From positions 1 to 41,842 of the forward strand of contig UQKE01000013.1 of assembly GCA_900541555.1 (NCBI GenBank): a DNA stretch of 41,842 nucleotides, in the 5' to 3' direction. The DNA comes from an uncultured Porphyromonadaceae bacterium (GTDB taxonomy: Bacteria; Bacteroidota; Bacteroidia; Bacteroidales; Muribaculaceae). Made by a program: the position numbers and the translations under genes. Of this stretch, positions 1 to 41,842 are shown in pieces (within the stretch, counting starts at the first letter, position 1; the number at the start of each line of letters is the position of its first letter). Under the pieces are notes generated by a model. That model was not told the DNA's origin. It ran no database searches and worked only from the letters and a program-made list of their open reading frames with translations.

Positions 1-1
1 A

Positions 2-74
2 GCGGAAATAGCTCAGTTGGTAGAGCACAACCTTGCCAAGGTTGGGGTCGCGGGTTCGAGTCCCGTTTTTCGCT
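2..74 (+). tRNA. tRNA-Gly (anticodon GCC)
   Basis: The full cloverleaf can be drawn. Acceptor stem 2-8 pairs with 67-73, including one G-T pair. The anticodon stem closes a 7-base loop with GCC at 35-37, and the T arm (50-54 with 62-66) closes the loop TTCGAGT. Base 74 is the discriminator. CCA is not encoded. It is the first of three closely spaced tRNA genes and may belong to a longer cluster that begins before the window. Confidence 0.96.
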
Positions 75-79
75 CTGAT

Positions 80-163
80 GTCCGGATGGCGGAATTGGTA
101 GACGCGCTACTTTGAGGGGGTAGTGGGCATTAGCTCGTGTGAGTTCGAGTCTCATTCCGGACA
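80..163 (+). tRNA. tRNA-Leu (anticodon GAG)
   Basis: This is a class II tRNA with a long variable arm. Acceptor stem 80-86 pairs perfectly with 156-162 and base 163 is the discriminator. The anticodon stem 107-111/119-123 encloses a loop with GAG at 114-116, which reads CTC and CTT codons. It lies 5 bases after tRNA-Gly, so the two are probably processed from one transcript. Confidence 0.95.
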
Positions 164-178
164 CATCTTAACAACTTT

Positions 179-250
179 GGCGCTTTCGTCTAGCGGTTAG
201 GACGCGGCCCTCTCACGGCTGAAACACGGGTTCGATTCCCGTAGGCGCTA
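179..250 (+). tRNA. tRNA-Glu (anticodon CTC)
   Basis: Acceptor stem 179-185 pairs with 243-249 with two wobble pairs. The anticodon stem 205-209/217-221 presents CTC at 212-214, and the T loop TTCGATT is canonical. CTC reads only GAG, so this is the narrow-specificity Glu isoacceptor; a TTC tRNA presumably lies elsewhere. It is the last tRNA of the cluster and is followed at once by a terminator. Confidence 0.95.
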
Positions 251-254
251 CGCG

Positions 255-290
255 GGATGATTCCGAAGGATTCATCCTTTTTTTGTTTTT
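255..290 (+). terminator. Rho-independent terminator of the tRNA cluster
   Basis: Stem 255-264 pairs with 268-277 (one T/T mismatch) around a 3-base loop and is followed by seven T residues and then GTTTTT. It ends the tRNA transcript 5 bases after tRNA-Glu. The ATG at 257, which would extend prmA upstream, lies inside this hairpin, which argues for the later prmA start at 311. Confidence 0.8.
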
Positions 291-310
291 ATACCTTACC
301 TTATCCAGAA

Positions 311-1165
311 ATGAACGATTATTATCTTGTGCGGATCAATTTGAATCCTTGCGTGGAAGAAGAGTGCGACATAGTAGCCGCTTTGCTTGCCGACGTAGGA
401 TTTGAAAGTTTTGTGCCGGACGAGAAAGGCGTGTCGGCATATATCCGAAAGGAATTGTTCGACAAACCGGCCACTTCGAGCGCTTTGGCGGCATATCCCT
501 TTAACGGGGAATTGCAGATGGAAGAAGCGGAATTGATTCAGGGGCAAGATTGGAATAGCGAATGGGAGAAACATTATTTTCAACCGATTGTCGTGGGCGA
601 CCGTTGTGTGGTCCACAGTTCGTTTCATAAGGAATATCCGAAGGCAGAATATGAAATCGTGGTAGATCCCCGCATGGCGTTTGGCACGGGGCATCACGAA
701 ACGACGAGCCTGATGTTGGAACGCTTGCTGTCGTATCCGCTTGAAGAATGCAAATTGCTTGACATGGGGACGGGAACCGGCATCCTTGCCATTTTGGCGG
801 CGATGCGCGGCGCGGTGCATGTGGTTGGCGTGGAAATCGACGAGCCTGCTTATCTGAATGCGGTCGACAATGCCGGAATCAATGGCGTCGATTTGGATTT
901 GCGTTTGGGTGGCGTCGAAACGGTGACGGAATGCGCCTATTTTGATTATGTGCTGGCAAATATCAACAGGAATATCATCATTGCCGACATCGATAAATAT
1001 GCACGGTCTTTGCGCCAAGGCGGAATCATGACGTTAAGCGGTTTTTATGTCGAAGACATTCCGTTTGTCGAAGAAGCCGGCAAGAAATGCGGTTTGGCTC
1101 CCGTTGCGTTTTTTGAAAAACGGCGGTGGGCATGTTTGTGCCTCGAAAAAGGGGGACAGGTATGA
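311..1165 (+). CDS. prmA: Ribosomal protein L11 methyltransferase
   Basis: 284 residues. PrmA transfers methyl groups from S-adenosylmethionine to lysines and the N-terminus of ribosomal protein L11 in the cytoplasm. The SAM-binding motif is visible as LLDMGTGTGILAI in the C-terminal half. It is preceded by the family signature DPRMAFGTGHHETT and followed by the substrate-site ANINRNI segment. The N-terminal third is the L11-recognition region. The start at 311 (MNDYYLVRINL) is chosen because the upstream in-frame ATG at 257 lies inside the tRNA terminator and family members begin here. The stop overlaps the xseA start by 4 bases (ATGA), so translation of the two is probably coupled. Confidence 0.93.
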   Translation: MNDYYLVRINLNPCVEEECDIVAALLADVGFESFVPDEKGVSAYIRKELFDKPATSSALAAYPFNGELQMEEAELIQGQDWNSEWEKHYFQPIVVGDRCVVHSSFHKEYPKAEYEIVVDPRMAFGTGHHETTSLMLERLLSYPLEECKLLDMGTGTGILAILAAMRGAVHVVGVEIDEPAYLNAVDNAGINGVDLDLRLGGVETVTECAYFDYVLANINRNIIIADIDKYARSLRQGGIMTLSGFYVEDIPFVEEAGKKCGLAPVAFFEKRRWACLCLEKGGQV

Positions 1166-2460
1166 GCGAATCTGCGATATCGTTGTTGGAATTCAATCGC
1201 CGAATAGGACGATTGCTTCAAAACGGAGCAGTGCAGCGGTGTTGGATATTTGGCGAAACAAGCGATGTCATGGTTCGTGGCGGGCATTGCTATTTGGAAT
1301 TGGTTCAAAAAAATCCGGATACAGGGCAGACCGTGGCCAAAGCGCGGGCAATCATTTGGGCAAACCGGTTCTATGTGCTTCGCTCTTTGTTTGAAGAAAC
1401 GACAGGGCAGGCGTTTGGAAACGGGTTGAACGTCATGGTCGAAGCGAGCGCCAATTTTCATGAGCAATTCGGATTCTCGCTGTTGATAAGCGATATAAAT
1501 CCGTCGTACACATTGGGCGACATGGCTCGACAGCGCATGGAGATAATCGCTCGGTTGAAGCGAGAAGGAATCATAGACAGGAATAAAGCATTGCAATGGG
1601 CGGAAGCCCCCCAGCGCGTGGCAATTGTTTCTGCCCCGGGCGCTGCCGGATATGGCGATTTCATGAATCAATTGCATCATAATGCGGCGGGCATTCAATT
1701 TTATACTTGTTTGTTTCCTGCCGTGATGCAAGGTGCGAATACAGTACCGTCGGTCATGGCTGCGCTTGCTCGTGTCGAAAAACATAAAGAATTGTTTGAT
1801 TGCGTTGTCGTGATTCGTGGAGGCGGCTCGACATCCGATTTAAATTCTTTCGACAATTACGATTTGGCGGCAGCCATAGCGTGCTTTCCGCTTCCGGTGA
1901 TTGTGGGAATCGGTCACGATCGCGATAATACGGTCGTCGACGAAGTGGCAAATGTCAGGGTGAAGACGCCGACGGCGGCGGCAGAGTGGCTGATTGCAAA
2001 AACGCAGAGCGCGCTTGACGAGCTGAACGCTTTGTCGCGGATGATTTCCGATGTGGCGATGCAGATGACGGCAGAAGCGTATCGGCAATTGTCGTATTAT
2101 TTCAGTGGAATTCCTTTGATGGCCGACAAGATATTGGTGCGCCATCAAAGCCGTTTGAAGTCTTTTGCCGCGATGATTCCGACTTATGCCGCCGGACGGG
2201 TGGCTTCAGCGGAGAAAGACGCGGCGTTTCTTTGGCAACGGATTAAGGCATTGGCGGAACAGAAAATAGAAGCCGAGCGTGTGCGCGTGGACGGGCTTTG
2301 GAAGCAGATCGACTTATTGTCGCCGGAAAGGGTGTTGAAGAGGGGATATTCGTTGACTTTGAAGAATGGCAAGGCTGTGGCTGATGCTGCCGAACTTGCT
2401 GCCGGCGACGAAATTGTCACTCATTTCGCTTCGGGAAAAAGCATCTCTGTTGTAAAATAA
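1162..2460 (+). CDS. xseA: Exodeoxyribonuclease VII large subunit
   Basis: 432 residues, close to the usual length. XseA is the catalytic subunit of exonuclease VII, which degrades single-stranded DNA from both ends to short oligonucleotides during repair. An N-terminal OB-fold (about residues 1-105) binds DNA. The catalytic domain carries the hallmark RGGGSTSDLNSFDN, followed by GIGHDRDNTVVDEVAN and TPTAAAEWL. A helical C-terminal part with heptad-like pattern should bind XseB. The start at 1162 overlaps the prmA stop by 4 bases; an earlier in-frame ATG at 1126 lies within prmA and is less likely. xseB follows after 15 bases, giving both subunits from one message. Confidence 0.94.
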   Translation: MSESAISLLEFNRRIGRLLQNGAVQRCWIFGETSDVMVRGGHCYLELVQKNPDTGQTVAKARAIIWANRFYVLRSLFEETTGQAFGNGLNVMVEASANFHEQFGFSLLISDINPSYTLGDMARQRMEIIARLKREGIIDRNKALQWAEAPQRVAIVSAPGAAGYGDFMNQLHHNAAGIQFYTCLFPAVMQGANTVPSVMAALARVEKHKELFDCVVVIRGGGSTSDLNSFDNYDLAAAIACFPLPVIVGIGHDRDNTVVDEVANVRVKTPTAAAEWLIAKTQSALDELNALSRMISDVAMQMTAEAYRQLSYYFSGIPLMADKILVRHQSRLKSFAAMIPTYAAGRVASAEKDAAFLWQRIKALAEQKIEAERVRVDGLWKQIDLLSPERVLKRGYSLTLKNGKAVADAAELAAGDEIVTHFASGKSISVVK

Positions 2461-2475
2461 AAAGCGTTTAGATAT

Positions 2476-2685
2476 ATGGAACAAGGAGAATTGGAAAAGA
2501 TGACCTATGCAGAGGCAATCGGCGAATTGGAACGGATTGTCAAGGAAATGCAAAGCGAAACATGCGGAATCGACAATCTTTCGCGCTACACTTCGCGGTC
2601 GTTGGAATTGTTGAAGTTTTGCAAGGCGAAATTGCTATCGACCGACGAGGAATTGAAAAAAATCTTGTCGGAGCTTGAAGAGTAA
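2476..2685 (+). CDS. xseB: Exodeoxyribonuclease VII small subunit
   Basis: 69 residues, the normal size for XseB. It is a two-helix protein that binds the helical tail of XseA in multiple copies and is needed for nuclease activity. The core MTYAEAIGELERIVKEMQ matches the family's typical YEEAxxxLExIVxxLE pattern, and the second helix (SRSLELLKFCKAKL) follows after a short turn. It lies 15 bases after xseA and ends 11 bases before the stop of the convergent LuxR-type gene, with no clear terminator between. Confidence 0.9.
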   Translation: MEQGELEKMTYAEAIGELERIVKEMQSETCGIDNLSRYTSRSLELLKFCKAKLLSTDEELKKILSELEE

Positions 2686-2696
2686 GGGCAGTTTTG

Positions 2697-3251
2697 TCAT
2701 TTTATTTCGTGTGGATTTTCTCCGATATATCCATTCATCATGGCATAGACGCTTAGTCCCGACACGCTTCTGATGCCAAGCTTTGCCGAAATGTTTTTTC
2801 GATGCGAGAGCACTGTGTTCGTGCTGATGAAAAGATGTTCGGCAATTTCTTTGTTTGTGTATCCTTTTGCGACAAGGCGGAGCACATCGATTTCGCGTTG
2901 TGTCAATTCGGTGGCATCGGCATGCTTGTCGCGTATTTTCTCAAGGATTTCAGAAAGGCGGCGAATAAAATTGGCTTCGCTGCATGAGCGGCTGAGAGAC
3001 AGCTCGAAGCCGGCATTTTCGTAATTGCCCATGACGGCAACTTTGGCTCTGCGCGGTATGAAAAATACCGGATATGCGGCGAACGACTCGGCATCGACGA
3101 TATATAAATCCGTATGGTCCGGTTGCTCCGCGAGTTTGTCGCATTCGCGAATCCAAGATGCGTTAATGTCGAACAATTCGCGAATCAGGCTTTTTAGCCC
3201 GATGGCGACGGCGGTGTCGCGTGTGACGATTACAATGTTTAGTTGTCGCAT
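2697..3251 (-). CDS. LuxR-type HTH regulator with degenerate receiver-like N-terminus
   Basis: 184 residues. The C-terminal ~65 residues form a clear LuxR/GerE DNA-binding domain: LTQREIDVLRLVAKGYTNKEIAEHLFIS then TVLSHRKNISAKLGIRS. The N-terminal ~115 residues resemble a response-regulator receiver in pattern (VIVTRD near the start, LYIVDAES at the usual phospho-Asp strand), but the acidic pair and other receiver residues are not convincing, so phosphorylation is uncertain. The start overlaps the end of the hemerythrin-like gene by 13 bases, which suggests tight co-expression. It is the last gene of a five-gene minus-strand run. Its target genes and signal are unknown; a link to the neighbouring hemerythrin-like protein is inference. 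Confidence 0.82.
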   Translation of the reverse strand: MRQLNIVIVTRDTAVAIGLKSLIRELFDINASWIRECDKLAEQPDHTDLYIVDAESFAAYPVFFIPRRAKVAVMGNYENAGFELSLSRSCSEANFIRRLSEILEKIRDKHADATELTQREIDVLRLVAKGYTNKEIAEHLFISTNTVLSHRKNISAKLGIRSVSGLSVYAMMNGYIGENPHEIK

Positions 3252-3946
3252 TGGAGTTTGCTTGTGGTTGCCGATTCTTTCAAAGCCGTTGCTATCGGGT
3301 TGAGGATTCGATTTCGTATGCGGTCGTTTTGCCGGATGTCTTTTTCAAGGCTGATGATGGCGTGCAAGACAGCATGGCAGAGGTTTCGATCGTAGTTTCC
3401 ACGCAAGTGAATGACAAACATGTTTTTCAAGTCGTTCAGTTTGTCTTCTGTCGCATCGGATTGCTGGACCTTGGCCGATTTGCTTTTGGGCGGGCATGTG
3501 GCCGTCTGCTCATGACGGATGATTTCTTCAAACCATTTGTCGTCGTTTTCAATCTGAATTTCGATGCCTTTTCGCACTTCTTTGAAAAAGTTGAACAATA
3601 GCGGCAGATTGCTGTTTGCGTCGCTTTGTTTGATAAGCGCGTTGAAATGCCTTTCAATGTTGGGCAGCTGGCATTGCAGATAGAAGTTGTTTGTTTTCCG
3701 TAGATATTCGATTACATTCTTGGCTTTAATCGATTTCAAATCGATTTCCGGGACAAACGATTCGGAGATGAATGCGTTGAGTATAAGCAAAAAGAAATTC
3801 AGGTCGATGCTTTTCTCGCTGCAAATTGTTTTAATCGTTTTGTCGCCGACGCCGAGTTCGATGTCGAAACGATTGATTACGGGAATGACCGACGGCTCGT
3901 CGATAATTACGTCGCATAGTTTTGTTTCAGGGGTAACTAAGGCCAT
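3239..3946 (-). CDS. Hemerythrin/RIC-like protein (ScdA-N-like plus degenerate helical bundle)
   Basis: 235 residues, no signal peptide or membrane segment. Residues ~1-50 resemble the DUF542/ScdA_N domain of iron-sulfur-cluster repair (RIC) proteins: a short domain with VINRFDIELGVGDKTI in place of the usual Cys-Cys motif. The remainder is helical and similar in layout to the hemerythrin-like part of RIC proteins, but I cannot find the full set of His and Glu/Asp di-iron ligands; segments such as KDIRQNDRIRNRIL occupy the place where His and Glu would be expected. It may have lost metal binding, or belong to a subfamily with other ligands. It lies 4 bases after the folate cyclo-ligase gene and overlaps the LuxR-type regulator. 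Confidence 0.6.
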   Translation of the reverse strand: MALVTPETKLCDVIIDEPSVIPVINRFDIELGVGDKTIKTICSEKSIDLNFFLLILNAFISESFVPEIDLKSIKAKNVIEYLRKTNNFYLQCQLPNIERHFNALIKQSDANSNLPLLFNFFKEVRKGIEIQIENDDKWFEEIIRHEQTATCPPKSKSAKVQQSDATEDKLNDLKNMFVIHLRGNYDRNLCHAVLHAIISLEKDIRQNDRIRNRILNPIATALKESATTSKLQCDN

Positions 3947-3950
3947 GTCG

Positions 3951-4496
3951 TTATTTTATTTGCAAAATGTCTGTATCTGTCACGATGGCATTCATCGGCA
4001 CGTCGTGGGGTTCGGCCGGAATCTCGTCGAATAGTTGGAAATGATATCCGACGCCGATTTTGGGGCAAGACGCTTTTTTCAGCAAGCGGTCGTAATATCC
4101 TTTGCCTCTGCCTATTCTGTTGCCTTTCCGGTCGAATGCGATTGCAGGGACGACAATCAATTCGATTTTGCCGGGATTGCAACAAATGCCGTTGGCCGGT
4201 TCGAGAATGTGGAAGGCACCTTCTTTCATGCTTGCTCCTTCCAACGGAAGAATTTCGAGGTCGTTTCCGCTTACACGCGGAAGATAAAACGTTTTGACCG
4301 TTTCCCATTTTTTGATGAATCGGGCTGTGTCGATTTCATCGGGGAGGGAATTGAACACGAGTATATGCTGCGCTGATAAAAATTCATGACATTTTTCAAG
4401 ATTGTCGAAGCATCGGTCGGATGCGATCTTTCGTTGGCAATTGTCCAATTGTTTTTTTCGGATTCTTACGGCATTCCGAATTTCTTCTTTTCCCAT
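3951..4496 (-). CDS. 5-formyltetrahydrofolate cyclo-ligase
   Basis: 181 residues, normal size. The enzyme uses ATP to convert 5-formyl-THF to 5,10-methenyl-THF, returning an inhibitory storage folate to one-carbon metabolism. The family signature is visible near residues 120-145 as AFDRKGNRIGRGKGYYDRLL, with the N-terminal basic segment (EEIRNAVRIRKKQL) that contributes to nucleotide binding. It starts 3 bases after the stop of the S41 protease gene, so it is clearly in the same transcript. The functional link to the neighbouring dCMP deaminase is reasonable, since thymidylate synthesis needs both dUMP and folate, but this is inference. Confidence 0.9.
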   Translation of the reverse strand: MGKEEIRNAVRIRKKQLDNCQRKIASDRCFDNLEKCHEFLSAQHILVFNSLPDEIDTARFIKKWETVKTFYLPRVSGNDLEILPLEGASMKEGAFHILEPANGICCNPGKIELIVVPAIAFDRKGNRIGRGKGYYDRLLKKASCPKIGVGYHFQLFDEIPAEPHDVPMNAIVTDTDILQIK

Positions 4497-4499
4497 TTG

Positions 4500-6149
4500 C
4501 TAATTGTGGTAATGGTGATTGCCTTGTATTTCCACAGTGATTGGGAATCTGCCTTTCCCCTCGTTTAAAGCCTTTAATGCAGCATTGACTGTGTTGTCCG
4601 TTTTGTTGTAGTATTTGTAGAATTCTTCTACGCCAAGTGTTTCGCGGATGATCAAAGCTCGAATTTGTTGCACAAGCAGCTTTTGGCTTTGGTTGATGTA
4701 GTACCATCTTGCCGGTATGCCGTTGTCTTTTGCAAAGTTGACAAAATCGTAGAGCAGGGAAGTGTCGTCGGGCATCGCCTTCAAAAGTTGTTTTGTCGAT
4801 TTGATGGATTTGAGATAATCGCGGTTGATGTCGACGTAGGTATAGGCGAATTTATGGATTAATCCTAAATTAGCCACGCTCATGTAGTAGGTGGTGATTC
4901 CGGTGGTGTCGTTCGACACGAAAATGTCAGGCACAATGCCGCCACCGCCATATACGGTTCTTCCGTTTGCTGTTCTGAATATTTTGCTTTCGTCCACCTT
5001 GATGCTGTCGGCATTGTAGAATTCTCCGTGGGTGTAGCGATTGTAAATTTCCATATTGTAGTCGTCATCGTCGCCGGGAACATAATCTTTTTGGATGCAA
5101 CGATGCGACGGCGTATAGTAGCGCGACACGGTCAAATGGACGACACTGCTATCGGGCAAATAGATGCGTTTTTGCACCAAGCCTTTTCCGAACGAACGGC
5201 GCCCGACAATGAGCGCACGGTCGTTGTCTTGCAATGCGCCGGCCATAATTTCGCTGGCACTGGCCGAATATTCGTCGATAAGGATGGCAACTTGCTCGTT
5301 GTGGAAAGAACCTTGGTTGTCGCTCCACACTTGCAGGTCTTCTTTCGCCTTGCGTCCTTTCGTATAAACAATCAATTCGCCTTGTGGAAGGAATTCATTG
5401 ACCATCAATATGGCCATTTCCATGTATCCTCCGGCATTCCCGCGCAAATCGACGATGAACCTTTTAGCTCCATCCGATTTTAATTTGATGAGAGCCGACA
5501 GGAATTCGTCGTAAGTGTTTCTGCCAAATTTTGATACTTTGATGTATCCTGTTTGGGGGTCGATCATGTAGGAAGCGTCGACGGTGTTGATAGGGATGTC
5601 GCCGCGCGTGATGGTGAAGTATAGTATTTTCTTCGAACTGTTTCGCTTGATTCCGAGTTTTACTTTTGTGCCCTTTTCTCCTCTGATTTTCTTTTGAATT
5701 TCATCGGCTGTTATTTGTTTGCCAACGATGGATTTCCCGTCGACGGAAACAATCCGGTCGCCGGCGAGTATGCCGGCTTTTTCGGCCGGTCCGCCGGGGA
5801 TTATTTCAGTGATGCTTGCAGTGTCGGAAAGCATATAGAAAGAAACGCCGACTCCGCTGATGGCGCCGTCCAGCTTATTTGTTTCTTCTGTTACGAATTT
5901 GGCAGGGATGTAGTAAGAGTGAGGGTCGAGATTGGTGATGATCTCAGGTATGGTCATTTCGACCAAATCTTTGATATCGACGGAGTCGACATATTCGCTT
6001 TGCACCAAATTAAGCACAGCGTTGATTTTTCGATCTTTGTCGAGGATGAATTTTTGAGTGGAGATATAATTTCCAATCAAAATGCCGGCAACAATCGATA
6101 ATGCGATGACTAATGGATACCAGATGATAGAATTGTGCTTAATTCTCAT
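4500..6149 (-). CDS. S41 family carboxy-terminal processing protease
   Basis: 549 residues. One N-terminal membrane segment (about residues 9-29) anchors the protein, leaving the rest in the periplasm. A PDZ domain covers about 90-180 (GVGVSFYM...AGILAGDRIVSVDG). The S41 peptidase core follows, with LRGNAGGYMEMA, the nucleophile in EYSASASEIMAGALQD (Ser297 by its 25-residue spacing to Lys) and the general base Lys322 in RRSFGKGLVQ. Such proteases cleave or mature envelope proteins at their C-termini. The ~200-residue tail after the core is typical of the Bacteroidetes form. It starts 31 bases after dCMP deaminase and is followed by the folate cyclo-ligase. Confidence 0.92.
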   Translation of the reverse strand: MRIKHNSIIWYPLVIALSIVAGILIGNYISTQKFILDKDRKINAVLNLVQSEYVDSVDIKDLVEMTIPEIITNLDPHSYYIPAKFVTEETNKLDGAISGVGVSFYMLSDTASITEIIPGGPAEKAGILAGDRIVSVDGKSIVGKQITADEIQKKIRGEKGTKVKLGIKRNSSKKILYFTITRGDIPINTVDASYMIDPQTGYIKVSKFGRNTYDEFLSALIKLKSDGAKRFIVDLRGNAGGYMEMAILMVNEFLPQGELIVYTKGRKAKEDLQVWSDNQGSFHNEQVAILIDEYSASASEIMAGALQDNDRALIVGRRSFGKGLVQKRIYLPDSSVVHLTVSRYYTPSHRCIQKDYVPGDDDDYNMEIYNRYTHGEFYNADSIKVDESKIFRTANGRTVYGGGGIVPDIFVSNDTTGITTYYMSVANLGLIHKFAYTYVDINRDYLKSIKSTKQLLKAMPDDTSLLYDFVNFAKDNGIPARWYYINQSQKLLVQQIRALIIRETLGVEEFYKYYNKTDNTVNAALKALNEGKGRFPITVEIQGNHHYHN

Positions 6150-6180
6150 TTTTTATTGCTCCGAATGATATGTGGTTGGG

Positions 6181-6618
6181 TTATTGTTGGCTCATTTCTT
6201 CTAAGAGCGTGCATTCGATGCCTGCTTTTTTTAGCAAATCGAGCCCGTCGGCAAGTCGATAGAGTTCGGAAAATACGACTCGTTTGATTCCTGCTTGAAT
6301 GATTAATTTTGCGCATTCTATGCATGGCGCGGCTGTGACATAGAGTGTGGCTCCTTCGCTGCTATTGTTGCTTCTTGCCACTTTTGTAATGGCATTTGCT
6401 TCGGCATGGAGCACATAGGGAAATGTGACGCCGGTTTCGTCTTCGCAAACATTGTCGAATCCGGAGGGGGTTCCGTTGAATCCGTCGGAAATAATCATTT
6501 TGTCTTTTACCAACAGCGCGCCGACTTGCCTGCGCCGGCAATATGAGTTTTCAGCCCATATTTTTGCCATGCGGAGGTAGCGTAAGTCTAATTGCTGTTG
6601 TTTGATAGAGTTGTCCAT
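6181..6618 (-). CDS. dCMP deaminase (deoxycytidylate deaminase family)
   Basis: 145 residues. The enzyme deaminates dCMP to dUMP, the substrate of thymidylate synthase. Zinc-site motifs are clear: HAEANAI (His ligand and catalytic Glu) and PCIECAKL (two Cys ligands). The N-terminal region has the CRRRQVGALLVKD and GFNGTPSGFDN segments of the family. Start 6618 (MDNSIKQQQLDLRYLRM) fits family members; an upstream in-frame ATG at 6663 would run into the tandem repeat region and is not preferred. It is the first gene of the minus-strand run. Candidate -7 promoter boxes lie upstream inside the repeat. Confidence 0.9.
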   Translation of the reverse strand: MDNSIKQQQLDLRYLRMAKIWAENSYCRRRQVGALLVKDKMIISDGFNGTPSGFDNVCEDETGVTFPYVLHAEANAITKVARSNNSSEGATLYVTAAPCIECAKLIIQAGIKRVVFSELYRLADGLDLLKKAGIECTLLEEMSQQ

Positions 6619-6652
6619 AGATCTTGGTTTGTCAATTCCGGCATGACGTCGG

Positions 6653-6839
6653 ATTTTCTGCAAAGATAATGCAAATCGAGTGCAGAAACGCCAAACAAGT
6701 TTGGGCGGTTATGCCGAGATGCAGCTTATTTTCTGCAAAGATAATGCAAATCAAGTGCAGAAACGCCAAACTTGTTTGAGCGGTTATGCCGAGATGCAGC
6801 TTATTTTCTGCAAAGATAATGCAAATCGAGCGCAAACAA
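6653..6839. repeat. 75-bp tandem repeat (2.5 copies) of a dispersed intergenic element
   Basis: Two full units (6653-6727 and 6728-6802) and one partial unit (6803 to about 6839) have an exact 75-base period and only a few differences. Each full unit contains CAAAGATA, a palindrome CAAAC-NN-GTTTG (6692-6703 and 6767-6778; centres AA and TT), flanking CGAG..TGCAG direct repeats and TTATGCCGAG. There are no unique spacers, so it is not a CRISPR. Small ORFs through it on both strands have no coding character. The region lies between dCMP deaminase and the M3 peptidase terminator. Related copies occur at 9118-9346 and 24090-24149. Confidence 0.9.
6661..6818 (-). promoter_or_regulatory. Three tandem candidate -7 boxes (TATCTTTG) facing dCMP deaminase
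   Basis: On the minus strand each repeat unit contains TATCTTTG, a match to the Bacteroidetes -7 consensus TAnnTTTG, at 6661-6668, 6736-6743 and 6811-6818. The nearest would place transcription start about 36 bases before the dCMP deaminase ATG. A TTTG that could serve as the -33 element lies in each full unit's palindrome but about 23 bases away, a little far. All three could act or only the proximal one; the sequence does not decide. Confidence 0.5.
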
Positions 6840-6929
6840 ATAAACTTGTTGAAATATTCTGTGGCATCAGGAGGTTTGGCGCATTGGTGGAGAAATATAG
6901 GTTATGATGCGGCTCATTTCGACGATATT

Positions 6930-6975
6930 TCATAAAAATAAAGTCGCCCTGCAATGGGCTATGCAGAGCGACTTT
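6930..6975 (-). terminator. Terminator of the M3 peptidase gene
   Basis: A 14-position hairpin pairs 6940-6953 with 6962-6975 (one C/A mismatch) around an 8-base loop. Read on the minus strand it is followed by TATTTTTATG, a T-rich tract. It lies 20 bases past the peptidase stop and separates this gene from the repeat region. Confidence 0.75.
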
Positions 6976-6994
6976 TGGCGAATGGGTTGCAATT

Positions 6995-9088
6995 TTATTT
7001 TTCTTTTTTTATGCCATCGCGGATGAGCAAGGCGTCGATGGTCGGCTCTTGGCCGCGGAAGCGCTTATAGAGCGTCATCGGGGGTTCTGTCCCGCCACGG
7101 CTTAGCACATTGTCTTTCCACGATTTCGCAATTTCGGGATTGAAAATGCCGTTGTCTTTGAAGTATTGGAAAGCATCGGCTTCAATCACTTCCGACCATT
7201 TATAGCTGTAGTAGCCGGCTGCATATCCACCGGAGAAAATGTGGTTGAATTGCGGGGACATAGCGCATCCTTCGACAACAGGGAACAATTGCACGGATGC
7301 AATTGCGTCGTTTTCAAATGAGTATATGTCGCCGATTGGCTCTGTCGCCGTGTGGTAAGCCATGTCGAGATAACCGAAACTCAATTGGCGCAAGCAGGCA
7401 TAAGCAGCACCGAATTGCGACGATTTGATCACTTTGTCGACCAATTCTTGCGGGATTGGCTCGCCGGTAATGTAATGTTTGGCGAAACTATCGAGAAATT
7501 CTCGTTGAGTCAAGAAGTTTTCGTTGAATTGCGACGGCACTTCGACGAAATCCCGATAGACGCTTGTTCCGGAGAGCGATTGGTATTTGGTTTGTGTCAG
7601 CAAGCTGTGGAGCGCGTGTCCGAACTCATGGATGAAAGTTTCCACTTCGTAGAATGTGAGCAAGGAGGGCTTTGTCTCCGTTGGGCGCGTGAAGTTCATG
7701 GTGAGCGTCACGTGCGGGCGTTCGCTGACGCCGTCGACGATTCGCTCAGAGCGGAATTCTGTCATCCATGCGCCGGAGCGTTTCGTGGCGCGAGGGAAGA
7801 AATCGGTGTAAAGTATGCCGACGAAATTGCCTTCATTATCGGTGACATCAAACGATTTTACTTCCGGATTATATACTGAATAGTTTTGGTTTTCAGTGAA
7901 ATGCAAACCGTAGAGCTTGGTGGCAAGCCCAAACACGCCGTCGATCACATGGTTTAATTCGAAATACGGGCGAAGCTCTTCTTCGTTGTAGGAATATTTT
8001 TCATTTTTGAGTTTGTTGGAGTAATAGGAATAGTCCCAACTTTGCAAATCTATTTTTTTGCCTTCCAACTTTTCTGCATATTCTGTAAGTTCTTTGCGTT
8101 CTTTTTCCCAAGCCGGCTTATAAGCTTCGCGCAGGCGATTGAGCAAATCGTATACATTTTGGGGCGTTTCCGCCATGGTGCGTTCGAGGCTGTAATCGGC
8201 ATACGTTTTGTAGCCCAACAGATTGGCTATTTCCAAGCGAAGTTGCACGATGCGGCGGAGTATCTGCGAATTGTCGAATTCGCCGCTTGTGCATTGCGAG
8301 TTGTAGGCTCGGTAGAGTTTCTCGCGCAAATCGCGGCGTGAGGAGTATTTCATGAAAGCCATGTATACCGGTTGTTGGAGCGTGATGAGGTATTCTCCAT
8401 CGCGTCCTTTTTCTTTTGCGGCAAGCGCAGCGGCTTCAATGGAACTTTCCGGCAGTCCGGCAAGATCGTCTTTTGTGAGCCAAAGCTCGTAGGCTGCAGT
8501 TTCTTTTACCGTGTTTTGCTCGAAACGGAGAGTCTGCTCCGACAGTTCAGCCGTCAGCTTGCGATATTTGTCGCGATCTACACCTTCGAGATTGGCTCCT
8601 GAGCGGGCAAACGAGTCGTAGGTGTTTTGCAGCAGCATTTGATCTTCTGTCGAAAGAGAAAGTTCGTTGCGATGTTCGTAGACATATTTGATTCGTTCCC
8701 AAAGAGCTTCGTTGAGTGAAATGTTGGCACTGTATTCCGACAACTTTGGCGCGATGCGGAGGGATATTTCGTTCATTTCGTCGTCGCCGTCGGCAGAAAG
8801 GATGGGATAGAATGTCATGAGCGTGCGGTTGAGCAATTCTCCGCTGTTTTCGAGAGCAACGATTGTGTTCTCGAACGTTGGAGTGGAGCGTTGGCGCACG
8901 ATGGCATCGATTTCTTTTTCTGCCTGTTTGATGCCGGAATCGACAGCTTCTTCATAGAAACTTTTTTCGATTCTGTCGAATGGCACTACATGGTGCGTAG
9001 TTTTAAATTCTTCAAAAAATATATTCTCAGCGTTAGTCATTAGTGGTGCTGTAAATAATAGTGAAACGATTAATGTTTTGCAATTCAT
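6995..9088 (-). CDS. M3 family zinc metallopeptidase (peptidyl-dipeptidase Dcp-like), exported
   Basis: 697 residues. The N-terminus MNCKTLIVSLLFTAPLMTNA is a signal peptide, so the enzyme should act in the periplasm or envelope. The family zinc motif is HEFGHALH (His487, Glu488, His491 in this numbering), with the third ligand Glu516 in RDFVEVPSQ; the catalytic C-terminal part continues with GGYAAGYYSYKW. This matches the Dcp/oligopeptidase A branch, which removes dipeptides or cleaves short peptides. Start 9088 is chosen over an upstream ATG at 9133 because the signal peptide begins there and the candidate promoter box at 9120-9127 lies between the two. It is monocistronic, with its own terminator. 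Confidence 0.92.
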   Translation of the reverse strand: MNCKTLIVSLLFTAPLMTNAENIFFEEFKTTHHVVPFDRIEKSFYEEAVDSGIKQAEKEIDAIVRQRSTPTFENTIVALENSGELLNRTLMTFYPILSADGDDEMNEISLRIAPKLSEYSANISLNEALWERIKYVYEHRNELSLSTEDQMLLQNTYDSFARSGANLEGVDRDKYRKLTAELSEQTLRFEQNTVKETAAYELWLTKDDLAGLPESSIEAAALAAKEKGRDGEYLITLQQPVYMAFMKYSSRRDLREKLYRAYNSQCTSGEFDNSQILRRIVQLRLEIANLLGYKTYADYSLERTMAETPQNVYDLLNRLREAYKPAWEKERKELTEYAEKLEGKKIDLQSWDYSYYSNKLKNEKYSYNEEELRPYFELNHVIDGVFGLATKLYGLHFTENQNYSVYNPEVKSFDVTDNEGNFVGILYTDFFPRATKRSGAWMTEFRSERIVDGVSERPHVTLTMNFTRPTETKPSLLTFYEVETFIHEFGHALHSLLTQTKYQSLSGTSVYRDFVEVPSQFNENFLTQREFLDSFAKHYITGEPIPQELVDKVIKSSQFGAAYACLRQLSFGYLDMAYHTATEPIGDIYSFENDAIASVQLFPVVEGCAMSPQFNHIFSGGYAAGYYSYKWSEVIEADAFQYFKDNGIFNPEIAKSWKDNVLSRGGTEPPMTLYKRFRGQEPTIDALLIRDGIKKEK

Positions 9089-9117
9089 TTTTTTGAGTTT
9101 TAAATGCAACTTTGATT

Positions 9118-9346
9118 GGCAAAGATAATGCAAGCCGAGAGAAGAACAATCAAACTTGTTTGAAATTGTTATTCCGAGGCGCAGCTTGTCTTATTTAAAG
9201 ATGCTGGAAAGGTGAGCGCAGAAGAAAAAGAATTTATTCATTTTTCTTATGCCGAGCCGCATCTTATCTTATTGAAAGATAGAAGCCGAGAGAAGAACAA
9301 TCAAACGAGTTTGGCGCTTCTGCTCTCGATTTGTGCTATCTTTGAT
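9118..9346. repeat. Composite locus of the dispersed palindromic element
   Basis: This 229-base stretch between two minus-strand genes is built of three related modules. Module 1 (9120-9187) has CAAAGATA, GCCGAG, the palindrome CAAACTTGTTTG (9151-9162), CCGAG and GCAGCTT. Module 2 (9214-9256) has an alternative AT-rich palindromic core and is 42/43 identical to 24107-24149. Module 3 (9275-9344) is a large imperfect palindrome centred on CAAACGAGTTTG (9302-9313), with both arms homologous and ending in TATCTTTG on the plus strand (9337-9344). That right arm is an inverted copy of the 75-bp unit at 6661-6703. I see no gene here. Confidence 0.85.
9120..9127 (-). promoter_or_regulatory. Candidate -7 box (TATCTTTG) for the M3 peptidase gene
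   Basis: The minus strand reads TATCTTTG, a full match to TAnnTTTG, 31 bases upstream of the ATG at 9088. This gives a leader of roughly 25 bases. The box is the left end of the repeat locus 9118-9346, as in the first unit of the 75-bp repeat. No convincing -33 element was found. Confidence 0.6.
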
Positions 9347-9347
9347 A

Positions 9348-11594
9348 TTAGAAACCGGACCTGAGCAAGCGTTCGTATATTTTGGCGTCTTCTTCCAAGT
9401 AGCAACAGAGGATGATATCGCCTTTGTATTTCTTATTAGTTATGTGCTCTTTGATAACCTTCAAGGCTATTTGAGCTGCTTGTTCGTGTGGATAACCATA
9501 CGCGCCGGTGCTGATGCATGGGAATGCAATACTGGATAAACCGTTTGCTTCTGCCAACTTTAATGCAGTGTCGTAGCATGAAGCTAACAATTGGGCTTCG
9601 TCCCCTTTGCCGCCATGCCATATAGGACCGACTGTGTGGATGATTTTTTTGCATGGCAAGTCGTAGGCATCGGTCATTACACTTTCCCCCGTGGGACAGC
9701 CTCCAATGGACCGGCATTCTTCCAACAGTTTTTTGCCGGCAGCGCGATGGATTGCGCCGTCGACTCCGCCACCTCCCAATAGTGAATTGTTGGCAGCATT
9801 TACGATGGCGTCTACGTGTAGCCGCGTGATGTCGCCGATTGCAATTTGAATGGTTTTTCCCGTATCTTTCATGAATTTGCTCTTTTTCCAATGATAGTCA
9901 TGATCGTCCATGAATGTGTCGTAATATCTGTCAAGATCGTAAATGTCTTGCTGCTCTATTTCGCTATTGCAGGTCAGAGGAGCCGGTTTTAATGAGACAG
10001 GCTGAAAGTTGTCGTCTAATCCGATGGGCTGTCGCATTTTTTCTGTCCATTTTATGGAAAGAGAATGCCCATGGACGGGTTGCCCCATTTTTTCTTGCAA
10101 ATCATTGCGGGCGAATTTTTTTAATTCTATCCCATTCGGATGGTATGCCTTGACGCAAAGCAAATTTATCTTTTCTTGTTCAGATAATAGAATGAATCCA
10201 TGTGGCAATTGCAAAAGTGTAATTTGGGTTACACCTGCGAGTGTCGTTATGTCGTAAACTAAAAAATAGCAGTTGCGGTGGATAACATATTTTTCAAAAG
10301 AGAAATCAAAAGTTTTTCCACGATTGGCAGATTTTACGTTTTCTATATCGACTAATCTTTTGGACGCAATTATAAAGCGATATTTATGCACAGGACGCAT
10401 TAGTTGCATGGTGGCTTCAAGGTCGTGTCCGCATCGTAAAATCTTGCCTCGCTTGTAAAATTTTCGAACATCGAAGTTAATGTCAGTGTCGCGATAAAAT
10501 ATTTGTAAAGGATCTACCCATTCTCCGGTCCAATCACGTAGAGAGAGGAATGCGCGCTTTTGGCTGAACAGGTAGATGTGGTGCGTGTATGAGATACGAG
10601 GTTTGTATCTTTTTTCCAACTCTGTTTCGCTGATATAATTTTGCATGTGTTGCTTTGGAATGAATGGCAAGTAGCTATCGTAGTTTACCCATTTCTTGTC
10701 GTATATGCGGCGTGTGCCGTTTGGGTAAAGCAGATAAGCTGCTTGTTGGTCTTCAGCAAACCAGCAATCTTTGGTGTCGTAGTCGTTCCAATGGATGGCG
10801 TGATAAATGGGGCGGAAAAGATATTCCCCTGATTGTTTCAAGATGCCCATATCGTATTGTGGTTGTCCATTATGGAGAGTGACGGTTTTCCCATTGTCAT
10901 CTAAATGTACTTTTCTGGTGATGGATACTCCATTCTCAAAATGTAGTGGATAGTCGAATCTCTCGTTAATGATTGGTTTCCCATTGTATGCGGCAGCTCC
11001 ATACGAGGCATGATCCCAATTTATATCGTAAATTCCATGACGCAGCACAGGATCCATGCCATAATATTCAAAATCGTTTGCTCTGTTTAAGTTGCTATCG
11101 ACGAATATCCATTTGTTTTCCCAAGTTAAAGCCGGTGCTATGCCATTGTGAAAGACACGTATACTTTGATATTTGGATTTTTGTTTGGATAAAGCAGGCG
11201 AGAAAATTCCGTCTTCTGTCAAAGTTCCTTCAACGCCGTCTTCCCGTGTAGCAGAATATCCCCATTTTCGATGAGCTTTGATTTCTTTATAGCAAAATTC
11301 GGTTTCATCTTCCCCATATTCATTAACTAATCCCCACATGCCATTTTTTTGCGCTCTTGCAGTGCCACTGTAAAAGACGCCGAGGTGTGTTAATTTTTTT
11401 GAGTGGGGTATGACAATGTTGCCTTTTACGTCCAATGTGCCATAAATCCCATCTTTCAAGACGCGGATATATCCGTCATCGTCATAGTCTAAAATCTCGT
11501 CATAAATACAAGCTACGATTTGGTTGCCATGTTCATTTATTAGTCCGGCTTTCCCTGAGTCGTCATGCACTATGACAAAATTAGATTTGTTCAT
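9348..11594 (-). CDS. WG-repeat protein fused to a C-terminal macrodomain
   Basis: 748 residues, no signal peptide. Residues ~1-330 are WG/KWG-type beta repeats (KAGLINEHGNQIV, IYGTLDVKGNIV, MWGLVNEYG and weaker copies). Residues ~340-575 form a region I do not recognise. Residues ~580-748 are a clear macrodomain of the MacroD/YmdB type: IGDITRLHVDAIVNAANNSL, GGGGVDGAIHRAAG, GCPTGESVMTDAYDLP, HTVGPIW and CISTGAYGYP. Such domains bind ADP-ribose and often remove it from proteins or O-acetyl groups. The key Asn, the glycine loop with Asp and the STGAYG loop all look intact, so activity is plausible. The fusion architecture is unusual. It starts 11 bases after the SIMPL gene, so it is probably co-transcribed. 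Confidence 0.85.
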   Translation of the reverse strand: MNKSNFVIVHDDSGKAGLINEHGNQIVACIYDEILDYDDDGYIRVLKDGIYGTLDVKGNIVIPHSKKLTHLGVFYSGTARAQKNGMWGLVNEYGEDETEFCYKEIKAHRKWGYSATREDGVEGTLTEDGIFSPALSKQKSKYQSIRVFHNGIAPALTWENKWIFVDSNLNRANDFEYYGMDPVLRHGIYDINWDHASYGAAAYNGKPIINERFDYPLHFENGVSITRKVHLDDNGKTVTLHNGQPQYDMGILKQSGEYLFRPIYHAIHWNDYDTKDCWFAEDQQAAYLLYPNGTRRIYDKKWVNYDSYLPFIPKQHMQNYISETELEKRYKPRISYTHHIYLFSQKRAFLSLRDWTGEWVDPLQIFYRDTDINFDVRKFYKRGKILRCGHDLEATMQLMRPVHKYRFIIASKRLVDIENVKSANRGKTFDFSFEKYVIHRNCYFLVYDITTLAGVTQITLLQLPHGFILLSEQEKINLLCVKAYHPNGIELKKFARNDLQEKMGQPVHGHSLSIKWTEKMRQPIGLDDNFQPVSLKPAPLTCNSEIEQQDIYDLDRYYDTFMDDHDYHWKKSKFMKDTGKTIQIAIGDITRLHVDAIVNAANNSLLGGGGVDGAIHRAAGKKLLEECRSIGGCPTGESVMTDAYDLPCKKIIHTVGPIWHGGKGDEAQLLASCYDTALKLAEANGLSSIAFPCISTGAYGYPHEQAAQIALKVIKEHITNKKYKGDIILCCYLEEDAKIYERLLRSGF

Positions 11595-11605
11595 TTCGTT
11601 TCAGA

Positions 11606-12271
11606 CTAATCGGTTATTAATTGCCATTTTACAGTCACTTCGTCTGATGCAGTTAAGTCGTCGGGGGTGATATCCAATGATTCCATATTGCAGCCTATGG
11701 CTTCTTCGGCGCAGTGAATAAAACGAGCTTGGGAATAAATATGGATTTCTTGGACAGAATAGTTGATATCTTTTACCGGGCCCAATTTGCATCCACATGC
11801 TTTGGCCATGATGCTTGCTTTTTCTTTGGCATCTTTGATAGCACGCTCTAACATTTTTAATTGGAATGGTTGTGGGTCCTTAACTATGTACTCTATATTG
11901 ATTTCAGCTTGTTTCAGGTATTTGCCGATTGATTTTACTACTTTGTTTAGCAGCATAGTGTCCATGTTTAAGTCGATTTTGACTTTGTGATTGAGCTCAA
12001 ACCCGATGAATTTGTCAGATTTGTAATTTCCATATTTATCGTATTCCCTTTGGGTCTTTTTCTCGATGTCAAATAGAATAGTTTTCGGCAACAATGTAGG
12101 CAAAGACGCCTCTTTCATGATAACGTTAAGTTTTGCTGAATTGTCAGAGGCTTGTGCATAAGCATCGTCGTAAGTGTCGTGCAGGGACTTTAATGTGAGT
12201 ATCAAGCGTGTTATGTCTGGGGTTGCATGTATGCAGCCTTTGCCTGTTACAGTTATTAATTTTTCATTCAT
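11606..12271 (-). CDS. SIMPL domain (DUF541) protein, apparently cytoplasmic
   Basis: 221 residues. The family pattern is clear: an N-terminal ITVTGKGCIHATPDITRL, a central strand-rich region, then AIKDAKEKASIMAKACGCKLGPVKDINYS, which matches the typical ...A..KA..lA...G..LG.v..I segment, and a final strand DEVTVKWQL. SIMPL proteins (E. coli YggE is one) are usually exported; this one begins directly with the domain and has no signal peptide or lipobox. The biochemical function is unknown. It lies 55 bases downstream of the TPR gene and 11 bases upstream of the WG-macrodomain gene on the same strand. Confidence 0.85.
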   Translation of the reverse strand: MNEKLITVTGKGCIHATPDITRLILTLKSLHDTYDDAYAQASDNSAKLNVIMKEASLPTLLPKTILFDIEKKTQREYDKYGNYKSDKFIGFELNHKVKIDLNMDTMLLNKVVKSIGKYLKQAEINIEYIVKDPQPFQLKMLERAIKDAKEKASIMAKACGCKLGPVKDINYSVQEIHIYSQARFIHCAEEAIGCNMESLDITPDDLTASDEVTVKWQLITD

Positions 12272-12326
12272 TGCGGTTTTATTTAAAGTTCTGTTGTTGG
12301 GTAATGGAAGGGGGCATTGAGAGTTG

Positions 12327-14525
12327 TTAAGCTAAGTCGTAGTGCAGCTTGTCGATAATCATGTGGAGCAATGAGTTGTCGATTTCGGCTGCCGATAGGT
12401 ATCGGCTGTCGGCTTCCATCGTTGCTGCAACTTTGTCCACGCCAATTTGCGAGGCCGCTTTCCGATAGTCGTCGACGGCTTCTTTTGTGTGTTTTAATGC
12501 GAGCAACGCATGTCCGCGATTGATGTAATCGTCGGGAGTGGGAGAGTCGGCAATGATGCGGCCGTAATATTCGGCGCTTTGCTCGTAGCGTCCGGTCAGG
12601 AACGTGCACCAAGCGAGAGGTCGTAACGTTCGTGTGCCCTTGTCGGCCATATAGTCGACTTTGTAGAAATATTGCAACGCTTCTTCCGGATTTCCTGCAT
12701 CGAGCAAACAGTTGCCGATATTGTTGGCTACTGCGATGTTGTCCGGTTGCATTTTTTCGATGCGGCGATAGTATTCGAGCGCTTTTTCCGGTTCTCCATT
12801 CGCTTTTAGGCAGAGCGCGATGTGTTTCAATGTCCAAATGTCGTCGTTTTTGGACAATTCGGCTTTATCGTAGGCTTCGGCCGCTTTTGCATATTGTTTG
12901 AGCGATTCATGGCAAAAGCCAGTTTTTTGGTATATGCTCACGTCGGCATTTCCCGAAGCTGTGATTTGCTCGAATATGGACAATGCGTCGGCATAGTATT
13001 CTTGTTTGAAATAAAATTCGGCAATTAGTTTCAGATTGCGTGTGTCGGAAAGGATTTCACAAACGAATGGCACTTGCATCAGGTTGAGCGTTGTGCCGAA
13101 AGGATTGTAGAATTCTGATTTTCGACGGAAAAGGTTGAAAAAGCGATAGAGGTTTTGCACGTATTTGTTGGCCGTGTTTTCACGTGCTTTTTCCGGAGCG
13201 AGAATGTCGCCGTTGCCAAATGCTTCTGCAAATTGTGCGTTTTGCTCGTCAAATTGTTGCAGCATCATGTCGCGTTGCTGTTGAGGGACGGCAGCCACGG
13301 AAAGAGCAAAGGAATATTTGTCGCTATCGCAAAATACGTCGCTGTGGCCGATGATGGCTTTCAACGGGGATTTCGGAGGGAATATTGTGAAAAAGGAAGA
13401 ATGCCGTGGGGTGAATGGCAAAAACCAATTGGAAATTTCTGCAAAAAATGGAAAATTCTTCAAACGGGCAAATGAACTGAGAAACACGTCGTTGCCCTCA
13501 ATCTGCATTTGGTTGAGTTCTTGCATTTTTTCGGTAATTCCCGATTTGTCGAGCATTTCTTGCCAATCCGGATTTTTTTCCATGTCGTCGTCGAAATCCA
13601 TGGCTTGCATTTTTCGCCGTATTTCCGGTTTCAGTTTCATGAGTTGCGGCACCAATTCTTCTCTCACTTTCCGGCTGATGCGTTCTGTGCCGCGACTGCG
13701 AATAAATTGCAAGAAAATAGTGACAATGTCTGTTTCCGTGCGCGGGTTTTCGGAAAGGGATGCAAATCTTAACCGCACTTGACGGGAAAGCGCAACCATA
13801 TCCGGATAGCGGTGCATGACAATAAGCGCGCAACATAAGGATTTGATTTGCAGTTGCGAGTCGATTTTTTCATCGGCATATATGTCGAGAAGCAGAAGCA
13901 GCAACGTTTCGTTGTAATGTTCCAAAAGATTAAGCATGATTGCGTTCACGGCAATCTCTTGGGCTTCGGTGTCGCATGATGTTTCTGAAAAAAGTTCTTT
14001 GACGGCTTTGAAATCGTCCGATGAGATTGGAAATGCAGTCCACAGGCGGCGGAAAAGGGCAAAGTTTATATTTTCTTTGTCGTGGAGCAAAGCCTGTTCG
14101 GTCGCTTCGTCTTTGTCGGAGTCGGGCAGCTCGTCGAATACGGCAATTTTGTCGAGCGCGCGTTTGCGTCGAGCGAGGATGGCTTCTGTGTTTTCAGGAT
14201 GCATTCGCTCTGTGCGCAATGTGGCATAGTAAAGCTTTGTGGAGGTTCGGGCGATCAGCTCATTTGTTGCCGTTTCACACAATTTGATTGTTTCGGCAAT
14301 GATGTTTTCGTAAATGTCGTCGCGTTTGGGATCGTCGATTCCTTCTGCCACATAATGAATCATGTAGCGATAGGACTGTTCCAGTTCCGATAGTTTCTCG
14401 GAGATATGCCAATCGGACGTTTCTTCGACAAGAGTTTTCAAGGAAGAGAATGCTTCGGCAAGCCGTTTCTCTCGGAGCAGGTTGAGGATGTTATTTTTTG
14501 TTGTTTCGATTTGTTCTGATTTCAT
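12327..14525 (-). CDS. Tetratricopeptide repeat protein
   Basis: 732 residues, no signal peptide, strongly helical. The C-terminal third (roughly residues 510-700) is a run of TPR units: YADALSIFEQITASG, YAKAAEAYDKAEL, PEKALEYYRRIEKMQPDN, PEEALQYFYKVDYM, YEQSAEYYGRIIADSP and TKEAVDDYRKAAS. The N-terminal ~500 residues are helical without a domain I recognise; they contain acidic stretches and a Trp/Phe-rich segment around residues 370-390. A scaffold or partner-binding role is likely from the TPRs, but no specific function can be assigned. It is the first of three minus-strand genes with the SIMPL and WG-macrodomain proteins. Confidence 0.8.
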   Translation of the reverse strand: MKSEQIETTKNNILNLLREKRLAEAFSSLKTLVEETSDWHISEKLSELEQSYRYMIHYVAEGIDDPKRDDIYENIIAETIKLCETATNELIARTSTKLYYATLRTERMHPENTEAILARRKRALDKIAVFDELPDSDKDEATEQALLHDKENINFALFRRLWTAFPISSDDFKAVKELFSETSCDTEAQEIAVNAIMLNLLEHYNETLLLLLLDIYADEKIDSQLQIKSLCCALIVMHRYPDMVALSRQVRLRFASLSENPRTETDIVTIFLQFIRSRGTERISRKVREELVPQLMKLKPEIRRKMQAMDFDDDMEKNPDWQEMLDKSGITEKMQELNQMQIEGNDVFLSSFARLKNFPFFAEISNWFLPFTPRHSSFFTIFPPKSPLKAIIGHSDVFCDSDKYSFALSVAAVPQQQRDMMLQQFDEQNAQFAEAFGNGDILAPEKARENTANKYVQNLYRFFNLFRRKSEFYNPFGTTLNLMQVPFVCEILSDTRNLKLIAEFYFKQEYYADALSIFEQITASGNADVSIYQKTGFCHESLKQYAKAAEAYDKAELSKNDDIWTLKHIALCLKANGEPEKALEYYRRIEKMQPDNIAVANNIGNCLLDAGNPEEALQYFYKVDYMADKGTRTLRPLAWCTFLTGRYEQSAEYYGRIIADSPTPDDYINRGHALLALKHTKEAVDDYRKAASQIGVDKVAATMEADSRYLSAAEIDNSLLHMIIDKLHYDLA

Positions 14526-14556
14526 GATGAATATATTCCGGTGGAGCTTGATGTGC

Positions 14557-14564
14557 GAAAGTTA
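14557..14564 (-). promoter_or_regulatory. Possible -7 box for the TPR gene
   Basis: The minus strand reads TAACTTTC, one base off TAnnTTTG, about 32 bases upstream of the TPR start at 14525. This is the best candidate between the wHTH terminator and the gene, but it is weak. Confidence 0.35.
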
Positions 14565-14661
14565 CTATCTTTTTGCGAATATGCAATGCAAATATCTTGC
14601 CAATATTTTGCAAATGTGACGAAGTGTGGGAGTTTAAGCAATTCGGTTTGTGTTGAAAATG

Positions 14662-14699
14662 AAAAAGAGGGTACGTTTTTTTCAACGTATCCTCTTTTT
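14662..14699 (-). terminator. Terminator of the winged-helix gene
   Basis: A 16-bp stem (14662-14677 with 14684-14699, one G-T pair) closes a 6-base loop. T-rich stem ends on both strands would let it act in either direction. It lies 22 bases past the stop of the 67-residue winged-helix gene and insulates the TPR gene cluster from it. Confidence 0.85.
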
Positions 14700-14721
14700 T
14701 ATACAGATTCGACTGATTTTC

Positions 14722-14925
14722 TTACTTGATCAAAGAAAGTACGAGTTCGCCTTCTGCGTCAGTCATGTTCAATTTGCCTTCACGACCAAGCCAACCGATG
14801 GCTGCGTAAAGTTCTTTTTCTTTCAATTTGGTTTCTTTTTTTACCTCTTTGAAGGTTAATGACTCAGAAGCGTTCAATGCGTTCCACACCAAACCTGCCC
14901 ACGAGCCAATTGTTTCAACGTTCAT
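14722..14925 (-). CDS. Small winged helix-turn-helix protein (DUF2582-like)
   Basis: 67 residues. The sequence has the pattern of the short wHTH family found in Bacteroidetes: MNVETIGSWAGLVWNALN, then LTFKEVKKETKLKEKELYAAIGWLGREGKLNM, where the recognition-helix region and the wing follow. It is small, highly soluble and probably cytoplasmic; the family's target is not established and DNA binding is inferred from the fold. It is monocistronic, with a TACCTTTG promoter box 31 bases upstream and a strong terminator downstream. Confidence 0.85.
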   Translation of the reverse strand: MNVETIGSWAGLVWNALNASESLTFKEVKKETKLKEKELYAAIGWLGREGKLNMTDAEGELVLSLIK

Positions 14926-14955
14926 AATAGAAAATTAGTTTAAAATTTTACGCGG

Positions 14956-14963
14956 CAAAGGTA
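14956..14963 (-). promoter_or_regulatory. -7 box (TACCTTTG) for the winged-helix gene
   Basis: The minus strand reads TACCTTTG, a full TAnnTTTG match, 30 bases before the ATG at 14925. The surrounding region is AT-rich (14964-15010), as expected upstream of a well-expressed gene. No clear -33 TTTG at the ideal spacing. Confidence 0.65.
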
Positions 14964-15033
14964 GTGATAAATTTTAAATCAAGTATATATTTTGTTGAAA
15001 AATTATGTTTTACAACAGAAATATTTATAAGAA

Positions 15034-15981
15034 TTATTGATTGCCTTGTTCAAGCAAGAATCGTTCGGCGTCGATTGCCGCTTTGCATCCCATTCCGGCG
15101 GACGTGACAGCTTGGCGATAGCGAGGGTCGGCCACATCTCCGGCTGCGAATACGCCGGGAACGTTGGTCTCCGTGGTGGTGCCATTAGTTCGGATATATC
15201 CTTGTTCGTCGAGTTCGATTACGCCTTTTACTAATTCGGTGTTGGGCTTGTGTCCGATGCCGAGGAAAAATCCGTCGATTGCGATTTGGAATTCTTCTTC
15301 TTGCGGCGTGCCTTTGTATTTGACAAGCCGTGCGCCTTCCACTTTTCCGTTTCCGAACAATCCGACGGTGTTGGTGTTGAAAAGTATTTCAATTTTTGGA
15401 TTGTCGAACACTTTTTTTTGCATGAATTTTGAAGCACGGAGATAGTCTTTGCGCACGATCATGTAGACTTTTTGCGCAAGATTGCTAAGATAGGATGCTT
15501 CTTCGCAAGCGGTGTCGCCTCCGCCAACGACGGCAACCGTTTTTTTCCTGTAAAAGAACCCGTCGCAAGTGGCGCATGCCGATACGCCTGCTCCGGCGTA
15601 GCGCTTTTCGTCGTCGATGCCTAAATATTTTGCAGATGCTCCGGTCGCGATGATCACCGTTTCCGCTGCGATTTGCTGGCCGTTTTCGGCGATGGCTGTG
15701 AATGGGCGTTTTGTCAAGTCGATGCGCTCTATGATTCCGTCGCGGATGTCTGTTCCGAAACGTTCGGCTTGGCGGCGCAGGTCGTCCATCATTTCTATGC
15801 CGTTGATGCCGTCCGGATAGCCCGGGAAGTTATCGATCTCTGTGGTCGTGGTCAATTGCCCGCCGGGTTGCATTCCTTCAAACAGTACAGGAGCAAGATT
15901 GGCGCGAGAAGCGTAGATGGCCGCAGTGTATCCGGCAGGTCCGGAACCTATGATCAGGCATTTTGTATTTAATTGTTCCAT
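15034..15981 (-). CDS. trxB: Thioredoxin-disulfide reductase
   Basis: 315 residues, normal length. TrxB uses NADPH and FAD to reduce thioredoxin in the cytoplasm. Visible motifs: FAD-binding IGSGPAGYTAAIYASRA (residues 11-27), the redox pair CATC (Cys136 and Cys139), the NADPH-binding VVGGGDTACEEA just after it and the C-terminal FAD segment GVFAAGDVADPRYRQAVTSAGMG. It lies 12 bases after the LolA-like gene and is the last gene of the ftsK-lolA-trxB run, an order common in Bacteroidales. Confidence 0.96.
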   Translation of the reverse strand: MEQLNTKCLIIGSGPAGYTAAIYASRANLAPVLFEGMQPGGQLTTTTEIDNFPGYPDGINGIEMMDDLRRQAERFGTDIRDGIIERIDLTKRPFTAIAENGQQIAAETVIIATGASAKYLGIDDEKRYAGAGVSACATCDGFFYRKKTVAVVGGGDTACEEASYLSNLAQKVYMIVRKDYLRASKFMQKKVFDNPKIEILFNTNTVGLFGNGKVEGARLVKYKGTPQEEEFQIAIDGFFLGIGHKPNTELVKGVIELDEQGYIRTNGTTTETNVPGVFAAGDVADPRYRQAVTSAGMGCKAAIDAERFLLEQGNQ

Positions 15982-15993
15982 ATTTTTATGTAT

Positions 15994-16608
15994 TTATCGT
16001 AAGTCGATTACGGGTGTCCCGTCGGGCACTAATTTTTTGTCGAAAGTGAATAGCGATGATGGAAATTTTCCACCGGTTCGATAGCCGGAGAGCGAAATTG
16101 TCGTAGTCGACTTGTCGCTCATTGTGAATATGATCTTGGTTGGCAGATTCGTAGATTTGTCGATGTGCAGGCTGACGCTGCGGATATCGGAATTTTTGGG
16201 ATTTTTGGGTGTCAGTTTGAGAATGGTTTCTGACGTTGTGGATTTAGCCAACGTGGCATTGTATGACGCTTGGAAATTGCTGATGATGGAAAATGGATTG
16301 ACGGCTTGCAATTCGTCGGCTGTCGGTTGCATGATGCTGACTTCGTCGCTCATTGTGCTGTAGCTCCATTGGGTTTTTCCGTCGAACCAACAAATCATGT
16401 CGGAGGAATGAATGCGAAATTTGTTTTGTTGCATTATTATAGTGCCTCGGTATGAGCCGGCGTCGGAGGCAATGGCATAGTCGACAGAAATGCCGCCGCT
16501 ATTTTTGTAAGCGGCAACTGTTTGTTTAAATGCCGCATCGCCTGTCCCTGCCCAAGTCGAGAGTGCTGAAAAAGCGATTGAGAAAAATAGAGCAATAAGG
16601 TTTCTCAT
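15994..16608 (-). CDS. LolA-like outer-membrane lipoprotein carrier protein
   Basis: 204 residues with an N-terminal signal peptide (MRNLIALFFSIAFSALSTWA), so periplasmic. The mature part is a predicted open beta-barrel with the LolA-like segments FRIHSSDMICWFDGKTQWSYS, FSIISNFQASYN and SVSLHIDKSTNLPTKIIFTM. LolA carries lipoproteins from the inner to the outer membrane. The Bacteroidetes forms are divergent, so the exact cargo is uncertain. It lies between ftsK and trxB with 12-base gaps on both sides. Confidence 0.8.
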   Translation of the reverse strand: MRNLIALFFSIAFSALSTWAGTGDAAFKQTVAAYKNSGGISVDYAIASDAGSYRGTIIMQQNKFRIHSSDMICWFDGKTQWSYSTMSDEVSIMQPTADELQAVNPFSIISNFQASYNATLAKSTTSETILKLTPKNPKNSDIRSVSLHIDKSTNLPTKIIFTMSDKSTTTISLSGYRTGGKFPSSLFTFDKKLVPDGTPVIDLR

Positions 16609-16620
16609 ATTTCGATGTGG

Positions 16621-19113
16621 TTAGTGGTTTTCAAGCATGGAAGTTAGTTGGATGGAGTCGATGAGCACTTGCCTTGGCTTCCCGCCTTGGCTCGGCCCGA
16701 CGATTCCGGCCGCTTCCAATTGGTCCATGATTTTTCCGGCTCGGTTGTATCCGATGGAATAACGGCGTTGCAGGGAAGATGTGGATGCGCTTTGCCCGTT
16801 GGACACGATGAAAGCTGCCGCGTCTTCAAAAAGCGCGTCGCGTTCGGCAATGCTTCCGAGAGATGCCGTAGTTGTCCCTTCTTCCATGTCCGGCGTGTAT
16901 TCCGGAAGTTCGTAAGCATGGTCAAATCCGGGCTGCTGTTCGATGAAATCAGTTATGTCTTCGACTTCGGGAGTATCAACGAATGCGCATTGCACGCGTG
17001 TAATTTCATTGTTGTAGCTGATGAGCATGTCGCCTCGCCCGATGAGTTGCTGCGCTCCGGGCCTGTCGAGGATAATCCGGCTGTCGGTTGCTCCCGATAC
17101 GCGGAATGCGATGCGAGCCGGGCAGTTGGCCTTGATGACACCGGTGATGACTTTGACATCAGGACGTTGTGTGGCCAATATCATGTGGATTCCGACTGCG
17201 CGTGCTTTTTGCGTGATGCGGGCAATCGGGGTTTCCACTTCCTTGCCGATGTTCATGATGAGATCGGCAAATTCGTCAATGATGACGACAATATAAGGCA
17301 TGAATTTATGCCCTTTCTCCGGATTGAGCCGGCGGGCTATGAATTTGTCGTTGTATTCCTTGATGTTGCGCACATTGGCATCGCGTAGCAGCACGAGGCG
17401 GTTTTCCATTTCTGCCACTAACGATTTGAGCGTAGCAACGGTTTTGTGCATGTTGGTGATAATCGGTTCGTCTTCGTCGGCAGTTTTCGCAATGTAATGG
17501 TATTCGAGTTTTGAATACATGCCGAATTCTACCATTTTAGGGTCGACCATTACGAATTTCAATTCTGACGGATGTTTTTTGTACAGAAGCGATGTGATAA
17601 TGGCGTTAAGCCCCACCGATTTTCCTTGTCCCGTGGCTCCGGCCACGAGAAGATGTGGCATTTTGGCAAGGTCGGCAATGAAAATGTCATTGGAGATGGT
17701 GCTTCCGAGGGCGATTGGCAAATCGTATTTGCATTCTTGGAATTTTTTAGATTCGATCACAGCCCTCATGGGCACAATTCGCTTTTCTTTGTTGGGCACT
17801 TCGATGCCGATAGTGCCTTTTCCCGGAATGGGCGCAATGATGCGGATGCCGAGAGCTGCCAAGCTGAGGGCGATATCGTCTTCAAGGTTTTTAATTTTGG
17901 ATATCCTGACTCCTTCGGCTGGGATAATCTCGTAGAGCGTGACAGTCGGGCCGACGCAAACTTCAATGCTTCGGATATCGATGCTGTAATCGCTAAGCGT
18001 TTTTGTGATACGTTCTTTGTTTTCTTCTTGTTCGCGAATGTCGACAGTGATTTTCTTTTGTTCCGGAATGTCGCGGAGCAATGAGGTTGGCGGAAATTTG
18101 TATCTCGACAATTCGGCAGTCGGATCGAATGGCTTTTCGCTTATATTTTCTGCTTTTTCGATTTTTCCTGTTTTGATGGTGATGGGAATGTCGTTTGTTT
18201 TTTCATTGGCGGGCCGGACAGTTGTGGCGACAGGCTCAACAATAGCCGTTTCCGCAGGCTTGTCGACAATGGCAGTGGCGTGGTTGTTCGGAATTTTTTC
18301 CGGTGTCGGTTGTGCCGGTTCGGTTCGTTCCGGCATTGTGTTCTGCCTGCCGGATTCGTCGAATGTGTTTCGCCGGAGTCTTTCTTCTGCGTGGCGACGT
18401 TCCAAGTTGTTCAGTTTCCTGTTTGCTAAAAATTGCATATATCGGCGGTATATGCGTTGGAGCGTATTGATTGTCAGTGCAATCAAAATAATGATCAGGA
18501 TGATGTTGGCGGCGATGCAGCCAAATAGTCCGGACACATTGAAAATGAACGCATTGAGGTATTTTCCATGAGCTCCCCCCGTAGCGAAGAAAGAGTCGTT
18601 GCCAAACAGCATGTCGGTGAATCCGAGGATGCTTGAAATCGTCACGGTGGCAACAAGCGAAATGAGTATGGTCGACGACGCGCGATATTTGTATTTCCAG
18701 ATTAGTTTGAGTCCGAGCGCGCCAAGCATGTATATCAAGCAAAATGCACCCCATCCGAATCCTTTGTTGAATAGCAATTCGCTCAACGATGCGCCAAGCG
18801 GTCCTCCTTGATTTTGTATGTTTTGTGATTTTGCATTGGCAAGAATGCTATTTGCGTCGACTGCGCTTTGGTCGGCGGCTCCGGTGGAAAAATATGAAAC
18901 GCCGGAGATTAAAAGATATATGGCAAATAGGATGAAAATGGCACCCGTGACACGGCGAAACCGTTTGTCTTTGAGAAAAGGCAAATGCGGTTTTTTTTCA
19001 GTGTTCGGCGATCTGCGACGTGGAGCTTGTTGTTTGGGGGATTCTGACGAATCCTTGTCGTTGCTGTCGTCTTTGTAGATAGGTGCGTTGTATTCTTCGA
19101 AATTTAATGCCAC
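16621..19113 (-). CDS. ftsK: DNA translocase FtsK/SpoIIIE
   Basis: 830 residues from a GTG start. FtsK pumps chromosomal DNA through the closing septum and coordinates dimer resolution. The N-terminus has about four membrane segments (residues ~50-230), then a charged, Pro/Thr-rich linker (~240-330). The motor follows with Walker A GATGQGKSVGLNA, Walker B VVIIDEFADLIM and ILATQRPDVKVITG. The C-terminal gamma winged helix (STSSLQRRYSIGYNRAGKIMDQLEAAGIVG) reads polar DNA motifs. The longest reading starts with TTG at 19131, but that codon lies inside a likely -7 box (19129-19136), so GTG 19113 (VALNFEEYNAP) is preferred; this would leave a leader of only about 10 bases. Confidence 0.93.
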   Translation of the reverse strand: MALNFEEYNAPIYKDDSNDKDSSESPKQQAPRRRSPNTEKKPHLPFLKDKRFRRVTGAIFILFAIYLLISGVSYFSTGAADQSAVDANSILANAKSQNIQNQGGPLGASLSELLFNKGFGWGAFCLIYMLGALGLKLIWKYKYRASSTILISLVATVTISSILGFTDMLFGNDSFFATGGAHGKYLNAFIFNVSGLFGCIAANIILIIILIALTINTLQRIYRRYMQFLANRKLNNLERRHAEERLRRNTFDESGRQNTMPERTEPAQPTPEKIPNNHATAIVDKPAETAIVEPVATTVRPANEKTNDIPITIKTGKIEKAENISEKPFDPTAELSRYKFPPTSLLRDIPEQKKITVDIREQEENKERITKTLSDYSIDIRSIEVCVGPTVTLYEIIPAEGVRISKIKNLEDDIALSLAALGIRIIAPIPGKGTIGIEVPNKEKRIVPMRAVIESKKFQECKYDLPIALGSTISNDIFIADLAKMPHLLVAGATGQGKSVGLNAIITSLLYKKHPSELKFVMVDPKMVEFGMYSKLEYHYIAKTADEDEPIITNMHKTVATLKSLVAEMENRLVLLRDANVRNIKEYNDKFIARRLNPEKGHKFMPYIVVIIDEFADLIMNIGKEVETPIARITQKARAVGIHMILATQRPDVKVITGVIKANCPARIAFRVSGATDSRIILDRPGAQQLIGRGDMLISYNNEITRVQCAFVDTPEVEDITDFIEQQPGFDHAYELPEYTPDMEEGTTTASLGSIAERDALFEDAAAFIVSNGQSASTSSLQRRYSIGYNRAGKIMDQLEAAGIVGPSQGGKPRQVLIDSIQLTSMLENH

Positions 19114-19128
19114 AATTTTTGTTTTTTG

Positions 19129-19136
19129 CAAAGTTA
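19129..19136 (-). promoter_or_regulatory. -7 box (TAACTTTG) for ftsK
   Basis: The minus strand reads TAACTTTG, a full TAnnTTTG match, between the trkH stop (19171) and the ftsK start. It would give ftsK-lolA-trxB its own promoter apart from dxs-trkA-trkH. Its position decides against the TTG start at 19131. Confidence 0.6.
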
Positions 19137-19170
19137 AAGAAAATCTGTCAGTACGTTTCGAGCGTAGCGG

Positions 19171-20637
19171 TTATTTTTTCCAGAATGCTTTTGTGAGCAT
19201 GACGATGACTGTGAAAAATTCAAGACGCCCAATCAGCATGAGAGCCGACATGATCCATTTTCCGGCATCGCATATATCGGCATAACTGGCTCCGGTGAAT
19301 CCGTATCCAAGCCCATTGTTGCTTAGGCAGGAAAGCGTTGCGAATATGCTGTCGAAGATGCCGAGTCCGGTGAGCGACAGGCAGAATGTGCCGATTAGGA
19401 ATGATATGAAATACAACAATATCAAAGCTCCTGTTTTTGAGGCGAGTTCGGAGGTTTGGATTTTCCCGTTGATGCGGACAGGAACGATGGCGTTGGGGTA
19501 AAGAATTTTGTAAAGTTCTTTTTTCAGGTTTTTCCCGATTTGCGCGATGCGGTCCACTTTGATTCCGCCCGTGGTCGAGCCGGCGCAAGCTCCGATAGTT
19601 ATCAGGATGACCATAATGATGATTGAGGGGTATTGCCAATCGCTAAAATTGACGGCATTGAAACCGGTGGATGTAATGGCTGAAACAAGTTGCGCGGGGA
19701 TGCCGACAAGCACTTCGTTGAAATCGCTGTCGCCTCTGAAATATTCGATGGCGCCGACCCCGACGATGGCTATAAGGATTATCGACACATACCATCGAGT
19801 GGTGTCGTTTTTCCACAAGTCGCGCACATTCCCGTATAAGCATTTATAGAGCAGTCCGAAACTAATTCCTGAAACAAACATGAATATCGTGATGACGATG
19901 GTGACATAATCGGAATTAAACGCCGCAATGCTGCTGTCGCGTGTGGAAAAACCTCCGGTCGCTATTGTCGAAAACGAATGGCAAATGGCATCGAAGAGAT
20001 TCATCGGGCCTGCCCATAAGAGAAGTGTCAGGATGACGTTAAGCAATATGTACACTCCCCATAAACTTTTGGCTGTGTGGCTGATTCGGGGACGTATCTT
20101 GTCGTGCGTGATGCCGGTCACTTCCGCGTTGAACAATTGGATTCCGCTTTTTTTGTTGAGCATCGGGATGACGGCAAGGGTGAAGAGGATGATTCCCATA
20201 CCGCCAATGAAGTGGGTGATGGCTCTCCACAGCAAGATTCCTTTTGGCAATGATTCCACGGAAGAGAAAGTGGAACTTCCCGTCGTGGTGAGCCCCGACA
20301 TGGTTTCAAAATAGGCATCGGCGGCGTTTAGCCCGTCAGGAATAAACATGAATGGAAGCATGCCAAAAAAAGAAAATACCACCCATGTGAGGGAAGTCAG
20401 CAGAAATCCTTCCCGTTTCCCCATGTCGTTGTTTTTGGTAGGAAGCAAAGCCGCCGGCAGCCCGCATCCTGCGGTAATGGCAATCGAGATGAGGAAACTT
20501 TCGATGCTTTTTGTTTCGTTGTAGCAGATGCTGACGGCAAGGGCCGGCAGCATGAAGGCAGCTTCGAAAAGCAGCAAAATTCCCAATAGCCGCAAGATGG
20601 CGCGGAGATTTATTGTGTTGGTTCGTTGAAAGAGCAT
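19171..20637 (-). CDS. trkH: Trk/Ktr potassium uptake membrane subunit
   Basis: 488 residues, strongly hydrophobic with about ten membrane helices. The four pore-loop selectivity segments of the TrkH/KtrB family can be seen in order: GLTTTGSSTF, TIATGGFSTRDS, AITSTGFNAVNF and LSNNGLGYGFTG. It takes up potassium across the inner membrane under the control of a cytoplasmic TrkA gating ring. It starts 14 bases after trkA, so the pore and its regulator are made together. Confidence 0.93.
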   Translation of the reverse strand: MLFQRTNTINLRAILRLLGILLLFEAAFMLPALAVSICYNETKSIESFLISIAITAGCGLPAALLPTKNNDMGKREGFLLTSLTWVVFSFFGMLPFMFIPDGLNAADAYFETMSGLTTTGSSTFSSVESLPKGILLWRAITHFIGGMGIILFTLAVIPMLNKKSGIQLFNAEVTGITHDKIRPRISHTAKSLWGVYILLNVILTLLLWAGPMNLFDAICHSFSTIATGGFSTRDSSIAAFNSDYVTIVITIFMFVSGISFGLLYKCLYGNVRDLWKNDTTRWYVSIILIAIVGVGAIEYFRGDSDFNEVLVGIPAQLVSAITSTGFNAVNFSDWQYPSIIIMVILITIGACAGSTTGGIKVDRIAQIGKNLKKELYKILYPNAIVPVRINGKIQTSELASKTGALILLYFISFLIGTFCLSLTGLGIFDSIFATLSCLSNNGLGYGFTGASYADICDAGKWIMSALMLIGRLEFFTVIVMLTKAFWKK

Positions 20638-20651
20638 TATGCGTATGAAAG

Positions 20652-21989
20652 TCAGTTGAACATTTTTTCAATTTTTCTAATGGCGCCGGAAAGACAGAAC
20701 ACGAGCACATGGTCGCCCGGTTGGATTAACGTGTCGCCTTTGACAAGCATTCCTTTGCCGTTGCGGATGAGTCCTCCGATGGTCATGTCGGACGAAAGGT
20801 GAAGGTCCTTGACTTGCGCTTTGGTAATTTTGGATTTTTCTTTTGCAACGATTTCTGCCACTTCTGCATCCGTGAGCGCGAGACATTTGGAATTGGAAGA
20901 GTCGAAATCGAGCAGAATCTGGAATATTTTGCTTGAAGCGAGCAGCTTTTTGTTGATGACGGTGCCGATGTTGAGATTTTCCGCTTGTGCGATGAATTGG
21001 ATGTTTTCGACTTCGGCAATTGTTTTCTTCACGCCAAATTCTTTGGCGGTGAGGCAAGCAAGGATATTCGTTTCAGAACTGTCGGTCAAAGCGATGAATG
21101 CGTCGTAGTCTTCGATTCCTTCGTCTTGCAGCAATTCAATGTCGCGCGCATCGCCGTTGATGATGGTGCAATCGGACGGAATGAGTTCTGCCAGCTTATA
21201 ACATTTGTCGCGGTCGTTTTCGATAATTTTAATCTTATACGAACTGTCGAGCATGTTGGCAAGCTGGATGCCGATGCGGCTTCCGCCCATGATGAGGATT
21301 CTCTTGATGTTTTGCGACTTTTTGCCGCAGGCTTCCATCACTTGCGATATTTTGTCGCGTTGGAATATGAAATAGGCGACATCGCCTTCTTCGAGGTGGT
21401 CTTCGCCGCGCGGGATGATTGTCTCGTGCCGCCGACGGATGGCGCAAACGTGGAATGGATGCCCGCTGATGGCCAAATCTTTTAGTTTGAGGCCAACCAA
21501 TCGCGACGAGGAGCGCAATTTGATGCCGCTTAATATCAACTCGCCATCGTAAAGTTCAAACCAATTTCTTACCCATGAATGCCGCAAGGCAGTTTCAATT
21601 TCGTTGGAGGCAAAACTTTCGGGATAGATCAATTCGTCTACGCCCATTTCAAGGAAATAAGATTGGTATTCGGGTTTGAGAAACTCATAGTTGTCGATTC
21701 GGGCCACTGTTTTGCGTGCGCCCAATTTTTTTGCAAACGAGCAGGCCACGATGTTGCGTGTCTCGTATGGCGTGACGGCAATGAAAAGATCGCATTTGCC
21801 GACAGAAGCCTCTTTCAGCACTTTGAACGCGGTGGCGTTGCCGGTGATGGTCATGAGGTTGTAGTTGGCATCGACAGAAAGCAATTTCGACTCGTCGGAA
21901 TCGATGAGAATGATGTCGAGGCCTTCGTTGGACAATAATTTTGCGAGATGCGTGCCGACTTCTCCGGCTCCGGCTATGATTATTTTCAT
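20652..21989 (-). CDS. trkA: Trk system potassium transporter regulatory subunit
   Basis: 445 residues, the usual length for the double-RCK form. Two tandem RCK units are visible. The first Rossmann fold begins [18 protein letters not shown] at residue 3; the second begins [18 protein letters not shown] at about residue 230. Each is followed by a TrkA_C domain. These domains bind NAD(H) or nucleotides and open or close TrkH. The start overlaps the dxs stop by 4 bases (ATGA) and the gene is followed by trkH. Confidence 0.94.
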
Positions 21990-23902
21990 GATTGCAAATC
22001 TTTATTTGAAAATTCGATGATAGACGTAACAATGCTGTTTTTATCCATGCCGCAAAGCGCGTAAAGCTGTGCGACGGTGCCTTGTTTGATGAAATGGTCG
22101 GGAACGCCGATTTTCCGCACGGCAACGTGTGGCGCGTTTGTGGCAAACCATTCTGCAACGGCAGTTCCTAATCCGCCGGTTGTCGTCCCGTCTTCGATGG
22201 TGACGACTTTCGAGAAATGGTCGGCCACTTCTTGCAGGATTCCGGTATCCAGCGGTTTGAGGAACACCATGTCGTAATGGGCGGCATCGACACCTTTTCC
22301 TTCAATTTCTTTCACGGCTTCGGCGGCGATATTGCCAATCGGACCGATAGTCAGGACTGCGATGTCGTTGCCGTCCTTTAATTTTTTCCCTTTTCCTATC
22401 GGGAGTTCTTGCATTTCGTTGTGCCAATCGGCATGTTCGCTTTTTCCTCTTGGATAGCGTATGGCAAATGGTCCTGAATTGCGCTTTTGCGCGGTGAACA
22501 TGAGATTTCTCAAATCATGTTCGTCGATAGGCGATGCAATCGTCATGTTGGGAATATCCCTCAGGTATGCGAGATCGAAAACTCCATGATGCGTCACCCC
22601 GTCTTCTCCGACCAATCCGGCTCGGTCTATGCAGAATACGACAGGAAGATTCTGAATTGCGACATCGTGGATTATTTCGTCGAACCCGCGTTGAAGGAAT
22701 GAAGAATAAATGCAACAAAACGGGCGTGCGCCGTCTTTGGCCAAGCCTCCGGAGAACGTTACCGCATGTCCTTCCGAAATGCCGACGTCGAATGTGCGCT
22801 GTGGATATTTTTGCTGCATGAACGTCATGGAACAACCGGTAGACATTGCTGCTGTTATCCCGACGATGAGGGGATTTTTATCGGCGAGTTCGACCAATGT
22901 TTTCCCGAATACGTCTTGATATTTCAATCTTCCGTCGTCTTTGGAACGAATCAATTCTCCGGTCGTTTTGTCGAATTTTCCCGGCGCATGCCACAAGCAT
23001 GGATTTTTTTCGGCCGGCTCAAATCCTTTGCCTTTGACGGTGCGGAGGTGCAAAATGCGAGGACCGTCCATGTCTTTGATGTCGGAAAGCACTCGGACGA
23101 GCCGGACAACATCGTGACCGTCGTAGGGGCCAAAATATCTGATGTTAAGTCCTTCAAAGATATTTTGCTGCCTTGAAATAAGGGATTTAAGGCTATTGTT
23201 GAAACGCAGTATCGCTCCGCGATGGCTTTCCGTGATGAGATGGAAGCGCCGAAGAAACTTATATGCATTGTAGCGCAATGTGTTGTAGCTCTTTGAAGTC
23301 GTGATGTTGACGAGGTACTTATTGAGCGAGCCTACGTTTTTGGCGATCGACATGTCGTTGTCGTTCAGTATGATCAGAATATTGCTTTTTGTCGCTGCTG
23401 CATTGTTAAGTCCTTCGAATGCCAATCCGCCGGCAATGGAAGCGTCGCCGATTACCGCAATGACATTCCTTCGTGTTTCTTTTTTGATTCGAGAAGCGAT
23501 TGCCATCCCCAAAGCGGCAGAAATCGAGTTGGACGCGTGGCCGGCGATGAAACTGTCGTATTCGCTTTCTTCCGGATTCGGGAAGCCGCTGATGCCGTTC
23601 AATGTGCGATTTGTAGAGAATTGCTCTCTGCGGCCTGTCAGTATTTTATGGCTGTAAGCTTGATGCCCGACGTCCCATACGATACGATCGTAAGGCGTGT
23701 CGAATACATAATGGAGCGCAACGGTGAATTCAATCGCGCCTAAGCTCGATGCGAAATGCCCCGGATTTTTCGATAGGGCATCAATGATAAAAGAGCGCAA
23801 TTCGGCACATACTTCCGGAAGCCTTTGTACCGGTAACTTTCGGAGGTCGGCAGGATTGTTGATTTGAGAGAGCAGGGGATATGTAGCCGAGTTATTTTCC
23901 AC
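21986..23902 (-). CDS. dxs: 1-deoxy-D-xylulose-5-phosphate synthase
   Basis: 638 residues. It condenses pyruvate and glyceraldehyde 3-phosphate to DXP with thiamine diphosphate, the first step of the MEP isoprenoid pathway. Visible motifs: [19 protein letters not shown] and [17 protein letters not shown] near the N-terminus, the ThDP-binding [18 protein letters not shown]...ILNDNDMSI, the transketolase-type centre [18 protein letters not shown] and [17 protein letters not shown]. It starts inside the end of the small membrane-protein gene (11-base overlap) and overlaps trkA by 4 bases. The linkage of dxs with trkAH is common in Bacteroidales. Confidence 0.96.
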
Positions 23903-24062
23903 GTTTGTACTTTTTATAGATGGGAACGAATACGACGATTCCGGATGCTATGATTGAGAATACTACCATGAAATCCAATTTTCTGGTAGATAGAAGGATG
24001 ATACATAAAAACACCCATAGCAGAATGATGCAAGCAAGCCGGAATATGGTGTACTTTTTCAT
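23892..24062 (-). CDS. Small two-helix membrane protein, function unknown
   Basis: 56 residues from the ATG at 24062 ([15 protein letters not shown]). Two hydrophobic helices (about 8-24 and 31-48) are separated by a short basic turn and followed by a lysine-rich tail YKKYKRGK. Start 24062 is chosen because an upstream ATG at 24134 would run through the repeat element and the candidate promoter box at 24090-24097. The gene overlaps dxs by 11 bases, so it probably leads the dxs-trkA-trkH transcript. I do not recognise a family. Confidence 0.65.
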
Positions 24063-24089
24063 ATTGTCAAGTGTATCGTTTCGATACCG

Positions 24090-24097
24090 CAAATATA
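24090..24097 (-). promoter_or_regulatory. -7 box (TATATTTG) for the small membrane protein and dxs operon
   Basis: The minus strand reads TATATTTG, a full TAnnTTTG match, 27 bases before the ATG at 24062. As at 9120, the box sits at the edge of a copy of the dispersed palindromic element. Confidence 0.6.
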
Positions 24098-24149
24098 GTG
24101 AAAGCCGAGCGCAGAAGAAAAAGAATTCATTCATTTTTCTTATGCCGAG
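24090..24149. repeat. Third copy of the dispersed palindromic element
   Basis: CAAATATA (24090-24097) is followed by AAAGCCGAG and a 43-base block (24107-24149) that differs from 9214-9256 at one base only. The block contains an imperfect AT-rich palindrome (AAGAAAAA..GAAT against ATTC..TTTTTCTT) and ends in TTATGCCGAG. The order of parts (-7 box, CCGAG, GCAGAA, palindrome, TTATGCCGAG) is the same as in the other two loci, but the core is the AT-rich type rather than CAAAC-NN-GTTTG. Confidence 0.85.
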
Positions 24150-24396
24150 GCGCCTCCCGTATTGTCCAAATTGTTCAAAAAGCTATGTGGATGTGCGTTT
24201 GCCTGAGAGCTTTTTCTTTTGGATATATTGCAGCGGGGATGCGGGTAGGGCGGCGGAGAGACTTGAAGTGTCATTTTGTCTGACAATTTGTCAGCGAGCA
24301 GTGATTGCAGAGGATTTGGCATGAGTTATGCTAAAAGGATAACGACGGGTGCAAGCCCGAGAATCAGATAAATTAAAAACTAAAATAAAAACGCTT
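24150..24396. other. groES upstream region
   Basis: This 247-base gap holds no gene that I can support. It contains the palindrome at 24280-24294 and, nearer groES, a small hairpin CGGGT-GCAA-GCCCG around 24345-24360 within an A-rich leader. No full TAnnTTTG box was found. Confidence 0.6.
24280..24294. promoter_or_regulatory. Palindrome CTGACA-ATT-TGTCAG upstream of groES
   Basis: A perfect 6-bp inverted repeat with a 3-base centre lies 103 bases before the groES ATG. The bases just before it (24269-24280, TGTCATTTTGTC) repeat the TGTCA/TTTGTC words, so there may be two overlapping sites. Position and symmetry suggest an operator for a dimeric regulator, perhaps of the heat-shock response; no regulator is identified here. 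Confidence 0.45.
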
Positions 24397-24669
24397 ATGT
24401 CAATCAAACCATTGGCTGATCGTGTTCTGGTAGAGCCGGCAGCCGCAGAAGAAAAAACAGTGGGCGGAATCATAATTCCCGACACAGCAAAAGAAAAACC
24501 GTTGCAAGGCAAAGTAGTTGCCGTAGGCAAAGGCACAAAAGATGAAGAAATGGTTGTAAAGGAAGGCGATACAGTCCTTTATGGCAAATATTCAGGCACA
24601 GAGCTTGAATATGAGGGGAATAAATATTTGATTATGCGCCAAAGTGACATTTTGGCAATTCTCGGTTAA
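24397..24669 (+). CDS. groES: Co-chaperonin GroES
   Basis: 90 residues. GroES is the heptameric lid of the GroEL folding chamber. The sequence begins [20 protein letters not shown] and has the mobile-loop region [16 protein letters not shown], then [30 protein letters not shown] and [13 protein letters not shown], all typical. Start 24397 is favoured over an in-frame ATG at 24349 because family members begin here. groEL follows after 18 bases. Confidence 0.97.
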
Positions 24670-24675
24670 CATTAA

Positions 24676-26325
<1,650 letters not shown>

Positions 26326-26347
26326 GCCGTGTAAGCGATATATGTGG

Positions 26348-26382
26348 AAAAACGGACAAGAAATTGCATCTTGTCCGTTTTT
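26348..26382 (+). terminator. Terminator of groESL
   Basis: A perfect 14-bp stem (26348-26361 with 26369-26382) closes a 7-base loop and ends in a run of T. It lies 22 bases after the groEL stop. Confidence 0.9.
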
Positions 26383-26456
26383 TCATTTTTTAAATCGTTC
26401 GATGCTGAACGAAATGGGGATTTCGTTGTTTATGAAGTGATAGAGGAGAGAAAGAT

Positions 26457-28751
26457 ATGGCAGATGTTACGAAAGAAATGGCTTTGGACTATCATAAAGG
26501 AGATAGGCCGGGGAAGATAGAAACAGTGCCGACGAAACCATATTCGTCGCAAAAAGATTTGTCGTTGGCTTATTCGCCCGGTGTGGCATATCCTTGCTTG
26601 GAAATAGAGAAGGACGCGAAAGAGGCTTATGAATACACGAATAAAGGCAATCTGGTCGCTGTGATTTCAAATGGCACGGCAGTGCTTGGTTTGGGCGACA
26701 TTGGCGCGCAGGCGGGCAAGCCCGTGATGGAAGGAAAAGCTTTGTTGTTTAAGATTTTTGCAGGCCTTGACTGTTTCGACATTGAAGTGAACGAGAAAGA
26801 TCCTGATAAATTCGTCCAAATTGTGAAAGCGATAGCTCCGACTTTTGGCGGCATAAATTTGGAGGATATAAAAGCACCCGAATGTTTTGGGATCGAAAGC
26901 CGTTTGAAAGAGGAATGCGACATTCCGGTGATGCACGACGACCAGCACGGCACTGCGATTATTTCAGCTGCCGGCTTGCTGAATGCGTTGGAAATCCAAA
27001 AGAAAAAGATAGAGGATATAAAATTGGTGGTCAACGGCGCGGGAGCGGCGGCAGTGTCGTGTACGAATCTTTATATCCGGTTGGGCGTGCGTCGTGAAAA
27101 TATCGTCATGTGCGACAGCCGAGGCGTGATTAACAGGAAGCGCACGAACCTGACACCGCAAAAAGCGCAGTTTGTGACCGATCGCGATATCGACACGTTG
27201 GAAGAAGCGATGGCGGGAGCCGATGTGTTTCTTGGTTTGTCGGTGAAAGATGTCATAACGCCGGAAATGATTTGCTCGATGGCAGAACGGCCGATTGTGT
27301 TTGCGCTTGCCAATCCGGATCCGGAGATTGAATATTCCAAGGCAATCGCGTCGCGTCCGGATTTGATATTTGCCACAGGCAGATCCGATTATCCAAACCA
27401 AATCAACAATGTGTTGGGCTTCCCTTACATCTTTCGTGGAGCACTCGACAGCGGCGCGACGGCGATCAATGAAGAAATGAAACTTGCTGCTGTTCGCGCT
27501 ATTGCCGGTTTGGCAAAATTGCCTGTGCCATCTGTCGTGAATGCTGCTTACAATATGTCGGGCGTCGGGTTCGGTCCGGAATATATATTGCCGAAACCGC
27601 TTGATCCGCGGTTGCTTACCACGGTTGCTCCGGCAGTTGCGAAAGCTGCGATGGAATCGGGTGTCGCTCGTAAAGAGATAACCGATTGGGAACAGTATCA
27701 TCAACGGCTGAACAGCCTGATGGGGTACGACACGAAACTGATGCGGCGTTTTACGGAATTGGCAAAATCGAACCCGCGACGCGTTGTTTTCGGCGAAGGA
27801 AATACCGACAACATGTTGCTTGCGGCTGTGGAAGCCCGCAGAGAAGGCGTATGCGAACCGATATTGCTTGGCAATGCCGAGATGATAGCCAAGCGTGCAG
27901 CAAAATTGGGTGTCGAGCTTGACGGAATGGCAGTTGTCAATCCGCGACATGATTGCGAAACAGAGCGGCGGCTGTCGTATGCAAAAATCCTTTCAAAGAA
28001 AAGGGAGCGAGAGGGATTCACGCTGCGCGAGGCGTTGGAGAAAATGTACGATCGCAATTATTTCGGCATGATGATGGTGGAAACCGGCGATGCCGATGTG
28101 TTTATTGCCGGCACTTATTCCAACCATTCGGAAGTCGTGTCGGTGGCGCGAAATGTGGTAGGCATCCGCCCGGGCTATTCGCATTTTGCTGCCATGCATA
28201 TCATGAATACCAAGCGTGGCGTGTATTTCCTCGCCGATACGATGATAAACGAAACGGAAGATTGCAGCACGCTTGTGGATGTGGCCCGACTGGCCAGTGG
28301 CGCGGTGGAATATTTTGCAAAAGAGCCTGTCATGGCAATGATTTCTTATAGCAATTTCGGTTCGAACAATGCATTGTCGCCACGCGAGGTGCATAAAGCT
28401 GTCGAGGAACTTCATCGCCGTTATCCGGATTTGTGCATTGATGGCGAAATGCAGGTCAATTATGCGCTGAACAAAGAAATCCGCGACAAAAATTATCCAT
28501 TCAGCAAATTGAATGGAAAGGATGTGAACACATTGATATTCCCGAATTTGAATGCTGCGTCGGCTGCTTATCGGATGATGCTTGAAATGGGGCTTGCAGA
28601 AGCGATTGGCCCGATTCAAATCGGGTTGAACAAGCCGGTGCATTTTATTTCTGTGGAAGCAAAGGTGCGCGATATTGTGAATTTGGCGACTGTCGCCGTT
28701 GTAGATGCGGCCATCAGCGGAAAATCAGGGAGCGCAATGTTCGACAGGTAG
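26457..28751 (+). CDS. maeB: NADP-dependent malic enzyme with C-terminal phosphotransacetylase-like domain
   Basis: 764 residues. The N-terminal ~430 residues are malic enzyme, which decarboxylates malate to pyruvate with NAD(P)H production: SLAYSPGVAYPCLEIEKD, GLGDIGAQAGKPVMEGKALLF, HDDQHGTAIISAAGLLNAL and the nucleotide-binding LVVNGAGAAAVSC. The C-terminal ~320 residues resemble phosphate acetyltransferase (RRVVFGEGNTDNMLLAAVEA, SNFGSNNALSPREVHKAV); in MaeB enzymes this part is regulatory, binding acetyl-CoA, rather than a proven transacetylase. A purine-rich GAGGAGAGAAAG precedes the ATG. It ends 6 bases from the stop of the convergent MFS gene with no terminator between. Confidence 0.94.
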   Translation: MADVTKEMALDYHKGDRPGKIETVPTKPYSSQKDLSLAYSPGVAYPCLEIEKDAKEAYEYTNKGNLVAVISNGTAVLGLGDIGAQAGKPVMEGKALLFKIFAGLDCFDIEVNEKDPDKFVQIVKAIAPTFGGINLEDIKAPECFGIESRLKEECDIPVMHDDQHGTAIISAAGLLNALEIQKKKIEDIKLVVNGAGAAAVSCTNLYIRLGVRRENIVMCDSRGVINRKRTNLTPQKAQFVTDRDIDTLEEAMAGADVFLGLSVKDVITPEMICSMAERPIVFALANPDPEIEYSKAIASRPDLIFATGRSDYPNQINNVLGFPYIFRGALDSGATAINEEMKLAAVRAIAGLAKLPVPSVVNAAYNMSGVGFGPEYILPKPLDPRLLTTVAPAVAKAAMESGVARKEITDWEQYHQRLNSLMGYDTKLMRRFTELAKSNPRRVVFGEGNTDNMLLAAVEARREGVCEPILLGNAEMIAKRAAKLGVELDGMAVVNPRHDCETERRLSYAKILSKKREREGFTLREALEKMYDRNYFGMMMVETGDADVFIAGTYSNHSEVVSVARNVVGIRPGYSHFAAMHIMNTKRGVYFLADTMINETEDCSTLVDVARLASGAVEYFAKEPVMAMISYSNFGSNNALSPREVHKAVEELHRRYPDLCIDGEMQVNYALNKEIRDKNYPFSKLNGKDVNTLIFPNLNAASAAYRMMLEMGLAEAIGPIQIGLNKPVHFISVEAKVRDIVNLATVAVVDAAISGKSGSAMFDR

Positions 28752-28757
28752 AGGCGA

Positions 28758-30122
28758 TCAACTTCGATTATGCGGATTGACAAATGCAATGTTGATTCGT
28801 GAGATGCTCGACAGGCCGGCGAGGAAGGCGATACATGCTCCGATGATCAAGCATAGGCGGGAACCTTCCGTGTGTGGGATGAAGGCAAATACAATGGCTA
28901 CGCCGGTAGTTCCGATTGTTTGTCCGATGAGGCGAGCCATGCCAAGCATTCCGCTTGCCCCGCCACTGCGGTTGAGAGGCGCGGACGATACCAATGTCAG
29001 GTTGTTGGGTGTTTGGAACAAGCCGAATCCGGCTCCGCAGAACATGATTCTCCACCAAATGTCGATTTTATCGGCGCTTTCCGGCAAAAAGTATAACAAA
29101 ATCAATCCGGTTGAAAACAGACACATGCCGATAGCGCCAAGCGTTCCGGGGTGGAAATGTTCCACAAGCCTTCCGGCAAGCGGCGCGACAATCATTGTGG
29201 CTATCGGCCACGGTGTGATGAGCAGCCCTATTTCGACGGGCGAAAAATGCAATGTGTCTTGCAGGAAAAATGGAATGGATACCAATGCCAGCATTTGCGC
29301 CATGAAAGAGCAGACGGAGGTGGCAACGGACAGCGTGAATATGCGAATTTTTAGCAAGTCGACGGGAAGCAATGGCGTCGAAATGAGAAATTGCCGACGC
29401 AGATACCACCAGCAGCAAACCATGAACAATAGGAAAGAAACGGTTATGAGCGTTTTGCTCTCGTGGTGGGCGAATCCTTCAAGGGCGTATATAAACAAGC
29501 CGAACGTGAGGGCATTCCCTATGGCGCTGCGGTAGTCAAATTTCCTTTCGATGGCGTTTTGCGAGGCAGGCAATAGCTTGTATCCCAAATAGAAAGCGAT
29601 GATGCCTAATGGAATGTTGATGGCAAACAGCCAATGCCAAGACAATGAGGAGAGGATAACTCCTGCAATTGTCGGGCCGGCAGCAGAACTGACGGCTACG
29701 GCCACTGCATTGTAGCTCATGCCGCGGCCTAAGATTTTTGGCGGATATATGAGTCGGACCAAAGCGGTATTGACGCTCATGACGGCAGAAGCCCCAATGC
29801 CTTGAAGCGTGCGGGATACGATAAGCGATTCGAAATTCCAAGAAAAAGCGCAAAATGCCGATGCGAGGGTAAACAAGCCGAGTCCGCACAAGAATACCTT
29901 CCGATAGCCAAAAATATCGCCGACAGTCGCAAAGACGAGCAAAAACATCATAATGGCCATTTGGTATATGTTGATGAGCCAAATGGCCGTGTTGGGCTCG
30001 ATTTTAAATTCTTTTGTCAAAGAAGGCAACGCAACATTCATAATGGTGCCGTCGAGCACCGTCATGACAATGGCAATGATGACTGCCACGATTGGCATGT
30101 ATTTGAAGCGTTCGGCAATCAT
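28758..30122 (-). CDS. MFS transporter, DHA2-type multidrug efflux family
   Basis: 454 residues, 12-14 membrane helices. MFS motif A appears as GDIFGYRKVFL between helices 2 and 3, and a motif-C-like SSAAGPTIAGVIL in helix 5, which is typical of drug/proton antiporters. The N-terminus (VIIAIVMTVLDGTIMNVALPSL) is the standard DHA2 opening, with Asp in helix 1. The substrate cannot be deduced. The start overlaps the DUF4491 gene by 4 bases, and it is the last gene of the six-gene run that begins with pheS. Confidence 0.88.
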   Translation of the reverse strand: MIAERFKYMPIVAVIIAIVMTVLDGTIMNVALPSLTKEFKIEPNTAIWLINIYQMAIMMFLLVFATVGDIFGYRKVFLCGLGLFTLASAFCAFSWNFESLIVSRTLQGIGASAVMSVNTALVRLIYPPKILGRGMSYNAVAVAVSSAAGPTIAGVILSSLSWHWLFAINIPLGIIAFYLGYKLLPASQNAIERKFDYRSAIGNALTFGLFIYALEGFAHHESKTLITVSFLLFMVCCWWYLRRQFLISTPLLPVDLLKIRIFTLSVATSVCSFMAQMLALVSIPFFLQDTLHFSPVEIGLLITPWPIATMIVAPLAGRLVEHFHPGTLGAIGMCLFSTGLILLYFLPESADKIDIWWRIMFCGAGFGLFQTPNNLTLVSSAPLNRSGGASGMLGMARLIGQTIGTTGVAIVFAFIPHTEGSRLCLIIGACIAFLAGLSSISRINIAFVNPHNRS

Positions 30123-30457
30123 GCCTTAGGTCGATTTTTATCGTCAAATGGATAGCGCCTTTTCGGATTGCGTGGAAACCATCCTTTTTCCACGCGTTTT
30201 TGCTGTTGAATGATTTCTCCTATTCCCCAAAAAGCTGAAAATCCGGTTACTCCTAATATTGTCGACCAAAAGATGTCGCTCACCAGCCAAGCTGCAACAC
30301 AGCAGATTATCCCAACAACCAAGAATGCCCATCGGATGCGTATGCCAAAGTAGTATTCTCCCTTAATGACAAGTGGATGGAAGAATCCAATGACGAGGAA
30401 GGTGCAGAACCCGATGAACAAGCCGAGAAGGTTGTGTGTATGAAGAAATTCAATCAT
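30119..30457 (-). CDS. DUF4491 family membrane protein
   Basis: 112 residues with about three hydrophobic helices (roughly 8-30, 42-60 and 62-82) and a basic, Pro-rich soluble tail (RRYPFDDKNRPKA). The opening LGLFIGFCTFLVIGFFHPLVIKGEYYFG and the motif GFSAFWGIGEIIQQQKRVEKGWFPRNPKR match my recollection of DUF4491 proteins of Bacteroidetes. Function unknown. It overlaps both its neighbours by 4 bases. Confidence 0.75.
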   Translation of the reverse strand: MIEFLHTHNLLGLFIGFCTFLVIGFFHPLVIKGEYYFGIRIRWAFLVVGIICCVAAWLVSDIFWSTILGVTGFSAFWGIGEIIQQQKRVEKGWFPRNPKRRYPFDDKNRPKA

Positions 30458-31755
30458 GGCATTACCAAATATGGGTTGATATATATTTTGTAGAATATTT
30501 GCGACAATAAGTATAAGATTACGATATCGTACAGATAGCGGTCGCGGAATCGAATGGTTCTATAATTTCGAGAGAGCGAATACAAGCCTGTCGCGATGGC
30601 GACAAGCAACAGAATCGTTCCAGCGTTCCAATCGAGATTCGGCTGCATGGCATAGCCAAATATGGGAAAACGTATTCCTGAAATGGCAGCGATGTAGAGC
30701 AAGGCGAATGTGCCGATGAATACCCCAAAGATTCCGCCGGATATTCTCCATGTGACGGAATGATTGTGGATTTGCGACAGGAGGAAATGGCTGACAGCTG
30801 AAGCATTGAAAAAAATGGCGGCGATCAGCAATATAAACGATATGTTGTTGAAATTGGCACAGAGCAATATGAAGATGGCAAGCATGAAAATCCCGAATTT
30901 CCGAAATCTGTCGGCTGCAAGAAATTTGTTTTTTATCCATCGCGGGTGGCAAACAATCCATCCTAATGCCACAATGATAGGAATCGACCATGGGAAAAAG
31001 GACAGCGTGAGCCATACGGTGGTGGCGCTAAGGCGCGAAGCATCGGCAAACGGTTCTGTCAGCCATGCGCTTTCAAATAGTATTTGAGTCGCATTGCCAA
31101 TAGATTGGGAGAGTGCAGCCCATGCGGAAAAGGAAATCAGGAATGCCGTGGCCAACGAAATGAGGCATTTCGGCAACGTTGTTGCGCGTTTTTCCTTTTT
31201 TGTGAAAATCAAAATGCTTGCGGCAAAAAGCAAAATCGTGTAAATTTTGAGGAAGAAAATTGCGCAAGCGCCGGTCAATATGAAAAGTAGGAGGTTTCGG
31301 GAGAATGATGGGTTGTCAAGCAGGCGAAACAGCAACATGAGTGCGCCAATCAAGAAAAATGCCGGAATAATCAGCGAATAGGCATGGTAGGCAATGGCGC
31401 TGATGGGATATGACGATAGGAATATCAGAGAGGCCAGAAAAGCATATTTGCGTTTTTCGTTGTCGCCCCGAAATTTGAAAACTCCGAAAGAGAGCAGCCA
31501 TACGGCGATGGCGCCCGGAAGGCGTACTGCAAGCGTGTCGGGAAGATGAAACGTGGAATGGGAGAAACGGATTGCAGCAGCGTAAGCGGCAGAAGCAAAA
31601 TCGGCATTTGAAATTCCAAAATTTGTTTTCGCCAAATGCAGCAATTCTTGTTCGTCTTCCAATAATCCAACAGCGCATAGGGGGGAGAAAATCACCAATG
31701 CGGCAGTTGCAATGAGCAATACGGATAGCGAATTTTCCGGATTGATTTTGCTCAT
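30454..31755 (-). CDS. Membrane glycosyltransferase of GT-C type (ArnT/PMT-like)
   Basis: 433 residues with about ten membrane helices. After helix 1 the first periplasmic loop carries the acidic motif LLEDEQELLHLAKTNFG, in the place where GT-C enzymes have their catalytic Asp/Glu, followed by LAVRLPGAIAVWLL, typical of the GT39/GT83-like families that use polyprenyl-phosphate sugars. The acceptor is unknown; lipid A or cell-surface glycans are possible. Start 31755 (MSKINPENSLSVLLI) overlaps the gtrA stop by 4 bases, which supports it over an upstream ATG at 31833. Coupling to a GtrA-type protein fits a lipid-linked sugar pathway. Confidence 0.78.
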   Translation of the reverse strand: MSKINPENSLSVLLIATAALVIFSPLCAVGLLEDEQELLHLAKTNFGISNADFASAAYAAAIRFSHSTFHLPDTLAVRLPGAIAVWLLSFGVFKFRGDNEKRKYAFLASLIFLSSYPISAIAYHAYSLIIPAFFLIGALMLLFRLLDNPSFSRNLLLFILTGACAIFFLKIYTILLFAASILIFTKKEKRATTLPKCLISLATAFLISFSAWAALSQSIGNATQILFESAWLTEPFADASRLSATTVWLTLSFFPWSIPIIVALGWIVCHPRWIKNKFLAADRFRKFGIFMLAIFILLCANFNNISFILLIAAIFFNASAVSHFLLSQIHNHSVTWRISGGIFGVFIGTFALLYIAAISGIRFPIFGYAMQPNLDWNAGTILLLVAIATGLYSLSRNYRTIRFRDRYLYDIVILYLLSQIFYKIYINPYLVMP

Positions 31756-32198
31756 TTTTGTTTCGGTTGGTGGAACGTGACGAAACGATTGTAGCAGTAG
31801 TTTGCAAGCGTGTAGATTACCATGCTGATGCACATGACAATGTTTTCACTTGGATTTTTCATCGGAAGCCAAGAAATTTGAATGTCGGCAAGCGGCGTGT
31901 GGTTGAGCATGTAGTATCCCGCGCCCAATTGTAGCGCATAGCAGATGAAGAATCCTATTAAAAACAAGGATGCCTCCCGAAGCCAATTATTGTGTGTCTT
32001 GAACACCCAATTGCGATTCCAAATGAAACTGTTTGCAATGCCAAGGACATAACCTATGATATTTGCAGTGGTATACGAAAAGCCGCAAATGGTGTTGACG
32101 ACGTAGAAAGAAATTAGGGTGATAAGCGTGTTTCCTACGCCGATGATGCCATATTTTGCAAGTTGAATGGTTGTTTTTTTTACAGCAGCTTTGCTCAT
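31752..32198 (-). CDS. GtrA family membrane protein
   Basis: 148 residues, four membrane helices. The opening LAKYGIIGVGNTLITLISFYVVN and the segment YVLGIANSFIWNRNWVFKT are typical of GtrA-like proteins, which are thought to move undecaprenyl-phosphate-linked sugars across the membrane. It starts 32 bases after nth and overlaps the GT-C gene by 4 bases, which fits a flippase/transferase pair. Confidence 0.88.
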   Translation of the reverse strand: MSKAAVKKTTIQLAKYGIIGVGNTLITLISFYVVNTICGFSYTTANIIGYVLGIANSFIWNRNWVFKTHNNWLREASLFLIGFFICYALQLGAGYYMLNHTPLADIQISWLPMKNPSENIVMCISMVIYTLANYCYNRFVTFHQPKQK

Positions 32199-32230
32199 GA
32201 CTACAAATCAGGTTAAAATGGTTGCAGGGT

Positions 32231-32887
32231 TTAGCTTTGCATTATGTTTTTTTGTTTCTTTTCGAAATAGCGGCAAATTCGGGAAATGCCGCATTCCCCA
32301 CATCGGGGATTGCGCGCGGTGCACACATAGCGTCCATGCAAGATGAGCCAATGGTGGGCTTTGGAAAGCAAATGCTCGGGAATATGCGCGACAAGAGTTT
32401 TTTCCGTTTCCAACGGGGTCTTGGAATTGTCGGTGAGCCCGATGCGGTTAGACACGCGGAAAACGTGAGTGTCGACGGGCATTGCCGCCTTGTCGAATAC
32501 GACGGCAAGCATGACATTGGCCGTTTTTCTTCCGACTCCGGGAATTTTTATCAGATTGTCGAAATCCGACGGCACTTTGCCGTTGAAATCGTTTACAATC
32601 ATTCGAGCTGCTTTTGCCAAAGCTTTCGCCTTGTTGTTGGGAAATGTGACGCTTTTGATATATTCGAACAATGCTTCGGGCGATGCTTCTGCCATTACTT
32701 CCGGTGTCGGATAGTCGCGGAACAACGCCGGCGTCACCATGTTGACTCTTTTGTCGGTGCATTGCGCAGAAAGAATCACGGCTACCAATAATTGAAACGG
32801 AGATTCGTAATGAAGCTCCGTTTCGGCTGTCGGCATATTTTCTGAAAACCATTTGATCAGGCCTTCATAGCGTTCTTGCAGTTTCAT
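32231..32887 (-). CDS. nth: Endonuclease III
   Basis: 218 residues. Nth is a DNA glycosylase/AP lyase that removes oxidised pyrimidines. The helix-hairpin-helix IPGVGRKTANVML contains the catalytic Lys, and PVDTHVFRVSNR has the catalytic Asp. The C-terminus has the 4Fe-4S cluster motif with spacing C-x6-C-x2-C-x5-C (VCTARNPRCGECGISRICRYF begins it). The length and layout are standard. It starts 11 bases after pheS. Confidence 0.96.
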   Translation of the reverse strand: MKLQERYEGLIKWFSENMPTAETELHYESPFQLLVAVILSAQCTDKRVNMVTPALFRDYPTPEVMAEASPEALFEYIKSVTFPNNKAKALAKAARMIVNDFNGKVPSDFDNLIKIPGVGRKTANVMLAVVFDKAAMPVDTHVFRVSNRIGLTDNSKTPLETEKTLVAHIPEHLLSKAHHWLILHGRYVCTARNPRCGECGISRICRYFEKKQKNIMQS

Positions 32888-32898
32888 CGTTGCAAAAT

Positions 32899-33918
32899 TT
32901 AGTGCACGGCTTTGAACTCTTCAAGGAAGCGCACATCGTTTTCTGAGAACATGCGCAAGTCTTTTACCCTGTATTTCAGGTTTGTGATTCGTTCAATTCC
33001 TAATCCGAGGGCAAATCCGGAATAAATTTTGCTGTCGATTCCGCAAGCGTCGAGCACGTTGGGATCGACCATGCCGCATCCGAGAATTTCCACCCATCCC
33101 GTGTGCTTGCAGAAGCCGCACCCTTTTCCGCCGCATAAATGGCATGAAATGTCCATTTCGGCGGAAGGTTCCGTGAAGGGGAAATACGACGGGCGCAACC
33201 GTATGCGTGTTTCCGGTCCGAATAGTTCGCGAGCGAAATACAAAAGCGTTTGTTTCAAATCTGCGAACGATACATTTTTATCAATATAGAGAGCTTCGAT
33301 TTGGTGGAAGAAGCAGTGTGCGCGAGCGGAAATGGCTTCGTTGCGGTATACGCGCCCCGGGCAGATGATGCGAATGGGCGGTTTTTGCGTAGTCATGACG
33401 CGAGTTTGCACCGAAGAAGTGTGGGTGCGCAGCAATACGTCCGGCGAGCGAAGAATGAAGAACGTGTCTTGCATGTCGCGGGCAGGATGGTCGGCTGCAA
33501 AATTGAGCGCGGAAAACACATGCCAATCGTCTTCGACTTCCGGCCCGTCGGCGATAGTGAAGCCAAGGCGGGCAAATATGGAAACAATTTCGTCTCTGAC
33601 GAGAGAAATGGGATGACGTCCGCCGATCGGCGAAGGAACGGCAGGACGGCTGAGATCGATTGTTTCGGCGGCTGTGGAACACGTGTCTGTGGCATCGCGC
33701 AAAGCGTTTATTTTTTCGGTAGCTGCGTTTTTCAGTTCGTTGAGTTTTTGCCCAATTTCTTTTTTTTGCTCGTTGGGCACGTTGCGAAACTCGTTGAAAA
33801 GCGAAGAAATGATGCCTTTCTTGCTTAAATATTTGATACGCAAGGCTTCTACTTCATCTTTTCCTGTGGCCGACAGCCCCGCAATCTCATTTTTTAGGCG
33901 TTCTATGGTTTCTAACAT
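32899..33918 (-). CDS. pheS: Phenylalanine--tRNA ligase alpha subunit
   Basis: 339 residues. PheS carries the catalytic class II aminoacylation core and pairs with PheT, which is not in this window. The N-terminal coiled coil (residues ~1-85) binds tRNA. Motif 2 and neighbours appear as HPISLVRDEIVSIFARLGF, GPEVEDDWHVFSALNF, CPGRVYRNEAISARAHCFFHQIEAL and PFTEPSAEMDISC; motif 3 is SGFALGLGIERI. A CHLCGGKGCGFCKHTGW insertion carries four Cys residues, a possible zinc site seen in some bacterial PheS. Start 33918 (MLETIERLKNEI) is preferred; the frame stays open upstream to 34206, but that part is divergent promoter DNA. Confidence 0.96.
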   Translation of the reverse strand: MLETIERLKNEIAGLSATGKDEVEALRIKYLSKKGIISSLFNEFRNVPNEQKKEIGQKLNELKNAATEKINALRDATDTCSTAAETIDLSRPAVPSPIGGRHPISLVRDEIVSIFARLGFTIADGPEVEDDWHVFSALNFAADHPARDMQDTFFILRSPDVLLRTHTSSVQTRVMTTQKPPIRIICPGRVYRNEAISARAHCFFHQIEALYIDKNVSFADLKQTLLYFARELFGPETRIRLRPSYFPFTEPSAEMDISCHLCGGKGCGFCKHTGWVEILGCGMVDPNVLDACGIDSKIYSGFALGLGIERITNLKYRVKDLRMFSENDVRFLEEFKAVH

Positions 33919-33940
33919 TTCTGTTCTATTTTGATGTTTG

Positions 33941-33948
33941 CAAAGGTA
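33941..33948 (-). promoter_or_regulatory. -7 box (TACCTTTG) for the pheS operon
   Basis: A full TAnnTTTG match on the minus strand, 22 bases before the pheS ATG. It lies in the 220-base divergent region shared with serB. Confidence 0.65.
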
Positions 33949-34110
33949 ACGATTTGTTCTCAAAAGAGAATGTTTTTCCCAACTTGTTTTTCCGATTGCG
34001 AGCAATGAGGGTTGCTGTTTGTAGTTTTCGGCAATTGGCGCGACGGCGTAAAATGCAACCGGCTTTTGATTTAATTGAGGGTGGATGCAATATTTTCGGA
34101 AAGAAACGAT

Positions 34111-34118
34111 TAACTTTG
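34111..34118 (+). promoter_or_regulatory. -7 box (TAACTTTG) for serB
   Basis: A full TAnnTTTG match on the plus strand, 20 bases before the serB ATG at 34139. It lies inside a possible N-terminal extension of the serB reading frame (ATG at 34085), which argues for the later start. Confidence 0.65.
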
Positions 34119-34138
34119 ACAATAAAACGAAACAAAAT

Positions 34139-35377
34139 ATGGAGAAAGCAAAGAATATCGAATTGATTCTTATCAACATATCCGGGCAGGATCGTCCCGG
34201 CGTCACTTCTGCTTTGACAGAAATATTGGCAAAATATGAAGCTGATATCCTTGATATCGGGCAAGCCGATATCCATCATACGTTGTCGCTTGGCATATTG
34301 TTTAAGACAGATAGCAGCCGCAGCGGCGAAATTCTGAAAGAATTGCTGTTTAAGGCATCGGAATTGGGGGTGAACATTCGATTTTCTCCGGTTGCAATCG
34401 ACGACTACACGACATGGGTCGGATTGCAGGGAAAGAATCGCTATGTGATTACGATTTTGGCGCGGCACATATCGGCGCGGCAAATTGCAGCAGTGGCGCG
34501 TGTGATATTAAAGCAAGGGCTAAATATCGATGCCATTCAGCGGCTCACCGGCCGCATGTCGCTTTCGGATGCCGGCCGCGACCGGACGAAATCGAAAGGG
34601 TGTGTGGAATTTTCCGTGCGGGGAACGCCGAACGATTATGCCGGAATGCAGTCGGAATTCATGGCGTTGGCAAGCGAATTGGAATTTGACATCTCGTTGC
34701 AGCAAGACACGATGTTTCGGCGTTGCCGCCGGTTGATATGTTTCGATATGGACTCGACATTGATAGAAACGGAGGTGATCGACGAATTGGCGGAACGGGC
34801 CGGAGTTGGCGACAAGGTGCGGGAGATTACGGCGCGAGCCATGCGCGGGGAAATCGATTTCAAAGAAAGTTTCGCAGAGCGTGTTGCCTTGTTGAAAGGG
34901 CTTGACGAGTCGGTGATGAAAGAAATAGCTGAAAACTTGCCGATAACGGAAGGCGTGGAGCGATTGATGACGGTGTTGAAGCGTGCCGGCTATAAAATCG
35001 GCATTTTGTCGGGCGGATTCACTTATTTCGGCAACTATTTGAAACATCGATTTAGCATAGACTATGTATATGCCAACGAGCTTGAAATAGTGGATGGAAA
35101 ACTGACAGGCCGTTATTTGGGCGAAATTGTCGACGGGCAGCGTAAGGCAGAACTTTTGAAATTGTTGGCGCAAGTGGAAAATGTCGACATTGCGCAAACC
35201 GTTGCTGTGGGTGACGGCGCGAACGATTTGCCTATGATTACGGTGGCAGGCTTGGGAATCGCTTTCCATGCAAAGCCGAAAGTGAAAGAAACGGCAAGCC
35301 AAAGCATCTCAACAATTGGGATAGATGGCGTGTTGTATTTCTTAGGATTCAAGGATTCATTTATCGATCCGTCGTAG
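34139..35377 (+). CDS. serB: Phosphoserine phosphatase with N-terminal ACT domains
   Basis: 412 residues. SerB removes phosphate from L-phosphoserine in the last step of serine synthesis. Residues ~1-190 form two ACT-like domains (ELILINISGQDRPGVTSALTEIL; RYVITILARHISARQIAAVARVI), which usually bind an amino-acid effector such as serine. The HAD phosphatase follows: motif I FDMDSTLIE with Asp203 and Asp205, motif II ILSGGFTYF and motif III VGDGANDLPM. The ORF stays open upstream to 34085, but the -7 box at 34111-34118 and the ACT opening support the start at 34139. The patatin gene follows after 3 bases. Confidence 0.94.
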   Translation: MEKAKNIELILINISGQDRPGVTSALTEILAKYEADILDIGQADIHHTLSLGILFKTDSSRSGEILKELLFKASELGVNIRFSPVAIDDYTTWVGLQGKNRYVITILARHISARQIAAVARVILKQGLNIDAIQRLTGRMSLSDAGRDRTKSKGCVEFSVRGTPNDYAGMQSEFMALASELEFDISLQQDTMFRRCRRLICFDMDSTLIETEVIDELAERAGVGDKVREITARAMRGEIDFKESFAERVALLKGLDESVMKEIAENLPITEGVERLMTVLKRAGYKIGILSGGFTYFGNYLKHRFSIDYVYANELEIVDGKLTGRYLGEIVDGQRKAELLKLLAQVENVDIAQTVAVGDGANDLPMITVAGLGIAFHAKPKVKETASQSISTIGIDGVLYFLGFKDSFIDPS

Positions 35378-35380
35378 ATT

Positions 35381-37696
35381 GTGAAGAAAATCATATCGCT
35401 CATATTATGTGGATGTTTGTCGATTGCTGCTTTTGCAGAATCTCCCGACAGTGTGTCTGTTTGTCGACGGCAAACGGTCGGACTGGTTTTGAGCGGGGGC
35501 GGGGCTAAGGGTATTGCTCATGCCGGCGTCATTCAGGCATTGGAAGAAAATGGCATTCCGATTGACTATATTGCCGGCACATCGATGGGCGCCATTGTGG
35601 GCGGCTTGTATGCAGCCGGTTATACGCCACATGAAATTATAGAATTGATTTTGTCGGAAGAATTTGAAAGTTGGTCGACCGGCAAGATTAATCCGGCACT
35701 GACATATTATTATCTGAGGCCGGAGTTGTCGCCGGCCATTGTGAAATTGGATATAGGCAGAAGTGATACGGCGACGACGAAAAGTTTGCTTCCGAACAGT
35801 TTAATCAATCCGATTCCGATGAATTTCGGGTTCATGGAAGTGTTTTCTCCGCACACGGCAGTTTGCGCGAGCGATTTTGACGATTTGTTTGTCCCGTTTC
35901 GTTGTGTGGCGTCGGATGTTTATAATAAAGAAAAAGTGGTGTTGCGTCGAGGCGATTTGGGCGAGGCCATACGGATGTCGATGACGTTTCCTGTGGCTTT
36001 CAAGCCAATAGAAAGAAATGGCTTGCCGATGTTTGACGGCGGCATTTACGATAATTTCCCCGTGAGCGTGATGAAAGAAGAGTTTGCTCCGGATGTGATT
36101 ATTGGCGTTGATGTGACTTTGCATGAAAAGGAAGATGTGACGAACATTATATCGCAATTGGAGAGCATGATTATCCAGCAAGACGATTATGAATTGCCGG
36201 AAAAAGACGGGTTGAAGATTCATGTGGATTTAAAAGGCATTGGATTGCTCGATTTCCCAAAAGCGGATGAGATATTCCGGAAAGGATATGAAAAGACGGA
36301 ATCGATGATGGATTCGATAAAGGCGCGGATAAAGACGCGCGTTTCGAATAGAAGCGTGGACATGCGGCGGAACATTTATAAAAGCAGAGTTTCGAAGGTT
36401 CGTTTCGATTCGTTGGAGGTGGAAGGGGCTGATGGCCGCGCGAAAGCTTACATACGCAGGATTTTTTCGATGGAAAACAAAGACACTTTGACCATTGAAG
36501 AAGCGAAGGATGCCTATTATAGGATTGTCTCTTCCGGAAAATTTCGTGATTTGGTTCCGAGCCCGCAGTATGGAAAAAATGGGCTGTTTCATCTTCGATT
36601 GAAAGCGACAACTAAGGAAAATGCAGGATTGGGAATCGGAGGATATATCACTTCCACGACGAATAGCATGGCGTATGTGTCGGCCGGTTACGAAACTCTT
36701 GCTTTGAATTCCTTCAATGGGGAAATCGCCGGATGGGTCGGGCAATCCTATTATGGCGGTTTGGCGAGCGGACGAATCTTGATGCATTCGTCGACGCCGA
36801 CAACGGTGCGCTTGCAGGGCGGCGCGTTTCAACAGAAATTTTATGAAGACGAGGTGCTCTTTTTTGAAAACAATACGCCGGCGTTTATCATGAACAATCA
36901 GTATTATGCCAATTTGGTGATCGGAATTGGCATAGGGCGGCATTCAAAATTGGAAACGAAGGTCGGTTATGGCTATTTGCGCGACAGGTTCTATCCCGAC
37001 AAGAACGTGAACTTTTCGGCGACGGCACCCGATGAAGGCCGTTATCGTCTTGGGCAAGTGCGCGTGAGCTACGATTATAATACATTGGACGACGATGTCT
37101 ATCCTTCGTCAGGGATGCGTCTGTTGGCCGGCGCTTCCGGCGTGTTGGGGTCGCAACGTTATATCGGGCGCAATGGTTTGAGCCCGACTACGGATTATGA
37201 AAGCGTGAAATGGGCGGAAGCGGAGTTCGACATTCAAAAATATTTCCGGTTGTCGAGCCGATTTAGCTTTGGGACACGTTTGAATGTGCTTGCATCGACA
37301 AAAAAACTTTACGACAGTTATACGGCATCGCTGGTTCAAGCTCCGGCATTCACGCCGACACAATCGAGCCGAGGCATGTTTATACCTGCGTTTAGGTCCA
37401 ATTCTTTTGTGGCAGGAGGCATTGTGCCGATAGTCCGAATAACCGACAATCTGCAATTGCGATCGGAGTTTTATGCGTTTTCTCCGATGCGCCGCATGTT
37501 GAGCGATGCAAGAGATCGTGCCCGTTATGGAGATTGGTTCGGCACGGTGAATTTCATGGGAGAAATATCGGCGGTGTATCGTTTTCCGTTTGCTTCGCTC
37601 AGCCTTTATGGAAATTTTGCAGATTCACCTTCCGGTCGTTGGAACGTTGGCGTCAGCTTCGGGTACTTTATCACGGTGCCGAAATTTTTGCGTTAA
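35381..37696 (+). CDS. Patatin-like phospholipase with C-terminal outer-membrane beta-barrel
   Basis: 771 residues from a GTG start 3 bases after serB. An N-terminal signal peptide (MKKIISLILCGCLSIAAFA) leads into a patatin domain (~30-310): oxyanion motif SGGGAKGIAHAG, nucleophile Ser68 in GTSMG and the dyad Asp219 in FDGGIYDN. Residues ~330-410 look like one POTRA-type domain (DTLTIEEAKDAYYRIVSSGKF). The rest is a BamA/surface-antigen-type barrel ending ...SFGYFITVPKFLR. The layout matches the type Vd/PlpD-like family, in which the barrel holds or exports the lipase domain. Whether the patatin part is surface-exposed or periplasmic is not decided by the sequence. Confidence 0.9.
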   Translation: MKKIISLILCGCLSIAAFAESPDSVSVCRRQTVGLVLSGGGAKGIAHAGVIQALEENGIPIDYIAGTSMGAIVGGLYAAGYTPHEIIELILSEEFESWSTGKINPALTYYYLRPELSPAIVKLDIGRSDTATTKSLLPNSLINPIPMNFGFMEVFSPHTAVCASDFDDLFVPFRCVASDVYNKEKVVLRRGDLGEAIRMSMTFPVAFKPIERNGLPMFDGGIYDNFPVSVMKEEFAPDVIIGVDVTLHEKEDVTNIISQLESMIIQQDDYELPEKDGLKIHVDLKGIGLLDFPKADEIFRKGYEKTESMMDSIKARIKTRVSNRSVDMRRNIYKSRVSKVRFDSLEVEGADGRAKAYIRRIFSMENKDTLTIEEAKDAYYRIVSSGKFRDLVPSPQYGKNGLFHLRLKATTKENAGLGIGGYITSTTNSMAYVSAGYETLALNSFNGEIAGWVGQSYYGGLASGRILMHSSTPTTVRLQGGAFQQKFYEDEVLFFENNTPAFIMNNQYYANLVIGIGIGRHSKLETKVGYGYLRDRFYPDKNVNFSATAPDEGRYRLGQVRVSYDYNTLDDDVYPSSGMRLLAGASGVLGSQRYIGRNGLSPTTDYESVKWAEAEFDIQKYFRLSSRFSFGTRLNVLASTKKLYDSYTASLVQAPAFTPTQSSRGMFIPAFRSNSFVAGGIVPIVRITDNLQLRSEFYAFSPMRRMLSDARDRARYGDWFGTVNFMGEISAVYRFPFASLSLYGNFADSPSGRWNVGVSFGYFITVPKFLR

Positions 37697-37710
37697 TTAT
37701 CAGCAAATAA

Positions 37711-37746
37711 AAAAACGGTTGCAAGGCTTTCCATGCAACCGTTTTT
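37711..37746. terminator. Bidirectional terminator between patatin gene and DUF4250 gene
   Basis: A perfect 13-bp stem (37711-37723 with 37734-37746) closes a 10-base loop; arms start with A5 and end with T5. It lies 14 bases after the patatin stop and 21 bases after the stop of the convergent DUF4250 gene, so it can serve both. Confidence 0.85.
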
Positions 37747-37767
37747 CTATTGTCGGCCGACAGATTG

Positions 37768-37947
37768 TCACCAGAATCGATTTCCTTTCTTGTCGTATTC
37801 GAAACCGGCGTTTTTAAGTTGTCCGGTTAGTAGCGTTTTGTCAATGTCCAAGCGTCGGCACAATTCGTCGAGCGAATTGTCGTTGTCGCGCAATTGCTGA
37901 TTGATGTAGCTGACAAGCATGAAAGGATCTTTGGGAAGCGAATCCAT
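37768..37947 (-). CDS. DUF4250 family small protein
   Basis: 59 residues. Translated by hand from ATG 37947 to TGA 37768: it begins MDSLPKDPFMLVSYINQQLR and contains SLDELCRRLDIDKTLL and GFEYDKKGNRFW. This matches my recollection of DUF4250 proteins (opening LPxDPxMLxSFxNxxLRD, then SLDELCxxLxID). The central helices resemble a small helix-turn-helix, but no function is established. It lies 7 bases after the phosphoesterase stop and probably shares its message. Confidence 0.85.
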   Translation of the reverse strand: MDSLPKDPFMLVSYINQQLRDNDNSLDELCRRLDIDKTLLTGQLKNAGFEYDKKGNRFW

Positions 37948-37954
37948 CGTGTAT

Positions 37955-39793
37955 TTAAAGTTTTTCGATTTCCCAAACAGCGCCTTCTGTCAAGGAAAGG
38001 TAAATCTTTCCGTTGCATTTTTCGAATCCGTTCACTTCCGACGATCCGCACCGATATGTCCATAAGAGTTGATGCGTATCGGCATCAATGGCAACGATTA
38101 ATCCTCGGCGAGAACCCATGTAGATGACGCCTTCGTCTTCAATGACGATGCAAGGAGCATGTTCATATCCCAATCCGGCATCGGTGACAAATGCGATATT
38201 TGCTTCGTTTTCGTCGATCTTGGATGCAAGCAGCTGCCCGTCCATTGTTTTTGCATATACTAATTTTTTATCGGGCGAAAATCCGAAACTTTCGCGTGGA
38301 CGATATTTTCCGTCGAAATTTGTACGCCATACGACAGAGCCATCGTTGCGGTTAAGCACAGTCATGTAGCGATCGGGTGCTACGACTGCAACGCGATTGG
38401 CCGTGACGACCGGAACGCAGTTGCCGGGTCCGAGCATGTTGGCGGCGGAGCCGTTGTTCCATTGCCATTTGATTTTGCCCGTATTTTTGTCCAAGCAGCG
38501 CAGGTAAGTATCCCATGCGCCGAATATGACGTCGTTGCCATCGACTACCGGTTCGGCTTGGCAATAGTTGTTGAGTTCCGTTCTCCAAATGAGATTGCCG
38601 GTGCCGACGTTCCAGCATTCGAATTTTTTGTATCCGCCTTGATAGAGTTTGCCGTCGACTATGATTCCATCGGCCACGTAAGGACCTGACGATTTGTTTT
38701 CGCGAATAATGCGGCCTGTGGCTTTGTCGGCCCAAATGATTCGCTTGTCGGCCGTGGGGATGATGATGTATTCATCGCTGAGAGCCGGGCGCGAAAATAG
38801 GGATGCATCTGTTTTGAACGACCAAAGGAGTTCTCCGGTTTGGTTGTTTACTGCCTTTGCATATCCTAACGAGTTGCCAAAATAGATATTGTCCTTGTCG
38901 ACAGCAACGCGGGTGAAGATGGACGCATTGTCTTGGTAAATGCGGCGGATGGAGAATCCTTGCGGCATTTCGTATTCTTCGACTTTTGCATATTCAAATT
39001 TTGGGTGGGAAGTTCTCGCCGGAAATGCCATTTGCAATTTTGGCGCTTGTCCGAGCACCTTGTCGTAGACTTTTATGGAGTCGTCGGAAATGTGGATGTC
39101 GGAATAGCCGTATCCGTCGTTTTTTCCTGTCATGTCGAGGGCGCGGCACATGATTGCGTCGATATCACCGCCTTTATATTGACTGTAGGTGTGGTAGTGT
39201 CCGCAGATGTGGACGATGACCGGATATTTTTGCAGGATATTGACATAGTCTTGCCAATTGTCCAAATCTTCTTTGATGGGATAATGGTTGATAGAGACGA
39301 CGCGTTTGCCTTCGGTGCATCGTTTGGACAATTCGCTATCCAGCCAAATGAGGTCTTCTTGCTTGATATGGCCGTCGCCCATTTTCATGTATGGGCCGCA
39401 ATTGATGCCAATGAAAATAATGCTGTCCGATTCAAATACAAAGCGATCGTCTCCCCAAATGTCGTTGAAAGATTTTAAAGCGCTTTGCGACCAATTGTTC
39501 TCGTGGTTTCCGGGGATTACGTAGATCGGTTTCTTCAATTGGTCGAGGATGCTTTTCACGTTAAGCAATTGCTCGTCGCTTCCTTCGTTTGTCAAGTCGC
39601 CGGAAAGGATGACAAATTCCGATTTGTTCCCGTTGATTTCTTCAACTGCTTTTCGCAATTGTGTTTCGTTTTCATTGCCGGGGGTGACGTGGATGTCGCT
39701 TAGCAATGTGAAATCCAATGCCTGCATGCTTTGTGTGCAAAGAAGCAAAGCTGCGAGGAATGAAGAGTTTTTGATAATTGATTTTATGTTCAT
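37955..39793 (-). CDS. Exported calcineurin-type metallophosphoesterase with PQQ-like beta-propeller
   Basis: 612 residues with a signal peptide (MNIKSIIKNSSFLAALLLCTQSMQA). Residues ~25-260 are a calcineurin-like phosphoesterase with the full set of metal motifs: LLSDIHVTP, LSGDLTNEG, PGNHENN and ICGHYHTYS. Residues ~290-610 are a PQQ/quinoprotein-like propeller with repeated outer strands (TGELLWSFKTDA, TGNLIWRTELNN, TGKIKWQWNNGS, DGSVVWRTNFDG, THQLLWTYRCGS). The propeller probably serves binding, not PQQ catalysis. The substrate is unknown. Start 39793 is favoured over ATG 39832 because the signal peptide begins there and a -7 box overlaps the upstream region. Confidence 0.88.
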   Translation of the reverse strand: MNIKSIIKNSSFLAALLLCTQSMQALDFTLLSDIHVTPGNENETQLRKAVEEINGNKSEFVILSGDLTNEGSDEQLLNVKSILDQLKKPIYVIPGNHENNWSQSALKSFNDIWGDDRFVFESDSIIFIGINCGPYMKMGDGHIKQEDLIWLDSELSKRCTEGKRVVSINHYPIKEDLDNWQDYVNILQKYPVIVHICGHYHTYSQYKGGDIDAIMCRALDMTGKNDGYGYSDIHISDDSIKVYDKVLGQAPKLQMAFPARTSHPKFEYAKVEEYEMPQGFSIRRIYQDNASIFTRVAVDKDNIYFGNSLGYAKAVNNQTGELLWSFKTDASLFSRPALSDEYIIIPTADKRIIWADKATGRIIRENKSSGPYVADGIIVDGKLYQGGYKKFECWNVGTGNLIWRTELNNYCQAEPVVDGNDVIFGAWDTYLRCLDKNTGKIKWQWNNGSAANMLGPGNCVPVVTANRVAVVAPDRYMTVLNRNDGSVVWRTNFDGKYRPRESFGFSPDKKLVYAKTMDGQLLASKIDENEANIAFVTDAGLGYEHAPCIVIEDEGVIYMGSRRGLIVAIDADTHQLLWTYRCGSSEVNGFEKCNGKIYLSLTEGAVWEIEKL

Positions 39794-39829
39794 GTCGTAA
39801 AAAATTAGATTCTGTTTTTTAGCGTCATG

Positions 39830-39837
39830 CAAAGGTA
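39830..39837 (-). promoter_or_regulatory. -7 box (TACCTTTG) for the phosphoesterase gene
   Basis: A full TAnnTTTG match on the minus strand, 36 bases before the ATG at 39793. An AT-rich direct repeat lies upstream at 39864-39896. Confidence 0.6.
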
Positions 39838-39863
39838 GCGATAGGCGGACAATATAGGCGAGT

Positions 39864-39896
39864 TAATTAATATTCAAAATAATTAATATTTGAAAT
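39864..39896. repeat. AT-rich direct repeat upstream of the phosphoesterase promoter
   Basis: Two near-identical copies of AATTAATATT followed by YRAAAT occur back to back. On the minus strand they lie 27-60 bases upstream of the -7 box, where AT-rich DNA often raises promoter strength. No further function is evident. Confidence 0.4.
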
Positions 39897-39951
39897 TGCC
39901 CGCATTGTGCATGCCTTGGGAATCCGCATAGGGGGAGAATGTGTTAAGATG

Positions 39952-39995
39952 AAAGGCCTCGAAAGTGGTGAGATGAGACTACTTTGGAGGCCTTT
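39952..39995. terminator. Long hairpin downstream of fumarase (probable terminator)
   Basis: AAAGGCCTC pairs with GAGGCCTTT and, after one G/G mismatch, AAAGTGGT pairs with ACTACTTT around an 8-base loop, giving 17 pairs. It lies 22 bases beyond the fumarase stop. The T-rich tract (CTTTTC) is on the plus-strand side, and on the minus strand only TTTC follows, so as a fumarase terminator it is not ideal; it could also act on RNA stability. Confidence 0.55.
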
Positions 39996-40017
39996 CTTTT
40001 CCCATGAAGATGCTTAA

Positions 40018-41418
40018 TTATTTATTGCATCCGGCGCAACGAGGTTTGATTTGCTTGAAAAAGTCGTTGCCTTTGTCGTCCACAAGGATGAATGCGGGGA
40101 AGTCTTCCACGCGAATTTTCCAAATGGCTTCCATTCCCAATTCCGGATATTCCACGCACTCGATGCTTTTGATGTTGTTTTGCGCAAGGATGGCTGCCGG
40201 TCCTCCGATGCTTCCGAGGTAGAAGCCGCCATATTTCTTGCAAGCATCGGTCACTTGTTGCGAACGGTTTCCTTTTGCCAGCATCACCATGCTTCCGCCG
40301 TGGCTTTGAAAAAGGTCGACATACGGGTCCATTCGTCCTGCGGTTGTCGGTCCCATGGAGCCGCACGCCATTCCGGCCGGTGTTTTTGCCGGACCGGCGT
40401 AGTATACGGGATGATTTTTGAAATATTCCGGAAGGTCTTCGCCTCTATCGATGCGTTCTTTGAGTTTCGCATGCGCGATGTCGCGCGCTACGATGATTGT
40501 GCCGTTGAGCGACAAGCGAGTGGATACCGGATATTTTGTCAGTTCTTTGAGTATTTCCGGCATCGGGCGGTCGAGGTCGATTTTCACGGCATTGCCTTCG
40601 CCTGCATTTCTTAATTCTTCAGGGATTAATTCGCCCGGATTGTTATCGAGCTTTTCAATCCAAATGCCGTCTTTGTTGATTTTGCATTTGATGTTGCGGT
40701 CGGCAGAGCAGGACACACCCAACCCGACAGGGCATGAAGCTCCATGGCGCGGAAGGCGAATTATCCTGACGTCGTGTGCAAAATATTTTCCGCCGAATTG
40801 TGCGCCGAGCCCGATGTTGTGTGCTTCTTCCAATACTTGTTTTTCAAGCTCTATGTCGCGGAATGCCCGGCCGGTTTCGTCGCCGGTTGTCGGCAGGTTG
40901 TCGTAGTAGTGGGTAGAAGCCAATTTGACGGTGAGCAAGTTTTTTTCAGCCGAAGTGCCGCCAATCACGAAAGCGATATGGTACGGCGGACATGCGGCGG
41001 TGCCCAGCGTTTTCATTTTCTCAACGAGGAATGGCACCAATGTCTTGGGGTTGAGGATGGCTTTTGTCTCTTGGTAGAGATATGTTTTGTTGGCAGAGCC
41101 GCCGCCTTTTGTGACGCACAAGAAGCGGTATTCCATGCCTTCGGTCGATTCGAGGTCGATTTGCGCGGGAAGGTTGCACTTGGTGTTGACTTCCTCATAC
41201 ATGGAAAGGGGTGCATTTTGCGAATAGCGCAGGTTGTTTTCCGTGTAGGTCTTGTATACGCCTAATGCGAGCGCTTCTTCGTCGCAATAGCCTGTCCACA
41301 CCTGTTGCCCTTTTTCGCCATGAATGATGGCAGTCCCCGTGTCTTGGCAGAATGGCAACACGCCTTTGCTTGCCACGTCGGCATTGCGCAGGAATGTGAG
41401 CGCCACGTATTTTCTCAT
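40018..41418 (-). CDS. Class I fumarate hydratase, N-terminus missing
   Basis: About 466 residues of fumarase remain, from roughly the ATG at 41418 ([12 protein letters not shown]) to the stop at 40018. The enzyme interconverts fumarate and malate with an oxygen-sensitive 4Fe-4S cluster. Cluster and active-site segments are intact: [38 protein letters not shown] and [17 protein letters not shown], and the C-terminus ([10 protein letters not shown]) is complete. Bacteroidales homologues have ~80 more residues before RKYVAL. Here that part is replaced in frame by an unrelated sequence with a membrane helix (the assembled frame runs to ATG 41658). This is most likely an assembly chimera rather than a real fusion. 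Confidence 0.9.
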
Positions 41419-41664
41419 ATCGGTCTCCTTCTCCCGTACCATGTCCGATTTTCCCGCTGCAACTTCTCTCTCTTTTCTGCCGTCTCTTTTTTCCTGCTCC
41501 CCTGACTCCCTCTCTTCTTTATTTCTTTCATGATACACGTCTCCCTTAAAATCCTTTTCCCCATCTTCTCCTTTCCACATCCGCAAGGTCACGCCGCACA
41601 GGATCAGATCCACAACTACGATCACCAGAAACAGAACGATTTTCTGTCTGAATTTCATTGATAC

Positions 41665-41670
41665 CTCCTG
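41665..41670 (-). promoter_or_regulatory. Strong Shine-Dalgarno sequence (AGGAGG) before ATG 41658
   Basis: The minus strand reads GGCAGGAGGTATCAATG, with the AGGAGG core about six bases before the ATG. Such sites are normal in Firmicutes and rare in Bacteroidetes, so it marks the segment as foreign to the rest of the window. Confidence 0.8.
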
Positions 41671-41765
41671 CCTACCTGTTTTCCCATCTCATTTTATAAA
41701 TATATGCGCGTGATCGTTTTCCTTTCCTCTCCCAAAAAGAAATACACATGACACTCCCAAACAGA

Positions 41766-41815
41766 CAGAACCCCTGAAACAGCGATATTGGGGATCGTCT
41801 GCCTCAGGGGTTCTG
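41766..41815. terminator. Long perfect-arm hairpin in the foreign segment
   Basis: CAGAACCCCTGA (41766-41777) pairs perfectly with 41804-41815, and inside it CAGCGAT pairs with ATCG-T-CTG with one bulge. No T-run follows on either strand, so it may be a terminator of an upstream gene or a mobile palindromic element of the other genome. Confidence 0.4.
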
Positions 41816-41842
41816 CGCTCAATATGTATCATCTTTTCCCTT

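Follow-up and report, generated by a model that had tools for sequence, protein, structure and literature searches.

Our analysis indicates, with a probability of roughly 94%, that the open reading frame at the end of the window (the whole stretch of 41,842 nucleotides that was analysed) is an artificial chimera of two genomes made at a short coincidental match, and that the "membrane fumarase" it spells out corresponds to no real protein. About 430 bases, the last of the window beyond 41412, would belong to another organism than the rest. In this interpretation a Bacteroidales fumarase gene would have been fused to the beginning, with its upstream DNA, of a gene for a membrane-anchored polysaccharide deacetylase of the peptidoglycan type, probably from Bacillota. 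The fusion point would lie within 21 nt or fewer that specify KYVALTF in either gene, a motif that the deacetylase continues as KYVALTF-DDGP. We infer that an assembler made the join, or that template switching in amplification did, rather than an event in a cell. A joining at KYVALTF accounts for the frame being open as well as for the normal length of the product. Each side of the joint belongs to an intact, separate parent family, and six lines of evidence support the chimera: the deacetylase parent, the native N-termini of fumarases, the word common to both proteins, a switch in codon usage, an outlying tetranucleotide composition and the lack of a second example of the joint in one search. 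The features involved are collected in Table 1.

Table 1. Parts of the putative chimeric gene and of the DNA upstream of it (positions in the window).
Feature	Position	Strand	Basis
Chimeric ORF	40018..41658	minus	546 aa, ATG at 41658
Deacetylase-derived N-terminus, codons 1-82	41413..41658	minus	87/89 match to P0001; break in composition and codon usage
Joint, codons 83-89, KYVALTF, common to both parent proteins	41392..41412	minus	At most 21 nt of common DNA, inferred from flanking codons
Class I fumarase body, Bacteroidales-type, codons 90-546 and stop	40018..41391	minus	Pfam PF05681 and PF05683, NCBIfam, identity
Ribosome-binding site AGGAGG from the deacetylase parent, with 5 nt between it and the ATG	41664..41669	minus	Sequence
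DNA preceding the deacetylase gene in its parent, with no coding sequence seen and a strong hairpin at 41757-41822	41659..41842	minus	Sequence, fold

The N-terminal side of the frame leads to a deacetylase. When residues 1-95 were searched against about 5.8 billion proteins within a length window of about 165-525 aa, 85 candidates gave 49 matches, 47 of which carry a precomputed assignment to PF01522 (polysaccharide deacetylase). The best match is P0001, a protein of 265 aa that has 87 of residues 1-89 in common with the chimera, differs from it at every one of residues 90-95 and reads KYVALTF-DDGPNSRYTK. The motif K[YF]VALTFDDGP is present in 46 of the 49 matches, and P0042 and P0046 have a single changed residue within it. 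P0001 itself matches PF01522 with 113.6 bits; its best two NCBIfam models are PgdA and PdaB, with all nine listed models below their cut-offs, and among proteins of solved structure its closest relative is 2c1g, a peptidoglycan GlcNAc deacetylase. Because these families point to Gram-positive bacteria, the owner of the deacetylase was probably Gram-positive and a member of Bacillota. The sequence-only reading had called this end of the frame "Firmicutes-like", which fits both the protein families and the AGGAGG site. It had also described an "unrelated" stretch of about 80 residues: the stretch is indeed foreign to fumarase, but it can be identified as deacetylase, and that identity runs past the joint as far as F89 (41392). 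By eye, codons 1-82 contain a membrane helix and a linker rich in Glu, Lys and Arg. After KYVALTF the chimera departs from the deacetylase family, and a Pfam search of the chimeric ORF gave no match to PF01522, the NodB domain with its TFDDGP being absent; the DDG motif of these deacetylases is catalytic. A Pfam match to MAP17 in the ORF was rejected as chance (E 0.23, below cut-off). Among the 49 matches, P0048 switches after NKEEN from the deacetylase N-terminus to the final part of a prephenate dehydrogenase (PF20463), and is apparently a second chimera made from the same deacetylase gene.

The start of the frame carries the signals of the same parent. The ATG at 41658 with an AGGAGG site (41669-41664) is present as the sequence-only reading had described it, and an AGGAGG within 20 nt upstream was found for the chimeric ORF and for none of the 26 other window ORFs taken as genes, a count that depends on mechanically assigned starts, some of which may be wrong. 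A near match precedes the ORF at 26457. Further upstream, in the DNA assigned to the deacetylase parent, the minus-strand hairpin lies within a 113-nt fold of -49.7 kcal/mol (z -5.94). Rfam gave no match in the upstream region at E up to 1, promoter and terminator scans of that region were negative, and the hairpin is followed by no T run that the scan accepted.

The remainder of the frame is a class I fumarase. Residues 83-546 retrieved 7999 proteins, and the best 120 of these include proteins of Prevotella, Alloprevotella and Parabacteroides, with a top identity over this range of 91.4% among those 120; the window's own protein is not among them. Both fumarase domains are present in the chimeric ORF, PF05681 (245.3 bits, residues 71-325) and PF05683 (290.5 bits, residues 331-536), the first of them starting at profile position 24 of 270 in the chimera compared with position 4 in the normal relative P0057. 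The first residue with fumarase homology is K83 (41412), no more than 2 nt from the limit that had been proposed for the stretch running from 40018 to about 41414. The best NCBIfam match starts at residue 78 and scores 900.6 bits in the chimera, against a start at residues 1-6 and 996.4-1030.2 bits in all six normal relatives. On all three full-length NCBIfam class I models the chimera scores below the cut-off (900.6 against 1094, 898.3 against 1105 and 789.6 against 1060), and we had considered this as a sign of the missing N-terminus; since the six normal relatives are likewise below the cut-offs, the cut-off does not discriminate and the argument was dropped.

What the chimeric ORF does not have is the native fumarase N-terminus of about 80 residues. 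In 13 of 13 aligned fumarases, chosen from the best 120 of 7999, a native N-terminus is followed by NDKYVALT, which bears out the earlier statement that class I fumarases have an N-terminal part of this size before KYVAL. From residue 8 of P0057 onward this part aligns to a solved enzyme, 5l2r, which we take to be from Leishmania. Among the 120 listed fumarases, 109 have D-KYVALTF exactly, before LRN, ten have the Asp with a variant of the motif (KYVALQF in five), and one, P0077, reads KYIALTF. By string test 108 of the 120 carry the native N-terminal signature, and 11 of the remaining 12 have a variant N-terminus of that kind, so that by string or by eye the native part is kept in 119 of the 120. 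The sole listed entry without it, P0052, has a repeated KYVALTF region there instead. Other irregular fumarase entries were seen as well: P0051 has an internal repeat of about 60 residues, P0092 has the front end of a POT transporter, and P0139 has an esterase-like tail that scores below the Pfam cut-off. It is possible that these three and P0052 are assembly errors or fusions among the listed matches.

The identities to the two parents overlap at residues 83-89, KYVALTF (41412-41392), and these seven common residues refine the joint beyond the boundary given in the sequence-only reading. KYVALTF is the longest word, and the sole word of at least five residues, that P0001 has in common with each of six fumarases. 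When the pair P0001 and P0057 was shuffled 200 times, the longest common word was 3 to 6 residues long, with six residues reached in 2 of the 200 shuffles and seven in none. The first residue of the motif is number 83 in the deacetylase and, depending on the protein, number 82 or 84 in the six fumarases; because it sits near residue 83 in both proteins, the ORF has near-normal length, and because the match lies in codons of the same phase, the frame stays open. This accounts for the earlier observation that 546 residues is the normal length of a fumarase, so that a check on length is blind to the error. On either side of the motif the codons of the parents differ. The residue before it is Asp (GAY) in all 119 pattern-matching fumarases as compared with Arg (AGA) in the window, and the residue after it is Asp (GAY) in the deacetylase as compared with Leu (CTG) in the window. 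If the parents follow their relatives, these differences would limit the common DNA to at most 21 nt (41412-41392), over which the two parents would presumably have been identical. The exact 21-mer of the joint is absent from genome_contigs and viral_contigs. A k of 21 is the starting value for several de Bruijn assemblers.

Codon usage changes at the same place. Codon preferences were trained on 26 genes elsewhere in the window; on that scale codons 90-546 score +0.176 and codons 1-82 score -0.121, lower than any of 255 stretches of 82 codons taken from those 26 genes. Within the first 200 codons the best change point falls after codon 82, with 86, 84, 83, 87 and 80 close behind. Before the joint arginine is encoded by AGA six times, CGG twice and AGG once, and after it by CGC in 12 of 19 cases. 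The tetranucleotide comparison of the two sides, which the sequence-only reading had put forward, marks 41392-41842 (451 bases) as an outlier: its L1 distance from the window's profile is greater than that of all 819 background windows, which overlap one another, and 184 of the 451 bases are non-coding, which may add to the distance. By likelihood, one of the 819 background windows is as extreme. The claim that two genomes have been joined is supported by parent families, shared word, codon switch and composition. Two other minus-strand proteins of the window were noticed: next to the fumarase, one in which a calcineurin-like phosphoesterase and a PQQ/BamB-like beta-propeller are fused (37955-39832), and a 748-aa protein (9348-11594) that combines a WG repeat with a macro domain at its C-terminus.

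A second copy of the joint was looked for at the protein level. Residues 1-82 searched among proteins of about 300-955 aa, in the same 5.8 billion, gave 24 candidates and none at E of 0.01 or below, in a result from which the window's own protein is itself absent, so that it has no positive control, and in which clustering at 90% might conceal a rare copy. In a search for the DNA of the parents, the N-terminal 91 residues gave 73 pattern matches in genome_contigs and no relative by tblastn. P0001 had no pattern match in viral_contigs, where the fumarase body had five, none of which proved to be a relative. At the DNA level, neither plasmids nor phages contained a match to window positions 41395-41842, and E. 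coli contained none to positions 39000-41842. Plasmid-borne deacetylases were considered as a source of the parent DNA and set aside as too distant, with identity below 60% in all 406 records.

The question of how the two genomes came together has more than one answer. The two pieces may have been joined in the laboratory, by template switching in whole-genome amplification or library PCR, with the assembler merely copying the product. This is a variant of the main reading, and the modest share of probability that we give it, well short of even, is counted inside that of the main reading. Short shared stretches at a joint are a typical leftover of template-switching events, so that the KYVALTF overlap fits such an origin equally well; the sequence gives no separation of this origin from an assembly error, and the direct in-frame joining is neutral. 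For the final stage of an assembly graph, 21 nt or fewer in common is a short match, and another cause, such as an amplification chimera or a contig end of low coverage, may be at work.

A real recombination in a Bacteroidales cell, in which a transferred deacetylase fragment would have produced a membrane-anchored fumarase, is a very improbable origin, worth a few chances in a hundred, much as the sequence-only reading had judged it possible but unlikely. In keeping with such an event, no stop interrupts the frame across the joint, a ribosome-binding site precedes the start and the sequence spells out an intact membrane helix. Yet codon use and composition mark the 5' part as foreign, and it brings an AGGAGG signal of its own, and the event would have removed the roughly 80 residues that all 13 aligned relatives keep and that can be aligned to 5l2r. 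Moreover, the search with residues 1-82 gave no second example, and the joint lies 430 bases from the end of the window, a place where, if it is a contig end, assembly errors would be expected to gather. That a Bacteroidales population carries such an in-frame recombinant, with the anchor and linker of the deacetylase in place of the fumarase N-terminus and the enzyme tethered to the membrane, all through at most 21 nt, is slightly less probable again. Finally, a natural fumarase variant with an unusual N-terminus and no joining event, to which the normal total length would lend itself, can be dismissed for practical purposes, as the N-terminus agrees at 98% of positions with that of an intact deacetylase from a different family, which would not be expected of a natural fumarase.

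If the artificial chimera is the correct explanation, the gene is an artefact of no biological importance or novelty. Its use is as a caution that a chimera can pass checks of length, frame and domain content when two unrelated proteins share a motif equally far from their starts. Unless the reads say otherwise, both a membrane-anchored fumarase and the use of the last 430 bases as part of this organism's genome should be dropped.

Set beside known systems, the product resembles two families in part. As in class I (two-domain, FumA-type) fumarate hydratases, residues 83-546 match PF05681/PF05683 and the NCBIfam class I models, whereas the native first 80 or so residues are replaced by residues 1-82 of a deacetylase. 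Residues 1-89 correspond to the anchor, the linker and the first domain residues of a PF01522 NodB deacetylase, with the difference that the domain is truncated immediately before the DDG motif. Going by the cited passages, interspecies chimeric contigs have been described for short-read metagenome assemblers and join mostly related organisms (PMC3100316, PMC7299287). The present case would be like those chimeric contigs in that sequence of two organisms is joined at a common stretch (PMC3100316, PMC7299287), and of the readings considered this one agrees best with the anatomy of the joint. It would differ from what those passages describe in that the parents here look like members of different phyla, which places it at the far end of the range, and in that the joint falls in coding phase and at equal distance from both starts, so that the product passes as a full-length gene.
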